NCBI GenBank assembly: GCA_028282905.1
Contig: JANQGW010000177.1
Coordinates: 1-64,000 of the forward strand
Source: Sedimentisphaerales bacterium
GTDB lineage: Bacteria; Planctomycetota; Phycisphaerae; Sedimentisphaerales; Anaerohalosphaeraceae
Reading direction: 5' to 3'
Length of the DNA: 64,000 bases
Part shown: piece by piece, positions 1-64,000 of the stretch
How positions within the stretch are numbered: position 1 is the stretch's first letter
Layout: each line of letters starts with the position of its first letter
Notes under the pieces: model-generated
The model's input: only the letters and a program-made list of their open reading frames with translations
What the model was told of the DNA's origin: nothing
The model's database searches: none
Translations under genes and position numbers: made by a program

Positions 1-165
1 GGTCAGCCCCATATCAAGCAATGACCGCCAGCGATCATCCTGAATATGGCTTGCGAGATCATCGCTGGAAATCGCCTTTTCCATATTCCAGTCTAATATT
101 GTGTATGGAGTCCGTGCCGGCGTGCGGCCTTCAAGCACCTCAATTAAATCCTGCCGTTTACTCAC
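1..165 (-). CDS. UroD-family methyltransferase-like protein, N-terminal part (cut by window edge)
   Basis: The first 55 codons are visible and the rest lies outside the window. The reading frame begins with GTG (163-165), preceded by AAGGAT at a normal distance. The N-terminus (RQDLIEVLEGRTPARTPY) has the RERV-x-x-A-L-x-G-x-x-P-D-R-V-P pattern that opens uroporphyrinogen decarboxylase/corrinoid methyltransferase family proteins. It starts 11 nt after the stop of another family member, so it is the third UroD-like gene in a row and probably ends or continues the operon. No catalytic residues are visible in this fragment, so the reaction cannot be assigned. Confidence 0.7.
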   Translation of the reverse strand, partial: MSKRQDLIEVLEGRTPARTPYTILDWNMEKAISSDDLASHIQDDRWRSLLDMGLT

Positions 166-176
166 TTATATTATCC

Positions 177-1211
177 TTATTCTGAATGATAAATGCCATA
201 TTTCCGAAACGCACGGCACATCGCAGCCGTCTTTGCGGGGTCGTGCTCTACTGCTTCGGGTGTGGTATAAGCCATACTAACCAATCCGCCGTTATGGCCA
301 CCTAAAGTCGCAATCATCTTATGTACATAGTTTTCAATATCTTCGATGCGGCCTTTTATCATGGTATTCTGAATATCAACCGGTGACCAGAAGGCAATTT
401 TGCCCCCCACTTTCTCACTGAGATTTTCCAGCCCCATGTTCTCCTGCTGATCCATCTGTACTACGTTCAAGCCAGCCTCGATGAATTTGGGAAGAAGATC
501 GATGATATACCCACAACTGTGCATCCAGACATCCATGCCAAGCTTATGCGCCAGTCCCCAGTTCTTCCTATAATGAGGCAGGAAGAATTCTTCAATCAGT
601 TCCTCGCTGATCATCAGGCGATCCTGCAAACCCCAATCATCATACCCCATCACGCCGTCACAGCCTATCTCGGCAAGCAGGCGGATGGACTGACGTTGAT
701 TTTCCGCAAATCGAGCAATGAGTGCCTTGAGGTGATCCGGATTCTCATAATAGTCCATAAACATATTATGCAGTCCACGGATATTATGCGTCCCCTCATT
801 TAGTGAAGAAAAACCCATGACACCCAGTGCATATTTCGGGTTATCTGAAACATTGTTGTCTGCAATCATCTTTTTACGTATCTGATAATACTTGGGATTA
901 TTCAGGTCGGGAAATACATATTCGCCTTGCTTTGTAATATCTTCGACGGCATATTTTTTCGCCAGACCCATATTGTCTTTCTGGCCAAGTCCTCTCTCCC
1001 ATGTAACTCCCCAGCAATCGATCCTCTGTTCAATACTCCCGATAGCTGTCCAGGCTTGTTTGTCCGGAAGCAGCTTTTCACCGGCTTCAGCACCGGTCCA
1101 GGGGGCAACCCACAACACGTCGTTATCCTCACCGTCAGGCAGATAATGCGGCACACGGTCGGGTTTTTCAAAATGAATCGCTTTTTTAACTCGTTCTCTA
1201 TGTGTTATCAT
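177..1211 (-). CDS. UroD-family methyltransferase-like protein
   Basis: A 344-residue TIM-barrel protein of the uroporphyrinogen decarboxylase superfamily, which includes true heme-pathway decarboxylases and zinc-dependent corrinoid:thiol methyltransferases such as MtaA and CmuA. The N-terminus RERVKKAIHFEKPDRVP is the family signature. An H-S-C-G motif at about residues 231-234 matches the His-x-Cys zinc ligands of the methyltransferase branch. The third Cys expected near the C-terminus is absent: the matching loop around 312-318 reads SMAYTTP. Its start overlaps the stop of the upstream UroD-like gene by 4 nt (ATGA), which suggests translational coupling. The setting beside glycosidases argues against heme synthesis and for methyl-group or small-molecule catabolism. 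The substrate is unknown. Confidence 0.85.
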   Translation of the reverse strand: MITHRERVKKAIHFEKPDRVPHYLPDGEDNDVLWVAPWTGAEAGEKLLPDKQAWTAIGSIEQRIDCWGVTWERGLGQKDNMGLAKKYAVEDITKQGEYVFPDLNNPKYYQIRKKMIADNNVSDNPKYALGVMGFSSLNEGTHNIRGLHNMFMDYYENPDHLKALIARFAENQRQSIRLLAEIGCDGVMGYDDWGLQDRLMISEELIEEFFLPHYRKNWGLAHKLGMDVWMHSCGYIIDLLPKFIEAGLNVVQMDQQENMGLENLSEKVGGKIAFWSPVDIQNTMIKGRIEDIENYVHKMIATLGGHNGGLVSMAYTTPEAVEHDPAKTAAMCRAFRKYGIYHSE

Positions 1212-2353
1212 TCATCTATCTCCTTGTACTCTTTCCAGGCATCTCGAAACCAGCGAATCGTTTCATAGGGTGTATCAATCGGTGTATTGCAGCTGGCTGA
1301 AAAAATAAATCGATGACGGTAAGGTCGCATCTGAATGAACAGATGTTTAACATAATCGAAAACATCTTTTCGTGAAGTTAATCCTTTGGTTTCGGCGGCA
1401 CTTATGCCGCCGGTTAGAATAAATCGGTCGCCGGTCATTTCCATTGCCTCAGTAAGGCTCACATCACCCAGAGGCGGATATGCGATGCCTTCCAGACCAT
1501 CAACGCCCAGCGAAGCAATGTATTTCAAATTATCCTTCTGTTTGCCGCAAGCGTGAATAAAGAACGCACTTCCGTGGTCGTGACATATGCGCGAAGCTTT
1601 CTCATAGAAAGATGCGCTATAGTTTTCGACATACATCGGCGGATGGAAAAACGTATCCAGGTTATCCATCGCCATCATCACCTTGACACCTGATTTGGCC
1701 ATTTGCTCGACGAGGTCAAGCTGGGCTTTCTCATGTGCCTTAATCAATTCATCGACCAAATCAGGATTGTCCATGATCATATATGTCGTATCTACCGGAC
1801 CAAGCATAAGGTGAAGCATCTTTAGCGGACTGTAAAGCTCGCCCGCAATTACGACACCGTCAGGGCCGACTCGATCCTGATGTTCACGGAAGACTTCCGG
1901 CAAAAACTCCCAACGGCGGCCATGAACAAAATCGGCCAGAATTTTCAACTGTTCACTGTAATTGTCCACCAGAAATTTATCCTGCACAACGGTTGACTCT
2001 TTGAAAGCATACTTCAATCTTTCTGTAAGCTCTCCGGAAGCGTTGCGATATACCTTAGTTGTAATAGTATCATCGCCCTGGGTTTCAACGGATACCTGTG
2101 CTTCAAAACCATCAACCGTCTCTTTGCAAAGTCCGCCAAACCAGTATCCGCCCTGGCGGCAGTAGATATTTCTGCTGAAAACATCCAGCCCGAGATGCTC
2201 GATCATTTCAAGCTGCGAACTGCAATGAGCTATCTCGGCGGGCAACGTATTATGGTTTTTATGGTGCGCAAACCACTGCCAGTAATTGGGCGCGTAAACA
2301 AAATGACCCGAATCCTGACGATTTAATATCATGTTCACGGGGCTGGTTACCAT
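1208..2353 (-). CDS. UroD-family methyltransferase-like protein with full zinc-site motif
   Basis: A 381-residue UroD-superfamily protein. H267-A-C269-G plus C355 in the loop SASCNTPIDTP gives the His-x-Cys...Cys pattern that binds zinc in MtaA/CmuA-type methyltransferases, so this copy has the complete site that its downstream neighbour lacks. ATG is preceded by AAGGAT seven bases away. It begins 4 nt after the stop of the large multidomain hydrolase and overlaps the next UroD-like gene by 4 nt. Family knowledge suggests transfer of a methyl group between a corrinoid and another acceptor. No corrinoid-binding protein is encoded in the window, so partner and substrate are open. Confidence 0.87.
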   Translation of the reverse strand: MVTSPVNMILNRQDSGHFVYAPNYWQWFAHHKNHNTLPAEIAHCSSQLEMIEHLGLDVFSRNIYCRQGGYWFGGLCKETVDGFEAQVSVETQGDDTITTKVYRNASGELTERLKYAFKESTVVQDKFLVDNYSEQLKILADFVHGRRWEFLPEVFREHQDRVGPDGVVIAGELYSPLKMLHLMLGPVDTTYMIMDNPDLVDELIKAHEKAQLDLVEQMAKSGVKVMMAMDNLDTFFHPPMYVENYSASFYEKASRICHDHGSAFFIHACGKQKDNLKYIASLGVDGLEGIAYPPLGDVSLTEAMEMTGDRFILTGGISAAETKGLTSRKDVFDYVKHLFIQMRPYRHRFIFSASCNTPIDTPYETIRWFRDAWKEYKEIDE

Positions 2354-2357
2354 TCAG

Positions 2358-5300
2358 TTAATCCTTGTGAATCTTAATATTCTTTTTATGAACAGACGGT
2401 TCAACATTGAAAACTTCTAGCCTGCCATTCTTGTAAACCCCTTCGATAACGGTCTTGAATGGAGCGTGAAGTTTAAATTCCACATCCCATTTTTCCGGCC
2501 AGGCAGGAAGTAAATGTATCTGTCCGCCATCATACTGCAGCAGCATTCTTTGCAGCGCTGTCATTGCAACAGATCCATGATCCTGATCCGGCGTCCAATC
2601 ATAGTTTGGGCCCCACATCGCATCAAATCGATACTTCGAGTCCTTATGAGTAAAATTATATGCAACCAATTTGGAAGCCTCATCAGCCAACCCCAGAAAT
2701 GCGGCCTGGATCGCATTCTGCTGCCAGCCTCCGCTGTTTTTGTGTGTACGACGCGCAAATGTATTACGAGCAATTTGAATGTCATCCTTGCCAACTCCGT
2801 ATGTTCTGTATGGGAAAACCGCATACATTTCCGGATTTTCAACATTTTGTTTCTCACTATACTGATGTGCAGGAGCTAAAACCCTTTTGCCATCAATTTC
2901 CCGCATTGGCACGGGGGGCAATTCTGAAATTAACCGTTTCCATTGACTGGTTTGTTTGGCCAAAACCATGGAATCAGGCAGTGCAAGGAGGCCATTGCAC
3001 ACCTTTGCAATCCCAACGATTTCCACAAGCGGGTTAACGGCCTTTCGATAGGTTTCCAGCGCCATGGCCGGTTCAAAATGAATCTTACCGCTTGTGTTGC
3101 GTCCCCAGTGTTGATCATAGAACGTGATAATCTCCTGAGCAAGAGGCAGCAGTGTCTCTTTGGCGAACTCTATATCCTGAGTATGGCTATAGTAATCCAG
3201 CATCATCAGAGAAAGTTCCAGGCCGCTTTGCCAGTAATACCGGATAAACCGATTTTCCGTTAAACCATCCGACATGTCTTCACGGTCGCGGCCATAATTC
3301 CCATCGACATAGGTACCCCAGAAATACATTGTCTCGCCAAGGAATGCCCCTTCATGATTGTAATACTTCTTGGCAGCAGCTCTGCGAACAGGCAGCATGT
3401 CGGTATACATCTTAAACATCGGGCCCATCAGGTCATAATCACCACTGCTCAGCATGGACCAATACGGCAACCGGGTATTCTGCCACCAATACGGACCTCC
3501 CCACTGTCGGTAATCCGCGTCAAATCCCTTGAATCGATCCTTGTACAACATTGTATCAACATTAAAGATCGATCCGTTAAATTTTATCGGCGAGTTCCCT
3601 CTGCCGCCGCATGCGTTGATCCATCGCTGGAGAATATAGCCTCGTGTAATTTTTTCGGTGACGGATTTATCTTTCGAATCCGATGTCGAAACGTGGATGT
3701 AACTGCATCTCCAAAATTCTCCCCACCAATCCAAATGTCTATTCAACCTATCCTTATATGATAGCGATCCTATTCGTGAAGCATTATTTACAACCTGTGA
3801 AATCCATTCTTTCGGTGTGTCGGTTTGTGCTGTCAGCGGATAGATCGATATCCGACAGTCACGTTGCGGTTTTTTCGTCTGCAGTGTGGTTTCAGTCTCG
3901 CGGACCAAACCATCACCTTCGACCAATGCACCGAAAGTCCTGTTCAATAACGGGTCTTTTTGTTTTGCGGCCATATCACCCAGCGATTGAAGCTCCATGT
4001 TCGCTTTCCAGATCGACCGTTGATTCCTGTGATACCAGACAATTCTATCTTGTTGATTGGACACAATGGTATCCGGCTCAACGTAGATCGGCACAGCCCC
4101 TTTACCATGAAGTCCATAGGCCGAATGTGTCTCTGCTCCCTTTAACTGGCGGCTTTTTGTTCGCCATGGCTCAAATGCCACTTTTGCCTCGACAGGCTTT
4201 TTACTTTTTATATCAACATTGACCACAGGATTATTGGCATCGACCCAAATCATCAGTTTCGCTTTGCTGTCCGATTGGCCGGCCTCGATAACAATCACCC
4301 CTTCTTTGACTTTCAGTTCCTGAGAAAATGGGGTACCGCCAGTAAAAGGATTCGGCGACAAGGCAACCCTGACTTTACCAAGCTTTAACAACCGGCAGTT
4401 TTCGCTCCATGCATCCGTCTTCGATAAATAGAAAACCAGATCACCGTTTTTCTCGGTCCACACATTTAACCCGATATCACCGTTACCGATCGGCATAGAA
4501 TCCAGTGAAGAACTCCCTAACGTATTCCAGGTAACTGTATATGGATCAAAAGCACTTTGCTTTGACTGTTCCTCATTTACTTTTTTCGCTTCTGTTTTCG
4601 ATATTTTCTTAATTTTAATAGAATTGATCCGCGTCAGCCCGGCGCCATGAGGATTGTTACTGGACGTCAGAGTCAATTTACCATCCTTAACTTCAACAGC
4701 CTTCAGGGTTTTGCGAAAAACATTGGCATTCAGTTTTTCATTTTCAACAAAAGTAACACCTTCGACAAACAGATCGGTATCACTGCTGTGAAATTCTGAA
4801 TCACCAAGAGTCACTTCCACCTGATAAAATCCATTCTCGACGGCAACTTCCCAATGTACCCCGGCATTAAAATGCACCAGGCTGTCAAGTATGGCATCAG
4901 AGTTTTTCCCCCGTACTCTTGCCGCAGACGTATTGTCTCGTGACCAGCCATAGGCATAGCCTTGTGAAGAAACCGCAAAAGCCTGTCCCGAATCTTTCAG
5001 CCAGTCCTTGGGTGTTTTCATGGCTGCTGTCTGGAAATTAATTTTTATTTCATCGGGCATCTTCGCCTTTGAAAGGTCAACCTTTTCGGCAAAACCAATT
5101 CGATTCGGCAATGTTCTGCGCCAGGGATCGACATACATTCCCATTTTTGAAAATGGAACCGGTTCAAAACCCGCAATTTTCCCGTACACTTCCGAATCAT
5201 CTTTCAGCGTAAAATCCCCAGCAGTCATGTCTACGAATCCCGGATCGCCCGAAACAGATAAATTGTGTTGCTGTGGAGCCCATTGACTTCTGGCATTTGT

Positions 5301-7940
5301 CATTTTGCCGCAGTTAACCATGAGATTCCGTTCGATTTTATTATAAGGAACTCCCGGGTTATCCTGCCAGTACTTTGCCAGCTGCGGGTATCTAATGCTG
5401 TACGGAGGTTTGGTAATATCAATCTGATCAAGTGTCCTGCTCTCAAAAAGTCCGCCTTTTTTAAGATTGCCTTTGGCCCAACTCTGTCCACGATTGCCCA
5501 TCTGAATACAGAGGCCGCTGTTGATAAATATATTGTTACTTGTAACGTTGTACTTCCCACCGCCGATGAGAAATGCGGCACTTTTTCCGGAATTGTAGAA
5601 AATATTTCCAACGGCTCGCGTGCCGCAGGCCATATCGTCATAGTAAATACACCACGTGCGATGCGTCTGGGGAGTTCTTCCGATATGATGAAAGAAATTA
5701 TAACGGATGATATTGCCAAATTCAGAGGGATCACGGCCCATATACCACGCCCCCATATCATCACCGTCAAGCATGGCGTTATAGACTTCATTATATTCAA
5801 AAATATGGTCGTTACCATGAACATAAAATGCTAATGCAGGCGCAGAATGAACGTAACAATGTTCAACACGGTTGCCTACTCCATCGACGTTGACACCGCC
5901 CTTGTAGCTTCGATCTAACCGATTAAAATTATAAATTTCGCAATTTCGAACATAGTTCCCGGACGCTTCAAGCGTTTCCCGGTTGCCGCCGCCAAGGTGA
6001 ATCGCCCCGGCACCAATATTATAAATGTCGCAACTGATGATGCCATGATCTTTGCCACCCTTGCGGTCAAAAACGGTGTTGGAATAGATATGTTCGTGCC
6101 AACTTCCCAGGTGTCTGCTTGCCGGCGGCGCCGTGGTTTCATGGGCATAATGCTCGGCGTCTTCAGTCCCCTGCCCAACACAAACAGCCACCATGCCCAT
6201 ATTTCTTAGCGTACACCCCATGATTCGACAACTTTGCCCGCGTTCAATATACACGCCCATACCGCGCGTGCATTCAAACGTCATGTCCATGAAATGGACA
6301 TGGCTCGCACCCTCCAGGGCCAACATCGGTTCTTCTAACATCGATACTCGCATGTTTGACGTTTGGAGGTCAAATGATTCAGGGGGATAAAAATATAGGA
6401 TGCCGCTTTTTGCGTCACAGTAATACTCACCCGGCTGATCGATTTCTTCAAGCAGATTCAAGGCAAACCATCGTGTCCATGCTCTGCCGCTTCTATATCC
6501 ATACATATGCGGCTGAACAGTTTCGATAATTTTCTTTTCAAAATCAAATCGTTTGACATTCACGGTATCATCTGCATACCCGTTATTGAAAAAACCACTG
6601 ATCCAGACGTCCCCAGCTTGTTTCCAATATTGCGGCCTGTCCGTATCATAATGGAATTTACCGCCTCTGTTGGAAAAGTCTCCGTTACGCGGAATGGATC
6701 CCTTATCGAGTACCTTTCCAATTGGAATTCGAGGCTCACCCGGATTCGGCCACTGTGCCAATCGCATATCGGCATTATCGACAAACAACTCCAAATGCGC
6801 TGGGATGTAAGGACGACGGAAACCACGTGGTCGAAGTCTGCCATAATCATTAACAGCAACCATCTTTAAGTCAACCTGCATGATCTTTGACCGAACAGAT
6901 GCTTCCACGATACGATCAAGTACTCTTTTATCTGTAACGGGTTTTACGGCTGAACCGGGAATCTGCCTGCCTCCAAGGATTGTTACTTCTTCTCCCGGAT
7001 AGGCCCGCCAGATGACGGGGGCTTCCTTTTGGCCCGAATCCCGTCCATCCAATTCAAATGTTTTGTCGCGTTCATAAACTCCTTCGCGAAGATAAACCAG
7101 GATTGCCTTCTTCTGCCCCCTTTGTGTCCATTTATGTTGTCGAACAGTACGTTGAGCTTTTTCAAGGGTTTTGAAGGGTTTGTCTTTTGAGCCTGCATTC
7201 GTATCGCTCCCGTTCGAAGACACATAATACACCGGCGATTGCACGTCACCCGTTTGCAGCACATCTGTAATATATTTAACGATCTGTCGGGCCATCAATT
7301 CATACGCCTGCCCGTTCCAGTGATACTTATCGCCTCTCGCCAGTTTCAGTTTATCCTTCATTAAACCGTACAAATCATTGACAGGAATACCGTACCGACT
7401 CATCACTTCAACAGCAATTTCGTTTCGGCCGACAATGGTTGGATTATGCTCGGGGTCAAGTTCCGTCGGCTTCCCCTTGACGGTAATCTGTGTTGTACTG
7501 CCCCAGATCAACTGAACGGTCTCCGAATGTGACCGAAGAATCTGCACATAAGCTTCCAGCAACGGGGCATACTGACCTTCTGGAATACGTCCGGGTGTCC
7601 AACCGTGCAGACCAATATTGAAATGGATCACATCATAAGGCCCCTGTTCCATCACCTTCTGCAGGTCATGATGCAATTCCGGGCTGTTCAGATGCAGCGG
7701 TGTTAACCAGACATCTACATTCGCTTTTCCTTTAAGCAAACGATACACATGCCCACGATACCCATTCATAATCGAATCGCCGATCAGCAGAACTCGAGGG
7801 AGGGACTTGTTATCGGCCTTTGCTCTATAAAATTTCCAAGGGCCGCCATCAGAGTGTAAACCAAGATCCTTGTCACTCGAATAAGCACTCGCAAGAAGCA
7901 GCAGGACAATTCCAACAACAAACCATTGACTGTATTTCAT
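2358..7940 (-). CDS. secreted SGNH / beta-helix / GH95-like multidomain hydrolase
   Basis: An unusually long 1860-residue exported protein with signal peptide (residues 1-21). Residues about 45-225 form an SGNH-hydrolase-like domain with G-D-S56 and D204-K-Y-H207. Residues about 236-935 form a right-handed parallel beta-helix that starts YYVSSNGSDTNAG and resembles the next gene. Residues about 965-1115 look like a small carbohydrate-binding sandwich. Residues about 1132-1860 look like the GH95-related DUF5703 (alpha/alpha)6 fold, starting at SMPIGNGDIG with QQNAIQAAFLGLADEA near the end. The parts suggest de-esterification, lyase or glycosidase action, and fucosidase-like hydrolysis in one chain. 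Start supported by AAGGGA nine bases upstream. The domain calls are by pattern; the specific substrate is not visible. Confidence 0.85.
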   Translation of the reverse strand: MKYSQWFVVGIVLLLLASAYSSDKDLGLHSDGGPWKFYRAKADNKSLPRVLLIGDSIMNGYRGHVYRLLKGKANVDVWLTPLHLNSPELHHDLQKVMEQGPYDVIHFNIGLHGWTPGRIPEGQYAPLLEAYVQILRSHSETVQLIWGSTTQITVKGKPTELDPEHNPTIVGRNEIAVEVMSRYGIPVNDLYGLMKDKLKLARGDKYHWNGQAYELMARQIVKYITDVLQTGDVQSPVYYVSSNGSDTNAGSKDKPFKTLEKAQRTVRQHKWTQRGQKKAILVYLREGVYERDKTFELDGRDSGQKEAPVIWRAYPGEEVTILGGRQIPGSAVKPVTDKRVLDRIVEASVRSKIMQVDLKMVAVNDYGRLRPRGFRRPYIPAHLELFVDNADMRLAQWPNPGEPRIPIGKVLDKGSIPRNGDFSNRGGKFHYDTDRPQYWKQAGDVWISGFFNNGYADDTVNVKRFDFEKKIIETVQPHMYGYRSGRAWTRWFALNLLEEIDQPGEYYCDAKSGILYFYPPESFDLQTSNMRVSMLEEPMLALEGASHVHFMDMTFECTRGMGVYIERGQSCRIMGCTLRNMGMVAVCVGQGTEDAEHYAHETTAPPASRHLGSWHEHIYSNTVFDRKGGKDHGIISCDIYNIGAGAIHLGGGNRETLEASGNYVRNCEIYNFNRLDRSYKGGVNVDGVGNRVEHCYVHSAPALAFYVHGNDHIFEYNEVYNAMLDGDDMGAWYMGRDPSEFGNIIRYNFFHHIGRTPQTHRTWCIYYDDMACGTRAVGNIFYNSGKSAAFLIGGGKYNVTSNNIFINSGLCIQMGNRGQSWAKGNLKKGGLFESRTLDQIDITKPPYSIRYPQLAKYWQDNPGVPYNKIERNLMVNCGKMTNARSQWAPQQHNLSVSGDPGFVDMTAGDFTLKDDSEVYGKIAGFEPVPFSKMGMYVDPWRRTLPNRIGFAEKVDLSKAKMPDEIKINFQTAAMKTPKDWLKDSGQAFAVSSQGYAYGWSRDNTSAARVRGKNSDAILDSLVHFNAGVHWEVAVENGFYQVEVTLGDSEFHSSDTDLFVEGVTFVENEKLNANVFRKTLKAVEVKDGKLTLTSSNNPHGAGLTRINSIKIKKISKTEAKKVNEEQSKQSAFDPYTVTWNTLGSSSLDSMPIGNGDIGLNVWTEKNGDLVFYLSKTDAWSENCRLLKLGKVRVALSPNPFTGGTPFSQELKVKEGVIVIEAGQSDSKAKLMIWVDANNPVVNVDIKSKKPVEAKVAFEPWRTKSRQLKGAETHSAYGLHGKGAVPIYVEPDTIVSNQQDRIVWYHRNQRSIWKANMELQSLGDMAAKQKDPLLNRTFGALVEGDGLVRETETTLQTKKPQRDCRISIYPLTAQTDTPKEWISQVVNNASRIGSLSYKDRLNRHLDWWGEFWRCSYIHVSTSDSKDKSVTEKITRGYILQRWINACGGRGNSPIKFNGSIFNVDTMLYKDRFKGFDADYRQWGGPYWWQNTRLPYWSMLSSGDYDLMGPMFKMYTDMLPVRRAAAKKYYNHEGAFLGETMYFWGTYVDGNYGRDREDMSDGLTENRFIRYYWQSGLELSLMMLDYYSHTQDIEFAKETLLPLAQEIITFYDQHWGRNTSGKIHFEPAMALETYRKAVNPLVEIVGIAKVCNGLLALPDSMVLAKQTSQWKRLISELPPVPMREIDGKRVLAPAHQYSEKQNVENPEMYAVFPYRTYGVGKDDIQIARNTFARRTHKNSGGWQQNAIQAAFLGLADEASKLVAYNFTHKDSKYRFDAMWGPNYDWTPDQDHGSVAMTALQRMLLQYDGGQIHLLPAWPEKWDVEFKLHAPFKTVIEGVYKNGRLEVFNVEPSVHKKNIKIHKD

Positions 7941-7989
7941 AACTTATGATCCCTTATTCTCGTTATTCTATTTCAATCCATTTCTACCG

Positions 7990-10071
7990 CTAATACAGTG
8001 TTTTCATCTCTCTGGGAAGATCCTTTTTCGAACTCGAAACCGCCGGCCCAGCCACTTCTCTAAATCCTGGAATACCCACATCAGGATCACCCGGCCAGCC
8101 GCCGAGTTGGTCTGCACCGGTTTTAATTTCCCGGTAGAGCCAATCAAAGTCTTCTCTTGTCTCTTTATTTACCCACCAATCGCCGATCTTATTCTTATAC
8201 CTGGAGACCCATTCCGGCCGGAATTTGACACGGACATTGCCGCTGATAACATTGCCCTTTTCCTGTGCTCTCGCTCCAACGAGATTCAAGATCTTGCCGT
8301 GAATCCACGCCACATTATCCTTAACGGTCACATATTCGGCCCGGTCGTCCAATGCAAAGATCGACGAACCCGGCATTGCTCCGTTTTTATAGACCAGATT
8401 CTTCTCCCAGACATTACCGTTGCCGCACCACCAAGCATAAATTGCCCCGCCTTCATTCAGTTTGCTGTGTGGCTCGACAATCACATTATAACTTACATTA
8501 TTATTGCCGGAGTGCAGGAAAGGCTTCATTTCTACATTATTGGGCTTCCATCCGGTCCGAAGTTTTTCCATCATTTCTGAAGAAACATCTTCCCAGCGGG
8601 TTTTGAACATATCCGATTTATCAACCTGCCCTTCAAAGCTGCCTTCGGCTCGGTCTAAAGCAAATGCCCTGCCGTTATCAGCACCTACCATCGATATGCA
8701 ACTGTAAGCAGAGTGTTTCAACAGGTTGTGCGTGATGACATTTGAGCCGCTCTGGTAGATTTGCACATTGGGGGAGTGCCAGTAATTGGCCAGGCCATGG
8801 TCATGAAGATAATTTCCGCGAATTGTATTGTGATGATTCACATCCAGCAAACCCGGGCCATGTCCCCATAAAAATACTCCGCCGCTGCCGGTATAACCGA
8901 TCTCATTGCCTGAAATTTTGATATTTTGTGCATAATGACACAGGGTGATCCCGTAAGTCCCGGAATGCATGACTCTGTTACCTGCAAAAGTACAATCATG
9001 GGCGCCCTGTACAAACAAGGCAGCATCCGGGTTTTCCCATTGCCGCTTGAGCCACCAGCGGGGCCACTTATCTTCCGGCAATCGGTCCGTATGCATAAAG
9101 GTAATCCCGCGAAACTCGATATCATGAACCCATTTTTCCTGCTCCGGCTGTCCTTGAAATCTGGCCAACTGGTAAAGGTGAGGAACCAAAACCTCTGAAT
9201 TTTTCATATCATTCAGGATCGGCCAATAATAGATTCTCCCCTTTTGTGAATCGACCGCCCATTCGCCGGGCATGTCGATAAACTTCAAAGCATTCTCTAA
9301 ACGGAAATGTCTTTCATTTGTGCGGCGGCCATAATTTAGATTCATCTGGTTGCTGTTCCACCGCGCCGTTCCGTTGCCGGCATGAATGTCCTTCATAACA
9401 CCATTGCCAATCACACCATATTGCATAAGAATCGCGAACATTTCAACATCGCCATTGGAGGGCAGATGGTTCAGAAGTTCCTTATCCTTGAACGTTACAA
9501 GTGTTCCACGTTTCTCAGGTTTTTCGGCTGTAAAATCTTTCCCCCAAGAACCCCATTTTCGCCAGTTGTCGTGGTTGATGCTGCGTGACCGAATAGCAGG
9601 CTGTCCATCAACATACATAAAATGGAATTTCAATCCCTTTTCAATATCAGCATACCAGAGCTTATCCTTTGCCTTCGGATCAATACCGGCAGTGGACTCG
9701 GTCATCTTTTTCCATCCTTTAACAGGTCGACTGCCGAAAATGATCGGCGTTTCGCCAGGATAGGCGGCATAGGTAATCCTGCAATCAGTGCTGCCGGAGT
9801 CATCAGGAGTCAATACAAAAGTGTCATTCAAAAAATAACGTCCGCCCCGAATCCAGATATTCACCGGTTCTTTTAGCGGCCGTGGCAATTTTCTCACCGT
9901 ATCCCGCGCAGCTTCCAGTGTTGCAAAAGGTTCAGCTTTCGCGCCGGGATTAGCATCGCTGCCGTCAGGAGACACATAATATTCAACCGACGCAGTCGCA
10001 TCCAGAACCAATAACACCGCTAAAATTAACAAAACAAGTTGATTCGTTGCTTTCTTGAAATCTTTTACCAT
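7990..10071 (-). CDS. secreted right-handed parallel beta-helix protein
   Basis: About 693 residues. The chosen ATG gives a clean signal peptide (MVKDFKKATNQLVLLILAV...) and a GGAT element upstream. A longer in-frame start at 10116 would overlap the GH31 gene and add a non-signal leader. The mature N-terminus YYVSPDGSDANPG is the common opening of planctomycete and Bacteroidota beta-helix polysaccharide lyases and glycosidases, and Asn/Gly-rich coils such as NNVSYNVIV run through the C-terminal half. It is related to the middle part of the 1860-residue protein encoded next, so the two may be paralogues acting on linked substrates. The enzyme class (lyase or hydrolase) cannot be decided from the sequence alone. 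Confidence 0.85.
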   Translation of the reverse strand: MVKDFKKATNQLVLLILAVLLVLDATASVEYYVSPDGSDANPGAKAEPFATLEAARDTVRKLPRPLKEPVNIWIRGGRYFLNDTFVLTPDDSGSTDCRITYAAYPGETPIIFGSRPVKGWKKMTESTAGIDPKAKDKLWYADIEKGLKFHFMYVDGQPAIRSRSINHDNWRKWGSWGKDFTAEKPEKRGTLVTFKDKELLNHLPSNGDVEMFAILMQYGVIGNGVMKDIHAGNGTARWNSNQMNLNYGRRTNERHFRLENALKFIDMPGEWAVDSQKGRIYYWPILNDMKNSEVLVPHLYQLARFQGQPEQEKWVHDIEFRGITFMHTDRLPEDKWPRWWLKRQWENPDAALFVQGAHDCTFAGNRVMHSGTYGITLCHYAQNIKISGNEIGYTGSGGVFLWGHGPGLLDVNHHNTIRGNYLHDHGLANYWHSPNVQIYQSGSNVITHNLLKHSAYSCISMVGADNGRAFALDRAEGSFEGQVDKSDMFKTRWEDVSSEMMEKLRTGWKPNNVEMKPFLHSGNNNVSYNVIVEPHSKLNEGGAIYAWWCGNGNVWEKNLVYKNGAMPGSSIFALDDRAEYVTVKDNVAWIHGKILNLVGARAQEKGNVISGNVRVKFRPEWVSRYKNKIGDWWVNKETREDFDWLYREIKTGADQLGGWPGDPDVGIPGFREVAGPAVSSSKKDLPREMKTLY

Positions 10072-10105
10072 AAGATAAATCCATTCTTTTCTTAAAAAAT
10101 CTGCC

Positions 10106-12367
10106 CTATACTTCAAATTCTAAATGATGCTGAATCCCTTTATACATTTCATCTGTATTGACAGTAATAATCTTATTTAAATCCATATCATCGACACATT
10201 TGACCGCAAGTGGATAAATCGGAAATGCTCTTCCTTTACGCAAAAATACCGGAATCCGGTCGAGAGGAGAATTGGCTTCTCGAAGCCACTGCTCGCCATC
10301 ATAGGTTGCGCCGGTCCAGAAATCCAGCCAGTTGCCCTCCGGCAGATACACATCCCGACTACTGTTCTCATTCATTACAGGCGCCACCAGAAAATCATCT
10401 CCAAAATAGTATTGGTCGTCGATATGTCGACAGGTAATATCTTCCGGGTGATGAAAAGTCAGTGCGCGAAGAATCGGATACCCGCTGGAAACGGCTTTTC
10501 GTCCCTGTTCAATGATATATGGTACCAGTGAATAGCGTAATTTCCACCATTTTCGTACGATTGATGATACCTTCGGATACTCCCAGGGTTCACGCGGATA
10601 CGTACCGTGATATCGCATATGCGAACTGAAAACACCGAACTGTGTCCAGCGAACGTACAGTTCATCCGATGGTTTTGAATTCATAAAGTCCGGCAGACCG
10701 TGGAAACCCGGGATATCGTGACTCCAGAAGGCAAAGCTGGATAAGCCCAAATGCAAACCACCTCGTAAGGTTGCCGCCATACCATCCCAACTGCCTGCTG
10801 AGTCACCTGCCCAGTGGACAGGATAGCGTTGACAGCCAGCCCAACCGGCGCGAGCCCAAACAAGCGCTTCCTTCGTGATCTCATCGGTGATCTCAAAGGC
10901 CGCTTTCTGATACAATAACGCATACAGGTTATGTGCCTTCTCAGCCGGCAAAGCCTGAAACTTCACCGCCATATCGATTCGTTCACCAAAGTCTGTCTTA
11001 ATGGCCGAGGCACCCATCCGCAGTAAATTCGCCAGCAGCCCTTGGTACCACTTGACCGCTTCCGGATTGGTGAAGTCGATATGCCCGGCAGTGGTCTTGG
11101 CAAAGAAATCGGAATCCGGAGCATTTGGGTCAGGCTGGATCTCGACAATATAGCCCTTTTCCACTCCTTCCTGAAAGAGTTTATTGTCTTTGGAAATGTT
11201 CGGATTCTGCCAAAGCGAGATGCGAAAGCCCTGCTTGCGCATTTCCCGCATGAAGTTTTCCGGTTCCGGGAACCGTTCTTTATTGAACTGCCAGTCACAT
11301 CTGCCATCCTTATCGAACCATCCGGAGTCGAGGTGCAGAACATCACAAGGGTAATCTTCCTGACGCAAACGCTCGCCAATTTCTTTGACTTCCGCCGCGG
11401 AAAAATATGACATACGGCTCATCCATATCCCGTAGCTCCAGGCAGGCGGTTCCTTTGGAAAGCCGGTCAGACAGCGATAATGGTATAAAATCCTTTCGGG
11501 CGTATCGTCTGCGATAAAGAATAAATCAAAGGCCGGCTCTTCAACCAAACCTTGTACTGCCCGGGTGGAAATATCAGCCAGAGACAACCTCCCATGCGAA
11601 GAGGTATGAACAAACAGTCCGTACTCCCGACTGGAGAGATAGAACGGAATATTTTTATACGCCCGGCGACTGTTAACACCCAAGCCATCCATATTTTCCA
11701 GCATTATGGTACGCCCGGCCAGATCGTGCTTGGCAAAACGTTCACCCGTCCCGCTAAAGCACTCACCCGCTTCAGCGTGGAGCGAAAACACGGCCGCACT
11801 GTCTCGATCCTCCCGTTCAACAAAAGCGATCGGCAGGGATTCCCGCTTTTCCGGAAAGAACTGATCATACGCCATAAACGGTACGGCCCTTTTCCCGTCC
11901 GGGTAAATGGTCACATTAAACGCATCCTCCGGAGCTTTAATAATATCACTCCAATGATCGACAGGCGGCTTTTGTGTGCTGATCGCCAGCCGTTTTCTGC
12001 CTTTATCATCAACAATCAGCCAACCGCCGGGGATTTCTTCAACATCCAATGGCGCCTGCTGCAGTGAAGGATGCAGGGCCAGCATCTCACTGGTCCCATC
12101 CAGCTGACGATCATCATAAGCGATCGAACAGCGAATAATATTGTCGCCATATGCCTGAACCAGCATAGTATAAGTCCGTGCAGAAAGACTCAAATCCCTT
12201 TCAAAAGCAGGCTGCTGTTTCTGGCCATAAAAGGGAATCTCGATCTCGACACATCCCTGCCGCGCGGTTACCCCTTTAACCGCCCCGGCAACCCAGATTC
12301 TTTGCTGCTGGCTGGTTGCCTGATCGTAGTCTAACATGTCATATAAAAAATCATTTGTATATTTCAT
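10106..12367 (-). CDS. GH31 alpha-xylosidase/alpha-glucosidase, YicI-like
   Basis: A 753-residue glycoside hydrolase family 31 enzyme of about the length of E. coli YicI. The nucleophile motif KTDFGERID puts the catalytic Asp at about residue 459, and WAGDSAGSWDGM puts the acid/base Asp at about 522. LRGGLHLGLSSFAFWSHDI and the PPAWSYGIWMSR strip are also typical. The start is ATG at 12365-12367 because AAGGAT precedes it; the longer frame from 12391 would put this element inside the gene. No signal peptide is seen, so it is probably cytoplasmic and finishes breakdown of imported alpha-xylosides or alpha-glucosides. Lies between a GH97 gene and a beta-helix gene in the same direction. Confidence 0.92.
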   Translation of the reverse strand: MKYTNDFLYDMLDYDQATSQQQRIWVAGAVKGVTARQGCVEIEIPFYGQKQQPAFERDLSLSARTYTMLVQAYGDNIIRCSIAYDDRQLDGTSEMLALHPSLQQAPLDVEEIPGGWLIVDDKGRKRLAISTQKPPVDHWSDIIKAPEDAFNVTIYPDGKRAVPFMAYDQFFPEKRESLPIAFVEREDRDSAAVFSLHAEAGECFSGTGERFAKHDLAGRTIMLENMDGLGVNSRRAYKNIPFYLSSREYGLFVHTSSHGRLSLADISTRAVQGLVEEPAFDLFFIADDTPERILYHYRCLTGFPKEPPAWSYGIWMSRMSYFSAAEVKEIGERLRQEDYPCDVLHLDSGWFDKDGRCDWQFNKERFPEPENFMREMRKQGFRISLWQNPNISKDNKLFQEGVEKGYIVEIQPDPNAPDSDFFAKTTAGHIDFTNPEAVKWYQGLLANLLRMGASAIKTDFGERIDMAVKFQALPAEKAHNLYALLYQKAAFEITDEITKEALVWARAGWAGCQRYPVHWAGDSAGSWDGMAATLRGGLHLGLSSFAFWSHDIPGFHGLPDFMNSKPSDELYVRWTQFGVFSSHMRYHGTYPREPWEYPKVSSIVRKWWKLRYSLVPYIIEQGRKAVSSGYPILRALTFHHPEDITCRHIDDQYYFGDDFLVAPVMNENSSRDVYLPEGNWLDFWTGATYDGEQWLREANSPLDRIPVFLRKGRAFPIYPLAVKCVDDMDLNKIITVNTDEMYKGIQHHLEFEV

Positions 12368-12462
12368 GAAAAATACAATCCTTATTGACACCCAACCTTC
12401 TTATAATAAAGAAGATAGATATTTTTTTCCATATTTTAGTAAATACATTTTCAATTTAATGT

Positions 12463-15400
12463 CTATTCAGTTGGATTGTCCAGAACAATCCGCATGGCAT
12501 GTCCACCATTGCCAGCCATATCCGCAGGAATCACACTATCGGAAGTCACTGTTAACTGGTCATAACTAACCTGCTTAATAGTAGTCGCGGCAGGGTCAGT
12601 ATCCTTATAGACATAGGCAATGTACGTTTCACCAGGTGTTAGGAAGCTCAGCGGGATATCCAACTGACGACGCTCAACCGCGTTCATCGTGCCCACAAAC
12701 CAGTCCTGTCCTGTTCGACGTGCCACAGTGATATATTCACCAATTTCGCCCTGAATGACTTTCGTCTCATCCCAGACGGTCTTCATGTGCTTAAAGTAAT
12801 CCAAATACGGTTCGGTCCCTGAAAATTGGTCTGCGCTGTCGTACCAGAACATAAACTGCAGCGGGCTGTAATAGACAACCGAAGCAGCCATCTGGTGCGG
12901 CCAGGAACATTTCAACTGTCCGCTGTCAACACCTGAATGCCAGCAGATAGTATAATCACCTGCTCCGCATACAAAACGCGTGAATGGATTAATCAGATTT
13001 AACGCCGCTGTGGGGCCGGTTTCATTGCCGCGAATTCCCTCAGCCGTCATGAAATTAGGATACGTTCGTTCATAGCCGGTCGGACGATATTCATCATGCA
13101 CATCCACGACAAAGCCATAATCTGCGGCCTTGCGAACCGCGTCATGCAGCCAGTCCGTCCAGTATTGCGAACCAACATTCACAAAGCCATACTTGATCCC
13201 ATCGATGCCCCACGTCTGATACGTATCAAGGATGTCATCTAACTGCGTCTCCAGGTGAATATGGTTGACATAGACCATGACTTTTACACCATGAGCATGC
13301 GCATAGCTGATAATCTCATGAAGATCAAAATTGGAAGGATCCTCTGATCTTACGGGAGTCACCGTTAACGGATCGGAAGAACTGCTGCCTTCGTGGCCAT
13401 ACCAACCCGCGTCAATATGTACATAGTCAATGCCGGCTGCCGCAGCAAAATCAACAATCGCTTTGCTGGCGGGAGTCGTCATTTTCATATCTCGCATCAC
13501 CTTGCCGGGAGCAATCCAGGAGGTATCTGCAATCTCACAGGGCTTATTCAGATTCAATACCAGGTAATTCTGTTCCATTAACTTACCCGGTTCTTCTGCA
13601 ATCATCAGGACGCGCCAGGGAAACTCATACGGCGTATTCACGGTCGCGCTGCTGCCGAGTTGGCTGACCAGCGTATTGGGCAGGCTGGTATGTTCTTTGA
13701 GTCTCATGCGTGCATAATCAACCAGCCCCGCCTCCTGAACGGAGAGATATAAATCCTCCCGCACCTTCATCGTCAGGGGACGTTCACAGTTGGAGCCAAT
13801 CTGTGACAGGCGTTTTTTGGAATAGACCCCCTGCGCCGAGTAGACCGCCCAGGCCCAATGGTCATCTGTAAAGCTAAATTGCGTATTTTCCTGATTGATG
13901 GTAATCTGACTTAAAGCCTCCTGCTCGGGGAAAGCTGCTTGAAATGCCGCACCTTCATCATAGGCCCGGAAAGTCAACTGTATTCTGCGTGGAGGATTCT
14001 GGTCATCTTCAACGGTCACCAGTAATTGATTGTAATGGTTACGAATATTGGAACGTTCACCATAAACCGGCGTCCAACTGCTGTCATGGGTTGTTTGCCG
14101 GAAATCAACCAGTTTAAAACCGCTTACCAACGGCACTGCATCCTGCAGGGTATAGCTCAACTGTGATTTGTCCATAACGATTTCGCCTTTATAGGCAACA
14201 CTCCAGTAAAGCGCATTCTGAACACCCTCGTTATTCATTATATGGAATTGTACTGCGACCTTGCCATTCGGGGACGTGACTCTCAGCAGTTCATAGGGGT
14301 CTGAGCAATTAGCATTCTGCGGATCGATGCAATCCAGCCATTGCTGCCCTAACAATAACATATCATAAATATTGACCTGACTGTCCGGATTTGAATCGGC
14401 TCCATATATGTCCGCAATCGACGGTACTCCCAGCCACTCCAGAGCGATCACCTGTAAATCATAAATATCAACATAACAATCCGGAGCACCAAAAGGTCCG
14501 CTGATATCAGCTTGCAGGTTCAACCCGACCGCCTGCAATGTATTGCAATCCGGCGGACAAGCCACATGGAATGTAACGGTATCAGTACTTGTCTTACCGC
14601 CTTCGGTGCCCGTATCCGGAGAGAGTCCGTCCTTATCATCCCATACCTGAAGCTTTAAATCAAAATCACCGCATTGTGTAAAAACGATATTCGGTTCTCT
14701 GCGATTCGCATCCGGAGTAAAAATCACATTGTCACTCTGTGCCGGATCAACCACGGACCACTGATAGGATAATCCAACCGAAGTTCCCTGCAGCGGATCA
14801 ACAGGATCACATCCTTCCAAATACGGCTTTCCATCGTCCGTTACGATAGGATCAAGCAGTACAGGTGTATTCATCTCGACAAAAACATCGTCATCTAATT
14901 GAATCAACGGGGCCTGATTATCACAACTGAGCAACCGATACCCCAAACCGATATAAAGATTTCTCGAAGCATCGCCAATCCGCCTGGTATCGTTCGCAAT
15001 ATCGATTGCCAGACTTCCAGTATTCGTAATGATTCCCAAGGATGCCACGACCATACTCCAGCCGGAAACAACATCGATTCCGGTCCCCTCACCTTCGGTC
15101 AGGCCAAGCGTATTACCTTCGGAACCATATGTGTTGTAAGCTGAAGTATTCGTGGGGTCATGCAGTCTCGCCTTCACCATCCCGCCATGATGAGTTGACA
15201 GGTCTTCCGGATCGGCGGAACAATAGACAACAAAAACTTCATAGCTGCCCAAGGGTACATCGATCTGTGTTGTAATCGTCGGGGCATTATTACCATGCCC
15301 ATTATTACGGTCTGCATGCCAGAGGCCGTCTACCAGTAATCCGTCGGCCGTCCAGCCACTGCGCCCACCCCACATGTCATTGGATATCCATGCAACATCT

Positions 15401-15645
15401 CCATCAAAAGCAATCTGACGATCTATCCCGTCGTAAGGCACTGTATTCAAATCCTGCGCCATGGGATCGGACGGGCCATTACCTGTCGCATCATAATTCT
15501 GCTGAGCTTCCACAACGGTAATCACTTTAGGATTTGTCAACGTCGTCACCACAAAGGTATTGGCACAGACTACTGAAGCACATATCAGCAAGATATATAA
15601 AACCAATTGCCATCGTAATTTTTTCATAATCCCCCACATGTCCAT
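12463..15645 (-). CDS. secreted GH97 glycosidase with PKD-like and dockerin-like modules
   Basis: 1060 residues, with a signal peptide after a short leader (MKKLRWQLVLYILLI). Order: N-terminal beta-sandwich (about 30-240), PKD-like segment (about 245-370), two dockerin-like repeats (VDIYDLQVIALEWLG and VNIYDMLLLGQQWLDC, about 375-450), then a GH97 catalytic region (about 452-1060). GH97 marks include DYVHIDAGWYG, GIKYGFVNVG and HDEYRPTGYERTYPNF. A Gly (KYGF) stands where retaining GH97 members carry the nucleophile Asp, which points to the inverting SusB-like alpha-glucosidase type. The later acid loop reads DYTICWHSG and differs from the SusB pattern, so activity needs proof. AAAGGA precedes the first ATG; ATG at 15627 is an alternative. 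Confidence 0.88.
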   Translation of the reverse strand: MDMWGIMKKLRWQLVLYILLICASVVCANTFVVTTLTNPKVITVVEAQQNYDATGNGPSDPMAQDLNTVPYDGIDRQIAFDGDVAWISNDMWGGRSGWTADGLLVDGLWHADRNNGHGNNAPTITTQIDVPLGSYEVFVVYCSADPEDLSTHHGGMVKARLHDPTNTSAYNTYGSEGNTLGLTEGEGTGIDVVSGWSMVVASLGIITNTGSLAIDIANDTRRIGDASRNLYIGLGYRLLSCDNQAPLIQLDDDVFVEMNTPVLLDPIVTDDGKPYLEGCDPVDPLQGTSVGLSYQWSVVDPAQSDNVIFTPDANRREPNIVFTQCGDFDLKLQVWDDKDGLSPDTGTEGGKTSTDTVTFHVACPPDCNTLQAVGLNLQADISGPFGAPDCYVDIYDLQVIALEWLGVPSIADIYGADSNPDSQVNIYDMLLLGQQWLDCIDPQNANCSDPYELLRVTSPNGKVAVQFHIMNNEGVQNALYWSVAYKGEIVMDKSQLSYTLQDAVPLVSGFKLVDFRQTTHDSSWTPVYGERSNIRNHYNQLLVTVEDDQNPPRRIQLTFRAYDEGAAFQAAFPEQEALSQITINQENTQFSFTDDHWAWAVYSAQGVYSKKRLSQIGSNCERPLTMKVREDLYLSVQEAGLVDYARMRLKEHTSLPNTLVSQLGSSATVNTPYEFPWRVLMIAEEPGKLMEQNYLVLNLNKPCEIADTSWIAPGKVMRDMKMTTPASKAIVDFAAAAGIDYVHIDAGWYGHEGSSSSDPLTVTPVRSEDPSNFDLHEIISYAHAHGVKVMVYVNHIHLETQLDDILDTYQTWGIDGIKYGFVNVGSQYWTDWLHDAVRKAADYGFVVDVHDEYRPTGYERTYPNFMTAEGIRGNETGPTAALNLINPFTRFVCGAGDYTICWHSGVDSGQLKCSWPHQMAASVVYYSPLQFMFWYDSADQFSGTEPYLDYFKHMKTVWDETKVIQGEIGEYITVARRTGQDWFVGTMNAVERRQLDIPLSFLTPGETYIAYVYKDTDPAATTIKQVSYDQLTVTSDSVIPADMAGNGGHAMRIVLDNPTE

Positions 15646-15680
15646 GTTGTTATCCTTTCATATAATACATCTGTGAGCCA

Positions 15681-18600
15681 TTAATGGCACTCGGGCAATC
15701 CGCAATCGAGCCAGTGACTGGCCAGAAGAGCCAAATCCATGAAATCCACAACGCCGCTATTATCAAAATCAGCCCTTAAGTCTGCCTGTTCAATTCCTTT
15801 AAGATAGGCCACCTCATAAGCTGTCAGCGCCCGCGTATAAATACGAATGTCATCAAGACTGCCATTAAACATGCGGGTATTGCTGTTAACCGACAGTTTT
15901 CCAATTACAACATTCAGAGCATCAGGGATTACTGTTGTATCCGCTGCCTGGCTTTCATAGTACCCGTCCACGTAGAGTTTCGCTGCCTCCGCTGTTTTGA
16001 CTGCGACGAAATGGTGCCATTGACCGTCGGCAATAGAACCGTCGGAATATATACTGGCGCCGCCGGTGTCTCCGTAAGGATAGCGATGCAGAAAACGCAA
16101 GCGGCCATCCGTTCCGACTTCAAGAATTATACCGTGACTTCCACTGCTGGTGGCGGCAAGAATATCCTGTTCGGAACCTGAATAAGTCGTTCGCAGCCAT
16201 CCGGAAATGGAATATTCTCCGCCGGATGCAAAGGCAAACGGACTGTCTATTTTGATTGAATCGTTGCCATCGAATTCGTAGGCCTTTTTAACAACGCCCG
16301 TTACACCCTGAAGTCCGCCAGTCAGGCTGCCAATGTGACCATTTGCTGCAGCATCATCCACAACGGTCCCCTCAGTCTCATCCAGCCTCCAGTGTGCTTC
16401 AAGGTCCAAAGTCAGCAATTGGTCTGCACTGGTATTGCTGAATAAAGCATCCACCTCACCCGGCGTTAATGCTCTGTCATACAGTCTGATGTCATCAATA
16501 CCACCACGCAGCATACGGCTGTTGTTGCCTACCATCAACTTGCCAATCGCAATATCCAGAGCCTCTGTTTTCGGAATCACAGTCGTATCTGAAGACTCTA
16601 CTCTAAATTGGCCGTCCACATAAAGTTTGATGGCATCCGTGGTCTTCACCGCAGCAAATTGATGCCAGTCGCCATCGTTAATTGAAACGCCGGAGAAGAC
16701 TTCGGTCCCTCCCGTCGAACCGTATGGATAGCGATGCAGATAGCGCAGCTGCCCATTCGTCCGAATTTCCAGTAAGATTCCATGACCACTACTGGTGGCG
16801 GCTACAATATCCTGTTCAGCACTGGAGTATGTCGTTCGAATCCATCCGGTAATCGAATAGGTACCATCCGGCCCCATAAAAGAGAATGGATTAACCGTTT
16901 CTATCGAATCGTTGCCGTCGAATTCATACGCGGTGCCGAGAACAGCCACAACGCCTTGCAAACCACCGCTCAGGATTCCATTATGTCCATTTTCTGTCGC
17001 GTCATAAACAACCGTACCATCAGTTTCATCCAGCATCCAGTGAGCCATAAGCCCGTTTTCAAGAGAACTCAAATCGACAGGTGTTTCAAAGGACCACACT
17101 TTACCGGGAATTACAACGTTGTTCGTCGTAATCTCATCCACACGCCAGTAATACCGGGTACTGGGCAGCAGACCGCCGGGATTGAAACTAGTTGCGGTTA
17201 AGCGCCCCATGTACTCCGGCGAATCAGCCGTGGCATTCGCTACCGCAACCGGATCGGTACCCAGATAAACATCATGCTGATAGGATGGATTGCCCGCCCC
17301 CCAGCTCAACACGCTATTAAGTTCAACATTGATTTCATTATTTACCGGTTCGGGCGTATGCGCCGGAACAAGTCCCATATCATATAACCCCTGAACTTCC
17401 GTTTGTGTCAGCGCCTTGGTATAAATACGGAAATCATCCACACGCATCTGCCCCTTTGAATCCTGACCGATCCTCAACGGCCGGCGGCCGTCAAAAATGA
17501 AGCTTTCCGGACGCAGTGCTGTGGTATTGACCAAACCCTCCACTCCATCTACAGACATCCTTATTTCATGTGTAGCTCGATCAAATACCAAAGCGACATG
17601 ATGCCATCGTTCTTCACCAATGGTCGTTGTGTAATTCAGCGTATCTTTCCCCTGTGATCCGTCAAATTCCTGAACCTGTAGTTGAAGTTTGTTAGGATAA
17701 ATCAGAAATCGAAAACCGGTGGGCGCTTCGGAAAAGGAGTACTTGGCAACCGACACGTAGTTTGTCGCTGACCAATTATCGACTCTGACCCAAAACGCCA
17801 GTGAATAGCTTTCGCCCATCGGATCATAGAAATTGCCTTGAGCATTGATATTCGCTTCAAAGGGAGCAGGTCGATCTCCGGTTGCCGGGGGAACCGGCAG
17901 GATCGGACGCGTTCCGACAATAATGCCGGAACCGGACTTAATGTGAACCCCCTGCCCTACCGGTCCGATAATCGAGTCAGTCGCAAAATCGCCGCCGTTT
18001 AAGCTGCCGGCTTCGCCGACGTCGCAGGAATCGGAGACCACACTGCCGCTGGTTTCTTCAAATTCATAATGCACTGTCAAGTCGTTGTTGACTACTTCGA
18101 TAAACGCAATATCACGTGCCTTCAGTCCCAATGACGAATTATCCTGTACCGTGTAAACCACATGTGCCTTCCCCACATAGCCCGGATTCGGGGTATACCG
18201 TAATATGCCGCCACCCAAATTGTCAACTGTACCATCTGAAGCGACTGCGTCAATCACCGTCAGGTTGTCATCGTTGCCGTCCCAGTCATTGGCGATAACA
18301 TTGATCTCGAGTGGAGTGTCTACCGGTGTATAGGCCAAATCCGCATGTGTATAAGGATGCAGAGGATAGGGATAAGGCCCTGTCGGGGGATCCAGTGCTC
18401 CCGAATTAATAATGGTATTGCGACGCGCAAGTACTCTGTCTATAGTCACTTCAAGGTTAGACCATCGATTGCCCCATTGATTATCATGAGAATAGGCAAG
18501 GTGCTTACCGCCCCAATTATGACCGGCTTCATGATATAATGCCCCGCGTGACACTCCCCAACTGCTGCCTGCCGTATTCACCCAGGCACTGCCGCCAACA

Positions 18601-19430
18601 TTCAAAATATGCAGCAGATCATAATCAGCATGATTATTCAACGGTGCATTGTTCAGCCAGGTCGAACGTAACTCACCCAAACCAGGAGTGGTGGTGGTTC
18701 CGCCGCCATAATACTTATCCAGGCGTACACAAAACGCCGTAATCTGTATTTGCACCATGGCATCACGTGCCATGATGTATGCGTACGTCAAGAATTGGTG
18801 CTCCATCCGCATGACCTGTTCGGTCACCGTAAGACGTGAGTCAAAGGGGTGTTCGACCGCAACTTCGCAGATATACTGGCCGCCCCTAGGTGGGATATAC
18901 CTATGCGGCGGCTCTACCGTAGGCCCTGTCAAACGTGAAATTCCACCGGTTCCAGCTCCAACCACCGGATAAGCCGAACCTCCGGGATTGCCGGACAGTT
19001 GACTGGTCACATCATAACTGCCACTCCAATAACGACCTCCTTTAAACGCTTCGGCGTTAAAACCATGCACCACCATGACCCCCGGCCTATAGGTGCTGGT
19101 TTCGGGATAGATCATTGCCATCACCAACGTATTCGATTCCTCATCCACTGTGCCATGAAACACGCGGCATTCCGGTGCAGCCACTTCCAGATAACCATTA
19201 GCAGTGTCCCAAGTATAATACTTCGTCTCTGTCGTTCGCAAATTAGTTGCACGTTCCAACCGCAACGTAACCGGTTTTCCTCCTTTGTCCACTGTCACAG
19301 TCAAAGTGTCCGGAAGAGTAGCTGAGGCGACAGAATGCGTTATTAAAATGAATAATAACAGTAACACCGACACATCTTGTATCATGAATTTTGACAAACT
19401 TACACCTGCAACTAATTTCTTGTTGTTCAT
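15681..19430 (-). CDS. secreted metzincin-like protein with three LamG domains and dockerin-like tail
   Basis: 1249 residues. A hydrophobic export signal lies at about 15-37. A perfect metzincin zinc motif H300-E-A-G-H304-N-W-G-G-K-H310 sits in the N-terminal third, but no methionine follows between 311 and about 370, so a classical Met-turn is not evident. Then come a cadherin/Ig-like segment (about 365-450), a first LamG-like lectin domain (about 455-680), a fibronectin-like stretch, two very similar LamG domains (about 792-1000 and 1005-1215), and a dockerin-like C-terminus (DNSGVVDFMDLALLASHWL). It probably acts outside the cell or on its surface as a protease or adhesin. It is the first gene after a strong terminator and so opens the glycosidase transcript. 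Confidence 0.85.
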   Translation of the reverse strand: MNNKKLVAGVSLSKFMIQDVSVLLLLFILITHSVASATLPDTLTVTVDKGGKPVTLRLERATNLRTTETKYYTWDTANGYLEVAAPECRVFHGTVDEESNTLVMAMIYPETSTYRPGVMVVHGFNAEAFKGGRYWSGSYDVTSQLSGNPGGSAYPVVGAGTGGISRLTGPTVEPPHRYIPPRGGQYICEVAVEHPFDSRLTVTEQVMRMEHQFLTYAYIMARDAMVQIQITAFCVRLDKYYGGGTTTTPGLGELRSTWLNNAPLNNHADYDLLHILNVGGSAWVNTAGSSWGVSRGALYHEAGHNWGGKHLAYSHDNQWGNRWSNLEVTIDRVLARRNTIINSGALDPPTGPYPYPLHPYTHADLAYTPVDTPLEINVIANDWDGNDDNLTVIDAVASDGTVDNLGGGILRYTPNPGYVGKAHVVYTVQDNSSLGLKARDIAFIEVVNNDLTVHYEFEETSGSVVSDSCDVGEAGSLNGGDFATDSIIGPVGQGVHIKSGSGIIVGTRPILPVPPATGDRPAPFEANINAQGNFYDPMGESYSLAFWVRVDNWSATNYVSVAKYSFSEAPTGFRFLIYPNKLQLQVQEFDGSQGKDTLNYTTTIGEERWHHVALVFDRATHEIRMSVDGVEGLVNTTALRPESFIFDGRRPLRIGQDSKGQMRVDDFRIYTKALTQTEVQGLYDMGLVPAHTPEPVNNEINVELNSVLSWGAGNPSYQHDVYLGTDPVAVANATADSPEYMGRLTATSFNPGGLLPSTRYYWRVDEITTNNVVIPGKVWSFETPVDLSSLENGLMAHWMLDETDGTVVYDATENGHNGILSGGLQGVVAVLGTAYEFDGNDSIETVNPFSFMGPDGTYSITGWIRTTYSSAEQDIVAATSSGHGILLEIRTNGQLRYLHRYPYGSTGGTEVFSGVSINDGDWHQFAAVKTTDAIKLYVDGQFRVESSDTTVIPKTEALDIAIGKLMVGNNSRMLRGGIDDIRLYDRALTPGEVDALFSNTSADQLLTLDLEAHWRLDETEGTVVDDAAANGHIGSLTGGLQGVTGVVKKAYEFDGNDSIKIDSPFAFASGGEYSISGWLRTTYSGSEQDILAATSSGSHGIILEVGTDGRLRFLHRYPYGDTGGASIYSDGSIADGQWHHFVAVKTAEAAKLYVDGYYESQAADTTVIPDALNVVIGKLSVNSNTRMFNGSLDDIRIYTRALTAYEVAYLKGIEQADLRADFDNSGVVDFMDLALLASHWLDCGLPECH
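15810..17055 (-). repeat. tandem duplication of a LamG-coding segment
   Basis: Two adjacent stretches inside the metzincin-like gene, about 15810-16415 and 16435-17055, encode nearly parallel LamG domains. Both share AHW-x-LDET-x-GTVV, GGLQGV, YEFDGNDSI, LHRYPYG, KLYVDG and DDIRLYDRAL-type strings in the same order. This is best explained by internal duplication followed by divergence. Boundaries are approximate. Confidence 0.8.
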
Positions 19431-19521
19431 TTGGAATCCCCCATGTCCATCTGGATATCTTATTCAGCTATCGATTCACCTCGAAACCCTTTGATGGATT
19501 AAAAACAATAAGTACACTTTT

Positions 19522-19570
19522 AAAAAAAGCCCTACAAGTGATTAAAAAACATAGAAGCAACTTATAGGGC
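19522..19570 (-). terminator. Rho-independent terminator after the zinc-ribbon gene
   Basis: On the minus strand an 11-bp stem (arms 19560-19570 and 19529-19539, one G-U pair) with a 20-nt loop is followed at once by seven T residues. It separates the upstream LamG/prepilin genes from the metzincin/glycosidase run. Confidence 0.85.
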
Positions 19571-19635
19571 ACTCTGCTGAACTTCAGATTTTGTAATATG
19601 AGTGTCTAAACAGCCAAATCAAATCTGTAAATGAC

Positions 19636-19878
19636 TCACTCGTCGGTTTCTATCGCAGGCCTCAATCTTTCTTCTCGTCCCAACTTCTTAAGTAACTGAT
19701 TGTATGCAGCTATACTATTACCGCAACTAATCAATTCACGCTCTGCACAAGGGATCAGGTTGATCGCATTACATTGTTTACACCGCACACGCTTGCCTGC
19801 ATAATTATCGGAAACACGATATGCACGATTACATTTTTCACAGTTAAACTGAATCATCAGGCATTTCTCAGAATACAT
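19636..19878 (-). CDS. small zinc-ribbon protein (MJ0042-like)
   Basis: 80 residues. Near the N-terminus are two Cys pairs, C-E-K-C and C-K-Q-C, spaced as in the MJ0042/zinc-ribbon family (FNCEKCNRAYRV...GKRVRCKQC). The C-terminal half has a third, unpaired-looking pair of Cys (PCAERELISC) and no recognised domain. The ribbon proper starts at a second ATG (codon 8, 19857), which may be the true start. No signal peptide. Lies just before the terminator that closes the LamG/prepilin transcript. A role in regulation or assembly is possible but nothing in the sequence shows it. Confidence 0.7.
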   Translation of the reverse strand: MYSEKCLMIQFNCEKCNRAYRVSDNYAGKRVRCKQCNAINLIPCAERELISCGNSIAAYNQLLKKLGREERLRPAIETDE

Positions 19879-19927
19879 TCAAAATATGACTTCCACATTA
19901 TGTGTAATCAAGTAGCAACGACCACAT

Positions 19928-20770
19928 TTAATAAGTCCCGTTCTCATAGATAATTTTCCAGGTTGTATCTTTTCTCATCGTATCTATTTTGCCGTCACCA
20001 TTCGTATCTTCAAACAAATCCTCGTCCAGTTCGTAACCGCTGACACTCCCGTCGCCATACCATGTATTGATAACACGTTTTCCATGTGGCAGACTCTGAA
20101 TTGTACTTTGATACCAATAATCTCCACACCACCAATCACTGAGGTAAGCCTTAAAGCCTAAATGGCTAAGCTTGGCGGCAGTGTAAAACCGACGATCAGC
20201 ATTTTGCCCGGAATACAAATCCTCCTCAAAGGCCACACACCGAACTCCGTAATTCGTCCTCATATTAATCCAGTTGATACCCGAATCACGAGGCAGCAGG
20301 CCCTGTCCCAGCGAACTGCCCGGACCAACGTAATTCCAGTGATCGGTACTGCCATTGCTGTTCATGCCCTTTTCATAATTAGCCCCAGTCGTTGGATCTT
20401 TTGCCGTCGGGCAAAACATTATATCAGAGGCGTTATCCAAAATCCCAGACCTATATAGAAAGCCCAATCCTTCATATCCTGCATTGGGCTGACTGTTGCC
20501 ATGCCTTGGCGTATGGGCGTACATCCAATGCAGCGGCATTTTATTGGTTGCCCACTTACTCCCCGCTCCCCATGGAAGCAGTGAATCGTCATTTTCAGCC
20601 GCATACGCAGCTACCGCGTTACCAACCCCGTGGATATTACTGGCACAAATAACCTGTCGAGCCTGGTCTTTCACCTTTCTCAACGCCGGCATAATAATGG
20701 CCATCAGCAACCCTATAATGGCAATGACCACCAGTAATTCTATTAATGTAAAACCTTTCCCTTTTTTCAT
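19928..20770 (-). CDS. prepilin-like protein, type II secretion/pseudopilin N-terminus
   Basis: About 280 residues starting MKKGKGFTLIELLVV. The short basic leader, Gly-Phe cleavage site with Glu at +5, and hydrophobic helix are the prepilin peptidase and methylation signature. ATG at 20770 is chosen because GGAG lies eight bases upstream; the longer frame from 20809 adds a leader that does not fit a prepilin. The C-terminal part has WYGDGSVSGYE, related to the H-X9-DG region of planctomycete DUF1559-type pseudopilins, and ends with an acidic DTNGDGKID calcium-like loop. Likely exported and assembled into, or displayed with, a pseudopilus-like surface structure. Confidence 0.88.
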   Translation of the reverse strand: MKKGKGFTLIELLVVIAIIGLLMAIIMPALRKVKDQARQVICASNIHGVGNAVAAYAAENDDSLLPWGAGSKWATNKMPLHWMYAHTPRHGNSQPNAGYEGLGFLYRSGILDNASDIMFCPTAKDPTTGANYEKGMNSNGSTDHWNYVGPGSSLGQGLLPRDSGINWINMRTNYGVRCVAFEEDLYSGQNADRRFYTAAKLSHLGFKAYLSDWWCGDYWYQSTIQSLPHGKRVINTWYGDGSVSGYELDEDLFEDTNGDGKIDTMRKDTTWKIIYENGTY

Positions 20771-20844
20771 TTCAACATCTCCAAATACACCCAAAAAATC
20801 CCGATCCAATCTCTTTTTCCATTAATCAGAAAAACTAAATCACA

Positions 20845-20878
20845 GCGGCGCCCGTGTTTCAGAGAACACGGGCTCCGC
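20845..20878. other. strong intergenic hairpin
   Basis: A perfect 9-bp stem (20850-20858 with 20865-20873, 6-nt loop) extends past one mismatch to about 14 bp. It lies between the LamG gene ending at 20943 and the prepilin gene starting at 20770. No T-run follows on the minus strand, so it is more likely an mRNA-processing or stability element than a full terminator. Confidence 0.6.
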
Positions 20879-20942
20879 CATGAATGCTTTTTCTTAAATC
20901 CAAACGAATCAGGGAGCGATGACAATCCACTCACTGAAACTA

Positions 20943-22982
20943 TTAGTGAGCAGCGGCAATCCCGCTTTCTAACCAAATTTGTTCAGCAAATGCTTTCAGG
21001 TCATCAATATCAATGTCGCAGTCATCGTCGAGGTCAAAGGTGGGCTCATCCACACAAAGATCGATATTCATGACATCCACATAAAGCTGACCAATTTCGA
21101 ACTTGTCCATGGCGTAGTTATAGAGCCGTACATCATCGAGCAGAAACTCGCCCGGAGAACGCGGACCATCACCACCATAGATATCCGCACCGATACACAG
21201 TTTGCCATCGGCCACCATCAGGCCGATATCAGTCCCTAAATCATCAACGGAAGAAAACTCAACACCATTCAGATAGAGTGCCTTGAAGCTGTTTTCTTCA
21301 TCATAGACAGCCGCCAGGTGATACCAATCGGCGCCATCCAGGAACACATCATCATTGCTTGAATTCAATCCCGGACTGCCGTAGGTATACCATCGCGAAC
21401 CGCGGGTATAGCTGTTCCGCCGCAAAGCCCAACCGGGATTGGTTTCAGTTGTATCGGTCTTGCTGACAAGGCTGCCATAGTAATTGACGGTATCAACATA
21501 ACCGTTTTTAATGTTCTTGATCCAGCAGGAGACTGTTAATGCATCCTGCTTGTAAGCATCAATATGCGGGATCTCAACATAGGAAACATCATTGTTCGTA
21601 ATTGGGGTGTCATTATCGAAGTTATCCAGGTGCAGACAAGCCGTTCCAACGATAGCAACATTCGGATCATATCCAATGGTTCCAACGCCAGTCCCATGAT
21701 TGGCATTCGCCGTGGAGTCATTGAGATTACCTTCAAAGTCCCAGTGTCCAACCAGCCGTTTGATCGCCAGGTATGCCGCAGGAGAGTCACTCTGATGTCC
21801 ATTCGAATCGATGGTTACATGGCAGAAATAATCCCCTTCGTCGCCGGTGTCTGCGGCGATAACCGTTAAGGTGTCAGTACCAGTACCACTGTAATCCGCA
21901 CCATCACTTAACATTACATCCGGTGCCTTATACCACTGGTAGCTCAGACCCGCAGCATCAGGCGGTTCATTCAGCGGATTCGTTGCCACAACCATATAGA
22001 CCGCATCCGAACCGTCATCATCTTTACGGATATTGACCGGATAGTCCTCATCGAACTGCGGATAAGAAGCAACTGTCGAAAACATCCAGAGATCGCCGGC
22101 AATACTGTTGGCATCGTCCTGCAAACGCTCATCCACACGCCAGTAATAAACTTTATCGGTTTCCAGTTCCCACAGCCCCGTCGGATTCCACTCGGTAACA
22201 CCGGGATCTGTCCGTACCACTTCCGTCAGAATCGGAGCATTGTTCGGTTCATTCTCTGCGGACATATACACGATATGCTTCGTAATGGCGGGGTTGATTT
22301 GAGTTGGATTACTCGGATCCACACCCGCATCCCACATAAGACTCGGATCCGTGTCAGGAAAAATCCTGACGGCATTATCAGCAGGAGTCGGATTCGTCGC
22401 ACTTGTTACGACACTATAAGCAACGCCATGATAGACACTTCGCTCTGCACCGCTGGCATAGGCGGTCAATACTTTAATCTCACCACTGCCATCTGCTTCT
22501 GCGATCCCCAAATCCCCTTCAGCTAAATACCATCCAGGGTGAGATTCCAAGCCGGTATCTGTTGAATTGGAAACGCCATAGGTCGTAAGATCACTTCCAT
22601 CGTCGAAACCGCCATCGAGAGCACGCGCACCATCCGATGTCAAACTCGTCAGAATCCATACACGGTATTGGACTCCCGGCGTTAGCCCGATAATTGTCGA
22701 ACGAACCTCGTCACCATAAGTATTGTTTGAACTATACGATACATTGACTGAGCCCAGTAAAGGATCAACCGCTGAACAAAACGCGTTCGTTCGGTAAAAC
22801 CACTTCGGCCCTGCCGGCGGATTAGTATTTTCAGCATCAAACCAGTCAGATGAGCCTGTCTCGGAGAGAACCGTATTCGACCCATCAGCCAGAATTAGAT
22901 TTTCTCCGGTCACATCTGCCTGGAGGCTGCCGCAGGCCACGATAAAACTCATCACGAGTAATAAACTTTTTATCGCATTCAT
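20943..22982 (-). CDS. secreted LamG/Ig surface protein with dockerin-like tail
   Basis: About 679 residues. ATG at 22982 follows AAGGAG and gives a signal peptide (MNAIKSLLLVMSFIVACGSLQA). The middle has a fibronectin/Ig-like region with the strip DTGDEGDYFCHVTI typical of I-set Ig folds. Then comes a LamG/concanavalin-like lectin domain beginning LVGHWDFEGNLNDST and a C-terminal acidic EF-hand-like segment (LDDDCDIDIDDLKAFAEQIW). No catalytic motif is seen. Same architecture as the gene upstream, so the two are paralogues. A glycan-binding surface or secreted role in the carbohydrate locus is inferred. Confidence 0.82.
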   Translation of the reverse strand: MNAIKSLLLVMSFIVACGSLQADVTGENLILADGSNTVLSETGSSDWFDAENTNPPAGPKWFYRTNAFCSAVDPLLGSVNVSYSSNNTYGDEVRSTIIGLTPGVQYRVWILTSLTSDGARALDGGFDDGSDLTTYGVSNSTDTGLESHPGWYLAEGDLGIAEADGSGEIKVLTAYASGAERSVYHGVAYSVVTSATNPTPADNAVRIFPDTDPSLMWDAGVDPSNPTQINPAITKHIVYMSAENEPNNAPILTEVVRTDPGVTEWNPTGLWELETDKVYYWRVDERLQDDANSIAGDLWMFSTVASYPQFDEDYPVNIRKDDDGSDAVYMVVATNPLNEPPDAAGLSYQWYKAPDVMLSDGADYSGTGTDTLTVIAADTGDEGDYFCHVTIDSNGHQSDSPAAYLAIKRLVGHWDFEGNLNDSTANANHGTGVGTIGYDPNVAIVGTACLHLDNFDNDTPITNNDVSYVEIPHIDAYKQDALTVSCWIKNIKNGYVDTVNYYGSLVSKTDTTETNPGWALRRNSYTRGSRWYTYGSPGLNSSNDDVFLDGADWYHLAAVYDEENSFKALYLNGVEFSSVDDLGTDIGLMVADGKLCIGADIYGGDGPRSPGEFLLDDVRLYNYAMDKFEIGQLYVDVMNIDLCVDEPTFDLDDDCDIDIDDLKAFAEQIWLESGIAAAH

Positions 22983-23061
22983 TTGTTTACTCCTTAATAA
23001 AAAGGTATTCACTGTTTAAACCATCTCAATCCTCAGATCACACACAAAAGCTCCAGAAGAA

Positions 23062-25230
23062 CTACGGGGTGATTAGATTATCCAGCATCCATTCACTGGC
23101 CAGAACCGAGAACTCATACATATTGACAACACAGTCGTCATTCAGATCGTACTCCGGCTGTTCCACACAGACATCTTCACCGGTAATACTGCTAAACAAG
23201 CCGGCTGCATCCCACTTATCCATGCCGTAGTTGTATACTCGTACATCTGAAAGAGAACCCTTGAAGTGGCTACTGGGAGCCGTCGGGGTTCCGCTTACAT
23301 AAATCCTGGCCCCCATAACAATCGGTTCACCCAGAACATCACGCATCGGACCGCCGGCAGCCGTTGGCGCAGAGGTCAATTCACCATTCTTAAAGAGTGA
23401 CAGGCCCTCACCATCATAAACTGCAATAAAGTGATTCCATTCACCTTGGGGCATTGACGCGGTTTCAAAAGTACCGCCGGTCTTATTACCCATTCTTACA
23501 GCCATTGTACGAGTGCTCCAGTTGTTACGACACAAATCCATACGGGCAAAGTCCGCACCGTCTATGTTGTAGTAACCGTAGTTCAGGAATCTTCGCCATG
23601 TCGAGGCGCCGTTATCTCTAACCCAGCAGGCAATCGTCAACTGATCTTTGTATTTATTCAGCACATCGTCAATCGTAACTGTCGCATATTGAGTTGACCC
23701 GTCAAAATCCCTTCCGAAGGTGCCCGGAAGTGGCCCGGAAACCAATGCCGGACTATTGAACAGTGTGGCACTGTTACCATTACCGGAAACATCATTCGGA
23801 TCGCCGTCTACAAGCCATTGACCGATCAGTCTTCCTTTTGTCAGAGCGGCAGTATTCGATGTTGTCGAACCTTGCGCATTGGTTACAATACAGTAGTAGT
23901 CGCCCTCGTCAGCAAGGGTCGGAGCAACGATGGTCAGAGTCGGAGAATCGGTACCGATAACCGCATCAGAAGGATCACGCCATTCATAACTCAGCGTACC
24001 TCCAAGCGGATCCGTCGCCGTTAAGGTAAAGACCGCGTCGTCACCGTTTTTCGTGATGACAGTTTCAGGCTGAACAGTAATAACCGGAACAGCCGGTTCA
24101 GTCTTAAACGACCAGATTGGAGCTTTAATATTATTCGGATCATAATCCGCCAAGTCAGAGCCAAGCGATACACCGGTATGGCCGGCGACCGCTTCAACCA
24201 CACACCACTGGTAGGTTTTACCCCGCTGCAGCTCATCAGCGTCACTCGGATCCCAGCTGATCGGATCTGTTCCGCCGCTGACAATCGCCGTCAGATACAG
24301 ATTCGGGTCTGTACTGTCGGCGTCTCTCATATAAACATGATGCTCAACAATATCAGAGTTAATCTGGGTCCAGTCAGTAGAATCGCGGCCTGTTTTCCAG
24401 GACAATACCGCATCAGGTGATTCAAAGGTCTGGGCATCGTAGTGTGCCCAAGGGTCAGGAATCGGAGCATAAGCGTGCGCCGTTACGACACCATCTCCCC
24501 GAACCGTCAAATTATCGATAGCCGAGCCGTACATACGGGTATATAGACCTGTCCAGTTCGCCGGTGCTTCCACCAGATCGTTTATCCGGGATAATTTCAA
24601 ATCAGCATTTGTAACATACGCTGTTAATGTATCTTCAATCGGATTGCCTGAACTATCCGAAAGTTGCTGAACTAACAAAGTACCGGAGCCGTCGCCGCCA
24701 TTCGCTGCCAGATCAAGCTCTGCAACAATGCGTCTGACCGCCGTACCGCCTGCATCGACACCCGAACCAACATTGGAACCCATCGCAGCCTGACGGAAAT
24801 AATATCCGACACTGTTCGTCTGGTGGTGGCCAAATTGGACGCCGACCTCATCACCTTCAATATCCCCGTCGCCATCGGCATCTCCGCCCAGGGTAAACGT
24901 CCAGCCGCCGCTGCCGCTGCCGAGGGCTGTATATTCCAGAATGACGTTGTTTCCGATAATCCCGAAGTCAAAGGACGCATCGTTGAGTCGGCTGGCCTGA
25001 CTGTCACCACCAACATAAGCGACCAATCCGGACAAACCGGCCCAACCACTCAAATCATCACGAACCGCTTGACCGGAAGTAATCTCTACCCATCCGTCCT
25101 GACCGGCAATCGCGGTACCGGGAGTCGGAGAACCCGTCACGTTCCCGTTGTCATAATCATAGACCGCCCCGCCATAGGCACAACTGAATGCCACTAATAA
25201 CATTCCGATAAATACCATTTTCGTTTTCAT
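23062..25230 (-). CDS. secreted LamG/Ig surface protein with dockerin-like tail
   Basis: About 722 residues. Start chosen at 25230 (AGGAGT upstream; signal peptide MKTKMVFIGMLLVAFSCAYG). The N-terminal 200 residues look like a lectin-type beta-sandwich. An Ig-like I-set domain follows (VITKNGDDAVFTL, LADEGDYYCIVTN), then a LamG domain (LIGQWLVDGDPNDVSGNGN), then a dockerin-like tail (LNDDCVVNMYEFSVLASEWM). Paralogue of the gene downstream, which lies 79 nt away on the same strand. No enzyme motif is visible. Probably binds polysaccharide or other surface proteins. Confidence 0.82.
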   Translation of the reverse strand: MKTKMVFIGMLLVAFSCAYGGAVYDYDNGNVTGSPTPGTAIAGQDGWVEITSGQAVRDDLSGWAGLSGLVAYVGGDSQASRLNDASFDFGIIGNNVILEYTALGSGSGGWTFTLGGDADGDGDIEGDEVGVQFGHHQTNSVGYYFRQAAMGSNVGSGVDAGGTAVRRIVAELDLAANGGDGSGTLLVQQLSDSSGNPIEDTLTAYVTNADLKLSRINDLVEAPANWTGLYTRMYGSAIDNLTVRGDGVVTAHAYAPIPDPWAHYDAQTFESPDAVLSWKTGRDSTDWTQINSDIVEHHVYMRDADSTDPNLYLTAIVSGGTDPISWDPSDADELQRGKTYQWCVVEAVAGHTGVSLGSDLADYDPNNIKAPIWSFKTEPAVPVITVQPETVITKNGDDAVFTLTATDPLGGTLSYEWRDPSDAVIGTDSPTLTIVAPTLADEGDYYCIVTNAQGSTTSNTAALTKGRLIGQWLVDGDPNDVSGNGNSATLFNSPALVSGPLPGTFGRDFDGSTQYATVTIDDVLNKYKDQLTIACWVRDNGASTWRRFLNYGYYNIDGADFARMDLCRNNWSTRTMAVRMGNKTGGTFETASMPQGEWNHFIAVYDGEGLSLFKNGELTSAPTAAGGPMRDVLGEPIVMGARIYVSGTPTAPSSHFKGSLSDVRVYNYGMDKWDAAGLFSSITGEDVCVEQPEYDLNDDCVVNMYEFSVLASEWMLDNLITP

Positions 25231-25414
25231 TGTTTTACTCCTAATTAAACCGTTAATCATTCAACACATATAAATCGAAACCCAACACAACACTTTTTAT
25301 CCACTCACATACCCATCCTTTCCATAAAACTAATTCATTTCATCAACCACTCCGACAACGATACACACTTCACTTTCGAATGATCTTCTTCGCTGTTTGT
25401 ATAATGAACCGGTC

Positions 25415-26209
25415 TTATTCTGGAAAGCTCTGCATCCATTCGGGCCATGATGTCGGCGACCGCTTCTCCCAGACCGGATTCCATTTCATTGACCACAGTG
25501 ACTTCAAGCCGATCTCATCAGCAGAGAGATCAAAAAAGACTGAATTGACACGACCATTGTGTCGGTCGATACAGTGAGATGCCATATAGTTGGAATGTGT
25601 ATTATTACTGGAAGCAGTTTCCGTTTCGCGAAGGTAATCATACATGGAAGGCGGCTGATTTGTCATCTGAACATAAGTTTTCCAGTAGGCACTATCCAGG
25701 AGTATAGGAATCCTTGACAGATCTCCTTTAACCGTAAACTTACGCCAGTATTCTTTCGGATTTCCATAGATGAGAGGTGATTCGTCTGAGCAGACATATC
25801 CATTCAGACCGTAACTTCCATAATTAAATGGATCATCACTGCCGGAAACCCAATCATCACGATTGCCCCACGCATACTTACCACCGCCGATGCGATGACC
25901 CGAAACAAGTTTGGTTGCGGAAGGACACGTTCGGACATCATTATTGGAAGTATAATAGGGACGAAGCGCATGAAGCCAGAGTCCGTCATAACTATTCGCC
26001 CCACGCCACCCGGTATGAAATCTGTCAGCATTGTCAGTCGCGTAAGCCCGGAAAATCAAGCCCCACTGATGAAGATTCGATTTACATACAACCTGCCTTG
26101 CCTTCTCTTTCGCCTTATTCATGGAAGGGATGATAATCGAAAGTAACAATGCAATAATCGCAATAACAACGAGCAACTCAATAAGAGTAAAGGCTTTTCG
26201 GTGCTTCAT
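25415..26209 (-). CDS. prepilin-like protein, pseudopilin N-terminus
   Basis: 264 residues, starting MKHRKAFTLIELLVVIAIIA with the canonical prepilin cleavage/methylation site and a helix continuing KAKEKARQVVCKSNLHQWG. ATG is preceded by AAGGAA at eight bases. The C-terminal part carries RHNGRVNSVFFD, a variant of the H-X9-DG motif of planctomycete pseudopilins. First gene after the LacI-type regulator and apparently under its own promoter; it leads a transcript with two LamG proteins and another prepilin-like gene. Confidence 0.88.
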   Translation of the reverse strand: MKHRKAFTLIELLVVIAIIALLLSIIIPSMNKAKEKARQVVCKSNLHQWGLIFRAYATDNADRFHTGWRGANSYDGLWLHALRPYYTSNNDVRTCPSATKLVSGHRIGGGKYAWGNRDDWVSGSDDPFNYGSYGLNGYVCSDESPLIYGNPKEYWRKFTVKGDLSRIPILLDSAYWKTYVQMTNQPPSMYDYLRETETASSNNTHSNYMASHCIDRHNGRVNSVFFDLSADEIGLKSLWSMKWNPVWEKRSPTSWPEWMQSFPE

Positions 26210-26288
26210 TTCGCCAATTCCTTAAAAAATTATCCCTTTTATTCCTCTCAGCTCAGTAGAATTTCAATTGACATCCTCAGCTCACCTG

Positions 26289-26316
26289 CTTATAAAGTAG
26301 GCACAAGTAGGCGCAA
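26289..26316 (-). promoter_or_regulatory. putative promoter with direct repeat before the prepilin/LamG operon
   Basis: On the minus strand TTGCGC (26311-26316), a 16-base spacer and TATAAG (26289-26294). The spacer contains an 8-bp direct repeat, AAGTAGGC on the plus strand at 26295-26302 and 26305-26312, with an inverted partner CCTACTT at 26347-26353. A weak GC-stem plus T7 just upstream (about 26316-26345) may terminate the regulator gene. The assignment is by pattern only. Confidence 0.45.
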
Positions 26317-26411
26317 AAAAACCCTGCTTGAACTCCTGCGGGTCAACCTACTTCGCCAAAAGATCCGGTTGACTCGCAACTTTTTTTGTTTTTACAATTC
26401 CTCTATTCTGC

Positions 26412-27449
26412 TTATGCTGGAATTAACTTTGGGGGAATTGATACAGTCACACCTAATAATGCATCAGGATTCTTGACCCTGAAAGTTAACTTATCTATCG
26501 CACGGCGGGCAATCTCGCCCACATTCAGATCCATGGTGGCCGGACGGGGATTCATTTGAGACAAAAATTCCTCATCATTGCCACAAGAGATAATCTCAAT
26601 ATCTTTTCCGGGTTCTATTCCACGTTTTCTTAGTGATTTATACACATTAATACAAATCTCATCGTTCACAACATGAAGCCCTGTGGGTCTCTGTCTTTCT
26701 GGTATTGACACTAATTGATCGACTAATCCCTCAACGATTGATTTTCCTTTATTGGCATCCCACATGCGTGAAGGAAATGCTTCTACAGCTTCAAGAAGAG
26801 TAACCTGTAATCCTTCCTGTTCTGCAGTCAAATAAAACGAAAAGCCCACCTCACGAAAAGCCAGATGCTGCCGCATGGGATTAAGAAATGCAACTCGTTT
26901 GTGCCCGCGTTCCTGTAAATACTTGAGCGCCATTTGTCCGCGGATTCTGAAATCTGAGGTAATCCAGTCAGCCCACCCCTCAACATAGTGCTCAGAGCCA
27001 AGTAACCCGACCGTATGGATTTCCTTCAGTTTGGACTGCAGTAATTTCGAAGGAACATGCCCAAATACAAATGTCCCATCTAAACGGTCGGTGCTAATCA
27101 TAGGATGTAGCTTTTCGGGGTTCGGCAGGTGCATGATAGACATGATAAAACCACGATCAGTAAGAGCTTTTTCTATTTCAGTCAAAAGCCTTATGAAAAG
27201 CGGCACTTTAAGCAACTCCGCAGGCAGCCCAACCAAAAGAAGCCCGATACATTTTGTCTTGAAAAAATCACCGCTATAATGACCATCGAGACTATCATAG
27301 CCATTTGCTGGCTTGGGATAGCCAACTTTTTTCATTATCTCGTTAACAAGCTTCACCGTATTGGGTGACACATCCCGTTTACCCTTTAGTACTCGGTGTA
27401 CGGTTGTGGTAGATACGCCTGCTTCTTTTGCTATTTCCTGTAATGTCAT
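26412..27449 (-). CDS. LacI-family transcriptional regulator
   Basis: 345 residues. The N-terminal helix-turn-helix MTLQEIAKEAGVSTTTVHRVLKGKRDVSP is the LacI DNA-binding headpiece, including the hinge-side VKLVNEIMKKVGYP. The rest is a periplasmic-binding-protein-like sensor domain ending DIEIISCGNDEEFLSQMNPRPATMDLNVGEIARRAID. ATG at 27449 is taken because GAGAG lies upstream and the headpiece starts there; the frame opens at 27479. It stands directly upstream of the prepilin/LamG/glycosidase genes and likely controls them in response to a sugar. A palindrome in its own promoter suggests autoregulation. Confidence 0.93.
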   Translation of the reverse strand: MTLQEIAKEAGVSTTTVHRVLKGKRDVSPNTVKLVNEIMKKVGYPKPANGYDSLDGHYSGDFFKTKCIGLLLVGLPAELLKVPLFIRLLTEIEKALTDRGFIMSIMHLPNPEKLHPMISTDRLDGTFVFGHVPSKLLQSKLKEIHTVGLLGSEHYVEGWADWITSDFRIRGQMALKYLQERGHKRVAFLNPMRQHLAFREVGFSFYLTAEQEGLQVTLLEAVEAFPSRMWDANKGKSIVEGLVDQLVSIPERQRPTGLHVVNDEICINVYKSLRKRGIEPGKDIEIISCGNDEEFLSQMNPRPATMDLNVGEIARRAIDKLTFRVKNPDALLGVTVSIPPKLIPA

Positions 27450-27512
27450 CGCTTGCTCTCTTTCACTAGTATGCGGCACTATAGAGACCCGCAGGATTTC
27501 TTAATACTACCT

Positions 27513-27540
27513 ATTATCGAAAATTTACGGTAAATGTCAA
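27513..27540 (-). promoter_or_regulatory. sigma70-type promoter with embedded palindromic operator for the LacI-type gene
   Basis: On the minus strand TTGACA (27535-27540), a 16-base spacer and GATAAT (27513-27518). The spacer holds a perfect 13-bp palindrome, ATTTAC-C-GTAAAT (27523-27535), overlapping the last base of the -35 box. This placement is typical of autorepression. Several TTTCCGTA/TACGGAAA strings follow upstream (27546-27595) and share the palindrome half-site TACGG/CCGTA. Confidence 0.7.
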
Positions 27541-28110
27541 TGTTAATTTCCGTAATATTGCATTTTTTTCCGTATTTTTTCCGTATTTTTTTTCACAACC
27601 CCACTACTGTTTGAAGAAAACAAGCTGACCATTGTAATTTACACAAAAAGGTGTTTTTTGTCGGCTGTCCTTGTCGCTCTCTAAAAAACTGAATTAATCA
27701 CTTGCTCACTGATATTTTCTATGTGGGATAATTCAGCAGGCGATCGAAATAGAACTGACATGGCCAGCTTTGAAGGCTGAGCAAATAATTACCATTACTC
27801 ATATGATGCACTGTCAACTGTTTCGTACTGTGGAAATGTTAAGTATCAATCCCCTGAGTTGAAAGAAATACAATTAATACCGTGTTCACATGCAACTATA
27901 TAGACTTCCACTTGTCTCCCCCAAAACCGGTGTTCCGTTTTGAGCTATTAGGTTCTCTGATGAGAATGGACCTGAGGGCGTGGCAATATCCCGGGGACGA
28001 GCAGACGGCAAATCCACCTTAATCACGCGCCCGGTTTTCAGGGAGTATTATAATAATTTAGGGTGTGAGAGTGCTTTTTAAAATCTTATCACAATAGAAA
28101 AGAAAGCATA
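27541..28110. other. long non-coding stretch between regulator promoter and tRNA terminator
   Basis: About 570 bases without a convincing gene. The left part is T-rich with CCGTA repeats. A frame of about 49 codons near 27720-27870 has no start codon or ribosome site. The right part contains the structured element listed separately at 27916-28045. Confidence 0.6.
27916..28045. ncRNA. candidate structured RNA of unknown class
   Basis: A 15-bp closing stem, 27916-27930 with 28031-28045 (one G-G mismatch and one wobble in the minus sense), encloses 100 nt. Inside are a hairpin arm at about 27950-27973 and a second stem joining GGGCGTG (27976-27982) to the CACG..CCC arm (28024-28032). On the minus strand a perfect TATAAT (28047-28052) sits just before the stem, so minus-strand transcription is slightly favoured. 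The rod-like shape recalls 6S-type RNAs, but I cannot match it to a named family. Confidence 0.4.
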
Positions 28111-28144
28111 AAAAAACGCCCCTTACGATACCGTAAAGGGCGTT
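28110..28144 (-). terminator. Rho-independent terminator after tRNA-Glu
   Basis: A 13-bp stem (28132-28144 with 28115-28127, one wobble, 4-nt loop) is followed on the minus strand by a run of T. It lies 6 nt past the tRNA end. Confidence 0.9.
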
Positions 28145-28150
28145 AAATAT

Positions 28151-28224
28151 AGTCCCAAGGGGATTCGAACCCCTGTTGCCGGGTTGAAAACCCGGTGTCC
28201 TAGGCCTGACTAGACGATGGGACC
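28151..28224 (-). tRNA. tRNA-Glu (anticodon TTC)
   Basis: 74-nt cloverleaf on the minus strand. The acceptor is GGTCCCA with TGGGACT (first pair G-U), the anticodon stem CCGGG/CCCGG holds loop TTTTCAA (anticodon TTC), and the T-arm is AGGGG-TTCGAAT-CCCCT. CCA is not encoded at the 3' end, which reads TAT. It lies 20 nt after the ferredoxin stop and may be co-transcribed with it. Confidence 0.95.
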
Positions 28225-28244
28225 ACTACTGCTATTATATTGTA

Positions 28245-28415
28245 CTACTCCATGCTGATGGCTTCTACGGGGCACTCGTCCACGCATACACCGCAATCAA
28301 CACATTTGTCTGCAACGACGACAGCTACGCCGTCCTGCATTTCAATCGCTTCGCTGGGGCAACTATCGATACAAGCGCCGCACCCTGTGCATGAATCATT
28401 TACTACTGCCGGCAT
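28245..28415 (-). CDS. 2[4Fe-4S] ferredoxin
   Basis: A 56-residue protein starting MPAVVNDSCTGCGACIDSCP. It has two classical clusters, C-x2-C-x2-C-x3-C-P at about residues 9-20 and CVDCGVCVDECP at about 39-49, each followed by EAI as in clostridial-type ferredoxins. AAGGG lies eight bases before the ATG. Cytoplasmic low-potential electron carrier. It is followed by tRNA-Glu and a shared terminator. The short length is normal for the family. Confidence 0.95.
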   Translation of the reverse strand: MPAVVNDSCTGCGACIDSCPSEAIEMQDGVAVVVADKCVDCGVCVDECPVEAISME

Positions 28416-28552
28416 TGTCAATCCCTTTCAAAATGTTGTTTAAGTTGTTACCGTCCTAAACAGGCTGGGGAGTTTACAAAATTTCCCCGGCGAATACAAT
28501 ACTTTTTTGCCAAAAAAATTCAAAAAGTTACGTTTTTTGCTTAAAATCCTTC

Positions 28553-30940
28553 TTATCCACCTGTAATCGCCGAATTCTCTGCCGCTTCGGGCTTCTGTTC
28601 AGGCGTTTTCGGCGTTGCACCCAGTGCCAGTGCCATCCGCCGATTCAGCCAGTGTGCATCCTGCTGGGCGGTCCAGTCCAGTACCTGGCCAAAAGTCTCC
28701 GGCTGAGCCTTCGCCAGCAGTACCATTGCCATCAGACGTACGGGCCATTTGTCATGCCCCAAATTCTGTGAAATATCGGTCACCAATGTCGTATCCAGCG
28801 GCACCGACAGCGTCAACAGTGCGTCCATTGCCTCGACACGAACCTTCCAGCTTTGATCCTTTAACGCCCGGCGAATGCTATCAGCCAGCAGGGTCTGGTC
28901 CACCTGAACATAGCGGAAATCGGCCCCACTGATGGCAAAGGCCTTTTGCTCAGCCAACAAGCCCGCAAACAGGCGAATCGCACGAAACTGCTGACCCGGA
29001 CGGCCCTTGGACAACGCATCAAGCCGCTGCATTAAAAACTCCCGCGTCAGGCTCACGCCGGGACGCTTGACCGTTTCTGTAATCGGCTCAAAGCCCTGCA
29101 AGCCTGACTGTACATTGCCGGCTTCATCTGCAACAGGGTCCAGGTATGCCGTAAACTTCACATCAACACCCGCCTGCGGATACGTCAGCAGAATTCGACG
29201 CAGCTTCCCAGTATCAGTCGGCAGCGGCACAGAAACATGCTCGCCCGGAGCAATCGGCCGGGACGGGCGAAACGCCATCGAAAGCACGTTGTCAATCGTC
29301 ACATTCAAATCACCAGTCAGTACCGCGTCCACTTGCAACCGCCCCTGAAGCATTCCGCCGGGAGCGATAACCAGCGACGCCGATGAGGTATTTTCAATCA
29401 CAAGTTTGGGCGACAAATCGGTCCCGTAGGAAAACTCACTGCCGCTGAAAACCAGCTTGGCATTAAACCGCTTATCCGGCGTTAAAAACTGTGGTACAAG
29501 GCGTTTTGGATAAGCCTTTTCCAAATCCTGTTCAACCGTTGCCGATTCAGCCGACGGGATATAGTCCGAATCCTGCTCCCGCAACAATTGCAGTGCCTTT
29601 TCAGCCACGAAAGATTCCGGCGACATGGTAATCGCGGACTTCAATAGCGAGATTGCCCGCGTTTTATCCCGCTCGGCAACCGCTACCACAGCCAATGCCA
29701 GAGATGCTGTCTGGGAGGTTTCTTCACGCGGCTCGGCGTACTCTTTGGCTAACTCGCCCTGTCCGCTTTGTGCCAGTGTATAGGCAAATATCTCAGTAAC
29801 GCCCTGCCGGTCCGCAGCCTCTTTGTATGCCCGATTGGCCCACGCCAATGCTTTCTCCGGCTGTTCCAGCACAAAACTGTAAAACCAGGCCAGTTGTTCG
29901 GGATAAATCTGCCGCGAGCCTTTTTCACGCAGCAGCGTTTCTGCCTTTTTGCCGGCCTCGACCAGGCGAGTATTGCCCTTTTCGACCTGCCTGAGTTTCA
30001 GGTACATCTTGCCCGCAACCGCCTCGGCCATCAAATCAAAACGGGAAACTCCGCGATATCTCTCAATCACTTCGAGCGTCGTCGCGGCATGACGCGGTGT
30101 ATGGTAACAGCACAGAATCCACGGCAGGAAAATCGCTTCATCCAATGGTTCACCGGGATGGTAAAACGCGTAAAGCTGCGCCGCATAGTCATAAGCCGCC
30201 GCCGCGGTGCCATACAAACCTAAACGTTTGAGTACATCGGCATATTCAACGGCAATCGCCAGATCATAAGGATTGATGTCCAGTGCCGTGCGCAGGCCCA
30301 CCATATAAGTCGATGGCGTAATTGAAAGTCCCTGTACTTCTGACAGCTCCTGCAGTTTCGCATAAGCCAGTTGATTATACGGGTTCAAATCATACGCATA
30401 TGACAACCGGCTCATCGCGGTTTCCATATCCGCCTTTTCAACCGCCAGCAGACCCAACTGCGTCGCCAAATCCGATCCAAACGCCGGGTTCTGTTGAGCG
30501 TATTTTTTCAGCAGCTTCTCCAGCAGAACTTCTCGGTCCAGGCGACTGTTCTGCTGTTCCAGCAGACTTGCGACCGCCCCATTGAGAACAACTAAGTCAG
30601 CCCGTGAATCCACCTGCCGGGCCAAGGCCCAATGGATACTCTCGGAGTAATCGATGTTGCCGTAACGGCCGGCAGCGCCAATCCGCAATATCTGATCGGG
30701 CACCGGTGCGGACGCTTTATCCAGCGCCAGCGACGCATCCAGAAACGTCATCGCCTGTTCAATCACCTGCGGATCAGCCGGCGTCTGCTCATAGAACGCG
30801 CGCGCCTGGCGGGCAAACTGTTCAGCGGTATTCTGTGAAAATAACGATTCGGTTTTCAGCGCTCCATCGACCGAAGCCCCCAAAAGAAAACATCCTGTGA
30901 CCATCAAAATAAAGTACGAACCTACCCTGTGTCTGATCAT
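28553..30940 (-). CDS. exported TPR/HEAT-repeat protein of unknown function
   Basis: About 795 residues. ATG at 30940 follows GGAG and gives a signal peptide (MIRHRVGSYFILMVTGCFLLGASVDG). The frame upstream of it opens with TTG and lacks a proper ribosome site. The first ~430 residues are helical repeats of TPR type with many Ala/Leu pairs, including AYDLNPYNQLAYAKLQELSE. A beta-rich middle (about 480-620) follows, then HEAT-like helices in the last 150 residues (VRVEAMDALLTL, WPVRLMAMVLLAKAQPE). No enzyme motif. Likely a periplasmic scaffold; precise role unknown. Confidence 0.75.
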   Translation of the reverse strand: MIRHRVGSYFILMVTGCFLLGASVDGALKTESLFSQNTAEQFARQARAFYEQTPADPQVIEQAMTFLDASLALDKASAPVPDQILRIGAAGRYGNIDYSESIHWALARQVDSRADLVVLNGAVASLLEQQNSRLDREVLLEKLLKKYAQQNPAFGSDLATQLGLLAVEKADMETAMSRLSYAYDLNPYNQLAYAKLQELSEVQGLSITPSTYMVGLRTALDINPYDLAIAVEYADVLKRLGLYGTAAAAYDYAAQLYAFYHPGEPLDEAIFLPWILCCYHTPRHAATTLEVIERYRGVSRFDLMAEAVAGKMYLKLRQVEKGNTRLVEAGKKAETLLREKGSRQIYPEQLAWFYSFVLEQPEKALAWANRAYKEAADRQGVTEIFAYTLAQSGQGELAKEYAEPREETSQTASLALAVVAVAERDKTRAISLLKSAITMSPESFVAEKALQLLREQDSDYIPSAESATVEQDLEKAYPKRLVPQFLTPDKRFNAKLVFSGSEFSYGTDLSPKLVIENTSSASLVIAPGGMLQGRLQVDAVLTGDLNVTIDNVLSMAFRPSRPIAPGEHVSVPLPTDTGKLRRILLTYPQAGVDVKFTAYLDPVADEAGNVQSGLQGFEPITETVKRPGVSLTREFLMQRLDALSKGRPGQQFRAIRLFAGLLAEQKAFAISGADFRYVQVDQTLLADSIRRALKDQSWKVRVEAMDALLTLSVPLDTTLVTDISQNLGHDKWPVRLMAMVLLAKAQPETFGQVLDWTAQQDAHWLNRRMALALGATPKTPEQKPEAAENSAITGG

Positions 30941-30991
30941 CCGTTCTCCAAACAATTCCTTATACTATTCTTCTTTTAGCGATACCAGCCG

Positions 30992-31453
30992 TTACTGCAT
31001 GTGGTAAGAAAAACTCATCACACGCGGCTGTTCCAGCTTGTTGTAATCATCCGTTCTCATGCGTACCGCCAACTCATGTGTTCCGGCCTGAAAGACCAAT
31101 TGCCCCTGGCGTTCCAGCGAAATATCCACCAGTGTTTCCATGCCGTATAAATGCCCAAACGGCGGCTCGGCCCCCAGCAGACAATCGTCAAACATCTCAG
31201 ACATCTCATCCTCGTCAGCCAGCATCACGTCATGTGCGTGCAGGCTCTTTTTCAAGGCTTCCATGTCAATCTTACAGCATGCCGGCAACACGCATAAATA
31301 CGGTTTGCCATCCACTCGAACCACGACGGGTTTTGCCACTTCCATTCCCGGGACATGCTCTTCGGCAGCCATCTGCTGGGCGGTAAACGTCGGTCGATGC
31401 TGACTGGTCTCATAGCGAACACCCTGGGAATCCAGATAATCCAGCACTTTCAT
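30992..31453 (-). CDS. YbaK/ProX-like aminoacyl-tRNA deacylase domain protein
   Basis: 153 residues of the YbaK/aminoacyl-tRNA editing domain fold. The N-terminal VLDYLDSQGVRYETSQHRPTF is the usual opening. VAKPVVVRVDGKPYLCVLPA has the conserved Lys after the small helix, and LLGAEPPFGHLYGMETLVD matches the G-x-x-x-P-[FL]-G loop. Preceded by GGAGGTG. Members hydrolyse mischarged tRNA (for example Cys- or Ala-tRNA-Pro); which one applies here is not decided. A standalone protein, not fused to ProRS. Confidence 0.8.
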   Translation of the reverse strand: MKVLDYLDSQGVRYETSQHRPTFTAQQMAAEEHVPGMEVAKPVVVRVDGKPYLCVLPACCKIDMEALKKSLHAHDVMLADEDEMSEMFDDCLLGAEPPFGHLYGMETLVDISLERQGQLVFQAGTHELAVRMRTDDYNKLEQPRVMSFSYHMQ

Positions 31454-31621
31454 AGGACACCTCCGGTTTCTTACATCGTGCGCATTGTAACCATTATACT
31501 TCTATTATATCCCGACGCCGGTTCCACGTCAATTCCCGCGGGGCAATCTTTCTCTCGATATCGACCGGTTTCCCGCTGGTTTTTAAGTATTTTTGGCGAT
31601 TTTCATCACAAGCGAACAGTT

Positions 31622-33214
31622 TTACGTCTTTTTACGGGGCCGAAACACCAGTTCCAGCATCGGATTGGCCTGCAAACGTGATGAAATCGCATAGGATGCC
31701 GCACAAACCACCATCAATGCAGCAATCCGTATAATATCGTACACTTTTAACATCGGCAGGCCATCCAGTAATTTCAGCGTCCCAAAGCCCGCAGCTGCCA
31801 TCACGCCGGTTGCCACCAGGATTTTCACCAATAGCACCATCGCCGACTTTCCAATGCCAAAATGGAACTTGCGAGCCAGTATCAACAGCAGGACCACCAC
31901 CTGCAAATACGAACAAATCGCCGTGGCCAGTGCCAGTCCCGCCGCACCCATTGACCAGATCAGCGTTAAATTCAGGACAATATTGACTGCTACGGCAATC
32001 ATAGCCGTCCGGGCAGGCCATTTGGAGTCCTGCAGGGAATAGAAGGCCCGTGTAACCACCTGCTGGAGAAAGAAACCGCACAATCCAAGCGAATAATACA
32101 GTAAAACACGCTGAACTTCACTGGTATCAGCAGCAGAAAATTCGCCCCGCTGAAACAGCAGTGCAATCAGCGGACGCGACACCAGCATCAGTCCCACCGT
32201 TGCTGGCATCGCCACAAAAACAGCCGCTCCAACCGCCTGGCGAATCGTTCGGCTTAATAATATTTCATCCTTATCTGCTGCGGCGGCACTCAATACCGGA
32301 AAAATAGCCGTCGCCAGCGATATCCCCAGCACGCCCAGCGGGAACTGGTACAATCGCTGCGAATAAAACAGGCTGGACACCGCTCCATCCCAGACAGGAT
32401 AGGCAACTGTTCGGCCAAACCACGAAAACGTTTCACCCTTTTCAATCGAACCTGATAGACACCGGGCAATGACATCATCGGCCAGCGTATTGATCTGTGT
32501 CACAGTCAAGCCAATGATCATCGGCCCCATCAGCAGCATGATTTTCTTAAACGCCTCTGTTCGCACCTGCCAGGCTGGCTTAAAAGCGACGCCGTAACGG
32601 CTCAGCACGACCGCCTGGAGTACGATCTGGGCTAAACCGGCCAGCAGAACGCCTCCTGCGACCCAGAAAACCATCTGTTTTCCGGGCAATTCCATGAGTT
32701 TGCCTGAGATAAACAGTGAGCATATAGTAAATATATTCAGGACAATCGGCGCCGCCGCTGGTGCGGCAAAATGCCGGTGTGAATTCAGCAAACCCGCCAA
32801 AATCGCCACCGTACAGATCATTGCCATGTACGGCAGCATTACCGCAGTCAATGTCAGCATCAGACGCGTCGATGGCAGTTCGACATGATATTTACAGTAC
32901 CACCACAGCCCCAACTCCCCCACTAATACGATAACCGCCAAAATCGCCAGAACCACCGTCGCAACCGTCCGGCCCAATCGGGCGGCCTCGTCAGGATCTT
33001 TTTTGAGTTGCTCGCTGTACACAGGAATGAGCGATGACGCCGCGGCGCCTTCGCCAAAAATACGCCGGGCCAGATTGGGAATCTTAAACGCAATCGTCCA
33101 GATATCCATCAGACCACCGCGCCCGAAGAAATAAGCAAACGTCATGTCCCGTACCATACCGAAAATCCGGCTGATAACGGTTAACGATGCAATTTGTCGA
33201 AATCCCTTAAACAT
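31622..33214 (-). CDS. murJ: MurJ/MviN lipid II flippase
   Basis: 530 residues with about 14 hydrophobic segments. The N-terminus FRQIASLTVISRIFGMVRD and FGRGGLMDIWTIAFKIPNLARRIFGEGAAASSLIPVYSE are diagnostic for MurJ, which flips lipid-linked peptidoglycan precursor across the inner membrane. The C-terminal helices run to SSRLQANPMLELVFRPRKKT. It sits alone between the deacylase and a receiver-domain protein. Its presence implies that the organism makes peptidoglycan or retains the pathway. Confidence 0.95.
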   Translation of the reverse strand: MFKGFRQIASLTVISRIFGMVRDMTFAYFFGRGGLMDIWTIAFKIPNLARRIFGEGAAASSLIPVYSEQLKKDPDEAARLGRTVATVVLAILAVIVLVGELGLWWYCKYHVELPSTRLMLTLTAVMLPYMAMICTVAILAGLLNSHRHFAAPAAAPIVLNIFTICSLFISGKLMELPGKQMVFWVAGGVLLAGLAQIVLQAVVLSRYGVAFKPAWQVRTEAFKKIMLLMGPMIIGLTVTQINTLADDVIARCLSGSIEKGETFSWFGRTVAYPVWDGAVSSLFYSQRLYQFPLGVLGISLATAIFPVLSAAAADKDEILLSRTIRQAVGAAVFVAMPATVGLMLVSRPLIALLFQRGEFSAADTSEVQRVLLYYSLGLCGFFLQQVVTRAFYSLQDSKWPARTAMIAVAVNIVLNLTLIWSMGAAGLALATAICSYLQVVVLLLILARKFHFGIGKSAMVLLVKILVATGVMAAAGFGTLKLLDGLPMLKVYDIIRIAALMVVCAASYAISSRLQANPMLELVFRPRKKT

Positions 33215-33365
33215 AGTCCGCTTATATCGCCTAACTCGTGAAATTACAAGAAATTAACAAAAACAGTCCCTCTGTTATCGTCATTTCGGGGAATTTGGAA
33301 TGAAATTTAGTCCGTATCCGAATTAAATGCCGTTTGCGGAACAAAATAACTATCGCAACATGCCG

Positions 33366-33761
33366 CTACGACTGTTGTTGTTTGGAGAAATAATGTTCGT
33401 CCAGAACAGCCTCGATGGCCTCCTGTTCCAGCGGTTTTTGCATGAAATCGTTGTAGCCCACCGCCAGCGCCTTGCGTTTGATGCCCTCCAGTTCCAGCGC
33501 GGTAATCGCAACTAATACCACATTGGGATCTCGTTCGCGCAGCAGTGTCGCCACCATAAAACCATCCATCTCCGGGATATTGATATCCACAAAAATCAGG
33601 TCATAATCACCGTGGATGGCCTTGTCCAGCCCCGCTTTGCCGTCAAAACTGCAATCGCATTGACAGCCCGCCCGTTTAAGATAAAGCTCTAAAAGCCGCT
33701 GGTGGCCCGGGTCATCCTCGATAATCAATACCCATGGTTTTTTCGGCAGGCTCGCGTCCAT
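33366..33761 (-). CDS. stand-alone CheY-like receiver protein
   Basis: 131 residues forming a single response-regulator receiver domain. The acidic pair is IIEDD, the phospho-acceptor Asp lies in FVDINIPEMDG, the Thr/Ser position in AITAL, and the Lys in MQKPLE. There is no output domain. AAGGGAG precedes the ATG. It probably relays phosphate or binds a partner. No kinase is adjacent; the nearest is on the other strand at 39.4 kb. Confidence 0.9.
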   Translation of the reverse strand: MDASLPKKPWVLIIEDDPGHQRLLELYLKRAGCQCDCSFDGKAGLDKAIHGDYDLIFVDINIPEMDGFMVATLLRERDPNVVLVAITALELEGIKRKALAVGYNDFMQKPLEQEAIEAVLDEHYFSKQQQS

Positions 33762-33883
33762 CGTTTTCTCCCTTGCGGCAAAGACAACTGAACCGGTTCT
33801 TGACTCTGAAATACTATTCGTATTATATCGGAAATTTGTTCGTTCTCAAGAAAATATGTAGATAATTGTGGCTTGTTCTGCGC

Positions 33884-33946
33884 AAAAAAAGACCGCCTGC
33901 AGAGTCAGTGAGCAAGAGGTGATCTTGCCCGGATTCTACAGACGGC
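33884..33946 (-). terminator. terminator after thioredoxin gene
   Basis: On the minus strand a 12-bp stem with several G-U pairs (about 33935-33946 with 33892-33903) encloses a perfect 6-bp inner hairpin (GCAAGA/TCTTGC) and ends in T7. It lies about 90 nt past the thioredoxin stop. Confidence 0.75.
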
Positions 33947-34038
33947 AGAAGGAGCTTTCTATTATATTAGCAAAAACAGGCGATCAATGCAAGTAAATAA
34001 CAAAAAACCGGGATTTCCCTGCACGCGGCAGACGATTT

Positions 34039-34362
34039 TTACAGCAATTCGTCAATCGCCGCGGTCATTTCCTGCTTGGTGGTCAGACCAACCCACTTCT
34101 TAACCATCTGGCCGTTCTGAAACAGCATAACAGTCGGAATCGCGCTGATGGCATATTCAACGGCGGCTTCGCGGTGGTCATCGGTGTTCATCTTGCAGAT
34201 AATGGCCTTGCCTTCATATTCAGTCGCAATTTCTTCGACGACCGGCGTCAGCATCTTGCACGGACCACACCACGGCGCCCAGAAATCCACCAGAACCGGA
34301 TCGGCCCCGGCGACCGTCGATTCAAACGTCGCATCCGTCAGTTCAACCACATTACCAGCCAT
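34039..34362 (-). CDS. trxA: thioredoxin
   Basis: 107 residues with the active site WAPWCGPCKM and the cis-Pro loop AISAIPTVMLF, the normal length and layout of thioredoxin 1. General cytoplasmic disulfide reductant. The start is the ATG at 34360-34362 with AAAGGA six bases before it; the ATG two codons earlier would touch that element. A strong promoter and a terminator frame the gene, so it is probably a single-gene unit. Confidence 0.97.
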   Translation of the reverse strand: MAGNVVELTDATFESTVAGADPVLVDFWAPWCGPCKMLTPVVEEIATEYEGKAIICKMNTDDHREAAVEYAISAIPTVMLFQNGQMVKKWVGLTTKQEMTAAIDELL

Positions 34363-34418
34363 AATCATTCCTTTCGCAAAAGGGTTATCTCAAAGATTCA
34401 AATTCCAATAGAGTGCTC

Positions 34419-34447
34419 ATTCTAATCGGCCGCCAAAGCCCTGTCAA
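34419..34447 (-). promoter_or_regulatory. sigma70-type promoter for trxA
   Basis: Minus-strand TTGACA (34442-34447), a 17-base spacer and TAGAAT (34419-34424), about 50 bases before the trxA start codon. Confidence 0.75.
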
Positions 34448-34515
34448 ACACTCTGTCAAAAATTGGGGAATCTAACGTCCATCCCGTGCGGCCTCGTTTT
34501 ATAGGACAAGGCAGC

Positions 34516-35307
34516 TTATTTGGATATCACAAGAAAAAATCCCGTAAATGTGATTCTTCGTAAAATTTTTTCTGCGGGAATCTCCTCACGGCCGGTCAGG
34601 GGGTCGCCTATCACATAGTCTCCATCTGTCTTATCAAGAATTGCGATGAAATGCCCAGAGCCGATATCAATCCCTGCAATTGACGGATACGGCAACTCAT
34701 AAGTATTTTCACTATAAACCTTAAACTCACAGGAATATCCCCTTCGCCTTAAAGTCCTGGCAATGTACCAGATTTCCGTGCCGCCGACATAGGAATAGCT
34801 TTCTTTTGCCAATTCTGCCTCGGTAACGATCTCTCCCAAATATCTCATAATAGTGGCAGCACTGGCAGGACCACAAGTAGCTCCCGTGCTTTGACGGCAA
34901 ACGCCATCCTTCCATTTATCATTCATCCCTGCATAATCAATCGGTAAGATTGCAGATTTCGAATGTGGAATAAAAACCCCAATAACCAACAGGCACAAAA
35001 GGAAAGGAGTTGACAAGAACTTGTATTTTTTGAATATTCCTCCGATAACACCTGCTAAAATTCCCGCACCGGATGCCAGCAGTTCACTGCCCGGCAGCGA
35101 GCGTAATTGATAGAACCAGACAGCGTTATCAAACCAATGGTTATAGTAAAGCACATACAGGCAAGCCGGCAGAAAAAGAAACAAGCCCAGTGTCAATAGC
35201 AAAGCCCGAACTCGCTTGTTAGTTTTAGTCAGCCAACAATGTCGGCTAACAAAGAATAACAACAAAGCAATTATCACCGTCGGAATAAAATAGGTATTCA
35301 GATTCAT
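34516..35307 (-). CDS. membrane protein with C39-like cysteine peptidase domain
   Basis: About 263 residues. ATG at 35307 follows AAGGAG; the longer frame overlaps the aminotransferase gene. The first ~120 residues carry three to four membrane helices. The C-terminal domain resembles the C39 bacteriocin-leader peptidase fold: Cys in QSTGATCGPASAATIMRYLG, His in GSGHFIAILDK and Asp in VIGDPLTGRE. C39 domains cleave double-glycine leaders, but no ABC transporter or double-glycine peptide is seen here, and planctomycetes have many orphan copies. Role unknown. Confidence 0.8.
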   Translation of the reverse strand: MNLNTYFIPTVIIALLLFFVSRHCWLTKTNKRVRALLLTLGLFLFLPACLYVLYYNHWFDNAVWFYQLRSLPGSELLASGAGILAGVIGGIFKKYKFLSTPFLLCLLVIGVFIPHSKSAILPIDYAGMNDKWKDGVCRQSTGATCGPASAATIMRYLGEIVTEAELAKESYSYVGGTEIWYIARTLRRRGYSCEFKVYSENTYELPYPSIAGIDIGSGHFIAILDKTDGDYVIGDPLTGREEIPAEKILRRITFTGFFLVISK

Positions 35308-35329
35308 CAAACTCCTTCTTGAAAAACGA

Positions 35330-36175
35330 TTACTTTTCCTTGACAAACTCCTTGAAAGCTTCAATCAGTTTATTGGTCAGCGGGCCGCACTGGCCTGTGC
35401 CGATGACTTGGTTGTCGAAGCGGGTAATTGGCACCACGTCTTTGGTGGTCACTGCCATAAATAATTCGTCACACTCGGCGGCCTGTACGGGCGTGAGTGT
35501 CTTTTCGATGGTTTTCAGCCCGGCATTTTGCGCCACTTGAAAGACTTTCGCCCGGGTGATCGATGGCAGGATTTCATGCCCCAGCGGGCGGGTAATGACC
35601 GCGTTTTCTTTGGCGTCAATTGCAAAGAACGCCGAGCCGGCCCCTTCGGTAATCATCCCGTCATCGCCAACGAGAATCGCCTCGGAGGCGCCTTTTTTGC
35701 CGGCTTCGATACGGGCGAGGATATTGGCCAACAGATTCAGCGACTTGATATCACAGCGTTTCCAACGCCAGTCCGGCTGAGTACAAACGGCGACCCCCTT
35801 TTGCTTAGCCGCGTCATCGTCGTGCAGTTCGCTGACCGTCAGCAGAAAATTGGGAGCTAACCCCTCACTCGGAAGATGATTGCGAATTTCCGATCCGCGG
35901 GTAATGTGAAAATAGATTTTGGCGTTAGCATAACCAGCTTTTTCAACCGCGTCATCAATTTTTTGGCGAACCTCGGCAATATCCACACCACCAATCTGCA
36001 CCTCACGCAGCGACCGCTCAAACCGGGCCAGGTGCTCGTCCAGCGCAAAAATCCGCCCGTCATAACTGCGAACCACCTCATAAACCCCGTCACCAAAAAA
36101 CGTCCCGCGATCCAGGTATGGTTTTCCGACTTGATCCATCGGCATCATTTCATCGTCAACGATTGCAACATCCAT
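35330..36175 (-). CDS. class IV aminotransferase, D-amino-acid aminotransferase-like
   Basis: 281 residues of PLP fold type IV. DRGTFFGDGVYEVVRSYDGRIFALDEHLARFERSL is the family N-terminus. The HITRG motif and the loop ITEGAGSAFFAI, with Lys supplied by the usual central strand, match D-alanine aminotransferase (Dat) and branched-chain aminotransferases. HITRG and the length favour the Dat branch. Likely interconverts D-amino acids, perhaps supplying D-Glu for the cell wall. CAGGAG precedes the ATG. Divergent from rplU. Confidence 0.85.
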   Translation of the reverse strand: MDVAIVDDEMMPMDQVGKPYLDRGTFFGDGVYEVVRSYDGRIFALDEHLARFERSLREVQIGGVDIAEVRQKIDDAVEKAGYANAKIYFHITRGSEIRNHLPSEGLAPNFLLTVSELHDDDAAKQKGVAVCTQPDWRWKRCDIKSLNLLANILARIEAGKKGASEAILVGDDGMITEGAGSAFFAIDAKENAVITRPLGHEILPSITRAKVFQVAQNAGLKTIEKTLTPVQAAECDELFMAVTTKDVVPITRFDNQVIGTGQCGPLTNKLIEAFKEFVKEK

Positions 36176-36209
36176 GTATCATCTCCTGTAAGTCAATAAA
36201 TCGTTGGTT

Positions 36210-36238
36210 ATCATATCTTTACAGGCCCCTTCCTGCAA
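36210..36238 (-). promoter_or_regulatory. putative promoter for the aminotransferase gene
   Basis: Minus-strand TTGCAG (36233-36238), a 17-base spacer and TATGAT (36210-36215), about 35 bases before the start codon. The -35 match is weak. Confidence 0.4.
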
Positions 36239-36367
36239 TAGAAATCCGGATACGAACGATTACCCCGAAAAAGTCACTTAAATTTACGACATCTGTCGAA
36301 TGAAATCTCCATAACCTTTGTTAAATAAGTCACTTATAGAATATTCAACGGTTTTTAGGGATTTTGC

Positions 36368-36396
36368 TTTACAAACGGGGTCTAAATCCCTAAAAT
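36368..36396 (+). promoter_or_regulatory. sigma70-type promoter for rplU
   Basis: TTTACA (36368-36373), a 17-base spacer and TAAAAT (36391-36396), about 60 bases before the rplU start. Confidence 0.75.
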
Positions 36397-36456
36397 GCCT
36401 CATTCTTTATGAATTGATGAAATGATTCTAAATCTTTGCAGCACATAGGAGTTATT

Positions 36457-36786
36457 ATGTACGCGGTAATCGAACAAGGCGGTAAGCAATACAAAGTCAC
36501 CAAAGGTGACGTGATCAATATCGAACTGACCGATGTCCCGGCAGACGCAACCGGCATCGAACTGGATAAAGTAATGTTTGTCAGTGACGGCGAAACAGTT
36601 CAGGTCGGCACGCCCTTCCTGGATGGTGCCAAGGTCATTGCCAGCTTCAAGGTCAGTCAGGACGACGCGGTTGTCAAGGGTCCGAAACTGTACCCGATGC
36701 ACTTTCGTCGCCGCAAAAACAGCAGTCGTAAGATGGGCCATCGCCAGAAATATCTGCAGGTCGTCATCGACGACATCGAAGTGTAA
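36457..36786 (+). CDS. rplU: 50S ribosomal protein L21
   Basis: 109 residues starting MYAVIEQGGKQYKV with the L21 signature near the C-terminus (HFRRRKNSSRKMGHRQKYLQV). AGGAG lies five bases before this ATG; the open frame begins seven codons earlier without a good site. Own promoter upstream and an intrinsic terminator directly downstream, so it is a single-gene unit. The usual partner rpmA (L27) does not follow. Confidence 0.97.
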   Translation: MYAVIEQGGKQYKVTKGDVINIELTDVPADATGIELDKVMFVSDGETVQVGTPFLDGAKVIASFKVSQDDAVVKGPKLYPMHFRRRKNSSRKMGHRQKYLQVVIDDIEV

Positions 36787-36817
36787 CTGACGCTACAACA
36801 AAGTGTTAGCGATTTAA

Positions 36818-36847
36818 AGCCCGACGGAGACCCCGCCGGGCTTTTTT
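36818..36847 (+). terminator. Rho-independent terminator after rplU
   Basis: GC-rich stem (36818-36827 with about 36833-36842) followed by TTTTTT, 30 nt past the rplU stop. Confidence 0.9.
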
Positions 36848-36870
36848 CATGCGCATTTTTCTCAAAAATA

Positions 36871-36903
36871 GTCACAAATGGTAACATAACCGTCACAATT
36901 GGT
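36871..36903 (+). promoter_or_regulatory. 12-bp direct repeat, possible response-regulator site
   Basis: GTCACAAATGGT (36871-36882) and GTCACAATTGGT (36892-36903) differ at one base and start 21 nt apart, two helical turns. The position upstream of the operon that encodes an OmpR-family regulator fits an autoregulatory site. No clear -35/-10 pair could be fixed. Confidence 0.4.
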
Positions 36904-36967
36904 CTTTATTTTCGACTTTCAGTTCAAGGAAATATCTGTTAACCTATGGATTCGAAAGGAGCCAACC

Positions 36968-39358
36968 ATGAAAGGAAAAGACACAATGAAGGCAGCAATC
37001 TGGATGCTGGCGTTTTTGATGGGGTGCGTTGCCCTGTCGCATGCGGCAAACTCAAAAAGCCCGGCGGTCCTGTTTCAGGAAGCCCTGTACCAGGAAGAAA
37101 CCGAAGGTGACCTGGACAAGGCGATGGACCTGTACAAGCAGGTCATCGAACAGGCGGCAGACGTGGAGCGCGTCGCAGCACGGGCAGTCTATCAATTAGG
37201 CCTGTGCCATCTGAAGAAAGGCGAAAAAGAGCAGGCCGCAACCTATTTCCGACAGGTCGTTCGTCAGTATCCCAAACAGGCGGCGGTCAACTCAAAAGCG
37301 CAAAAACAACTCAATAAAATTGCCCCCGCTAACGACATTATTTCGCAAAGCTATGTAATTCACTACAAAACAATAAACTCTTCAGAGGAAGGACTGAAGC
37401 TCTTCAATCAAAAACACCCAAAAGGCGTCAGAACCCATCACGCCAATCGGTATCGAAAAAATGGTGAGCAAATTAATAGCATCTGCACAGACACCCAGGA
37501 AGGCACAGACAAAATCGTTGAAATGCTTAGACAGCACCCACAGCTTGAGTTTATTAAAGTAGTTCCGCCTGTGTCTCAAGCCGGCAAGCAAGTTATTTTC
37601 ACTGACGGCTTTGAGAAAGGCGACAACACCCCCGACGGCTGGGTAAAAGGCCAGTCCGTTGACGGCGTGCATTATATTTGGGATCGCAAGAACGGCAGTG
37701 ACGGCAACTCAAGTTTATGTTTGAAAAAGACAGCTCAAACATATTTTCCGATCGCCCAGTGGACACGAAAGGTCGCACATACGGGCAATGCGAAAAAATT
37801 GTCCGTCTCGGCAAAAGTAAGAGCCAGAGGCGCTTACAAAGCGGTCATCGACGCTCTGTTCCTGGACGGCAGCGGCCAATGGATCAAACACGAATGGGTC
37901 TATTATATAGGGGCCAGAGAAAAAGGAGATCCGCCAACCAATCACAACTGGCTGAACTGCTCCGGCAGCGTCGAAATCCCTGACAGCACCAAAACCATCG
38001 TCATCGGTCTGCAAATGTACGGCCCGGGAACCGTGTGGTTTGATGAGGTGGAAGCTGCATATATTACTGACAATCGGGACAACACAGAATTTGCATATAA
38101 ACTCAATCAGACAGTCTCTGTCAATATTAGTCACAGTCCCAATAACAGCAAACTAAGCGTTCAATATGCAGTGATGGCAATTGCTAAAGCTGCTGGCGTT
38201 CCATATCAATGGGAGAAGAGTCAAAAACTCGCCGGAACAAAGGCCAGACAGTACATACAACCGGTTAATTTCGAAAACACTCCTGCAACCGAAGCACTCA
38301 TCGAAATTTTGGAAGCAGTTGGTTTGAGCTATTCGGTTGATGAAGCGGGAATATTCCTCTCAGACACTGCCGCTATTGTCGAAAAAGCTGTGCTGACGAT
38401 TTCGACTTGTGCGGAAACAGACCCGCGAATCAAAACGGCAATGGAAAGTCTTAAAAAACTGGATGAAACAGCTGTCGTTAATGAAATTGTTAAGCATCTG
38501 GATTCCGACGAAAACACTGTCCGACGTTCGGCGATTTACGTACTGTGGCAAGGCGGTTTTTCGACAATTGATCCGACGGTTAAAAAACTGGAAGCCCTCT
38601 GCTCACACTCCGAAGACCTGACCCGCGGCATGGCAGCACTGGCACTGGGCCAAAACAAGGTGTCTTCATCGTTTGATAGTCTCCGGAAAATGACACAGGA
38701 TGATGCAAGCAGTTACGCCAGACGCTGTGCGGCCTATGGGCTGGGGCTTCTGGGCAATCCCAAAGCCAAACCGGTTCTTGAAAAGGCCGTCAACGACCCG
38801 GACAAACTGGTACGAAGCAACGCCAACGCCGCCTTAAAAATGCTGGAGTTGGAGACACCGCCAGTGGCGGAAAATCCTGCTAAAGCTGATGAAATGAAAG
38901 CGGAAAGCCTGGCCGCGGAAGGCTGGACGCTTTGGCGACAGCGGAAATTACCTGAAGCGGAAGCAAAGTTTAAGGAAGCTGTACGGAATAACCCGGTTAA
39001 TGAAAATGCCTGGCAGGGTTTAGGCTGGGCACAGTTGAACCAGGGCAAGAAGAAAAATGCCGAAGATTCCTTCAAGAAATGTGTCAAGCTGAATCCGAAG
39101 AATTCGGCGGCATTGAACGGTCTGGGCTGGATCGCACACGGACAAAGCGATAAAGACACCGCTATCAAGTGGTGGGAAAAAGCCGTCAAGGCCAGCGGCG
39201 GCCACGCAACCGCCTCTTTAAACGGACTGACGCAGACGTATATGGAAATGAAAGAATATGACAAGGCCGTCAAGTATTACAAAATGTGGCTGAAGGTCGA
39301 GCCGAATAATCAGGACGCCAAAGCAGGACTGAAAAAGGCTAAGGCCCAGATGAATTAA
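36968..39358 (+). CDS. exported TPR/HEAT protein heading the two-component operon
   Basis: About 796 residues. AAAGGAG lies seven bases before ATG 36968, and a signal sequence follows (MLAFLMGCVALSHA; the Cys might be a lipid site but the lipobox is imperfect). Residues about 30-115 are TPR-like (AARAVYQLGLCHLKKGEKEQAATYF). A beta-sandwich lies at about 190-325. A short secretin/STN-like segment follows (NFENTPATEALIEILEAVGLSYSV), then HEAT repeats (about 470-630) and C-terminal TPRs (about 650-790, NPVNENAWQGLGWAQLNQGKK). It ends one base before the histidine kinase gene. Probably an envelope scaffold or sensor partner of the kinase. Confidence 0.8.
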   Translation: MKGKDTMKAAIWMLAFLMGCVALSHAANSKSPAVLFQEALYQEETEGDLDKAMDLYKQVIEQAADVERVAARAVYQLGLCHLKKGEKEQAATYFRQVVRQYPKQAAVNSKAQKQLNKIAPANDIISQSYVIHYKTINSSEEGLKLFNQKHPKGVRTHHANRYRKNGEQINSICTDTQEGTDKIVEMLRQHPQLEFIKVVPPVSQAGKQVIFTDGFEKGDNTPDGWVKGQSVDGVHYIWDRKNGSDGNSSLCLKKTAQTYFPIAQWTRKVAHTGNAKKLSVSAKVRARGAYKAVIDALFLDGSGQWIKHEWVYYIGAREKGDPPTNHNWLNCSGSVEIPDSTKTIVIGLQMYGPGTVWFDEVEAAYITDNRDNTEFAYKLNQTVSVNISHSPNNSKLSVQYAVMAIAKAAGVPYQWEKSQKLAGTKARQYIQPVNFENTPATEALIEILEAVGLSYSVDEAGIFLSDTAAIVEKAVLTISTCAETDPRIKTAMESLKKLDETAVVNEIVKHLDSDENTVRRSAIYVLWQGGFSTIDPTVKKLEALCSHSEDLTRGMAALALGQNKVSSSFDSLRKMTQDDASSYARRCAAYGLGLLGNPKAKPVLEKAVNDPDKLVRSNANAALKMLELETPPVAENPAKADEMKAESLAAEGWTLWRQRKLPEAEAKFKEAVRNNPVNENAWQGLGWAQLNQGKKKNAEDSFKKCVKLNPKNSAALNGLGWIAHGQSDKDTAIKWWEKAVKASGGHATASLNGLTQTYMEMKEYDKAVKYYKMWLKVEPNNQDAKAGLKKAKAQMN

Positions 39359-39359
39359 C

Positions 39360-41402
39360 ATGAGAGCAGACAACCTTTCCAATCAGTTACGGTGGGTAAT
39401 CTTGCTGCTGGCAGCAGCAGTGATCTTACCCACCGTCTGCCTGCTCTGGTTCATGAACCAGGCCGTCAAAAACGAAAGGCTGGCCGTCCGGCAAAAGCTT
39501 ATTGACGCTTATCAACCGAAGCTCGATAAGTTCATCTCACAATCGAGTCACTTATGGGAAGAATATATTACCGTCAAGACCGAACGACTGTCAAAGTCTC
39601 CTGAGTCGCAACTACATCACAATATGACATCTCAAGATTTCTCAAAAAATGCCGAAGCACTGCATTATCGTTTGAGAGATTGTATTCTATACAGAGAAGA
39701 GGGAACGATTTTATACCCCGAACTTAACATGACTGTTGCAAGTTTTCCGGATAGCGATCTTTTTAAAGAAGCAGAAAACCTGGAATACAACGCCAAAGAT
39801 TATTCAAACGCTTTAGAGAAATACCAAAACATACTCGACACTAAAGATGGTACCATCAACGAACTTAACAACCGATACGCCTTGTTTGGAAAGGCACGCT
39901 GCTTAGCGAAGCTTGGCCGGTGGAGAGATGCGGCAACAGCTTATGAAACAGTAAGCCAACTAGAAAGCATATTCGATCATTCTTTTGCTCAATTGGCTAT
40001 CCATGCTAAGCACAAAGCTTTCGAACTTCGATTTGTAAATTCTGAATATAAGACTAAAGAACACTCTCACGCGGCACAGCAAATATACTTTATATCGCTC
40101 TACGGCTTAAATATTATTGGTGGATCTCCAGACATTGAAAACAAAGTGTTTCTTTTAGAAAAGACAATAGAGATATATAAGCCTTATTTGGAATCTACTC
40201 TGATTCAACTTTTAACCGAACAAGCACAAGAAAAATTAGCACTACTTAAAAATGCTGTCATAATTGCTGATCGCTGTCCACACGCAAATGAATTGCCCTC
40301 ATGGCAAAACGGCAATTTTTATTGTCTTCCGACTAATGATGATTACTACGCACTCTTTTTAAAACAAGAAAGAACGGCACTGTTACTCTACACAGCAAGG
40401 GACCTTATGGAATACTTCAAGGCATGTGCCAATTTTTTTGCTGATATTCCGGGAATTCAATTTCAAGTTTGCGATTTAGTAAATGGCAAAATGCTTCTCG
40501 ACACCAACTCCTCGGAAACGGATGCTTTTTTATCCCAATCTCTTAATGAGCCATTTTCAGAATTTCAAGTATCCCTATATTTTTCCGATTCAGCAATATT
40601 TGATAATGCCGCAAACCGTCAGACTACAATCTATATTTGGAGTGGAGTTCTAGTGGCGTTATTCATACTCTGTGCCGGAGGTGTTTCGATTCGGGCGGTG
40701 AGTCGGCAGATTCAGATGAACCGGTTAAAGAATGATTTTATTGCGACGGTGACGCATGAGTTGAAGACGCCGCTGTCTTCGATGCGGCTTTTGGTGGATA
40801 CACTTTTGGAAGGCCGGTATGAGGACAAGCAGACGGTGCCGGAGTATTTGGGGCTGATTGCCAATGAGAACAAGCGGCTCAGCCATTTGATTGACAGCTT
40901 TTTGACGTTTTCGCGGATGGAACGCAACAAGCAGGTGTTTGATTTTCAAAATGTTTGCCCGAAAGACATCGCCTCGGCAGGTGCTGAAGCCGCCCGGGCC
41001 AAGCTGCGTCACGGCGGCTGCAACTTCGACATGGACATCGACGCCGCCCTGCCGATGCTGCGAGCCGATAAAGACGCGCTGGTCACGGTACTGGTTAACC
41101 TGCTCGATAACGCCTGCAAATATTCCGGCGACGATAAGCACATCTGCCTGAAGGTCTATTCGCAAAACGGCGAAGTCTGCTTTGCAGTCACAGATCGCGG
41201 TATCGGCATCTCCAAACGCGTGCAAAAGAAAATATTCCAGCGATTTTACCAGGTGGACAGCCGGCTGAGCCGCTCCTCCGAAGGCTGCGGATTGGGCCTG
41301 AGCATTGTACAATTTATCGTCGAAGCCCATAAAGGCACCATCAATGTCGAAAGCCAGCCGGGTCAGGGAAGCACATTCACCGTGAGACTGCCGGCAGTAT
41401 AA
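39360..41402 (+). CDS. sensor histidine kinase with TPR-like extracytoplasmic domain
   Basis: 680 residues. A membrane helix near the N-terminus (about 12-32) and a second at about 423-445 bracket a ~390-residue outer domain with TPR-like helices (ALEKYQNILDTKDG, RWRDAATAYETV). Then come HisKA with phospho-acceptor H466 in VTHELKTPLSS and the ATPase domain with N584 in LLDNACKYSG, DRGIGIS and GCGLGLSIV. The start lies one base after the previous stop with no separate ribosome site, so translation is likely coupled. The outer domain is AT-rich compared with the kinase core. The natural partner is the regulator two genes on. The signal is unknown. Confidence 0.92.
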   Translation: MRADNLSNQLRWVILLLAAAVILPTVCLLWFMNQAVKNERLAVRQKLIDAYQPKLDKFISQSSHLWEEYITVKTERLSKSPESQLHHNMTSQDFSKNAEALHYRLRDCILYREEGTILYPELNMTVASFPDSDLFKEAENLEYNAKDYSNALEKYQNILDTKDGTINELNNRYALFGKARCLAKLGRWRDAATAYETVSQLESIFDHSFAQLAIHAKHKAFELRFVNSEYKTKEHSHAAQQIYFISLYGLNIIGGSPDIENKVFLLEKTIEIYKPYLESTLIQLLTEQAQEKLALLKNAVIIADRCPHANELPSWQNGNFYCLPTNDDYYALFLKQERTALLLYTARDLMEYFKACANFFADIPGIQFQVCDLVNGKMLLDTNSSETDAFLSQSLNEPFSEFQVSLYFSDSAIFDNAANRQTTIYIWSGVLVALFILCAGGVSIRAVSRQIQMNRLKNDFIATVTHELKTPLSSMRLLVDTLLEGRYEDKQTVPEYLGLIANENKRLSHLIDSFLTFSRMERNKQVFDFQNVCPKDIASAGAEAARAKLRHGGCNFDMDIDAALPMLRADKDALVTVLVNLLDNACKYSGDDKHICLKVYSQNGEVCFAVTDRGIGISKRVQKKIFQRFYQVDSRLSRSSEGCGLGLSIVQFIVEAHKGTINVESQPGQGSTFTVRLPAV

Positions 41403-41429
41403 CAAGCTATTAATTAAGGAGTTGAGAAA

Positions 41430-42905
41430 ATGAAATATCGGATTCAGACATTACTGGCATCCCTTTTTGTCACTGTGTTGGCCATGAGCCAGCCGGTAGA
41501 AGCCAAACAGCTTGAATTTTCCCTGACAGACAGCTACGGACGGAAGGTCACCTCACAGGACTATATTGGCGTACCCATTTTCCTTGAATTCGGTGCGTGC
41601 TGGTGAGGCGGCTGCCAACAACAAGCGCTCCGTGTCGGAGCGATCGCTAAAAAATATCAGAAATCCGGACTGCTGGTCATTCGCGTCATCTCCGGCGATA
41701 ACGAATTGCAGGCCCTGGACTTCCAGAAGCACTACCGGATGGGCGCGGTTTATTTGATGGACCCGAATCGCTCCTTTGAACGCAAATACAACAGGAACGG
41801 CTGGCCGTTTTTGATGCTGGTTGATGAAACCGGCAAAATTGTCTACCAGTGCAATAATTTAGTGGATCGAGACAAAACCTTCATGCGACATCTGCAAACG
41901 ATTGCCAAAACACCCCGAAAGGCAGACATTCAGACTGCTGACAGGATTCCCTATCTCCGCTCCACGCTTGCCAACAACAAGGAAAGCGATGCGCCTCGAA
42001 TCAATGAACGCTTTACCTCGCTGGCATGCGGTGTTGATGACACAATATATACCACCTATACCGCAACCGAGAACGGCAACAGCAATGTCTATCTGCGCGT
42101 GCAGAAAGGCTCAGAAAAACCGAAAATTATCCCGGTTGCTGCTACAGATGCCGACGAATACGACGGTACCGTCATTACCGATGCACAGGGCAAGGCATGG
42201 GTCTGCTGGACCAGCAATGAACGCGGGCGTATCTATAATATCTACTTGAACAGCCTGGATCGGATTACAAACCAAAAGCCCGCAAGAGCCGTCTCGCAGT
42301 CGAAAGAAGACGTCATGCATGGGCGGATGGCAGCAGATGCATCGAATAATATCTGGGTGACTTACTATAAATGGCACAAGATCAAGAATATCTCCCGTGA
42401 CAAAGAAGTCTATGTTCGAAAGTTCGGCGAAAGCGGCATCTCGAAAGAAATTCAAATCAGCCCGACCGATGTTTCGCAATATGAGGACCATACCGACTCA
42501 ACGATTGCTATTGTCAACAATCAGCCGGTTATCTGCTGGAGCTGGGACTTCCACCAGCCGAAAGGCTATACCAAAGAAGCGCATTCGCCGACCATTTTTG
42601 CCCGCGCACTGAACCAGCAGGGACAGCTGCAGAAACTGTTTCATCTCAGTGATAAATCGATTGATATGACCCCGGTTATCGATGTCTTCGGTGATGAACT
42701 TTGGTGCGCATGGGATGCGTTGGGAAAAAGCAAGAAGGCATTATGCTTACGGAAATTATCCACTGAAAAAACTTCTGGCAGCAAAATAATTCTCGCAGAC
42801 AACCTTGTCAATACCTGCAGCCCTGATTTTGCGTTCTACAAAGGTCAAAAAGGAGCAATTGTCTGGTCACAAATCGAAAATGGCAAGGACTGGTCCCTGT
42901 GGTAA
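41430..42905 (+). CDS. putative selenoprotein: thioredoxin-fold (UxxC) plus beta-propeller-like protein
   Basis: ATG 41430 follows AAGGAG. The frame runs 492 codons with an in-frame TGA at codon 59 (41604-41606), read here as selenocysteine. Signal peptide at about 1-25. The thioredoxin-like domain (26-150) has FLEFGACW-U-GGCQQQ, so Sec59 takes the first position of the WCxxC active site with C62 as partner, and the cis-Pro loop NGWPFLMLVDETGK is intact. Residues about 165-491 are repeated blade-like strands (DAQGKAWVCWTS, DASNNIWVTYYK). A hairpin at 41626-41642 follows the TGA. The gene lies between a histidine kinase and its likely regulator. A second in-frame stop, TAA 42903-42905, comes 55 codons before the stop at 43071. 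If TGA is not recoded this is a pseudogene. Confidence 0.8.
41604..41642 (+). promoter_or_regulatory. UGA codon and putative bacterial SECIS hairpin
   Basis: TGA at 41604-41606 is followed after 19 nt by a perfect stem CGCTCC (41626-41631) / GGAGCG (41637-41642), extendable to 7 bp, with apical loop GTGTC. The distance from UGA to loop is 25 nt and the first loop base is G. Both fit the published consensus for bacterial SECIS elements (loop 16-37 nt after UGA, G among the first two loop bases). Confidence 0.72.
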
Positions 42906-43074
42906 GCTGACTACAACGCACAAAATAGAAAATGGAGTAAGCCCCGGATGATTGTTTCTGAAAGGAACCCGAGATTTGCTTCGTGCGATTTTGACTCGCA
43001 GGGGCATTTGTGGATATCATATTCAATACAAACCGATAAAGGCAGAGAGGTAGTCGTTAAACAAGTTGACTAAT

Positions 43075-43761
<687 letters not shown>

Positions 43762-43788
43762 ACCACTCCCAGACGGTCGCGGCTCTGA

Positions 43789-44553
43789 TTAGTCGTCATG
43801 AAAGGCGGTTGCCAATACCGCGGCGTAAACCTTTTTGGCCCCGGCGGCTTTGAGGGTTTTTGCGCATTCGTTCAGCGTTGCACTGCTGGTAGTGATATCA
43901 TCGACCAGAAGCACCGTTTGATTGTCAAACGGATGGCCCTTCCGCAAAGCAAACGCCCCTTTGACATTTCGTCTTCGCTGCGGAGGTGTCAAATCCCATT
44001 GCTGAACCGTGTTACGAATGCGCACTAGATCGCTTGAAACAGGTACACTACCAAACTTGAGTGATTTGGCCAGCAAATGCGACTGGTTAAACCCTCGCCA
44101 CAGTTGACGCCGCCAGTGCAGTGGCACAGGGGTCACGGTGTCCACCTCATCCATGAATCCACCGGCGGCAACAGAATATTTGAGCATCGGCGACAGCCTG
44201 TCGCAAAGCTCCGTTTTTTCACTGAATTTAAACGCCAAAATCAGTGCCCGAAGCGTCGATTCATACGCCCCTGCGCGAACAATGCCGTCAAACTGAAATG
44301 TCTTGTCCTGGCAGAATCCGCAACGGCCGTTGATAATTCCAAACGGGCTGACATCCCGCCCGCAGCGACGGCAGTAATCAGAGGCTACCGATTTTGACAG
44401 GTTCTGCCAGCAAACAGAACACAAATGATCATCTTCAGCACAGATGGATTTTCGACAGACCAGGCACCGCCCCGGCCAGAAAAGATGTGACAATCCCTCA
44501 ATCAGCTGACCGCCGCGAGATGTGAACCACCGATAAAGCCCTTGTGTCTCCAT
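43789..44553 (-). CDS. comF: ComF-family phosphoribosyltransferase-like protein
   Basis: 254 residues. The N-terminal double zinc finger has CLVC, CSVC, CRRC and CGFC pairs (about 35-80). The PRTase domain follows, with VTPVPLHWRRQLWRGFNQSHLLA, the LTPPQRRRNVKGAFAL segment and the PRPP loop VLLVDDITTSSATL. ComF proteins take part in DNA uptake and transformation in competent bacteria. Convergent with the response regulator (27 nt apart). It follows the prepilin-like gene by 38 nt and may be read through from it. Confidence 0.92.
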   Translation of the reverse strand: METQGLYRWFTSRGGQLIEGLSHLFWPGRCLVCRKSICAEDDHLCSVCWQNLSKSVASDYCRRCGRDVSPFGIINGRCGFCQDKTFQFDGIVRAGAYESTLRALILAFKFSEKTELCDRLSPMLKYSVAAGGFMDEVDTVTPVPLHWRRQLWRGFNQSHLLAKSLKFGSVPVSSDLVRIRNTVQQWDLTPPQRRRNVKGAFALRKGHPFDNQTVLLVDDITTSSATLNECAKTLKAAGAKKVYAAVLATAFHDD

Positions 44554-44591
44554 GCCAACAGCATAGCCGCCACAGACTTCAAAAACAAGCC

Positions 44592-45452
44592 TTATTTGAG
44601 ATTGTACTGCAGATTATCCGGGCCGAGAAAGCCGATTTTAACCTTATTGGCCTCATTGTACGCATCCAGTTGCGTTTTATACTTTGGATGCGTGTCCGTA
44701 TAGCACTCCTTCACTTCAGTGACATGGCCATCCGCCCAGGCAACATTGGTCTTTTGGGCATGACGAAAACCCTGTGTTCCGCCCGGACGAAGCATCCAAT
44801 CCATATCCCCCGCCCAGACCGCCGGCGACCGCATGAATTTATTGGCTCCGCCGGCATACTGGCCTTCGCCAAACAGCACACAACTGCCCGGCGAACGAAG
44901 CTCTGATGCCTTTGCGGACATAACAATATACTCACCGCTGCGATTCGGATGGTCAATCACGCGACCCGAAAAAGTTGGGGCATCATAGCGTTCATTCTCA
45001 CCGTGACCGATATAGCTGGTGTTGTAATTATAGCCGGAAAACGGATCGATCCCGGTATCGGATTCCTTATAGGAGGGGCATTTATGAACTTCATCCGCCG
45101 TTTCGCCCTGCCACAATGTCCCGGCACTTACCTGAACCCGGTCTCCCTGCATGATCGTTGTATAATCCCAGCAATAGTTATAGGCAGCACCGACCGACGC
45201 TCCTTCGACACCTTCACCTGCGGAAGCCATCACGGCAGACTGCATGGAATAATGGGCAATCGGAAAATAACCGTCAAAGTCATTGACATAAGAAGCCGCC
45301 GTCAAGGCCATTTGACGCAGATTGTTTTTGCAATAGACACTGCGTCCCTGCTCTTTGACACGTTGCAGCGACGGCAGCACAATCGCCAGCAGCATCGCGA
45401 TGATAGCGATCACCACCAATAGCTCAATCAATGTAAAGGCTTTTTTTTGCAT
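44592..45452 (-). CDS. prepilin-like protein with H-X9-DG motif
   Basis: About 286 residues. The start is placed at ATG 45452 (MQKKAFTLIELLVV), ten bases after the upstream stop and with AGGA before it; the frame stays open well into the upstream gene without meaning. Canonical pseudopilin leader and helix. Near the C-terminus FRHAQKTNVAWADGHVTEV contains an exact H-X9-DG motif, the mark of planctomycete DUF1559-type proteins. Third gene of the riboswitch-controlled group. Confidence 0.88.
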   Translation of the reverse strand: MQKKAFTLIELLVVIAIIAMLLAIVLPSLQRVKEQGRSVYCKNNLRQMALTAASYVNDFDGYFPIAHYSMQSAVMASAGEGVEGASVGAAYNYCWDYTTIMQGDRVQVSAGTLWQGETADEVHKCPSYKESDTGIDPFSGYNYNTSYIGHGENERYDAPTFSGRVIDHPNRSGEYIVMSAKASELRSPGSCVLFGEGQYAGGANKFMRSPAVWAGDMDWMLRPGGTQGFRHAQKTNVAWADGHVTEVKECYTDTHPKYKTQLDAYNEANKVKIGFLGPDNLQYNLK

Positions 45453-45462
45453 CTGCATCCTG

Positions 45463-46425
45463 CTAACGGTCACATTGATAGGTACACTCCAGCCAACTCG
45501 CGGCCAGAATCGCAAAATCTTCCAAATCCACCCGGCAGTCTTTGGTGATATCACCGGCCGGATACGGATGCGTCGGATCGCCGCAAACGGCCACATCGGC
45601 TACCGCATCGACTTCGCCGCCGAGGGCATACACACCTTCGCCGCCTTCCAGACGTACATACTGAATCCAGCGGCAGCCGCTATTCGGGTCAACCACCAAC
45701 TCGTCATAGGAGGCTAAGTCTTTTAAGTCAAACGGTGTCCCGCCGCCGGAACCGTCATACAAATCCATCGCATCGGCTCCCGTCAAACCGCTGAATGCAG
45801 CAATCCCCAGGTTCGGGTCAACCGGTTTGGTAAAATCCATTTCCTCATCGGTCCATTGTGCATTGTCACGATCCCACCGATATGCCTGCGTAGGATATAG
45901 ATCATCGGCCCACGGCCCGGCGTCAAATGTATGCCAAATCTGGCCATCCTGACTAACGGATACTTGAACGGCTTCAAAAATCCCGGTCGCCGGCGATGTC
46001 AGCAATACCTGATTCATATTACTGGCATCAGAAGTCGTCTGGTTACCCTGTAAGTCAAAGGCTCCATTGCCATAGACAATAAAATCCTGCCCGAAAGGAT
46101 TGCCGGGATAGTCAGCAACCTTGTGGTCAAATTTAACAACGATGTGTTCGCCCGGATTGAGCGTCGTGATAACTTTTTCACCGCTCAAATCCCGGTTGTA
46201 GGCTCCTTCGGTCAGTTTTACGCGGAAAGTCGGCTGCGGTGTCATCGGGTCATTATTTAGGCACCGTGTCGCGGGTTTGCCCAAAACAGCATTCGGATCA
46301 TTATACGGTGACGGCCCGAAAACACCGGAAAACTCAACGACTTCGGCGGCATAGTCGGAAACCGCCGCCACACTGTATGAGACAGCTAACAAACTAATCA
46401 AAAATATAAGTCGCTGAATTTTCAT
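45463..46425 (-). CDS. secreted surface protein with dockerin-like tail, B12-riboswitch operon
   Basis: 320 residues with signal peptide MKIQRLIFLISLLAVSYSVAA. The body is a beta-rich domain of about 230 residues (PNAVLGKPATRC, GEHIVVKFDHKV, GQDFIVYGNGAFDLQG, WIQYVRLEGG) of a type often annotated only as cell surface protein. It ends in a dockerin-like module AGDITKDCRVDLEDFAILAASWLEC. No enzyme motif. It lies 60 nt after the PEP-CTERM gene and 10 nt before the prepilin-like start. With a cobalamin riboswitch upstream, a role in capturing cobamides at the surface is a reasonable but unproven idea. Confidence 0.8.
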   Translation of the reverse strand: MKIQRLIFLISLLAVSYSVAAVSDYAAEVVEFSGVFGPSPYNDPNAVLGKPATRCLNNDPMTPQPTFRVKLTEGAYNRDLSGEKVITTLNPGEHIVVKFDHKVADYPGNPFGQDFIVYGNGAFDLQGNQTTSDASNMNQVLLTSPATGIFEAVQVSVSQDGQIWHTFDAGPWADDLYPTQAYRWDRDNAQWTDEEMDFTKPVDPNLGIAAFSGLTGADAMDLYDGSGGGTPFDLKDLASYDELVVDPNSGCRWIQYVRLEGGEGVYALGGEVDAVADVAVCGDPTHPYPAGDITKDCRVDLEDFAILAASWLECTYQCDR

Positions 46426-46485
46426 AATTCACTCAAAAAATTCATTCGGGACGGAATCGTCGATCCCGCCCCGAATAATCATATC

Positions 46486-47049
46486 TTATTTTCGCTTACG
46501 TGCCATCAGCAAGCCTGCCGCGAGCAGCGCCATGGTTGCCGGTTCAGGAATCGTCATATTCGCATTGCCCCAGACACCGCTATCCACATTCAGACCTTCG
46601 ATGCCCCCGTCCCAGAGGTATTCCGCATCAATACTGCCGCCATTGCCGATCCAGGTCTGCCCGCCGTCCTGGGTGTCCCCAAGCCACCACCAACCGTGAT
46701 AATCACCTGCGGTGTGAGAATCGCCATCAATTGCTGTCTGATCGTAGGTGATATCCTCCACAAATCCCCAGTCATAATTGTAGGTAATCTCCAGTGACTC
46801 AACCGCGGTGTCAATATCATCTAATGCATCAGCAACGGTTTTATCGCCATCCCAGCGATATCCGAAAAGATGGTACTCGGTACTGTACGGCCCGGCCGTT
46901 CCGTTCCAGTCGATTGCAACCACACATTCATTGCTGCCGGTACCAACCCACTGATCAATCGTCAAGTCAACACCCTGAATCAAATACGCATGACAGAAAG
47001 AAGCCGTCATCAAAATACCACACATCACCCATTGAATCTTATTTTTCAT
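46486..47049 (-). CDS. PEP-CTERM surface protein, B12-riboswitch operon
   Basis: 187 residues. Signal peptide (MKNKIQWVMCGILMTASFCHA), a Trp- and Asp-rich domain (VVAIDWNG, YHLFGYRWDGD, HGWWWLGD, TWIGNGG), then an exact PEP-CTERM sorting tail: IPEPATMALLAAGLLMARKRK (PEP motif, hydrophobic helix, basic end). Such tails are recognised and cut by exosortases; one is encoded at 51648-53675. GGAG lies eight bases before the ATG. First gene behind the cobalamin riboswitch. Function unknown; the aromatic residues would suit ligand binding. Confidence 0.88.
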   Translation of the reverse strand: MKNKIQWVMCGILMTASFCHAYLIQGVDLTIDQWVGTGSNECVVAIDWNGTAGPYSTEYHLFGYRWDGDKTVADALDDIDTAVESLEITYNYDWGFVEDITYDQTAIDGDSHTAGDYHGWWWLGDTQDGGQTWIGNGGSIDAEYLWDGGIEGLNVDSGVWGNANMTIPEPATMALLAAGLLMARKRK

Positions 47050-47115
47050 TTTTTGTCTCCGAAGCCATTGGCTTTATTTGTTCATTTTGATTCTGTTTTG
47101 TTTTGGTGAGAATGC

Positions 47116-47218
47116 CGCGGCTGTCGGCAGATCACAGACAGCCGCGACACTCGTCGCCGTTTCGGCTCCATTCCTACGCCGGAATGGATATTGGAAATAG
47201 CCCATTACTTTTGTAATG
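47116..47218 (-). other. hairpin-rich leader between riboswitch terminator and PEP-CTERM gene
   Basis: Five short inverted repeats in series: 47203-47208/47213-47218, a perfect 7-bp pair 47168-47174/47181-47187, 47156-47159/47163-47166, 47145-47148/47153-47156, and a perfect 10-bp pair 47116-47125/47137-47146. This is much more structure than a plain leader needs. No T-run makes any of them a terminator. Not matched to a known RNA family. Confidence 0.55.
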
Positions 47219-47289
47219 AGATCGAAACCTGCTTTTGTCTTTTCACCTCCCTTCGGAGTCCGTTTCGCGCAAACTCAGCTCGGTCAAAC

Positions 47290-47332
47290 CATAAAAAAAG
47301 CCGCTGTTCTCATCATGAAAACAGCGGCTTTT
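47290..47332 (-). terminator. intrinsic terminator, riboswitch expression platform
   Basis: A 12-bp perfect stem (47320-47331 with 47297-47308, 11-nt loop) followed on the minus strand by a run of T. It lies about 100 nt after the cobalamin aptamer and before the PEP-CTERM gene, as expected for B12-dependent termination. Confidence 0.88.
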
Positions 47333-47435
47333 GATTGCTATCGCATCAAAGTGTTGCCCCTCACTCACAGACGGTCTTCGTCCGGTCGGGCAACTGCGCC
47401 GTTGTTCCAATCGCGAGAACAAACCAACACGTTCT

Positions 47436-47637
47436 GAATCACAGGCAAGGTTTTCTGACTCGCGTCCTACTTTTCGGCCCCTTCCCATCCATCACTGGAC
47501 AGTGGGACAATGCCGGAAAGATTTGCACCGTTTTGGTACAATGGACACACACAGCGGCGCGACCGTCACGGATTTTCACCGTGTTCCCTTTTGGTTATTC
47601 AGCAGTAGGTTTACACCTGCCGCTGAACCTGAAATTC
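47436..47637 (-). ncRNA. cobalamin riboswitch
   Basis: On the minus strand: P1 pairs 47628-47637 with 47436-47445. The conserved boxes AAAAGGGAA and GGTGAAAATCC (47570-47580) are followed by CGGTCGCGCCGCTGT (47551 onward). The 3' box GAGTCAGAAAACCTTGCC (47449-47459 is its core) completes the aptamer. The order and spacing over about 200 nt match the adenosyl/hydroxocobalamin aptamer family. A terminator follows, so B12 is expected to switch transcription off. Confidence 0.92.
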
Positions 47638-47672
47638 ACTCTTAGATTCTCAAAGAACTTTGATCGGGGGAT

Positions 47673-47701
47673 ACTTTAGCATTTTTGATGGGCATCGGCA
47701 A
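47673..47701 (-). promoter_or_regulatory. putative promoter of the riboswitch transcript
   Basis: Minus-strand TTGCCG (47696-47701), a 17-base spacer and TAAAGT (47673-47678), about 36 bases before the aptamer. Each box matches consensus at four of six bases. Confidence 0.5.
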
Positions 47702-47773
47702 GCAAAAAAGACCCGGTTTCCCAAAAACAGCAAAATCGAAACATTTCTGCGTTAATTTGGATAATATCAGGGG

Positions 47774-49363
47774 CTACCCAAACTGTCCCAGGAAGGAATG
47801 GATGAGCTTTTGGGCGGTTTTCCAGCAAATCCAGAGGTCTTTACGAAATGACAGATTTCTGACATAACGGGTGTCATAAAAAACCCATTCCTGGAAATCC
47901 ACCCCCTCTTTGCGCGTTCGCATCACCTGCCATAAGCCCGTAATACCGGGACGGACCGACAGACGGGCATCCCGCCAAGCCGGCGACGATTCATTTTCGT
48001 TCTCCGGCGACGGACGCGGCCCAACAATACTCATTTGTCCCAGCAGCACATTGATAAACTGCGGTAGCTCATCAATATACGTATCCCGAAGGAATTTTCC
48101 CACACCTGTAATGCGCGGGTCATTGTCCATCTTAAACTGCGGGCCATCGACCTGGTTAACGGCTCTCAAACGCTCCTGCATCGTATCGGCTTCCACCATC
48201 ATCGAACGAAACTTCAGGCAGTCAAAATCCCTGCCATGTAAACCCTGGCGGCGAGCACGATAGAAAATCGGCCCCGGTGACGTCAGCTTTAAAATAACGG
48301 TAACCACGGCAAAAATCGGAACAAGCATAATCAAAACCACCGTAGCAGCGAGAATGTCAAACAACCGTTTTCCGAATCGGGCATAAGAGCACAGCGGCCA
48401 GTTCTTATACTCTTCCCGAAGCATTGCCAGCCGCCCCTGATTTACACAGCGACACGCCCCGTCTCCAGACTCTCGAACAGCCGGGATGTCTGTTTCACCA
48501 TGTAAAACAATCTGATTATCAACAACCTGATTATCCTCAATCACAGTATGCTCGGTTAGAATCGAACGGCGAACCACCGCTCCGGATTTCACATGCACAT
48601 GATCGGACAATACCACCGGTCCAACCAATGTCGCACCCGGTTCAATCGTAACACCATCACCCTTGAAAATCGGGCCAACCGCTCTGTATCCGTCACCTTC
48701 AACAACAGCATCGAACTCAAATTCCTCAAGGCAGTCCAAAAACGCGGTTGGAGTATCAAAACTACGGCTCTGTCCCCCAACCCGAAGACTCACAAGCCGG
48801 CACTGCTGCTGGCCAAGACGCTGCTTCAATTCACCAAAATCCAGCGGCAGGTGTCCGTCGGGACAAATGCTGTCCCAGGCATGGCGTTTAATCATCAGGA
48901 TATCCGGCCATTGCGAAGGCGGAGCCGTCGGCTCAACCGAAGCGGTATAAAAACGTCGAAACCCAACCACATTTGACGCGGGAGTTAGTTTGAGGGTTTC
49001 CTGAGATGCCTGTAAATGCGGGCTAACCTGAATTGAAACGACATCCCACGACAAAGCCTTCAGCCTCTCTTCAATCTGGTCAGCGTCAATTGCATAAAGG
49101 CCGCGACCACTTAACAAGCAAATCTCATCGGTATCAGACTGACTGATAATATCAGCCGCATCCCAGGTATTCTGCTGATAACTGAAGGCATGAAGTTTCT
49201 TGAGCTGCGGGTTCTCTGCAAGCCACTGGCTCGGCAGTAATACATTGGCCTGTCCATAGGGATGTTTTTTGGCAAATGCACTAATAAAATCGGCGCCGAA
49301 CGGTCGAGACATACAGAGCTGCCTCATAAGCCCTTTTTCATCCTGAAAAACCAATATCCTCAT
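47774..49363 (-). CDS. polyprenyl-phosphate sugar-1-phosphate transferase with LbH/nucleotidyltransferase-like N-terminus
   Basis: 529 residues. The N-terminal ~225 residues resemble a degenerate nucleotidyltransferase. Residues about 230-300 are a left-handed beta-helix hexapeptide segment (GVTIEPGATLVGPVVLSDHVHVKSGAVV). One membrane helix (about 332-355) precedes the bacterial sugar transferase domain with FDCLKFRSM, YIDELPQFINVLLGQMSIVGPRP and RPGITGLWQV. It would start repeat-unit synthesis on undecaprenyl phosphate for the exopolysaccharide. It starts 13 nt after the chain-length/kinase gene and is the last gene of the cluster before the riboswitch. Confidence 0.9.
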   Translation of the reverse strand: MRILVFQDEKGLMRQLCMSRPFGADFISAFAKKHPYGQANVLLPSQWLAENPQLKKLHAFSYQQNTWDAADIISQSDTDEICLLSGRGLYAIDADQIEERLKALSWDVVSIQVSPHLQASQETLKLTPASNVVGFRRFYTASVEPTAPPSQWPDILMIKRHAWDSICPDGHLPLDFGELKQRLGQQQCRLVSLRVGGQSRSFDTPTAFLDCLEEFEFDAVVEGDGYRAVGPIFKGDGVTIEPGATLVGPVVLSDHVHVKSGAVVRRSILTEHTVIEDNQVVDNQIVLHGETDIPAVRESGDGACRCVNQGRLAMLREEYKNWPLCSYARFGKRLFDILAATVVLIMLVPIFAVVTVILKLTSPGPIFYRARRQGLHGRDFDCLKFRSMMVEADTMQERLRAVNQVDGPQFKMDNDPRITGVGKFLRDTYIDELPQFINVLLGQMSIVGPRPSPENENESSPAWRDARLSVRPGITGLWQVMRTRKEGVDFQEWVFYDTRYVRNLSFRKDLWICWKTAQKLIHSFLGQFG

Positions 49364-49376
49364 GCGCGTCTTCTGT

Positions 49377-51635
49377 TTACTTCTCTATCGGTTCAAGAGT
49401 TTCGTCAATCTGTTCAGCAATCAGCAATGTCGCGGGGGCATGTTTTCGACGCTGTTTCTGCTTTTCCTTTGAAGATTTACCGTAATCATAACCATAGCCG
49501 TAGCCGTAGCGGCGGTAGCTGTGAGAAACCTTGACATTATTGACAACGGTCCCCAGAATGTTTGCGCCGATTTCATGCAGCCGGTCGGTCGCCTCGTGCA
49601 TCTCTACTTTTGAGGTGTGCCCTACATAGCTGGTCAGAAGAACACCGTCCGAAATGCGTGCCAGTACCAAAGCATCCGAAAACGCAAGAACCGGCGGCGT
49701 ATCAATAATAATCTTATCAAATGAATCACGCAGCTTCTGAATGCGTTTGGTCATTTCAGGATGCGACAGTATCGTCAGTGCGTCAGAGATATTACGATGG
49801 TCAGATGCCAATACATAAAAATCCATCGTATCCATTTGATAAATCGCCTTTTCAAGATCGGCGCCAAACAGATATTCCTGGAATCCCCGATGGCTGCCCG
49901 GAAGCTTTAAAGCGCGGGCAACATCCGGCTTCCGAAGGTCGGCATCAATCAATAATGTCTTGTAGCCGGACTGGGCAAAACTGGTGGCCAGGTTGATCGA
50001 AAACGTGGTCTTTCCGTCAGCCATGCCGGGACTGGTCACCACAATCATCTTGGTATTTTCCGCATCGTCCATCAATCCGATATTGGCACGAATGGTTTGG
50101 TAATCATCCATAAGCTGCTGGGGCAGCAGCTTTTTATCCACGTCCTGCGGAGACGTTGTCGTCCCGATAATGCGAACGCCAATACGCTTGGCCATATCCT
50201 GCGGCGTCCGTAATCGCTTGTCCAGTTTGCCGAGCACAAACGCGATCATGACGCCCAGTACTCCACCACCAAAAATCGAGGCCAAGGCCATTTTTCGTCG
50301 CTTACCTTCCGCTTCCACACTCCAGGCGTAAGATCCCACTGAAATCCGGGGCAGACGGGACTGCTCAATCCTCAACTCTTCAATCCGACGGCAAACCTCT
50401 TGATAAAGACTCTTGGCCTGATCCAGTTGCTCCTGGTAGTCATCAATTTCAAACTGCTTTCGTCCCAGGCCAATGGTGTCCTCATCATATTTTTCCAATT
50501 GAGTTCGCAATCGGGATTCATAGTCAATTGTCTGGGTCAATTCACTTTGAAACTGCTCCAGTTCCCCGGTCCGTGCCCTGAGAATCTCCTTTTTGACCTG
50601 TTCGGCCACTTCGGAGGCAATTTCACTTCGCCGTTTTTCGAGCTGCCGCTTCAAATCCCCCAGTACTTCCACACGCTGTTTCAGTTCCGGGTTGTTCGGC
50701 TTCATCAAAGCCTGGCCCTCACGCACCAGATCCTGGTACTTTGTCACATCGGTACGGAGCGAAACAACAATCGGATCCTGCTCGACAATCTCCTGCTGCT
50801 GTGATTCCATATCCTCAGCAGTCAGTTTCGCATCAAGCTGTTTTTTCTTCATTTCCACCTGGGTTTCCAGCATAATCCGCCGGATACTGATCGCAATCAG
50901 TTCCTCCTGAATCGTGGCGACCGTAGACAGCATCATTTCCTGCCGACTAGTCAACTCCTCCGTTCCATATTCCTGGGCACGCTGACGAATCTTTATGTGC
51001 TGCTGTTCCATCTGGTCTTCCAGGATTTGTTTCCGCTTCTCCAGCGTCGCCAACCGGATGTTGTCCTCTTTGGTTTCAGCCAGGCCAACCGTACTCATAT
51101 AGCCATTGATAATCGCATCAATCACCTGTTTGGCATCATCCGGATAGTCAGTGGTCATCTGAATATTGATAAATTCATTGCGGGGTACCGGATGAATACG
51201 AATTCTCTCCTTGAGCACCATTTTTCTCAGCGTCAGGTAAACGTCTTCACCAGAGGCAAAGAAAATAAGATTTTTATCCTTTAATTCATCTGCCGCACGC
51301 TGGAGCGCATCATCGCCTCCAATGAGCGCCACCTGGGTATATTTAAATCGATCATACGAAGGCGTTAGACCTTCGGTATCGTACATAATCGGATTTTCCC
51401 CTTCGGATACCTGAATCGAGGCGTTCGTGTCATATTTTTTCCCCATCATAAAATAGGTCACCGCCAAGCCGCCTCCGCCAACCATAAGAGTAACCAGCAT
51501 CACAATGTACCAACGCCTTAATATCGGCATCAGAAGTTCCATGGCAGACGCCTGCGATTCTTCCGGCGGCGGGCCGTCAAACTGAACTACCTCCGAAACA
51601 ACCGGCAACTCGCGATTTCTTTCGAATTCCTCCAT
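49377..51635 (-). CDS. chain-length determinant/tyrosine autokinase (Wzz-BY-kinase fusion)
   Basis: 752 residues. Wzz-type domain with membrane helices at about 38-60 and 450-470 and a long periplasmic coiled coil between them. The cytoplasmic BY-kinase domain has Walker A in SPGMADGKTT (about 531-540), Walker A' LLIDADLRKPD (about 560) and Walker B IIIDTPPVL. It ends with a Tyr-rich cluster (YRRYGYGYGYDYG) for autophosphorylation and a basic tail. It controls polymer length and export of exopolysaccharide. Located between the exosortase fusion and the priming transferase, as in exosortase-linked polysaccharide loci. Confidence 0.95.
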   Translation of the reverse strand: MEEFERNRELPVVSEVVQFDGPPPEESQASAMELLMPILRRWYIVMLVTLMVGGGGLAVTYFMMGKKYDTNASIQVSEGENPIMYDTEGLTPSYDRFKYTQVALIGGDDALQRAADELKDKNLIFFASGEDVYLTLRKMVLKERIRIHPVPRNEFINIQMTTDYPDDAKQVIDAIINGYMSTVGLAETKEDNIRLATLEKRKQILEDQMEQQHIKIRQRAQEYGTEELTSRQEMMLSTVATIQEELIAISIRRIMLETQVEMKKKQLDAKLTAEDMESQQQEIVEQDPIVVSLRTDVTKYQDLVREGQALMKPNNPELKQRVEVLGDLKRQLEKRRSEIASEVAEQVKKEILRARTGELEQFQSELTQTIDYESRLRTQLEKYDEDTIGLGRKQFEIDDYQEQLDQAKSLYQEVCRRIEELRIEQSRLPRISVGSYAWSVEAEGKRRKMALASIFGGGVLGVMIAFVLGKLDKRLRTPQDMAKRIGVRIIGTTTSPQDVDKKLLPQQLMDDYQTIRANIGLMDDAENTKMIVVTSPGMADGKTTFSINLATSFAQSGYKTLLIDADLRKPDVARALKLPGSHRGFQEYLFGADLEKAIYQMDTMDFYVLASDHRNISDALTILSHPEMTKRIQKLRDSFDKIIIDTPPVLAFSDALVLARISDGVLLTSYVGHTSKVEMHEATDRLHEIGANILGTVVNNVKVSHSYRRYGYGYGYDYGKSSKEKQKQRRKHAPATLLIAEQIDETLEPIEK

Positions 51636-51647
51636 ACAGCAATCTTT

Positions 51648-53675
51648 CTATGCGATTAAGTGTTCTTTGGTTTTTCTACGATAGATAACCTGCTTTTGTT
51701 TATATATCTGTATCTTTTTTGTCGGCTCAATCACAATCCGAGATAACAACCATAATTCCCCGACAATCAACAATAATGCCACCGGCATCATCGCAAGACC
51801 GCCAAAATCATGAAATACCTTTTCCCACTGCTCTGTGTCCAGTTTTGTAAAAGCAATAGCCGTAATCGTCAGCCGAAGCGTATTGCATATTAATGCAATC
51901 GGAATGCTGGATAGCAGAATAACGGCTTTTGACATCCATTTTTTGGTTGTGACGAGTGTCACAAGAGCACTGACAACCACAAAAGCGGTCAGCATCCGCA
52001 GGCCATTGCACGCCTCCGCCACCGCGACTTTCGTATCTCCAATTCCGATAATATTGCCCGTCCGTTCTATCTCAAACCCTAATGTTTCCAGGCAAAATAC
52101 CGAAGAAGCCGTTGCCCAGCTCTGCAAACGCACGGTAATAAGCGATTCAGCCTGTTTAGGCAGCGGAAGCATCAGGAATAAAAACAGGAAAATCGGTATA
52201 AACTGCTTAAAAACACGCCAGCCAAACAGGAAAAACACCAGTGCCCCGATAGAAAGAACAAATGAAATGCCCTCGACAGAGCGCATTTCATGATACAACC
52301 CAAAGAAACGAATCAATTGCGATATCAAAAGAAAAATACCGCCCCACAGTGTCGGCTGTATCGAAAGTCGGCCAAATCGGTGACGTCTTGCCCACAGAAC
52401 ATACACAGCCACAATGGGAACCAGCAGCCCGCTGGAATACTCATCACTTCGCATCCAGGTGCGGGCAAGATATTCCAGCGAAGGGCTCCAGTAGGAAAAA
52501 ATTAAGGCCGCTATCGAAAAAATAAACACCGCAAGTCCGATAACTCCAAGGCCTTCTGTTTGACTCTGACCGCTTAAGGTCAGAACGTCCGCGGTCGCCT
52601 GTCGTTTATCAATGCGCCGCCGGATCCATTTGCGCATCTTTCGAGCCTGCAATCGGTCCACGGCCTTCCGCAAAGAAGCCGGAAAACAGGAAGCCAATTG
52701 TCCCGAAATCTCCGTCTGCTCAGGCACCGTCTTACCGGAATCCACTAAACTATAACGAATCCTGGCATTATCGCCAATCACTGCCTTGTCCCACACAACA
52801 CTTTCTTCAATCACCGCCCCCGGAGCAACTGTCACATTTTCACCAATGACTGTCGGGCCAAAAATCATGGCGTCGCCGGCAATCACTGAATGACTGCCAA
52901 TGATAACCGGCCCGAAGAGTTTCGCACGCTCTGAAATGTTCACGCCGCTGCCAACCTGTACGTCGGGCCGGTCAGCGTATGAGGGAAAGCCGTCGAGTTT
53001 TCTTGAATTCACCAAATGGCGATGGCACAACCGCTTTATCTGCATGGCATATTCCGACCAGTTGCGATAGTGGCCCGACTCAAAGGGCAATTGTGCCGAT
53101 GCAATCGTCCGGCCTTCACGAACCAATGCGGGAATAAGCCCTTCTTTTATATCAAAAAAACCCGCCTCCGGAATCTGCTCTAAAGCCGTTCGTTCGCACA
53201 AATAGATTTGTGCATCACTTGCTTTCGGTTCTCCGCCGGCATCGATTGCCGGGTTCAAGAAAACGGTCATCGCCGCCTTGTCGGAACAATGCAGTTTTAG
53301 TAACTGCTCGATATACGGAGGATTAATAATATTGGCCGGCAGCACCAACAATCGCTCATCACCGCTTCCGGCGGCATCCAGAATACATCCGGCCGGCCCT
53401 CGCGGCAGTGTTTCTTCACGAAATGACACATCCAGCGTCTCTTCATCCCAACAGATGGCTCGCCGGATCATATCGGATTGATTTTCACAACTGATTACAA
53501 ACCGCTTAACGCCCTGTTCCGCGAGGGTATCCAGCAAGACCTGCAAAGCCGGCTTTCCAAGAACCGGCCACAGGGCACGATTCAGCCGGGAAGCAACCGG
53601 GCAGCGGCCAAAGTCCCGACCGCCCACAAGAATGACAACTTTCAGAGGGTCCATCGTTTTATGCAGCGCAGACAT
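51648..53675 (-). CDS. nucleotidyltransferase-like/LbH/exosortase fusion
   Basis: 675 residues. Residues 10-225 look like a sugar-phosphate nucleotidyltransferase (VVILVGG at the N-terminus, RALWPVLGKPALQVLLDTL) with a degraded nucleotide loop. Residues about 235-325 are hexapeptide repeats. From about 372 to 650 comes an exosortase with eight or so membrane helices and the triad C556 (VAEACNGLR), R601 (ICNTLRL) and H622 (VFHDFGG). Exosortases are usually about 280-500 residues and stand alone, so the N-terminal fusion is unusual. It should process PEP-CTERM proteins such as that at 46486-47049. Part of the polysaccharide cluster. Confidence 0.9.
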   Translation of the reverse strand: MSALHKTMDPLKVVILVGGRDFGRCPVASRLNRALWPVLGKPALQVLLDTLAEQGVKRFVISCENQSDMIRRAICWDEETLDVSFREETLPRGPAGCILDAAGSGDERLLVLPANIINPPYIEQLLKLHCSDKAAMTVFLNPAIDAGGEPKASDAQIYLCERTALEQIPEAGFFDIKEGLIPALVREGRTIASAQLPFESGHYRNWSEYAMQIKRLCHRHLVNSRKLDGFPSYADRPDVQVGSGVNISERAKLFGPVIIGSHSVIAGDAMIFGPTVIGENVTVAPGAVIEESVVWDKAVIGDNARIRYSLVDSGKTVPEQTEISGQLASCFPASLRKAVDRLQARKMRKWIRRRIDKRQATADVLTLSGQSQTEGLGVIGLAVFIFSIAALIFSYWSPSLEYLARTWMRSDEYSSGLLVPIVAVYVLWARRHRFGRLSIQPTLWGGIFLLISQLIRFFGLYHEMRSVEGISFVLSIGALVFFLFGWRVFKQFIPIFLFLFLMLPLPKQAESLITVRLQSWATASSVFCLETLGFEIERTGNIIGIGDTKVAVAEACNGLRMLTAFVVVSALVTLVTTKKWMSKAVILLSSIPIALICNTLRLTITAIAFTKLDTEQWEKVFHDFGGLAMMPVALLLIVGELWLLSRIVIEPTKKIQIYKQKQVIYRRKTKEHLIA

Positions 53676-53694
53676 AAATAAAGGTTCCGTCCTT

Positions 53695-54663
53695 TTAAGT
53701 CAACCGTGATTGGATATCCTGTACAATTAATTCCAGTGTCTGATCGAGTGAATACGTCGGTTCATATCCCACCATTTGTGAAATACGCTCCAGGCTCGGC
53801 ACCCGTTTTCGCATGTCATCAAATGGCCGGCCGTACGCCTGCTCGTATGACAAATATTCCTTAAGGCTTGTACTCTGTGTGTTCTGAATAATTTTTTCGG
53901 CCAGTGCGTCGATGGAAATTTCCTGATTGGAACCTATATTAAAAACCTGCCCTGACGCTTCAGGGCATTGCATCAGTCGCATCAGTCCTTCCGTCACATC
54001 ATGCACACAGCAAAAACAACGGGTCTGCTGGCCATCGCCATAAATCTGAATCGGTTCGCCACGCAGTGCCCGTTCGACAAAACGCGGGATCACCATGCCG
54101 TATTGACCGGTTTGACGCGGACCAACGGTATTAAACAGCCGGACTATGACGACCGGTAGGTCATACTGTTGACAATAGGCTAATCCGAGAAATTCATCGA
54201 TTGCCTTACTGCACGCATAGGACCAGCGGCTGAAGCGAGTACTGCCCAGCACCGTGTCATCGTCTTCATAAAACGGAATGGCCTCACTTTTCCCATACAC
54301 CTCGCTGGTTGAAGCAATCAGCACCTTTTTACGGAATTTATTGGCCATTGACAACACTACCTCGGTGCCATGAATATTGGTTTCAATCGTATGGACCGGG
54401 CGATCCACAATCAACTGAACCCCCACCGCCGCGGCCAGATGGAAAACCACATCGCATTTTTCCACAAGCACACACATGGTGCCTTCATTGCGAACGGTAT
54501 CCAGAATAAACTCGAATTTCGGATGTGTTTGAATAGCGGTAATATTGTCCAGTGAACCGGTGCTCAAATCATCAATCACAGTGACCCAATGGCCCGCAGC
54601 TAAGCATTTCTCAGCCAGATGCGACCCGATAAACCCGGCTCCGCCGGTAATTAATATTTCCAT
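53695..54663 (-). CDS. NAD-dependent sugar epimerase/decarboxylase (SDR family)
   Basis: 322 residues of extended SDR fold. The NAD site is GGAGFIGSH at the N-terminus, with D-x-x in VIDDLSTGSLDN. The active-site Ser/Thr lies in ASTSEVYGK and the catalytic pair in Y-A-C-S-K. The segment RLFNTVGPRQTGQYGMVIPRFV is typical of UDP-glucuronate decarboxylase/UDP-glucose 4-epimerase relatives. Provides an activated sugar for the polysaccharide. The exact product cannot be told from sequence. Lies 20 nt before the exosortase fusion. Confidence 0.9.
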   Translation of the reverse strand: MEILITGGAGFIGSHLAEKCLAAGHWVTVIDDLSTGSLDNITAIQTHPKFEFILDTVRNEGTMCVLVEKCDVVFHLAAAVGVQLIVDRPVHTIETNIHGTEVVLSMANKFRKKVLIASTSEVYGKSEAIPFYEDDDTVLGSTRFSRWSYACSKAIDEFLGLAYCQQYDLPVVIVRLFNTVGPRQTGQYGMVIPRFVERALRGEPIQIYGDGQQTRCFCCVHDVTEGLMRLMQCPEASGQVFNIGSNQEISIDALAEKIIQNTQSTSLKEYLSYEQAYGRPFDDMRKRVPSLERISQMVGYEPTYSLDQTLELIVQDIQSRLT

Positions 54664-54687
54664 AAATAATTTCCTGTTATGACATTG

Positions 54688-56025
54688 TTATTGGGCAAGC
54701 CAAGCTTCGGCCAAACGTGAATAGTCAAGATAATCAATGATTTCATACTCTCCATCAACCGCCAGATTACATTCGGACTGCCAATTCTCGTCGCCGGGAA
54801 TCGCCAGCCAGCTTTCAGCCAGCATTTCCACATCACCGGCATCCACCCGGCAATTCTCATTAATATCGGCCGCAATATCCTGCTCACACTCCATTTCGTC
54901 CCAGGCATTGCCTAAAACCGCAAAATCCATCGCGTTGATTATACCATCTCCGCCCTGTAAATCAATATCCGCGTAAGCAGGCCAGTCCGGTGAATCAGAT
55001 GTGAGCAGCCAGGCATTTGAAAGGATATTCAGATCATTAAAATCAATTCGTCCGTCGCCGTTGATATCCCCCCGTCTGGCTTTGCTGCCGTTCCACCCGG
55101 CCAATCGAGCCGCCAAGTGCCATAACGCCGCAGCTTTGCGAAGGCATAAGGCATCATTGGCATGATCGTCCGGCAAAGTGTCCGGTTCATGCGGATTTGA
55201 TTCATTATAATCAGTATGCCTTATATAAACCTCCCGTCCGGCGCCGTCTAATTCGATACGCTGCTCTGTATTGTCGATATTCCAGTTTTCAATATCGGCC
55301 TGATCGAAAAGAATCCCCCCGTTCTGTTCAACATAACTGCGAATATAATCATTGAAATACGTCACACGGTAAGGGCCATCCGGATTACCATACGATTTGC
55401 AGTCACTGACGGAAGTGACATAGATAAAATGCGTATCTCCGAGTTCCGGATTCTCATTCAATGAATAAATGGTATTCAGATACATCAAAATATCTGATTC
55501 CTGAAACGTACTCGACTGGGTGTAAAAACCTCCGGGTTTGCAAACGTCCCAGCACCAGCACCACAGTGAAAACACAAAGGGACTTCCCTGCTGAGCGGCC
55601 TGAAGTGCGGAGTTTTTTGTCAACTCCTGTCCCGCCGGTGTTGACCAGTAACGGTCATCGTCCACCGAATACCCGCTCCAGGACGCATACTCATATTGTG
55701 AGCGTACCAGACGCAGAACATCCGCCTGAGTCAGCGCATTGAGATCGTCATCCATGTGCACGGCAAATTTCGGGTCCATCGATTCCAATAACACCAGCCC
55801 ATTGGCAAGCTGCTGGCAATGCGACTGTCCGACACACTGGCCTAACAGTCCCTGTTTTTTAACCTGTTCGATCCAGTAATCCGGGATCTCCGCAGCATCC
55901 GTACTCTCATGGTCAATCACGACGGCACTTACACCAACGGACAGTCCCAAGAGAACCGCCGCAAGCAAGAGCCTCTGAATACCTAAGCCAATCCATGGCA
56001 GCGTCTGATAACTTTTATCATTCAT
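54688..56025 (-). CDS. secreted protein with dockerin-like repeats, possible SGNH-like domain
   Basis: About 445 residues. ATG 56025 follows GGAG. Signal region LLLAAVLLGLSVGVSA. The first ~290 residues form an unrecognised domain rich in Trp/Cys (FSLWCWCWDVC) ending DTLPDDHANDALCLRKAAALWHLAA, whose D-x-x-H string could suit an SGNH-type hydrolase, but the Ser block is not clear. Then come four dockerin/EF-hand-like units: GDINGDGRIDFNDLNILSNAWL, DGIINAMDFAVLGNAW, NCRVDAGDVEMLAESWL and a final IIDYLDYSRLAEAWLAQ. Inside the polysaccharide cluster, so it may modify or bind the exported polymer. Confidence 0.75.
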   Translation of the reverse strand: MNDKSYQTLPWIGLGIQRLLLAAVLLGLSVGVSAVVIDHESTDAAEIPDYWIEQVKKQGLLGQCVGQSHCQQLANGLVLLESMDPKFAVHMDDDLNALTQADVLRLVRSQYEYASWSGYSVDDDRYWSTPAGQELTKNSALQAAQQGSPFVFSLWCWCWDVCKPGGFYTQSSTFQESDILMYLNTIYSLNENPELGDTHFIYVTSVSDCKSYGNPDGPYRVTYFNDYIRSYVEQNGGILFDQADIENWNIDNTEQRIELDGAGREVYIRHTDYNESNPHEPDTLPDDHANDALCLRKAAALWHLAARLAGWNGSKARRGDINGDGRIDFNDLNILSNAWLLTSDSPDWPAYADIDLQGGDGIINAMDFAVLGNAWDEMECEQDIAADINENCRVDAGDVEMLAESWLAIPGDENWQSECNLAVDGEYEIIDYLDYSRLAEAWLAQ

Positions 56026-56036
56026 CACTTCTCCAG

Positions 56037-56744
56037 TCAATTAACTGCTGCTTCGGGCGTTTGGACTTCCTGCCCATCTTCCTCGTTGGCTGTCAAACTT
56101 TCATAAGGCTGCTGATACTGTTTAATCACTGGAGCAATTTCATCGATATCCTTTTCCCACCACTTCTCAGCCAACAACGCTTGTATTTGGGGGCGCGAAA
56201 AACGATACCGTACAATACGTACCGGATGCCCCACAGCAACCGCATAAGGCGGAATATTTTTACTGACAACCGAGCCGGCACCGATAACCGCACCGTCTCC
56301 AATTTTGGTCACATTCGGCAGGATCCGTGTTCCATGTCCGATCCAAACATCATTGCCGATTTCCAGAGGCTGGTATTCGACCAGATCTTCTTTAGTGTAC
56401 TCCAAACCGGGGTTGAAGAAAAAGGCGTGAGTGGACTTGAAATCCATCGGGTGATTACGATTGAATACCTGGACATCCGCCGCAATGGAACAGTATCTCC
56501 CGATTTTGGTAAACCGGTCGAAATTACCCGGAATAAAACAGGAACCATGCGAATATAAACCTATTTCAACGTTATAGTAATCTTTTAAAATACGTCGCAA
56601 GGTCTTAGAGTATAATTGCCCGCCCTCTGTCTTTTGGGCCAGCCAAAAGAGAACTTTCCGCAAGAAGCGTTTTTCAAATCGATATAAACGACAAATCAAT
56701 CGTCCTATCATCCCGAAGAACCTTTCAAATACACTCTTTAACAC
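56037..56744 (-). CDS. hexapeptide-repeat acyltransferase
   Basis: 235 residues with a left-handed beta-helix core. GRYCSIAADVQVFNRNHPMDF, the catalytic-type His, IGNDVWIGHGTRILPNVTKIGDGAVIGAGSVV and IPPYAVAVGHPVRIVRYRF are typical of CatB/WcaF/NeuD-like O-acetyltransferases. Likely adds acetyl groups to the polysaccharide or its precursors. It overlaps the Alg13-like gene by 7 nt, so the two are translated together. Confidence 0.88.
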   Translation of the reverse strand: MLKSVFERFFGMIGRLICRLYRFEKRFLRKVLFWLAQKTEGGQLYSKTLRRILKDYYNVEIGLYSHGSCFIPGNFDRFTKIGRYCSIAADVQVFNRNHPMDFKSTHAFFFNPGLEYTKEDLVEYQPLEIGNDVWIGHGTRILPNVTKIGDGAVIGAGSVVSKNIPPYAVAVGHPVRIVRYRFSRPQIQALLAEKWWEKDIDEIAPVIKQYQQPYESLTANEEDGQEVQTPEAAVN

Positions 56745-57214
56745 GACTCAAGAAATTGACAAATCCGATCAATCACTCCCTGTGAACCGGGCACACGCGG
56801 TTCGGGAACAAACGTTTTTAATTGCCTGATCTTATCCGGCAATTCGTACTCCTGATAAGCCGCCAGGACATGCCCAGACTGCTCGAACTTATGAGCCGTC
56901 GCGACCTGATGGTCATTGACAACTTCCCCGTAACGGCTCATCCGCGGCATCACCAGCAGCGGTTTCTGACATTTCATTGCCAGCGTAATGGTACCGATAC
57001 CCGCATGACTGATGATCCCTTCACAGGAATCCAACATTTCTTCAAAGGCCTGCTTTTCCAGAGCTTCGGTATAATCCATATGCCGCGGCACATAATTACC
57101 CGGCCCGACCTGAGCAAACACAGGTTCCGACAATGTTCCGCTTTCAAGTGCCTCATCGACAGCTTTAACAAGGCGGTCAAATCCAAATTGTGTTCCAACT
57201 GTCAGAAAAATCAT
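56738..57214 (-). CDS. Alg13/PssE-like glycosyltransferase catalytic subunit
   Basis: About 158 residues beginning MIFLTVGTQFGFDRLVKAVD; the longer frame from 57268 adds a leader unlike the family. GIISHAGIGTITLAMKCQKPLLVMPR is the donor-binding motif of GT28 C-terminal domains, as in Alg13 and PssE, which need a separate Alg14/PssD membrane-anchoring subunit. That partner is encoded at 58002-58469 but is separated from it by a deacetylase gene. Likely the second sugar transfer of the repeat unit. Confidence 0.88.
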   Translation of the reverse strand: MIFLTVGTQFGFDRLVKAVDEALESGTLSEPVFAQVGPGNYVPRHMDYTEALEKQAFEEMLDSCEGIISHAGIGTITLAMKCQKPLLVMPRMSRYGEVVNDHQVATAHKFEQSGHVLAAYQEYELPDKIRQLKTFVPEPRVPGSQGVIDRICQFLESC

Positions 57215-57309
57215 CGCACTGTAAACCTTCAAAAAATGCGACCTATTCGTATTTAAGTTAATAGTCACCCCTCGAGCAATGCAGCGTTTCTCTTAAAGCG
57301 ACTGTCTGC

Positions 57310-58005
57310 TTACACCTTAAAAACAGAAAACTCCAATTTCATTTTCTGTCCTGTTTCTATCACCGCCTTTATCGACTCAAGAACACTCGCATCCCAACCA
57401 TCCGTTGTCCGGTCAAAGTCGTGAAACAATACAACCCCTCCCTGGTCGTTTTGAATTCGTTCAGATGCGAAACCGATGTTGGACTGAAAATCCGTTTTCG
57501 TATCACGGCAGTCAACAGACCAAAAAATTATCGGAACTTTATGATACCATAAATAAAGCAAAGAAAAAAGGGTTAACTTCCCATTCGGCGGCCTATACGG
57601 ATACCTTTTGTTTTTTGTCTGGAATATCCGGTTAACCTCATCCCAGCCTTTTCGAATATCACAAATGCCCTTGTGGGGCGATACTTTCCAGGCATTAAAA
57701 TGGTTATAACTGTGCGAAGCAATCGCGTGTCCTTGTCGGGCAACGGCCTCTAAAATATCTTCTTTGCCCGAAACATTCCTTCCAAGGAGAAAAAATGTCG
57801 CCTTAATCCCCTTTTCTTCCAAGAGCGTCAATATCTGCGGCGTAAGCCGCGTTCCCGGCCCATCATCAAATGTCAAATAGACTTTACGGCCTTTGATCGC
57901 CTTTGCTTTTTGGTGTAATCGAACAATTTTTCCTATACCCCAGGGAACCGGAATATACAGAGCCATCGCAAAAAATACCAGCAGGATTATATAGACAAAG
58001 ATCAT
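57310..58005 (-). CDS. NodB-type polysaccharide deacetylase, membrane-anchored
   Basis: About 231 residues from ATG 58005, which has GGAGG upstream and overlaps the stop of the preceding gene by 4 nt (ATGA). An N-terminal membrane helix (FVYIILLVFFAMALYIPVPW) is followed by the NodB domain: VYLTFDDGPGTRLTPQIL (catalytic Asp and metal Asp), SHSYNHFNAW (metal His pair), RPPNGKL and a late LFHDFDR. Removes N- or O-acetyl groups from the exported glycan at the outer face of the membrane. It interrupts the Alg14/Alg13-like pair. Confidence 0.9.
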   Translation of the reverse strand: MIFVYIILLVFFAMALYIPVPWGIGKIVRLHQKAKAIKGRKVYLTFDDGPGTRLTPQILTLLEEKGIKATFFLLGRNVSGKEDILEAVARQGHAIASHSYNHFNAWKVSPHKGICDIRKGWDEVNRIFQTKNKRYPYRPPNGKLTLFSLLYLWYHKVPIIFWSVDCRDTKTDFQSNIGFASERIQNDQGGVVLFHDFDRTTDGWDASVLESIKAVIETGQKMKLEFSVFKV

Positions 58006-58469
58006 ATCACCTCCCCCGCATATTCGACTTTCGAGTACTTCGAGGCGACATCGGGCCACTGGCTCAGAATGACATCTGCGAATGGACGTATCATGCGACC
58101 GCTCATAGATAATTTTTCTGCATTGGCGATGCTGTCCATCCATATAACTTTAGCGCCTGACAGTTTCCCCCAAAAACACATCAAAAAGCCAACCGCCGCA
58201 CCAGTACTCAAAATGACACCCGGTCTTTCCTTCAGAACAATTTTCAGACACTTGACCATAACTTTCAGCGTCTTTATTGGGTGCTGTCGATTGCATTCGC
58301 CGACAATGTAAGTAGTCCCCAGCGTTTCAAGTTTCCGACGAACCATCGGCCCGGTTGAAACGCAGGTCACCTGACGACCCTGCCAAACCGGCGACAGCAT
58401 CAAAAGCTGACTGAGATGTCCTCCCGCGGAAGCTGCAAGACAAATTTTATTTCTTTTCGATTTTACCAT
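58002..58469 (-). CDS. Alg14/PssD-like glycosyltransferase anchoring subunit
   Basis: About 155 residues from ATG 58469 (AGG upstream; overlaps the CapA-like gene by 7 nt). KICLAASAGGHLSQLLML is the GGHLxQ loop of Alg14/PssD. PGVILSTGAAVGFLMCFWGKLSGAKVIWMDSIANAEKLS matches the family core, which recruits an Alg13/PssE catalytic subunit to the membrane. The likely partner lies at 56738-57214. Confidence 0.9.
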   Translation of the reverse strand: MVKSKRNKICLAASAGGHLSQLLMLSPVWQGRQVTCVSTGPMVRRKLETLGTTYIVGECNRQHPIKTLKVMVKCLKIVLKERPGVILSTGAAVGFLMCFWGKLSGAKVIWMDSIANAEKLSMSGRMIRPFADVILSQWPDVASKYSKVEYAGEVI

Positions 58470-59572
58470 AAACCTAATCGTCTTCGTATCGGCCGCATAA
58501 GAACTTGCGGCCAATAGATCGGTGAATATGACCAGAACTTATCCCGGATATATTGATGCAATTGCTGTTGGGCCGCCTTCTGCAAACGAGCTAAATCCTC
58601 CCGGTACGCCTGTTCATATGCCTCATCTGAAGGAATCGGGGAATTTGACAAACCGTTGCGATGCTGCATTTCCTGCTCTAAATCAGCTAGCCGCATCCCC
58701 TTAACAAAATGTGGGCGATGTTCGTCGTCCTTTTCAATGATTTTATAACACCACTCTGTCACACGATTATCAGATAATGTCACACTCAAAATAACCGACC
58801 AGCAGGTGTCCGGCCAGAATCCACTGAAGATAAAATTCCCTAAACTGTATGCAACAAGGCCGTTTTGCGTCTCTTCAATTCCCTGGGCCACATGCGGATG
58901 ATGCCCAGCCACAAGAACAACACCCATGTCAGTCAACTCTTTCGCGAGTTTTCTCGTTTCAAGGCTGGGACGGTCGATTAACTCATCGCCCCAGTGAATC
59001 GACACGATGACCTGATCACCGTGTTTCATCGCTGCACGAATCGCCTCCAGCAGCGTTTCCCATTGCCGGAGACAGTAGCTGTATTTTTCCTTTCGCAGGC
59101 ACACGCCCATCATTGAGATAGTCTGGTCACCAAAAGACAGATGTATCTGCCCCATGCCTTCTCCAAAATCATCTTTTTCTCCGGCCCCAACAACACCCAT
59201 ACCCGCGGCTTTTAAATTCGTCGCGGTATCAACGGCCGCCGCAAATCCATGTTCGAGAATGTGGTTATTGGAAACCGAAGCAACAGTAATCCCCCAGTCA
59301 TGCAATAATTCGGCATCTTGAGCCTGCCCGCGCATCTGGCTGCGGCGTAATGAATACCGAGCTTTCCCAATATCCGACAATGCGCATTCGACATTGCACA
59401 ACACAATGTCGTGTTCTTTTAAAAAGGAAACGATTTCAGCATCCAGAAAATCACGACCCCAACGACGAAGCCCTGTCGCGACACCATGTCCCATCGCGTA
59501 AAAGGACTCGCCAAGCATCACATCACCCAAACAGGCTATTTTGATTTCAGACATCGTATCTTCTGTTGCCAT
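58463..59572 (-). CDS. CapA-like metallophosphatase-fold capsule protein
   Basis: 369 residues. IKIACLGDVMLGESFY opens the PGA_cap/CapA calcineurin-like fold. NVECALSD, SVSNNHILEHG, VSIHWGDELIDRP and VLVAGHHPHVAQGIE carry the metal-binding Asn/His/Asp blocks in the usual order. CapA homologues act in poly-gamma-glutamate or capsule export and anchoring. Here it is embedded in a glycan cluster and may process or anchor the polymer. The start is uncertain: neither ATG 59572 nor ATG 59554 has a good ribosome site. It begins 2 nt after the glycosyltransferase stop. Confidence 0.85.
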   Translation of the reverse strand: MATEDTMSEIKIACLGDVMLGESFYAMGHGVATGLRRWGRDFLDAEIVSFLKEHDIVLCNVECALSDIGKARYSLRRSQMRGQAQDAELLHDWGITVASVSNNHILEHGFAAAVDTATNLKAAGMGVVGAGEKDDFGEGMGQIHLSFGDQTISMMGVCLRKEKYSYCLRQWETLLEAIRAAMKHGDQVIVSIHWGDELIDRPSLETRKLAKELTDMGVVLVAGHHPHVAQGIEETQNGLVAYSLGNFIFSGFWPDTCWSVILSVTLSDNRVTEWCYKIIEKDDEHRPHFVKGMRLADLEQEMQHRNGLSNSPIPSDEAYEQAYREDLARLQKAAQQQLHQYIRDKFWSYSPIYWPQVLMRPIRRRLGLW

Positions 59573-59574
59573 GT

Positions 59575-60759
59575 TTATTGTTCTGATTTTTGACGCAGTA
59601 CATCACTGACCAATTCACTGATCTGTTCAACATGCTGATCCCAGCCATGCTGCCGGGCGATTTCAATCCTCGCATCGGCTCGTTCCGACGTATCATGTTC
59701 CAATTCCCAAACGATTGCCTTGCAAAAATCTTCTTTACAATCGGCAACAGAGACGAGTGATGAGTACTTTTCTTCCACCTCACGAATGGGCACACTCACA
59801 ATCGGTCGGCCGCTCGCCATATATTCCTGCAGCTTGAGCGGATTACAGTTTCGTATCCAATCCGTCACTTTCCACTGAAGCATACATACATCAAAGCCGG
59901 CACACAACACGGGAATTTTATCATAATCCATCCGCCCGAGATGATAAACATTCGGCAAGGCTAATAACTCACTGTAATCACCCCCGGTGATTTGCCCCGC
60001 AAAAACAAAGGACATTTCAGGAAGCTGTTTTGCACAATACAGCAGCAGCTCAATATCGTTATTCGCCGTCATGGTTCCAAAATAACCGACAATGGGCCGG
60101 GCAATATCACGCAGTTCCTCCAGCGTCTGAGACTGATCAGCAGCCTCGCGATATTTCTGAAAATCAACGCCATGCGGCATATAATGAACATTGGGATGCT
60201 GAGATGATTTTAACTGGTATAGCGACTTTGACACGCAAATCGCCAGATCACTGCGTTCGGAAACAAGCTTTTCACGATTTTCCAGCATCTGCTTATTGGC
60301 TGTATATTTACATTGCGTAAAAAGGTCAGAAACGTGGTAGATAATCGCTTCGGGAGAAAACCAGTCAATCATATCGGAGGCCCGAATGTTTTCAATCCAG
60401 AGCAGTGTTTTAGAACCGCCCAGCTTCTTCTGAATCAGCCTTATTTGCATCTTCAGCCAGACATTATTCATCGCATCAATGACACGATTCCCCTGGAAGG
60501 GAATGAAAATCGGGCTGAACACATATAAATTCTTTTCCGCCTGACGAAAATACTTGAGCAGGCTCTTGAGCTTGCGTTTCAGCCGTCCTGCAAAACCCTT
60601 TCGGATACCGCCGCCAAGATCGGAACTGAACGGGTTAATAAAAAGTACCTTGTTGTCTTTTGCCAGCCGCCGCATAATATGCGTGGTACAACTGGGATTC
60701 ATCCCCCACCAGTCATTCGGAGCAAAACAAATAATTGTGTAGCCTTGTAACATTCCCAT
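59575..60759 (-). CDS. GT4-like glycosyltransferase
   Basis: 394 residues. The N-terminal Rossmann half contains IICFAPNDWWGMNPSCTTHIMRRLA. The C-terminal half has IVGYFGTMTANNDIELLLYCAKQLPEMSFVFAG, VYHLGRMDYDKIPVLCAGFDVCMLQWK and a late NPLKLQEYMASGRPIVSVPI, the E-x7-E-like donor site of GT-B family 4. No signal or membrane helix. Adds a sugar to the lipid-linked repeat unit. Donor and acceptor are not known. Confidence 0.88.
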   Translation of the reverse strand: MGMLQGYTIICFAPNDWWGMNPSCTTHIMRRLAKDNKVLFINPFSSDLGGGIRKGFAGRLKRKLKSLLKYFRQAEKNLYVFSPIFIPFQGNRVIDAMNNVWLKMQIRLIQKKLGGSKTLLWIENIRASDMIDWFSPEAIIYHVSDLFTQCKYTANKQMLENREKLVSERSDLAICVSKSLYQLKSSQHPNVHYMPHGVDFQKYREAADQSQTLEELRDIARPIVGYFGTMTANNDIELLLYCAKQLPEMSFVFAGQITGGDYSELLALPNVYHLGRMDYDKIPVLCAGFDVCMLQWKVTDWIRNCNPLKLQEYMASGRPIVSVPIREVEEKYSSLVSVADCKEDFCKAIVWELEHDTSERADARIEIARQHGWDQHVEQISELVSDVLRQKSEQ

Positions 60760-60770
60760 TCCTTTTGTGT

Positions 60771-62114
60771 CTAAGCACGAACCAGAGAAACAACTTTCCC
60801 GGAAACCGTTCGGCTGAAGGCTTCCACTCGCCGAACTTCTACAGGCAAATCATTCGGCAGTTCCTCACTAAATATCTCACTGAGGTTATTCTCATCCTCA
60901 TTACTGAACGCCTGTTCAACAATCATTTCAAAACCGACGCCGCCATTGTCATCCAGAACAAAACGACTGTCCCGGATCGGCAAATCGGCAAGACGAAGCA
61001 GTACGTTTTTAAACAGCCGCCCTATCGCCGTCAGCCCGATCACTCGTCCGCTGCTCGTCTCAATCGTCTGACAAGCCCGCCCCACAATCGAATCCACAAC
61101 GGGAAAGGATCGGCCGCATTCACATTGCCGTCCGCTGACACGCACAAGGTCGCCCGTGTCATAACGAATCAGCGGCATCGCATAATTCCAGAACCCGGTG
61201 GCAATAATCCGGCAGCAGTCTTCATTGGCCCCTTCACACGGAATCAACTCGGTGACGCCGTATTCCGGGAGAATGTGGTAGCATCCTTTTTCACAGGTAT
61301 AAATATAGCAAACACGCTCAGCACTTCCGTAAAAATCAAACACATCGCATTCAAACGCATCTTGAAGAGCCTGCCGCTGCTGCATCCCCAGCGTTTCCGA
61401 TGAGGTCAACACTGACCGCAGCGGAAATGTTCTGCCCTGTGTCTTGAGATATTTGGCAATCTCATAAATCGCCGACGGATACCCTACCATCGCCTGAACA
61501 TCATACTGTTTCATCGCTTCCAGATAAGAGTCTATCGTTGACGCAGACAGATGAAAGGTTGACAGTACCAGCTCTTTCATGAATGGATCATAAGCGTACA
61601 TCTTTGCATCAGCCGCATTCGGGTTGGCAACGCTGCGCCAGGTCAGATAGGCACATCGATCCGACAGGCCCAAACCCGCCCACTCGAACTGGCGACGTAC
61701 AAAGGCATGCTCATTGCCAATAGAAATATAATCACGACGCAGCGGCAGCCGCGGCCCCGTTGACCCACCGGTGTAGGCTGTATGAAGCAGCCGCCGGGGA
61801 TATTTTTTTGAAACCATCGCGTTCCCGGCCGAAAGGACATCCGCCTTCGTCAGAATCGGAAATTGCTTGAGGATATCAAGCGAACATTCCTGCTCTGCCG
61901 AAATGTTCAGGTTATCCATCAGTTGACGGTAATAAGGGACAGTTCGATGACAGTGCCTCAGCAGTTTATTCAAAAGCTGTGTCTGTATGGCCTCAAGCTG
62001 CGCAGCATCGGCCCATTGTGTCTTATCCAGCCATCGGCGACGATACTGAAACGGCCCGATGTGTCGCTTAACAAGCCAGTTAGCGGCCCCTTTTAACGCA
62101 ATTTTTGTCTGCAT
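60771..62114 (-). CDS. CapK/PaaK-like adenylate-forming protein
   Basis: 447 residues of the phenylacetate-CoA ligase/CapK branch. The N-terminus RRHIGPFQYRRRW-like region is followed by FPILTKADVLSAGNAM, the phosphate loop TAYTGGSTGPRLPLRRD, YGSAERVCYIYTCEKGCYHILPEYGV and RYDTGDLVRVSGRQCECGRSFPVVDSI with Cys pairs. CapK-type proteins are common in exosortase/capsule clusters, and their acyl substrate is usually unknown. Starts 14 nt after the FemAB-like gene. Confidence 0.88.
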   Translation of the reverse strand: MQTKIALKGAANWLVKRHIGPFQYRRRWLDKTQWADAAQLEAIQTQLLNKLLRHCHRTVPYYRQLMDNLNISAEQECSLDILKQFPILTKADVLSAGNAMVSKKYPRRLLHTAYTGGSTGPRLPLRRDYISIGNEHAFVRRQFEWAGLGLSDRCAYLTWRSVANPNAADAKMYAYDPFMKELVLSTFHLSASTIDSYLEAMKQYDVQAMVGYPSAIYEIAKYLKTQGRTFPLRSVLTSSETLGMQQRQALQDAFECDVFDFYGSAERVCYIYTCEKGCYHILPEYGVTELIPCEGANEDCCRIIATGFWNYAMPLIRYDTGDLVRVSGRQCECGRSFPVVDSIVGRACQTIETSSGRVIGLTAIGRLFKNVLLRLADLPIRDSRFVLDDNGGVGFEMIVEQAFSNEDENNLSEIFSEELPNDLPVEVRRVEAFSRTVSGKVVSLVRA

Positions 62115-62128
62115 TTTGAAATCTGGTA

Positions 62129-63166
62129 CTATCTTATCTTTGAATAAAGCCGATATACACTTTCAAGACCGCCGAACAACACCTTTTTGACAGGATTTGA
62201 TGCGGCGTCAAAAGTCCCGATGTGATACAGTTCCTCTCCTCCCATGCGCGTTTTATATTGATACACACTGGGATTTCCCGCCGGATCAATCCCACCCAGG
62301 TTATAAACTTCCATACCCGCCCGATGCGCGGCCTGCAATGTTTTCCACCATGTCAAATACGACGCATTCAGCGACAGGCCCAGCTCCGTACTGCCGGTTA
62401 AAATGCCCTCGGCCACTCGGCCCAGGTAGCTGGAAATATGAATACAAAGCGGCTGGCCCTGATGAAAGGCCGCCACACTGTGCATTTTGTCGCAATCCTC
62501 CAGTTTTTCATGTGTTTCTCGAAACACATCAATATCCAGACCGCGAAAGCCCTTACGCTGCCTCATTTGTTCGTAAATTGGTTTGAGTAAATGAAAAAAC
62601 TCACTTCCAGTACCTTCCTGAATTTCAATATCTCTTTTTTCCACCTTGCCAAGAAACCGGCGCCATGACCGATGAAATCTTGCTCGAATCGCCTCCGGCC
62701 CATCCGCGACGGGTAGATAAATCGTATGGTAAGCCGGCTGAGAACGGACTCGCTCAAACCCGCCGGCCTGCATCTTTTCAATAATCGCCGCCGACCGTTC
62801 ATTGTCAACCAGACTGGGCACAATACGAAGCACATCAACTTTTTTCGACACATACGCATCTTTCAGCAATCGCCACATTTCAGAGGCATCATCGTTCATA
62901 ATGCGCTCCTCATGAACCAGCGGCCCCCACTGCACGTACCCAATTTTCAACACCGTCAGCGGGAGTTTTTTAATGCGGACATGACACATTAAAACGGGCT
63001 GATCTTCAGAATCATAGATGATCACCCGGCTGAGCTGCTGATTATCCTGCGCTGCTCGAACCATCTGATAGGCAGGTGTTTGATAAATGATATAGTCTGA
63101 AAAATTCCGCGCAGCAGCATTCCACTGCTGATCGGAAAAAGTATCAATGTCAATTCGGTATTTCAT
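62129..63166 (-). CDS. FemAB-like GNAT-fold aminoacyl/acyl transferase
   Basis: 345 residues with two GNAT-like halves, of the FemAB/CelD type often found beside exosortases. Typical strips: YIIYQTPAYQMVRAA, the RFHRSWRRFLGKVEKRDIEIQEG basic region, FRGLDIDVFRETHEKLEDC, and the C-terminal LTWWKTLQAAHRAGMEVYNLGGIDPAGNPSVYQYKTRMGGEE. Likely attaches an amino acid or acyl group to cell-envelope glycan or lipid. The substrate is not visible. Co-directional with CapK-like and deacetylase genes, gaps of 14-21 nt. Confidence 0.85.
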   Translation of the reverse strand: MKYRIDIDTFSDQQWNAAARNFSDYIIYQTPAYQMVRAAQDNQQLSRVIIYDSEDQPVLMCHVRIKKLPLTVLKIGYVQWGPLVHEERIMNDDASEMWRLLKDAYVSKKVDVLRIVPSLVDNERSAAIIEKMQAGGFERVRSQPAYHTIYLPVADGPEAIRARFHRSWRRFLGKVEKRDIEIQEGTGSEFFHLLKPIYEQMRQRKGFRGLDIDVFRETHEKLEDCDKMHSVAAFHQGQPLCIHISSYLGRVAEGILTGSTELGLSLNASYLTWWKTLQAAHRAGMEVYNLGGIDPAGNPSVYQYKTRMGGEELYHIGTFDAASNPVKKVLFGGLESVYRLYSKIR

Positions 63167-63187
63167 CGTATCTCAAGTCTTGCTAAA

Positions 63188-64000
63188 TCACGATTTTCGT
63201 TGCCTGCGAATCGCTCGTATCAGAGATCGCCATGAATCCAGCCAGGCATACGCCCCCGCACAAGTCAAATAAAACTCAATCGGCCAGACATCCGGCGTCA
63301 TCAGAAAACGGCTGACAATCCCCTCTTGCACAGCGGCCATTGGCATAGAACGCGGGGCAAGCGTATAAATCCGCTTATATCCGGCTTGTCGGGCAATTTG
63401 AAGCACCGTCGCATTATAGGCTCCGTGCGGCAGCGCCAAATCCTCGACCGGTTGCGACAGTAAGCGTTCGAGGTCGCGTTTTGATTCATTTAACTCCGCA
63501 TTAACTCTCTCAGTTGGCAATTGCGATAAATCCGGGTGTGTCTGCGTATGCGAACCGATACAAATTAACGGATTTTGGCTCAGCTTAATCAATTGTTCCT
63601 CGGTCATCGTTCGCTCAGTTGACTCCGGATGATTGACCGGCATCTTCCATTGCGGCGTTTGCCCCAAATTCTCCGAAACCGCAAAAATCACCGCCGGAAT
63701 CCGCAGCGTTTCGAGCGTCGGCATCACATTTTCCAATAGATTCTCAAAGGCATCATCAAATGTCAGAAAAACACGGGCAGTATTGCTCACCTCATCGCTT
63801 TTAGCCTGCGGAGCAATGCATTCCATTTGCCGCCGAAATAAATCGCTGTACTGCGCCCCTATCCCATGATAACACAGAAAAACACATTGCCTGCGCCCAA
63901 TCCGCCCGCCAAGCGTTATCGCATACCTCAGCATCGAAACCGCAAGGTATAACAAACGAACCGGCAAACCCCGTTTTCCGTAAACTCCACCAGCAGACAT
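63188..64000 (-). CDS. polysaccharide deacetylase, NodB fold (reaches window edge)
   Basis: 270 residues visible. The ATG at the very last bases (63998-64000) may be the true start or an internal Met, since the upstream sequence is not in the window. VFLCYHGIG and RVFLTFDDAFENLLENV carry the catalytic/metal Asp residues, and CIGSHTQTHPDLSQL the metal His pair. LALPHGAYNATVLQIARQAGYKRIYTL is the usual third block. This is the type associated with exosortase loci. Deacetylates the glycan made by the cluster. Confidence 0.88.
   Translation of the reverse strand: MSAGGVYGKRGLPVRLLYLAVSMLRYAITLGGRIGRRQCVFLCYHGIGAQYSDLFRRQMECIAPQAKSDEVSNTARVFLTFDDAFENLLENVMPTLETLRIPAVIFAVSENLGQTPQWKMPVNHPESTERTMTEEQLIKLSQNPLICIGSHTQTHPDLSQLPTERVNAELNESKRDLERLLSQPVEDLALPHGAYNATVLQIARQAGYKRIYTLAPRSMPMAAVQEGIVSRFLMTPDVWPIEFYLTCAGAYAWLDSWRSLIRAIRRQRKS

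Follow-up and report, generated by a model that had tools for sequence, protein, structure and literature searches.

The window, the 64,000-nucleotide stretch of Sedimentisphaerales DNA analysed here as a whole, carries on its forward strand a gene with a single in-frame UGA lying between the kinase and the regulator genes of a two-component cassette. Its features are as follows.

36899-39358, forward strand: TPR/HEAT repeat protein (Pfam TPR and HEAT matches), which opens the conserved TPR-kinase-regulator cassette
39360-41402, forward strand: sensor histidine kinase (HisKA and HATPase_c, Pfam)
41416-41421, forward strand: ribosome binding site AAGGAG, by direct reading of the sequence
41430-43073, forward strand: putative selenocysteine (Sec)-containing thioredoxin (Trx)-propeller gene in the full frame of its family, interrupted in the window copy by the TAA at 42903
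41430-41504, forward strand: predicted signal peptide, residues 1-25, with the boundary between ...VEA and KQ, by direct reading; the N-termini of the homologues are likewise hydrophobic
41511-41909, forward strand: ResA/TlpA-like thioredoxin-fold domain (Redoxin/AhpC-TSA), about residues 28-160 (Pfam, ResA sequence profile, AlphaFold2)
41604-41606, forward strand: UGA codon, assigned to Sec59 of the UxxC motif U59-G-G-C62 (TGA in 10 homologues, a Cys codon in 4)
41624-41644, forward strand: candidate bacterial SECIS hairpin, nine positions per side, UGU loop (covariation and synonymous-codon control)
41997-43070, forward strand: C-terminal beta-propeller, about residues 190-547, seven blades by strand count (AlphaFold2 model, Foldseek, VIA-align)
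42903-42905, forward strand: premature TAA of the window copy only, by alignment; residue 492, Lys and Arg in the two nearest homologues
43075-43761, forward strand: OmpR/PhoB-type response regulator (Pfam Response_reg and Trans_reg_C)

Read from the ATG at 41430, the frame contains one internal TGA, at residue 59 (41604-41606), within the motif W58-U59-G60-G61-C62, and the loop GWPF occupies residues 124-127. The family stop is a TAA at 43071-43073, and the regulator ATG at 43075 follows one base further. An earlier sequence-only reading of this locus had given the frame, its start, the W-TGA-G-G-C motif and GWPF just as we read them, and had named a histidine kinase and an OmpR-type regulator as the flanking genes, with which Pfam agrees. 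It had placed the gene at 41430-42905; the ATG start stands, whereas the end at 42905 must be given up, since 55 more codons (42906-43070) stay open in frame and align to the homologues.

Is the UGA a codon for Sec? Homologue searches among the relatives, through the order and in samples drawn from the class and the phylum returned nine further full-length homologues in which the same codon is TGA and the sole internal stop, making ten such genomes with the window. Identity to the window protein is 69% in G004, 53% in G088, 50% in G031, 46% in G132 and 45% in G134, and falls among more distant TGA homologues to 29% in G443, 26% in G715 and G752, and 22% in G586. Four other homologues (G114, G160, G373 and G441) carry CWCGGC, in which TGC or TGT stands at the Sec site. 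A Cys at residue 59 of relatives, which the sequence-only reading had proposed looking for, is found in these four, with TGA in the rest; the ten Sec genes hold no other internal stop except the window TAA. In a midpoint-rooted tree of the homologues, the Cys forms are a single clade amid the Sec forms (support 97/95). This suggests a single Sec-to-Cys change, and Sec is likely to be the ancestral state of the family, both as read from the midpoint root only. The Sec copies are spread over several families, within and beyond the class sampled, and within the order 9 of 161 genomes have the Trx-propeller protein. When the same samples were searched again with a profile built on the 14 members, zero further full-length members came up, which indicates that the family is rare. 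Some Cys homologues have additional domains: HEAT at the N-terminus in G114, an S41 peptidase at the C-terminus in G160, and in G373 an N-terminal Ig-like domain that scores just under the cut-off. The peptidase fused to the Cys-form Trx-propeller of G160 is of the S41/tricorn type (L074 9057-11678), and a C-terminal domain of this type is also fused to a propeller fragment lying at the end of a contig in G004 (L083 2-1498, G004:C89).

The genome from which the window derives (5.7 Mb in 243 contigs, 93% complete) encodes a full Sec apparatus on a single contig, C49, comprising selA (22521-23876, E 4e-161), selB (23928-25814, E 6e-96), selD (17038-17961, E 3e-111) and a tRNA-Sec scoring 70.9 bits that adjoins selD. 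The absence of such machinery, which the sequence-only reading had listed as grounds for abandoning a selenoprotein, can thus be dismissed. Across the hosts of the family, selB scores above the cut-off in 10 of 15 genomes. It is absent from G160, a 97% complete genome with the Cys form; the search also failed to find it in G004, G134, G752 and G586, whose Sec-bearing assemblies are fragmentary or incomplete. The selD product of the source genome has an N-terminal Cys-rich extension, CVCDPKKPCPCDLFKEKNICLC, as well as a C-terminal extension (L082 4691-6124, G000:C49), and the tRNA-Sec lies directly downstream of this extended gene.

Just past the UGA lies the candidate SECIS hairpin, with a loop of 3 nt and a UGA-to-loop distance of 26 nt. 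Single-hairpin energy z-scores are weak (-0.2 to -1.5), and covariation and a synonymous-codon control were therefore used instead. In the alignment of the ten Sec sequences, 91% of cells are paired compared with 75% after shuffling, five of the nine pairs differ between sequences at both bases yet still pair, and covariation reaches a score of 0.553 as against 0.146 or less when the partner strand is slid. Nine of the ten Sec genes pair at 8-9 of the 9 positions. When random synonymous codons were drawn at each gene's own usage, eight Sec genes gave P values of 0.0014 to 0.017, and G443 was marginal (P 0.04). G752 retains 4 of 9 pairs in the family register and, by direct reading, pairs instead in a register that is shifted and has a loop of 5 nt. 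The Cys genes read in the same register have 0, 0, 2 and 2 of 9 pairs. The hairpin, paired in Sec genes and unpaired in Cys genes, thus goes with the UGA.

Together, the Sec machinery, the ten Sec homologues, the four Cys homologues and a covarying hairpin missing from the Cys genes bear out the proposal of a selenoprotein with a UxxC active site. That the UGA at 41604-41606 would be read as Sec through SelB and the SECIS hairpin is, on these computed comparisons, very well supported. What else could the TGA be? The presence of a TAA in the same gene might favor an ordinary nonsense mutation or a sequencing error; however, ten genomes share the TGA, the window TAA is the sole other stop among them, and the hairpin both covaries and disappears from the Cys homologues. 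We reject this explanation on the conserved TGA and covarying hairpin and consider it very improbable. A reassigned code, in which UGA specifies another amino acid in these genomes, would equally leave the frame open, as a TGA-sense code does here. Such a code hardly accounts for genes that each hold a single TGA, invariably in place of the redox Cys, in a genome with a complete Sec apparatus, and the G004 homologue uses TGA as its own terminator. We reject it too, as the least probable of all the readings.

A third alternative concerns the window copy rather than the family, and is compatible with the preferred Sec reading: the UGA would be a true family Sec codon, and the TAA at 42903 would have killed the propeller of a copy now decaying or inactive. 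The TAA is found in no homologue but the window, and by the strand count on the model it would remove 55 residues, amounting to the last part of blade 6 and the whole of blade 7. Loss has a precedent in a related operon, that of G094 (L081 7953-8918, G094:C20), from which the thioredoxin half is missing, so that the propeller starts about 20 nt past the end of the kinase coding sequence. On the other side, the frame past the TAA is open, its 55 codons have a dN/dS relative to G004 of 0.23, close to the 0.27 of the propeller before the TAA, and the base call may be wrong in what is a metagenome assembly. The similarity of the two values implies that the TAA is either very recent or an assembly error, a comparison that, spanning the whole window-G004 divergence, is also compatible with recent loss. 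The window copy may therefore be truncated or may carry a base error at 42903-42905, either being acceptable, and we place decay a little short of an even chance.

The computed domains agree with those that the sequence-only reading had anticipated. Residues 28-140 match Pfam Redoxin (49.4 bits) and AhpC-TSA (49.1 bits) above the respective cut-offs of 26.6 and 26, and the best relative of known structure by sequence profile is ResA. The NCBIfam subfamily cut-offs are missed for both ResA (48.1 versus 170 bits) and DsbE (21.8 versus 123 bits). An AlphaFold2 model built from three sequences, with the window TAA entered as Lys and U as Cys, has a mean pLDDT of 71.6 and a pTM of 0.66, and consists of a thioredoxin fold followed from about residue 190 by a propeller. 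The C-terminal half described earlier as propeller-like thus appears, from the model and its structure matches, to be a beta-propeller of seven blades by strand count. Its closest structural matches are CylK (Z 34-35) and the PLL/PHL lectins (Z 27-29). Three propeller sites, SRDxE (322-326), EDH (352-354) and WxWDxH (370-375), rank with the best-conserved sites of the whole protein across 14 homologues. The cis-Pro loop is GWPF in the window and GWTF in the Cys homologues, and the remotest Sec homologues lack it; catalysis may therefore follow a cycle other than that of ResA.

We consider it highly probable that the gene specifies an exported two-domain selenoprotein, with a ResA/TlpA-type W-Sec-G-G-Cys domain and a seven-bladed propeller, in which Sec is delivered through SelB and the hairpin and Sec59 exchanges with Cys62. 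SelB bound to the hairpin just past the UGA would deliver Sec-tRNA. The predicted signal peptide points to export and an envelope location, where the Sec59 selenol would attack and Cys62 resolve in a selenol-thiol exchange. From the conservation of its three sites, the propeller may hold a substrate or a partner. By family membership, from which we infer the activity, the protein is most likely an exported selenol-thiol oxidoreductase.

How does this protein compare with known systems? ResA/TlpA proteins (PF08534, PF00578; Bacillus ResA 1st9, 3c73) are alike in the thioredoxin fold, in the position of the motif at the N-terminus of the first helix and in export, and their cis-Pro loop is likewise present in the closest homologues of the window protein. 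The window protein differs in having Sec for the first Cys, a long C-terminal propeller and a score below the NCBIfam ResA cut-off. A 2026 review counts 119 prokaryotic selenoprotein families or subfamilies (PMC13188914). Its Table 1 includes a "Redoxin family protein" (PF08534, UxxC), a "Thiol-disulfide isomerase-like" protein (cd02966, UxxC) and a Prx-like thiol:disulfide oxidoreductase, and the words "propeller" and "two-component" are absent from its main text (PMC13188914). The UxxC Trx-fold selenoproteins of that table share with the window protein a Sec in first position and a redoxin/TlpA-like domain, but no propeller partner is described for them, and it is by these descriptions that the window protein is set apart (PMC13188914). 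Human NHLRC2 (6gc1), which has eukaryotic and prokaryotic homologues, does combine a Trx domain with a propeller; its motif is CCINC, its NHL propeller is six-bladed, the motif faces the propeller cleft, and the paper makes no mention of Sec (PMC6107167). Foldseek matches NHLRC2 to the model across both domains with a large rmsd. The window protein has W-U-G-G-C in place of CCINC and seven modelled blades in place of six NHL blades, and Pfam detects no NHL repeat in it at E 0.01, only weak Reg_prop, SGL and PD40 matches. Without an NHL match or a CC(I/V)NC motif, membership of the NHLRC2 family was rejected. CylK (7fh6/7ron) and the PLL/PHL lectins, the best structural matches of the propeller half at Z 27-35, are 10-13% identical to it, and no common function is implied.

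The union of a Trx fold with a seven-bladed propeller can accordingly be called new among UxxC selenoproteins, since the review describes none with a propeller and NHLRC2 has CCINC and six NHL blades, pending a comparison with the listed "Redoxin family", which is compared here by description only. In the part of the literature covered, we found neither a Trx-propeller selenoprotein nor a kinase operon with a Sec protein described. The family would add to the selenoproteins a well-supported member whose domain architecture we found in no inventory and whose genes annotation pipelines would cut at the UGA. With Sec copies in several families and one Cys clade among them, it also offers a good case for studying Sec-to-Cys exchange, in which hairpin and UGA are lost together.

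Why does such a gene lie between a kinase and its regulator? The sequence-only reading had proposed an envelope redox sensor that feeds the kinase, and the position of the gene gives this some footing. The order TPR-kinase-Sec gene-regulator occurs in the window (G000) and in G031; the partial contig of G004 holds the kinase C-terminus, the Sec gene and the regulator; G132 has a related order, its two regulators following after about 3.4 kb; and G094 keeps the truncated form. An arrangement common to two families suggests some benefit of co-expression. Nevertheless, the computed co-location is partial. Kinase relatives are present in 78 of the 161 genomes of the order as against the nine with the Trx-propeller protein, and this poor co-occurrence with the kinase-regulator pair speaks against an accessory sensor. 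In G001, of the same genus, the TPR-kinase-regulator cassette has an empty slot, kinase and regulator being separated by 16 nt. The TPR gene upstream of the kinase is conserved in most relatives examined, and their slot is either short or filled by unrelated genes that differ by genome (L096 8200-9460; L098 8096-8710; L101 7350-8030; L102 7335-7860), which by direct reading include a ChaN-like protein in G087, MGMT-like proteins in G157 and G160, and a membrane protein in G028. In G088, a genome in one contig, about 2.8 Mb separate the Sec gene from the kinase, and none of the Cys forms (G114, G160, G373 and G441) is linked to the cassette. The kinase system plainly works without the Trx-propeller protein. 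We therefore reject a core role in the two-component system, the cassette occurring mostly without this gene, and regard a dedicated redox sensor for the neighboring kinase as improbable.

Within the signalling operon the gene is an insertion that may be present or absent, and its place there is no proof of a sensor role; the cassette is probably, for the most part, a shared transcription unit. Given the repeated co-location in two families, some coupling to the kinase is conceivable, and we give it about one chance in ten. The more specific idea that, in lineages with the gene in the slot, the Sec-propeller protein has been co-opted as a periplasmic redox partner of the kinase is less probable again. 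If true, one two-component system would have its output set jointly by the redox state of the envelope and, by way of UGA read-through, by the supply of selenium. More generally, the case shows how a function read from an odd gene's place in a two-component operon can lose its support once relatives are compared.

Further along the window, the reverse strand carries a cobalamin riboswitch at 47427-47647 (77.9 bits), downstream of which lies the gene for a short PEP-CTERM protein (46486-47049, reverse strand), with no evident link to B12. Exopolysaccharide-type genes occupy 47774-51635 on the same strand and include a bacterial sugar transferase and a Wzz/AAA chain-length protein.
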